A stretch of DNA of 7,742 nt, taken from NCBI GenBank assembly GCA_028718265.1, contig JAQUMG010000085.1:1-7742 (forward strand). Direction: 5' to 3'. The first letter of the stretch is position 1, and every line of letters begins with the position of its first letter. Below are positions 1-7,742 of this stretch, in pieces. The DNA is from Candidatus Omnitrophota bacterium. Lineage in GTDB: Bacteria > Omnitrophota > Koll11 > JAHIPI01. Both the position numbers and the translations under genes were made by a program. The notes under the pieces are model-generated. The model did not search any database and was not told the origin of the DNA. It saw nothing but the letters and a program-made list of their open reading frames with translations.

Positions 1-26
1 TGTCTTTCGTATGGATAAGGGTTCAT
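1..26 (-). CDS. 5' end of gene following lemA (cut by left edge)
   Basis: Seen: an ATG at positions 26-24 overlaps the lemA TGA stop (25-23) in an ATGA junction. It opens a frame that reads MNPYPYER and then leaves the window. The 4-nt overlap is the usual sign of translational coupling, and no separate strong ribosome binding site is needed or visible. Known: genes directly after lemA often encode an M48 (HtpX-like) membrane metallopeptidase or a TPM/YgcG-type protein. Eight residues are too few to decide, so the product is left unnamed. An HtpX-like peptidase is a guess from context only. Confidence 0.5.
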
Positions 27-571
27 TTTCCGAATGCCACATCCGGAGCCTTGCGCTCTGTAGCATATTCTATCTCAAAGAAATCCGCCTGATTGAAGTT
101 AAATAGTTTGGCTACTATATTGCCGGGAAACATTCCTGTCATTGTATTATAATTGCGCGCCGTGCCGTTATAATATCTTCTTGCCATCTGGAGCTGGTCT
201 TCTACTTCAACAAGGCTTTGCTGAAGAGCAAGGAAATTCTGATTTGCCTTAAGATCGGGGTAAGCTTCCGCAAGAGCTAAAATCGACTTTAACCCGACGG
301 AGAGTTTATTCTCCAGATTACGCTTCTCCCCGGCATTTGCGGAATCCAGAAGAGTACTGCGTATACTAGTCACTTCCTCCAAAACCTTGCGCTCGTGTCC
401 GGCGTACCCCTTGACCGCCTCCACAATATTAGGTATAAGATCATACCGCCTTTTCAGTTGAACGTCGATGCCGCTCCACGCTTCCTGCATAAGCATCTTG
501 TACTGGATGAGCCGGTTGAACATAACGATAAAAATCACCGCCGGAACTGTAATTATGATAATTATCCACAT
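23..571 (-). CDS. lemA: LemA family membrane-anchored protein
   Basis: This is a full-length LemA family protein of 182 aa, the usual size. Residues 1-18 form an N-terminal membrane anchor (MWIIIIITVPAVIFIVMF). It is followed by the family core: NRLIQYK, then EAWSGIDVQLKRRYDLIPN (about residues 31-49) and VKGYAGHERKVLEEV. Then come long amphipathic helices including LKANQNFLALQQSLVEVEDQL and ARRYYNGTARNYN, ending with FFEIEY near the C-terminus. Known: LemA proteins are helical bundles held at the membrane by the N-terminal segment; their biochemical role is not settled, though they are often coupled to membrane peptidases. A GGGAG sequence lies 7 nt before the ATG. The gene follows the BamE-like gene by 37 nt and overlaps the next gene by ATGA, so it looks like a late gene of the operon starting near 2762. 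Confidence 0.93.
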   Translation of the reverse strand: MWIIIIITVPAVIFIVMFNRLIQYKMLMQEAWSGIDVQLKRRYDLIPNIVEAVKGYAGHERKVLEEVTSIRSTLLDSANAGEKRNLENKLSVGLKSILALAEAYPDLKANQNFLALQQSLVEVEDQLQMARRYYNGTARNYNTMTGMFPGNIVAKLFNFNQADFFEIEYATERKAPDVAFGK

Positions 572-608
572 AGTTCATCTCCCATGTTCTTCTTTTATAT
601 TTTTCCGG

Positions 609-1148
609 TCATTTCTGACAATGAACTACCTTGCCGCCCTTAAGCCATATATACATGGATCCGTAAACCCACTTCTCTTCTGCTCCGTATGCATTCTGCT
701 CCCTCTCTATATGAGAGGGTGCCCCCTTTGCCCGCATTACCTGCATTTCATTCATGCCTGTTTCCACCTTTCCGGCGGCGGAAACTTTATCCAATTCCGT
801 AAGCGGTTCTTCCTTCCAGATCTCTCCGCTTTTTTCGTGAAAATATACATATTTTGCGGGCGCATAATACAGCCATTCTTCTATCTTTTCACCCGTCTCT
901 TCAAATCTCGCATTATATCGCCCTATTACATCCGGACAACCGTACTCTTTTATATATTTCAGTTTGTCTTCGGACATCCTGCCTAAATAATCGACTGCGG
1001 TATTATTCCTGGCTGCTTTTTCAACCTCGGCTATCGCCCGCGGTTTTGTCCATTTTTCTTTTTGGCCGGAGGTCAATTTCATGTACTCGGCGCAGCATAC
1101 CGCCGGGACAAGCAGAATCAAAAGCGATGTTATGACTATTTTCCTCAT
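609..1148 (-). CDS. Exported protein with two BamE/SmpA-like repeats
   Basis: The protein has 179 aa. It has a signal peptide (MRKIVITSLLILLVPAVCCA, likely signal peptidase I cleavage after A20). The two cysteines at 18-19 do not sit in a proper lipobox, so I do not call it a lipoprotein. The C-terminal part (about 130-178) has the pattern of the BamE/SmpA/OmlA fold: GMNEMQVMRAKGAP, then EEKWVYG, then MYIWLKGGKVV. A weaker copy of the same pattern lies at about 61-110: KLKYIKEYGCPD, then EEWLYYAPAKYVYFHEKSGEI. The protein therefore seems to hold two tandem units. Known: such folds occur in periplasmic or outer-membrane accessory proteins. The exact function here is unknown. AGGGA is placed 6 nt before the ATG. 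It lies 25 nt after the CNBD gene and 37 nt before lemA, in the same direction. Confidence 0.75.
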   Translation of the reverse strand: MRKIVITSLLILLVPAVCCAEYMKLTSGQKEKWTKPRAIAEVEKAARNNTAVDYLGRMSEDKLKYIKEYGCPDVIGRYNARFEETGEKIEEWLYYAPAKYVYFHEKSGEIWKEEPLTELDKVSAAGKVETGMNEMQVMRAKGAPSHIEREQNAYGAEEKWVYGSMYIWLKGGKVVHCQK

Positions 1149-1173
1149 TTTATTCCCTGCGCGATTTTATCAA

Positions 1174-1638
1174 TCACGTACGTACGTCATAAATGTTTAT
1201 AAGCTGTTTTCTGGTCTCCTCTAAGCGCTGGGTAAAAACGCCGGCAAGCCTTTTAAGCAGCTCATATCCCAATTCATGATTCTCCTCGCATTTATTTCTC
1301 AGGCATTTTCCATCCAGCGCAATAGCGCGGGTATCCTCCGCCGCCTTTGCGTCAAATCTGTAGCGGTGCGGCGGAATAAGCCACGACCATCCGAGTATTT
1401 CGCCTTCGTTAATAGTCTGTATCGTAATCGAATTATGCTGCGCTGTGTTGATATTGATATCTACCTTGCCTTCGCGCACAAGATAAAATTTATCTGCAGG
1501 CTGCCCTTCCCGAAGAATGGTATCTCCTTTTTTAAACCTGACGTTAGACGCACAGCCCACAATAAATTCAAGGAATTCCCGGTCCAGGCCTTTAAAAAAA
1601 GGATGTTTTTCCAGGATAGGTTTGAGATTTTCTATCAT
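1174..1638 (-). CDS. Stand-alone cyclic nucleotide-binding domain protein
   Basis: This 154-aa protein is a single Crp-like cyclic-nucleotide-binding domain without a DNA-binding domain. Residues about 13-105 form the beta-roll: FFKGLDREFLEFI, then FKKGDTILREGQPADKFYLVREGKVDI (35-61), then INEGEILGWSWLIPPHRYRFDAKAAEDT. The phosphate-binding-cassette region is GEILGWSWL...YRFDAKA. The canonical Crp arginine-serine pair is replaced by F-D, so cAMP binding is not assured. Residues 110-150 are helical (CLRNKCEENHELGYELLKRL...RLEETRKQL). The chain ends where Crp would begin its helix-turn-helix. Known: lone CNBD proteins of this kind occur beside redox enzymes. Here it lies 12 nt after a flavodoxin-ferredoxin gene, which makes a role as regulatory subunit of that redox protein a reasonable inference. 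AGGAGGG lies just before the ATG, so the start is well supported. Confidence 0.87.
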   Translation of the reverse strand: MIENLKPILEKHPFFKGLDREFLEFIVGCASNVRFKKGDTILREGQPADKFYLVREGKVDININTAQHNSITIQTINEGEILGWSWLIPPHRYRFDAKAAEDTRAIALDGKCLRNKCEENHELGYELLKRLAGVFTQRLEETRKQLINIYDVRT

Positions 1639-1650
1639 TCTCCCTCCTTT

Positions 1651-2445
1651 TCAGCGCTGCGGCTGACCTGCCTCTATATCACCCGATTTTACGGCGGGAT
1701 GGTGATATCTCTTGCGGCCGACAGTGTTCTTTTTATATTGAATGGCTTCTACCGGGCACCACTGAAGGCACGCCATGCAATGTTCGCAGTGGTGCTGCCA
1801 CTCGGGCCTGCCGTTATTCATTGTTATATTATTGACGGGGCACACCTTTGCGCAAAGGCCGCAACTGGTGCAGTCATCAGTAACCCAGAAATTCTTGTCG
1901 GACTGAGGAATCTGCGACGACCCGCCCTTGTATAGCAATACATGAAACAGCGTACCAAGCACAATGGCTTTCTCTTCAAATATTCCTGTTTTTTGTGCCC
2001 GTACCGCATCGGCTATTTCCTTAACGCGCTTATTCTCCCCGTCGAACATCGATGTCTGCTGTTCCTGGGGTATGGCGCCGTAAAGAGGCACGTAGTTCCC
2101 CGGCATAAGAACGCCGAATCCGGAGGCAAGTGTTATGCCGCGGTCGGCTAATATTTTTTTTGCCAGCATAAACGGACGTCCGGGAATGCCGCCGAATGTA
2201 ACAACGGCAAAAACATACGCTCCTTTTTTTACTTTAAGCATCTTAAGGAAGCTGGTAATGATAAGCGGAAGGCCGAACATATACGCCGGGAAAACTATCC
2301 CTACTATATCCGATGATACCTCCGCGCCGCTTTTCATGGCTTTCGGTATAGATACAATCTCCGCTCCGCCCAGCTCTTGTGCCAAATCCCGCGCTACTAC
2401 AAGCGAATTCCCCGTAGCGGAAAAATAATATATCATCGTCTTCAT
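1651..2445 (-). CDS. EFR1-type flavodoxin-ferredoxin fusion protein
   Basis: The 264-aa protein joins an N-terminal flavodoxin-like domain (about 1-165) to a C-terminal bacterial-type ferredoxin domain (about 185-240). The FMN phosphate-binding loop is visible as FSATGNS (8-14); VFPAYMFGLP (51-60) and TFGGIPGR (83-90) are the other flavin-contact loops. Two complete [4Fe-4S] motifs follow: C192-x2-C195-x2-C198-x3-C202-P and C220-x2-C223-x2-C226-x3-C230-P. Known: EFR1-family proteins are cytoplasmic electron carriers or oxidoreductases that couple FMN to two 4Fe-4S clusters; partners are mostly unknown. The start is preceded by AAAGGT at a rather long distance. It follows the EF-Tu-like gene by 15 nt and precedes the CNBD gene by 12 nt. 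The two clusters favour an anaerobic or microaerobic host. Confidence 0.93.
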   Translation of the reverse strand: MKTMIYYFSATGNSLVVARDLAQELGGAEIVSIPKAMKSGAEVSSDIVGIVFPAYMFGLPLIITSFLKMLKVKKGAYVFAVVTFGGIPGRPFMLAKKILADRGITLASGFGVLMPGNYVPLYGAIPQEQQTSMFDGENKRVKEIADAVRAQKTGIFEEKAIVLGTLFHVLLYKGGSSQIPQSDKNFWVTDDCTSCGLCAKVCPVNNITMNNGRPEWQHHCEHCMACLQWCPVEAIQYKKNTVGRKRYHHPAVKSGDIEAGQPQR

Positions 2446-2460
2446 GTTTATTTTACCTTT

Positions 2461-2712
2461 TTAAACTTTAAAAACGGAATCGTTCTCGCGGACCTTCTGC
2501 AGGACTTTTATGCCCACGTGGTCCCCTGCTTTTGCTTCATTGACTACCGTTGTTTCAATCCGCATAGAGGATACGGGCTGCGTAAAATCAGCGCTCTTCC
2601 CCTTGACATGAATTGTATCGCCCACTTTTAATACGTCTGAAAGCTCTACAACCCCGACTTCTACTTTTCCGAAATAATGCGTTATCCTGCCGATAAGTTT
2701 TTCTTCTGCCAT
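2461..2712 (-). CDS. EF-Tu domain-2-like small protein
   Basis: The 83-aa protein consists of one beta-barrel domain like domain 2 of translational GTPases (EF-Tu/IF2). Visible signs are IGRITHYFGKVEVGVVEL (7-24), LKVGDTIHVKG (28-38) and the closing VVNEAKAGDHVGIKVLQKV (56-74), where the AGDxVGI turn matches EF-Tu domain 2. There is no GTPase domain, so it is not a truncated elongation factor: it has its own promoter, a strong ribosome binding site (AGGAGGT about 5 nt before the ATG) and a normal stop. Known: such stand-alone proteins are usually annotated as translation elongation factor-like, and a similar module closes U32 peptidase-type proteins; their role is not established. It is the first gene of the operon that runs to the left edge. 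Confidence 0.88.
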   Translation of the reverse strand: MAEEKLIGRITHYFGKVEVGVVELSDVLKVGDTIHVKGKSADFTQPVSSMRIETTVVNEAKAGDHVGIKVLQKVRENDSVFKV

Positions 2713-2768
2713 GTCCCACCTCCTATTTTTTGTTCCTTTTGGCCGGAACGAAGCTTTGGTATGATTTC

Positions 2769-2797
2769 ATTATAACAAATGACAGGCCAAATGACAA
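2769..2797 (-). promoter_or_regulatory. Housekeeping (sigma70-type) promoter of the left operon
   Basis: On the minus strand TTGTCA (2797-2792) is followed after exactly 17 nt by TATAAT (2774-2769). This is 5/6 and 6/6 to the sigma70 consensus with ideal spacing. Transcription should begin near 2762, giving a leader of about 50 nt before the EF-Tu-like ATG at 2712. The leader contains AGGAGGT and a weak GTTCC/GGAAC hairpin, and no riboswitch that I recognise. The -35 box lies in the run-out of the terminator just upstream, so the two elements share bases. Confidence 0.88.
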
Positions 2798-2798
2798 C

Positions 2799-2827
2799 TA
2801 AAAGGGGCAGGAATCCTGCCCCTTTTA
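2799..2827 (-). terminator. Intrinsic terminator after the ARPP-1 gene
   Basis: This is a perfect inverted repeat of 14-bp arms (2799-2812 and 2814-2827) around one central base. It forms a GC-rich stem (GGGGCAG/CTGCCCC) with A/T-rich base pairs at its foot. On the minus strand the stem is followed by TTTTAGTTGTCATTT. It starts 19 nt after the ARPP-1 stop codon. The A4/T4 symmetry could also let it act in the other direction, but no plus-strand gene needs it. Confidence 0.88.
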
Positions 2828-2846
2828 AGAACGTATCAATCCGGCT

Positions 2847-3887
2847 TTATTCGATGGGATCGATGATAGGAACCCTTCCGCCGCGGCCCGGGTTATCTCT
2901 GAATCCGTCGCCTTTCGGAAAAGCTCCGAAGTGAACAACATTATCGCGATAGACAAGGCCGTTGCATATCATCTGCGATACGTATGCCTGAAATTCGGTT
3001 CCGAGATCCAGTCCCGGCTGGCGGGAAAAATCGGCCCTGTAGATTTCACCGAACAACCTGCGCGCATCATTCTGCGTCAATGTATCGCGCGAATATTCCT
3101 CCGCGATGGCCAGCGCAGCGTATGATTTGAGAAGTTTCGGCCAAAGATGAGCGAAAACATCAGGCGCTGAAAATATGTCTACGCCGATTATCCTGCCGTT
3201 TACACCCACTACGACGCCGACGGCGTCTCTGTCCAGCCTCGGTATATTGGATAACTTTTCTACATAAACGTCCATCTTGCTCTTGGCTTCTTTATTATTA
3301 TATACATCCTGCAGGGCTCCGGTGGGTGACTCTACGCATAAATTTTTTGAATATTCGGAAATCCTGTCCCAGACACGCGACTGTTCTCTCTTTTCGTAAA
3401 GCATACCTCGCAATACCGGTTCAGCCTGTGTCTCTTCGCTCGCGAACGTCGAACTTTTAGCCGTCCAGCGGCCGTGTTCGCAGCAATAGACGGGCAGAAT
3501 TATCCCCTTTGACTTCGGCCCTATCAGGGTATCTCTCGCTACCAGCCTGTCCTGCCTGCAACCGGTGAGTATCTCTCCGCATACAAGAAGGATATGATAA
3601 TCAGAATTGTTGCTTATCCTGACCTCCGGAACGCTGCCGCCGTTTAACTCCGTGACTGTCAGATAGCCCCTCGCCACTGCCTCATCCAAGGTAACGCAAT
3701 TTATCCTGTTTTTAACACCCGGCCCATATATAGGAATTATAGTCAGGTTCCTATAATCAAATGGGCTGCCCAGCTCCAGCGTCTTCAAATAATTGGATAT
3801 CTCGTACGTTTCGGCGTACGATGCCTTCTCTCCCAAGCCGGAGAATACAAAGGCCAGACCTATCAACAAGCATATTATCCGTTTCAT
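2847..3887 (-). CDS. Secreted ARPP-1 (DUF6569) family protein
   Basis: The 346-aa protein has a signal peptide (residues 1-25, MKRIICLLIG...KASYA, cleavage before E26) and a domain that I recognise as ARPP-1, formerly DUF6569. Family signatures visible are YLTVTELNGGSVPEVRISN (75-93), GEILTGCRQDR (104-114), LPVYCCEHGRW (131-141) and the distal VGVVVGVNGRIIGVDIF (223-239). Catalytic residues of this family are not known to me; the conserved Q-D-R and C-x-E-H-G-R-W patches are the likely functional sites. The C-terminal tail (from about 325) is rich in G, R and P. AGAGGT lies 6 nt before the ATG. The gene has its own ECF-type promoter and a structured leader, and is closed by a terminator, so it is a single-gene unit in the regulon of the sigma factor upstream. 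The function is unknown; export suggests a periplasmic or cell-surface role. Confidence 0.85.
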   Translation of the reverse strand: MKRIICLLIGLAFVFSGLGEKASYAETYEISNYLKTLELGSPFDYRNLTIIPIYGPGVKNRINCVTLDEAVARGYLTVTELNGGSVPEVRISNNSDYHILLVCGEILTGCRQDRLVARDTLIGPKSKGIILPVYCCEHGRWTAKSSTFASEETQAEPVLRGMLYEKREQSRVWDRISEYSKNLCVESPTGALQDVYNNKEAKSKMDVYVEKLSNIPRLDRDAVGVVVGVNGRIIGVDIFSAPDVFAHLWPKLLKSYAALAIAEEYSRDTLTQNDARRLFGEIYRADFSRQPGLDLGTEFQAYVSQMICNGLVYRDNVVHFGAFPKGDGFRDNPGRGGRVPIIDPIE

Positions 3888-3967
3888 CTCACACCTCTCA
3901 ATTTTCGGTAGAAAATTGATCCCGAGCCGTTTAGGCGAGGGACTACCTTTCTACCATAACTTCTCAT
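3884..3967 (-). CDS. Possible 27-codon upstream ORF in ARPP-1 leader
   Basis: An ATG at 3967 opens a 27-codon frame beginning MRSYGRKVVPRL and ending RKLRGVR. Its TGA (3886-3884) overlaps the ARPP-1 start codon (3887-3885) as ATGA. TAAGGAG (3984-3978), an excellent Shine-Dalgarno sequence, lies 10 nt before its ATG and has no other gene to serve. The product would have eight basic and no acidic residues and no similarity I recognise. It could be a leader peptide that couples translation to the exported protein. Alternatively the frame is chance, since the same bases form strong hairpins. Supported by position and ribosome binding site only. Confidence 0.35.
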   Translation of the reverse strand: MRSYGRKVVPRLNGSGSIFYRKLRGVR

Positions 3968-3985
3968 CCGGTTTATGCTCCTTAC
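3888..3985 (-). promoter_or_regulatory. Structured leader with two competing hairpins
   Basis: This is the transcribed leader between the ECF promoter and the ARPP-1 start. Structure A pairs GGTAGAAA (3955-3948) with TTTCTACC (3914-3907), enclosing an inner stem (GTCCC/GGGAT and GCC/GGC, 3943-3919). Structure B pairs CAATTTTC (3918-3911) with GAAAATTG (3906-3899) around the 4-nt loop TACC, ending directly next to the ARPP-1 Shine-Dalgarno sequence (3898-3893). A and B share bases 3914-3907 and cannot form together. This arrangement fits a translational switch. It matches no riboswitch class I can name. Confidence 0.5.
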
Positions 3986-3991
3986 AGCTAA

Positions 3992-4019
3992 TTAGACAGG
4001 AGGCTGGGTAAAAAGTTCC
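3992..4019 (-). promoter_or_regulatory. ECF sigma-type promoter of the ARPP-1 gene
   Basis: On the minus strand GGAACTT (4019-4013) and TCTAA (3996-3992) are separated by 16 nt (3997-4012). GGAACTT is the classic -35 element of RpoE-like ECF sigma factors. Both elements and the spacer length are identical to those of the promoter before the ECF sigma gene in this window, and both -10 elements are preceded by TG. Transcription should start near 3985. A 12-bp perfect palindrome, TGAAAATTTTCA (4029-4040), lies 9 bp upstream of the -35 element and could be an A/T-rich UP-like element or an operator. Confidence 0.85.
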
Positions 4020-4068
4020 CGGAATCATTGAAAATTTTCAGGAGGTTATTCAGGATATCAGGAGGCTG
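3997..4068 (-). repeat. Three short direct repeats (CAGGAGG / CCTCCTG)
   Basis: CCTCCTG on the minus strand (CAGGAGG on the plus strand) occurs at 3997-4003, 4039-4045 and 4059-4065, and the first and third copies extend to a shared 10-mer, CAGGAGGCTG. A partial copy, CAGGAT, lies at 4051. They lie between the anti-sigma stop and the ARPP-1 promoter; one copy is inside the promoter spacer. On the plus strand they resemble Shine-Dalgarno sequences, but no plus-strand gene follows. The role is unknown and chance is possible. Confidence 0.4.
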
Positions 4069-4076
4069 CCTGGGGA

Positions 4077-4904
4077 TTATTCGGCCGTTACCAGTTTTAT
4101 CTGCACTCTAATCGGGCCCTTGGTTTTCATTTCCTCTTTGGGCTGGCCGCTCTGGGGTTGGGATACTGTGCCTAAAGTACCCAACTTTTTCATAAACAAT
4201 GAGTAATTCGGGGATGGTATCTCCGCGATGATAAACTGCGGAACGGCCGTATCTTTTCGGCGTTCAATAGATATGACTTTTCCTTCTGCAAGTTTTACCA
4301 GGTCTTCTACTTTTAAAAGCGTACCCTTTAAATCCAAAGGTGCTTCCGGCACGGACATTTTTTCCAAAACCATACGATTCCCGGCCTCTTCCTGTTCTTC
4401 ATGAGGAAACGTTTCTGACGCATCATACGCCGTCTCCGGCACCTCGCGTTGTATCAGGAGCACCAGTTCAATAGGCTTGCTTACCGGCTCACTTATTCTG
4501 TCCATCGTCTTTACATAAGCCTTCGCAATTTTGTAATCTCCCGCCTTCCGGGAGGAATATATATTAAGTACGGTAGTAGTAACCACTACAAGAAGAAGCA
4601 GTGCCGCCAAAATACCCGCGGTCTCAAACGACACCTTCGTCCTGACGGGTGTAAAGACTTTCTGCATTATTCTTTCGAATTCAGACGTCCTGTCCAGCCG
4701 GTCGTGGACTTTATCGAGAAAATCGGCGGGCGGCTTTACTTTTTCCATAGAGCCGATCTCTTTCATGCAAGTTTTAAAAAATGCCAGTTCTTCGCGGCAA
4801 TCGCGGCAGGCGGCAATATGCTCTTCGAACAACGTCCTGGTGCCGGGATCCAGCGCACCGTCGATATATTCAGATAAAAGTTCTTTGGCTTTTGAGCATT
4901 TCAT
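4077..4904 (-). CDS. Zinc-finger, membrane-spanning anti-sigma factor
   Basis: The 275-aa protein is the partner of the ECF sigma factor encoded directly upstream; sigma TAA and this ATG abut with no gap (TAAATG). Residues 1-45 form a zf-HC2 anti-sigma domain with C3 and H29-x3-C33-x2-C36, the ZAS-type zinc site. One transmembrane helix lies at about 96-115 (AGILAALLLLVVVTTTVL). Residues after 115 would be extracytoplasmic: an acidic linker (about 150-185) and a compact domain at about 192-274 (LKGTLLKVEDLVKLAEGKVISIERR...FIIAEIP...LFMKKLGTLG). The last domain recalls DUF4349/DUF2275-like sensor segments, but I am not certain. Known: such proteins hold the sigma factor at the membrane until a signal releases it. 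GAGGAG lies about 10 nt before the ATG. Confidence 0.9.
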   Translation of the reverse strand: MKCSKAKELLSEYIDGALDPGTRTLFEEHIAACRDCREELAFFKTCMKEIGSMEKVKPPADFLDKVHDRLDRTSEFERIMQKVFTPVRTKVSFETAGILAALLLLVVVTTTVLNIYSSRKAGDYKIAKAYVKTMDRISEPVSKPIELVLLIQREVPETAYDASETFPHEEQEEAGNRMVLEKMSVPEAPLDLKGTLLKVEDLVKLAEGKVISIERRKDTAVPQFIIAEIPSPNYSLFMKKLGTLGTVSQPQSGQPKEEMKTKGPIRVQIKLVTAE

Positions 4905-5519
4905 TTAAATCGCGCTCCTCAGTTTCTCGGCAAGCGCCTGCCTTGCTCTCGCAAGTCTGGATTTGACCGTGCCGATTTTGTAACCGCTTATTTCGGCCAT
5001 CTCCGCATAAGAGAGGCCTTCGATATCGCGCAAAAGTATTATCATCCTCTGGTCGGGGGGCAGTGACTCTATCGTCTGCTGTATGAGTATTTCTTTCTCT
5101 TTTCTTTCAAGCGCGGCTTTGGGTGACGGCGAATCGTCTTTTATGTCGATAGTATTCGTTTTCCGGCAGTCTTCGTTATCTCTCCCGCCATCGATGGCTA
5201 TCATCTTTTTACTGTGGCGGAATTCCAAGGACGACAATCTGTTTTTGCAGGTATTAACCGTGACCCTGTAAAGCCACGTTGAAAAAGCCGACTCGAACCT
5301 GAAGCCCGCAAGCCCCCGGTAAACTTTTATAAACGTCTCCTGGGCATAGTCATCGGCTTCCTCGTAATTCCCCAGAAAACGGTAACACAGATTGAAGACA
5401 TTGTCCTTATATTTCAATACCAGCTTGTCAAAGGCGCTTTTGTCGCCGTTCCTGAAAGCTTTTATCAGCGCCGAATCTTCCTGATTGCGCGTATTTTGCC
5501 TCTCTGCGCTTTCATTCAT
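4905..5519 (-). CDS. ECF (RpoE-like) RNA polymerase sigma factor
   Basis: The 204-aa protein has the two domains of an extracytoplasmic-function sigma factor and no others. Region 2 lies at about 18-95 (LIKAFRNGDKSAFDKLVLKY, then DDYAQETFIKVYRGL at 56-70, then STWLYRVTVNTCKNRL at 80-95). Region 4 lies at about 145-202 (LPPDQRMIILLRDIEGLSYAEMAE, then the helix-turn-helix GYKIGTVKSRLARARQAL). Region 4.2 recognises the -35 element, here expected to be GGAACTT. The ATG at 5519 directly abuts the -10 element of its own promoter, and no Shine-Dalgarno sequence is visible in front of it. A transcript from that promoter would begin inside the gene's first codons, which leaves the true start open. The gene follows galT by 36 nt and is followed without gap by the anti-sigma gene. 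Confidence 0.93.
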   Translation of the reverse strand: MNESAERQNTRNQEDSALIKAFRNGDKSAFDKLVLKYKDNVFNLCYRFLGNYEEADDYAQETFIKVYRGLAGFRFESAFSTWLYRVTVNTCKNRLSSLEFRHSKKMIAIDGGRDNEDCRKTNTIDIKDDSPSPKAALERKEKEILIQQTIESLPPDQRMIILLRDIEGLSYAEMAEISGYKIGTVKSRLARARQALAEKLRSAI

Positions 5520-5547
5520 TTAGACAACTTTTACCCTATAAAGTTCC
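5520..5547 (-). promoter_or_regulatory. ECF sigma-type autoregulatory promoter
   Basis: On the minus strand GGAACTT (5547-5541) and TCTAA (5524-5520) are separated by 16 nt (5525-5540), with TG before the -10. It is the same promoter as that before the ARPP-1 gene. It fills the gap between the galT stop and the sigma ATG. Its position implies positive autoregulation, which is usual for ECF sigma operons. The -10 touches the sigma ATG, so the start site would fall at about 5514, inside the annotated reading frame. Confidence 0.8.
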
Positions 5548-5555
5548 GGCGGTGT

Positions 5556-6551
5556 TTACACTTTCACCTGCCGTAAAAATTCCGCGGCCTGTTCCGGTAA
5601 AGATGTGTTTATGAATATCCCCGAGCCTATCTCAAATCCGGCCGCCTTGGTTACGCGAGGCATGATGCTCAGGTACCAATGCATGGCCTCTGCGCTCTTT
5701 TCTTCGAACCGCACCGAGTTTATAGCATAATTAAGATCCGGATTGCCGAGTCCGTAATAAATTTTCCCGAGTACCGTCTTAAGACAAAATGCCAGGTCAT
5801 TCATCTCGTCTTCACTGATTCCCGAGAAAGAAGCCGCATGTTTTCTGGGAAATATCCACGTCTGAAAGGGCACCATAGAAGCGTAAGGCGCGAAAGCGAC
5901 AAATCTATCCGTCTCGAGAATAATTCTTTCTTTTTTCATCAGTTCTTCTTCAAGTGTCTCGCAAAATATGCATTTGCCGGTTTCGTTAGAATAGCGGGCA
6001 GCCCTTATGATGCGGTTTTCCATCTGCGGCGGGATTATAGGAGTACCGACAACCTGCGAATGGGGATGCTCAAGCGACGTACCTGCCATCGGGCCGTGGT
6101 TTTTGAACAGTATGACGGCCCTTATTGCTTCATTATCCCGTATGGATACGTAACGGTTTTTATATGCCCGTATGATATTCTGCACTTCTTCATCCGTCAT
6201 AAGCGGAATAATCGCATTGTGGCGCGGATTTTCGATTATGACTTCGTGAATACCATAGCCGGTTATCGCGTGAAGCAGTCCGTCATCCTTCCTGGCAAGG
6301 ATTTCCTTCGGAGAAAGGGCCGGAAATTTATTAGGGATTACTCTGATATCCCATTTCTTTTCATCGCCTATGCGAAATGTCTCTTCGGGAGACTGCGCTT
6401 CATTGTGCGGGCAAAACGGGCAGGTCGGGCTGTATTCCGGTCTTATGCTCTTGTCTTTTTCAGCCTTCGCGAAATCTTCCGGCCGCTTCGCTCTTTCGGT
6501 GGCGATGACAACCCATTCGCCTGAAATTACGTTATGTCTTAATTCGGACAT
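5556..6551 (-). CDS. galT: Galactose-1-phosphate uridylyltransferase
   Basis: The 331-aa protein belongs to the GalT branch of the HIT superfamily. In the Leloir pathway GalT exchanges UMP between UDP-glucose and galactose-1-phosphate in the cytoplasm. Visible motifs are RHNVISGEWVVIATERAKRP (5-24), a zinc-type C44-P-F-C47, VIPNKFPAL (71-79), NHGPMAGTSLEHPHSQ (151-166), a second C194-I-F-C197, and HWYLSIMPR (291-299). The active-site motif is H162-P-H164-S-Q166, with H164 expected to carry the UMP; the serine replaces the G or A often seen there. A related ADP-glucose or other nucleotidyl phosphorylase activity cannot be excluded, since these families share the motifs. The start is firm: AAGGAG lies 6 nt before the ATG and overlaps the stop of the preceding gene, which ends 15 nt upstream. 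No promoter of its own is visible. Confidence 0.92.
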   Translation of the reverse strand: MSELRHNVISGEWVVIATERAKRPEDFAKAEKDKSIRPEYSPTCPFCPHNEAQSPEETFRIGDEKKWDIRVIPNKFPALSPKEILARKDDGLLHAITGYGIHEVIIENPRHNAIIPLMTDEEVQNIIRAYKNRYVSIRDNEAIRAVILFKNHGPMAGTSLEHPHSQVVGTPIIPPQMENRIIRAARYSNETGKCIFCETLEEELMKKERIILETDRFVAFAPYASMVPFQTWIFPRKHAASFSGISEDEMNDLAFCLKTVLGKIYYGLGNPDLNYAINSVRFEEKSAEAMHWYLSIMPRVTKAAGFEIGSGIFINTSLPEQAAEFLRQVKV

Positions 6552-6566
6552 GGGGGTCTCCTTAAA

Positions 6567-7742
6567 TTATATAAAGAGATGCTTTAAATTCATTACGTCG
6601 CGATAGGGTACTACGCCGAGCATCTTGCCGCTTCCGTCCGTTACGGGAAGTGCTCTGAAACCGTACCGCGCAAACATTACGGATGCCTCTTTCAGCGTAC
6701 TCTCCGGCTTCAGGCTTATTATTTCGGTGGTCATAATATCTTTCAGTAAGGCTTCATCCTCCGCCCGCAATAATTCTTTTATGTCAATGACGCCCAATAA
6801 TGTATTCTTCTCGTCGGTTATGTAAAGATACATTATCACATCCTTGCCCTTGGCAACGCGCTGATATCCGCGTCTTGCCTGTAATACGGTCTTATCCGGC
6901 GTAAATTTTAAATAGTCTGAAATGGCAAAATCGCTTATCTTCTCTTCCTGCTGTTCCAAAATACCCTGAATCTTTGTCGCGTTATCTTTATTCAGCAGTT
7001 TCAGTATGGCTTTCACTTCCCACCAAGGCAGGACCGAGAGAATATCGGCGGCCTGGCCCGGTGTCATTTCGTTAATAAGCAAAGCGGCTTTGTCTTTCTT
7101 CAGGGAAGCAATAAGGTCTCTCTGGATGCTGGGGTTAAGCTCTTCCAGGGTATCCGAAGCGTGTTCCGTATCCAGTTCGGCAAATATCGCAACTCGCTGG
7201 TCCGGATCCAGTTCCTCCAGGATGTCGGCCAGGTCTATGGGCTGCATGTCGGCCAGTCTTTCTTTCAGGACCTTCAGTTTTAAATCACCCTTGAAACCAC
7301 TTATCTCGTCCGGCAAGGGCTGGACATAATTCCAGGAAATTGTCTGATTCCTGATTTTGTCCGCCAGGCTATAGATAAAATCCGCCAGCCATTTGAACCC
7401 GATACGGCGCAGAAGGCCGTACCTGCTCAGATCCACGTCGAGCACGTACAATTTACCGCTTCTCAGCGCCATTTTGACGTCATAGACCACCTCTACTTCC
7501 CGGTCTTCCACATCAACGACTTTCTTGTCAAGTATGTGGTCTTTCAGCAGGACCGTTCCGTCGCTTGGCTCGCCTTCGTATTTTTCCGCGTTCTCTATGT
7601 CGACAATAATCTCATGAGGGGCTATCGACCTTACCCTTTCCCACGGGATTATCAACGTCTTTTCGCCAAACGGCCGGGCTACATATAAGTGTGTCACCTC
7701 CGCTATTTTATCTTTGTCCACAATAATAAAATCGGCTAATTT
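6567..7742 (-). CDS. PRC-like/MgtE_N/CBS-domain protein, 5' end missing
   Basis: The frame stays open to the right edge. The seven codons upstream of the GTG at 7721 read KLADFII, which continues a PRC-barrel-like strand (KLADFIIVDKDKIAEVTHLYV), and there is no Shine-Dalgarno sequence before the GTG. I therefore treat the gene as truncated by the window. Residue numbers from that GTG: PRC-like segments at 1-45 and about 58-100, MgtE N-terminal superhelical domain at about 150-260 (LADMQPIDLADILEELDPDQ, then MTPGQAADILSVLPWWE), first CBS domain at about 265-320 and second at about 328-384. No transmembrane segment is present, so this is the cytosolic regulatory half of an MgtE-type magnesium channel without the channel. 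Known: such soluble proteins occur near divalent-metal transporters; a partner upstream, outside the window, is a guess. Its stop is 15 nt before galT. Confidence 0.88.
   Translation of the reverse strand, partial: KLADFIIVDKDKIAEVTHLYVARPFGEKTLIIPWERVRSIAPHEIIVDIENAEKYEGEPSDGTVLLKDHILDKKVVDVEDREVEVVYDVKMALRSGKLYVLDVDLSRYGLLRRIGFKWLADFIYSLADKIRNQTISWNYVQPLPDEISGFKGDLKLKVLKERLADMQPIDLADILEELDPDQRVAIFAELDTEHASDTLEELNPSIQRDLIASLKKDKAALLINEMTPGQAADILSVLPWWEVKAILKLLNKDNATKIQGILEQQEEKISDFAISDYLKFTPDKTVLQARRGYQRVAKGKDVIMYLYITDEKNTLLGVIDIKELLRAEDEALLKDIMTTEIISLKPESTLKEASVMFARYGFRALPVTDGSGKMLGVVPYRDVMNLKHLFI

Follow-up and report, generated by a model that had tools for sequence, protein, structure and literature searches.

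The closest described counterpart of the locus analysed here is the RpoE (sigma E)/RseA system of Escherichia coli, in which a sigma factor that uses a TCTAA-type -10 box is encoded next to a membrane anti-sigma factor, has its own promoter and acts on exported targets. The -35 box of RpoE is GGAACTT (PMC8103513). The window, by which we mean the whole stretch of 7,742 nt of Candidatus Omnitrophota DNA that was analysed, resembles this system in its GGAACTT -35 box, its TCTAA-type -10 box, the neighbouring membrane anti-sigma factor, the sigma factor's own promoter and the exported target; in the relatives L172 and L173 the likeness extends to the target itself, DegP/HtrA. It differs from RpoE/RseA in that the sigma factor scores under the RpoE cut-off, the anti-sigma factor is of the zf-HC2 type, the target is an ARPP-1 protein, two sites occur in the stretch and the sigma promoter overlaps the start codon. 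The target seen in the window is ARPP-1 and not the DegP-type protease of an RpoE-type regulon, and DegP was found at the corresponding slot only in L172 and L173. A second set of loci, the sigma/zf-HC2/VIT-VWA loci of Desulfobacterota, shares with the window the operon order, two promoter classes and an exported target that is usually in the same slot, but the target is VIT-VWA instead of ARPP-1 and the gap between promoter and sigma start codon is mostly 4-5 nt, whereas it is 0 in the window. Our searches of an open-licence library turned up no paper that connects ECF sigma factors with ARPP-1, with VIT-VWA targets or with Omnitrophota.

Analysis of the protein domains encoded in the window bore out the gene assignments of an earlier, sequence-only reading (ECF sigma factor, anti-sigma factor and ARPP-1), with hits over cut-off for all three. 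The ECF (RpoE-like) sigma factor gene (5519-4905, minus strand, 204 aa) encodes Sigma70 r2 and r4_2, with PF04542 and PF08281 over cut-off, which is the domain composition of an ECF (group IV) sigma factor; region 1.1 and region 3 gave no hit in the domain profile search. Since the protein scored 169.5 bits against the RpoE equivalog TIGR02939, under the cut-off of 236.15, it is classed as RpoE-like and not as RpoE. The anti-sigma gene (4904-4077, minus strand, 275 aa) begins directly after the sigma gene, and its product has an N-terminal zf-HC2 domain (PF13490, 47.3 bits, cut-off 22.2) and one hydrophobic stretch, read by eye; the scores of curated anti-sigma models against it were under cut-off. 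The ARPP-1 (DUF6569) gene (3887-2847, minus strand, 346 aa) encodes a full-length member of its family, matching PF20208 with 240.1 bits (cut-off 27) over positions 2-297 of the 297-position profile, and carries an apparent Sec signal peptide, also read by eye. The AlphaFold model of this protein had a pLDDT of 88.9, and its fold comparison gave no convincing match. The nearest named relatives of the ARPP-1 and sigma proteins (73% and 67%, respectively) are both from Omnitrophota MAG records and probably lie on one contig, which hints at one further syntenic pair; that contig was not among the matches listed in the anti-sigma homologue search. Elsewhere in the window, the minus-strand gene at 1651-2445 encodes a protein with 4Fe-4S domains and, by eye, a flavodoxin-like N-terminus, and it adjoins a CRP-type cNMP-binding gene at 1174-1638.

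The two copies of GGAACTT-N16-TCTAA claimed by the sequence-only reading proved exact, both on the minus strand: GGAACTTTATAGGGTAAAAGTTGTCTAA at 5547-5520, abutting the sigma ATG, and GGAACTTTTTACCCAGCCTCCTGTCTAA at 4019-3992, upstream of ARPP-1. Scanning both strands with GGAACTT-N14..18-TCTAA returned these 2 matches in the window and 0 in 200 dinucleotide shuffles of it, and the looser GGAAC-N16..20-TCTAA recovered the same two sites and no others, in agreement with the claim that no further pair of boxes is present. The same reading had described the boxes, the 16-nt spacer and the TG before the -10 box as identical; this holds for both boxes, for the length of the spacer (16) and for the TG ahead of TCTAA, but the spacer sequences of the sigma and ARPP-1 sites differ. 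The second site is followed by a 104-nt ARPP-1 leader (3888-3991, minus strand) with a Shine-Dalgarno-like GAGAGG ahead of the ATG. A possible leader ORF of 27 codons, MRSYGRKVVPRLNGSGSIFYRKLRGVR (3884-3967, minus strand), lies behind AAGGAG, and its stop codon overlaps the ARPP-1 ATG (ATGA), an arrangement typical of translational coupling.

Comparative analysis covered 291 genomes of Desulfobacterales, which we take to be the order sampled because it is that of the Desulfonema magnum genome (G004), and 395 genomes of the phylum Desulfobacterota. A close sigma orthologue was present in 20 of the 291 genomes and in 14 of the 395, 12 of them new, and these Desulfobacterota proteins are 47-57% identical to the window sigma factor. 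In all 20 Desulfobacterales orthologues the sigma start is immediately preceded by a site that departs from the motif at no more than 2 positions and has a spacer of 16, which together with the window site suggests that the sigma factor's own operon lies behind its cognate promoter motif, as in ECF systems. A site with at most 2 mismatches was also found near the sigma start in 12/12 further phylum genomes, one of them with a spacer of 17 and two with GTCAAA as the -10 box, so that a like promoter accompanies the sigma start in 32/32 sigma-bearing Desulfobacterota genomes. At the sigma start of L172 and L173, where the -10 box is GTCAAA, an in-frame ACG lies 4 nt past that box, at the place where most relatives have their ATG (4-5 nt). 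In Desulfonema magnum (L005, 7989-10410), a diverged sigma gene (39%) precedes a fusion of a zf-HC2-like start to a Wzz-like protein, which appeared by eye to be coiled and of exopolysaccharide type.

A second copy of the site precedes one exported-protein gene in 25 of the 32 genomes, and this gene, encoding a VIT-VWA protein in 23 and DegP/HtrA in 2, usually lies directly behind the anti-sigma gene. With the strict pattern GGAACNTT-N13..15-TGTCTAA, 17 of the 20 sigma-bearing Desulfobacterales genomes yielded a total of 27 matches, of which 16 stand before sigma, 11 before VIT-VWA and 0 elsewhere; a reversed-pattern control in the 20 genomes yielded 7. When slightly different -10 boxes were allowed, a site before VIT-VWA was detected in 16/20 of these genomes, 12 of the sites lying no more than about 2 kb behind the anti-sigma gene, those of G209 and G306 about 5 kb further on and those of G160 and G225 elsewhere in the genome. 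G257, G322, G376 and G384 showed no second site, and their contigs stop shortly after the anti-sigma gene. Among the 12 additional phylum genomes, 7 have the site with VIT-VWA and 2 have it with DegP/HtrA (L172, L173); G460, G562 and G753 had neither second site nor target gene in the stretch examined. The VIT-VWA target is an exported protein of roughly 790 aa, TIGR03788-like and under that model's cut-off, with a TonB-C/AgmX-like end (L125, L135). The VIT and VWA domains were tested on the L125 and L135 proteins, and the others match the L125 protein at 53-68% identity. The L172 target matched the DegP/HtrA model TIGR02037 with 508.7 bits (cut-off 416.2), and the L173 protein is 82% identical to it.

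These counts bear on the question of which sigma factor uses the sites, since genuine sites might still be read by another ECF sigma factor that the genome encodes and whose specificity overlaps. More distant ECF paralogues do exist: in Aminicenantia (L015-L042), 26 of 28 loci have a related GGAAG-N-CGTC(T/C)AA before the paralogue's own gene, which is a clean group-specific autopromoter. The strict pattern, however, is mainly found with the sigma orthologue (17/20 sigma-bearing vs 14/271 other Desulfobacterales genomes) and a like site stands before that very sigma gene in every one of the 20, and we regard use by another sigma factor as improbable. One site was read in each of 13 of these 14 other genomes (G212 was left out): 4 were before VIT-VWA genes, 1 was before a sigma gene and 8 were before nothing clear.

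An Aminicenantes sigma orthologue, 51% identical, has the exact motif before the sigma gene, with a 101-nt leader, and GGAACTT-N15..17-TCTAA has only 2 matches in that genome, one of them at sigma; for a second Aminicenantes orthologue the contig begins inside the sigma gene. In Krumholzibacteriota, the sigma gene occurs in 8/80 genomes, and GGAACC...GTC(T/C/A)AA lies upstream in 5 of the 8, this being a loose pattern that also matches elsewhere in those stretches. In three of these genomes a site stands ahead of, or coincides with, the called start of an apparently exported protein of ~360 aa that precedes sigma. Such a protein is encoded directly before sigma in four Krumholzibacteriota (L217 395-1483, L219 338-1480 and L222 286-1371, all on the plus strand, and L220 589-1632, on the reverse complement of the stretch examined), and it matched Pfam in 0/3 and NCBIfam in 0/2 of those tested. 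It is perhaps a further occupant of the effector slot, and we offer it as a lead.

The spacer sequences separate the sites into two classes, with consensus GGAACaTTTcggaatAAttATTGTCTAA at sigma sites and GGAACTTTTTccCctCCtcCTTGTCTAA at target sites. We trained a position model on sites from other genomes, 28 of them at sigma and 20 at targets, and kept the window out of training. The 28 were taken from 33 sigma sites; G637 (spacer 17), G636 and G678 (other -10 or spacer 17), G753 (a near-copy of G613) and the extra genomes of the strict-pattern control were left out. Leaving out one genome at a time, 23/28 sigma sites and 17/20 target sites were assigned correctly. Among sites that were never trained on, 7/8 were correct: the targets of G306, G274, G262, G334 and G421 were called target-type and the sigma sites of G432 and G753 sigma-type, and the real target site of G209 was misclassified as sigma-type (-6.1). 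From the spacer alone, the window sigma site scored -19.2 bits, sigma-type, and the ARPP-1 site +10.3 bits, target-type. Of all the evidence, this match of class argues most strongly for the ARPP-1 site as a true target promoter of the sigma family.

The proposal of the sequence-only reading that ARPP-1 is a direct target of the window's sigma factor thus appears well supported by comparison, through the target-type spacer and the two-site layout that recurs in Desulfobacterota. Because the model trained on Desulfobacterota calls its site target-type, ARPP-1 would fill the target slot of an RpoE-like regulon, and we consider it very probable that the window holds a minimal two-promoter envelope regulon of this kind, with ARPP-1 in the slot here. 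The alternative is a chance match, with ARPP-1 expressed from an unrelated promoter. ARPP-1 behind GGAACTT-N16-TCTAA is a single case, that of the window, and at the ARPP-1 loci elsewhere neither the motif (0/60) nor, within 1.5 kb, a gene for a sigma or anti-sigma factor (0/60) was found, none of the 60 being linked to an ECF sigma gene. ARPP-1 is present in 37/291 Desulfobacterales genomes, and it was found together with the close sigma orthologue in 0/20 of the sigma-bearing ones. Against this singularity stand the 200 shuffles empty of the motif, the position behind the anti-sigma gene and the target-type spacer, the last two of which agree with the VIT-VWA cases elsewhere, and they make a chance match highly improbable. 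The expectation that the motif would be conserved before both sigma and ARPP-1 genes held for the sigma genes and for an exported-protein gene, which in Desulfobacterota is VIT-VWA or DegP and not ARPP-1; the 60 ARPP-1 loci examined outside the window, which have no sigma neighbour, lack the motif.

The position of the sigma promoter complicates the second half of the proposed regulon, namely activation of the operon by its own product. In the window, TCTAA (5524-5520) is followed at once by the sigma ATG (5519-5517), a gap of 0 nt. The gap was 4 nt in 13 and 5 nt in 12 of 33 Desulfobacterota orthologues (25/33; the 32 Desulfobacterota genomes plus G432), the start codon having been chosen by hand as whichever ATG (or GTG/TTG) was closest to the aligned start; the remaining gaps were 3 (two), 0 (two: L174 and L175), 10 and 13, and two orthologues had no ATG there. 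The window ATG is the homologous start, as 96 of the 120 listed homologues, window included, have the same N-terminal length to the conserved FD-LV block, and 47 begin MNE. Another ATG, 4 nt past the window sigma ATG, is out of frame and runs for 16 codons. Among mapped ECF promoters, TCTATA of Tt-rpoE1 lies at -11 to -6 (PMC3397946) and the promoter of S. meliloti SMc01149 ends CGTCCTTGGAATg, where g is the RNA start (PMC6180224). When they are lined up by the C of the -10 box, the RNA start falls some 5-6 nt beyond TCTAA. Because the gap of 4-5 nt meets this predicted RNA start, the sigma start codon of the relatives would be at or within about 2 nt of it, and their sigma mRNA is probably leaderless.

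In the window, RNA from the sigma promoter is predicted to lack the sigma ATG unless the start site is unusual; since this ATG precedes the predicted RNA start, positive autoregulation of the window sigma operon is less certain than activation of ARPP-1. If the RNA did start past the sigma ATG, the sigma factor would come only from galT read-through, and the sigma-dependent promoter would raise the anti-sigma factor (negative feedback) and ARPP-1, whereas in most relatives the site would drive sigma positively through a leaderless mRNA. This reading draws on the gap of 0 where 25/33 relatives have 4-5 nt, on the mapped RNA starts cited above, on galT, which ends 36 nt upstream on the same strand, and on the sigma ATG, which, unlike eight other gene starts inspected, lacks a Shine-Dalgarno-like sequence at the normal spacing (the nearest AGGG ends 14 nt upstream). 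We nevertheless judge it unlikely: the RNA start positions are predicted, two Desulfobacterota relatives (L174 and L175) also have a gap of 0, and translation of sigma could be rescued by an unusual RNA start site or by initiation at a codon other than ATG, for which the in-frame ACG that follows GAGAGG 27 nt downstream is one candidate. It is likewise doubtful that in lineages whose gap has shrunk to zero, such as the window's, the promoter no longer yields translatable sigma mRNA, so that a once positive loop now raises nothing but the anti-sigma factor and an exchangeable exported effector, here ARPP-1.

In the RpoE-like regulon that we favour, the membrane-bound zf-HC2 anti-sigma factor would hold the ECF sigma factor until an envelope signal frees it, and sigma with core polymerase would then transcribe two promoters with the same boxes, one for the sigma/anti-sigma operon and one for the exported-protein gene behind it. 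The occupant of the slot would vary with lineage, being ARPP-1 in the window's Omnitrophota lineage and VIT-VWA or a DegP-type protease in Desulfobacterota. The sequences, the recurring two-site layout and the match of promoter class are observed; we infer the dependence on sigma, the action of the anti-sigma factor, the signal and any function of ARPP-1. These data would give the uncharacterised exported ARPP-1 family a concrete regulatory context, and its functional grouping with DegP and VIT-VWA proteins suggests a role in envelope maintenance. They also indicate that the promoter pair of a sigma/anti-sigma module may persist across distantly related bacteria even as its exported target is exchanged, and that the sigma promoter of this module usually sits on its own start codon.
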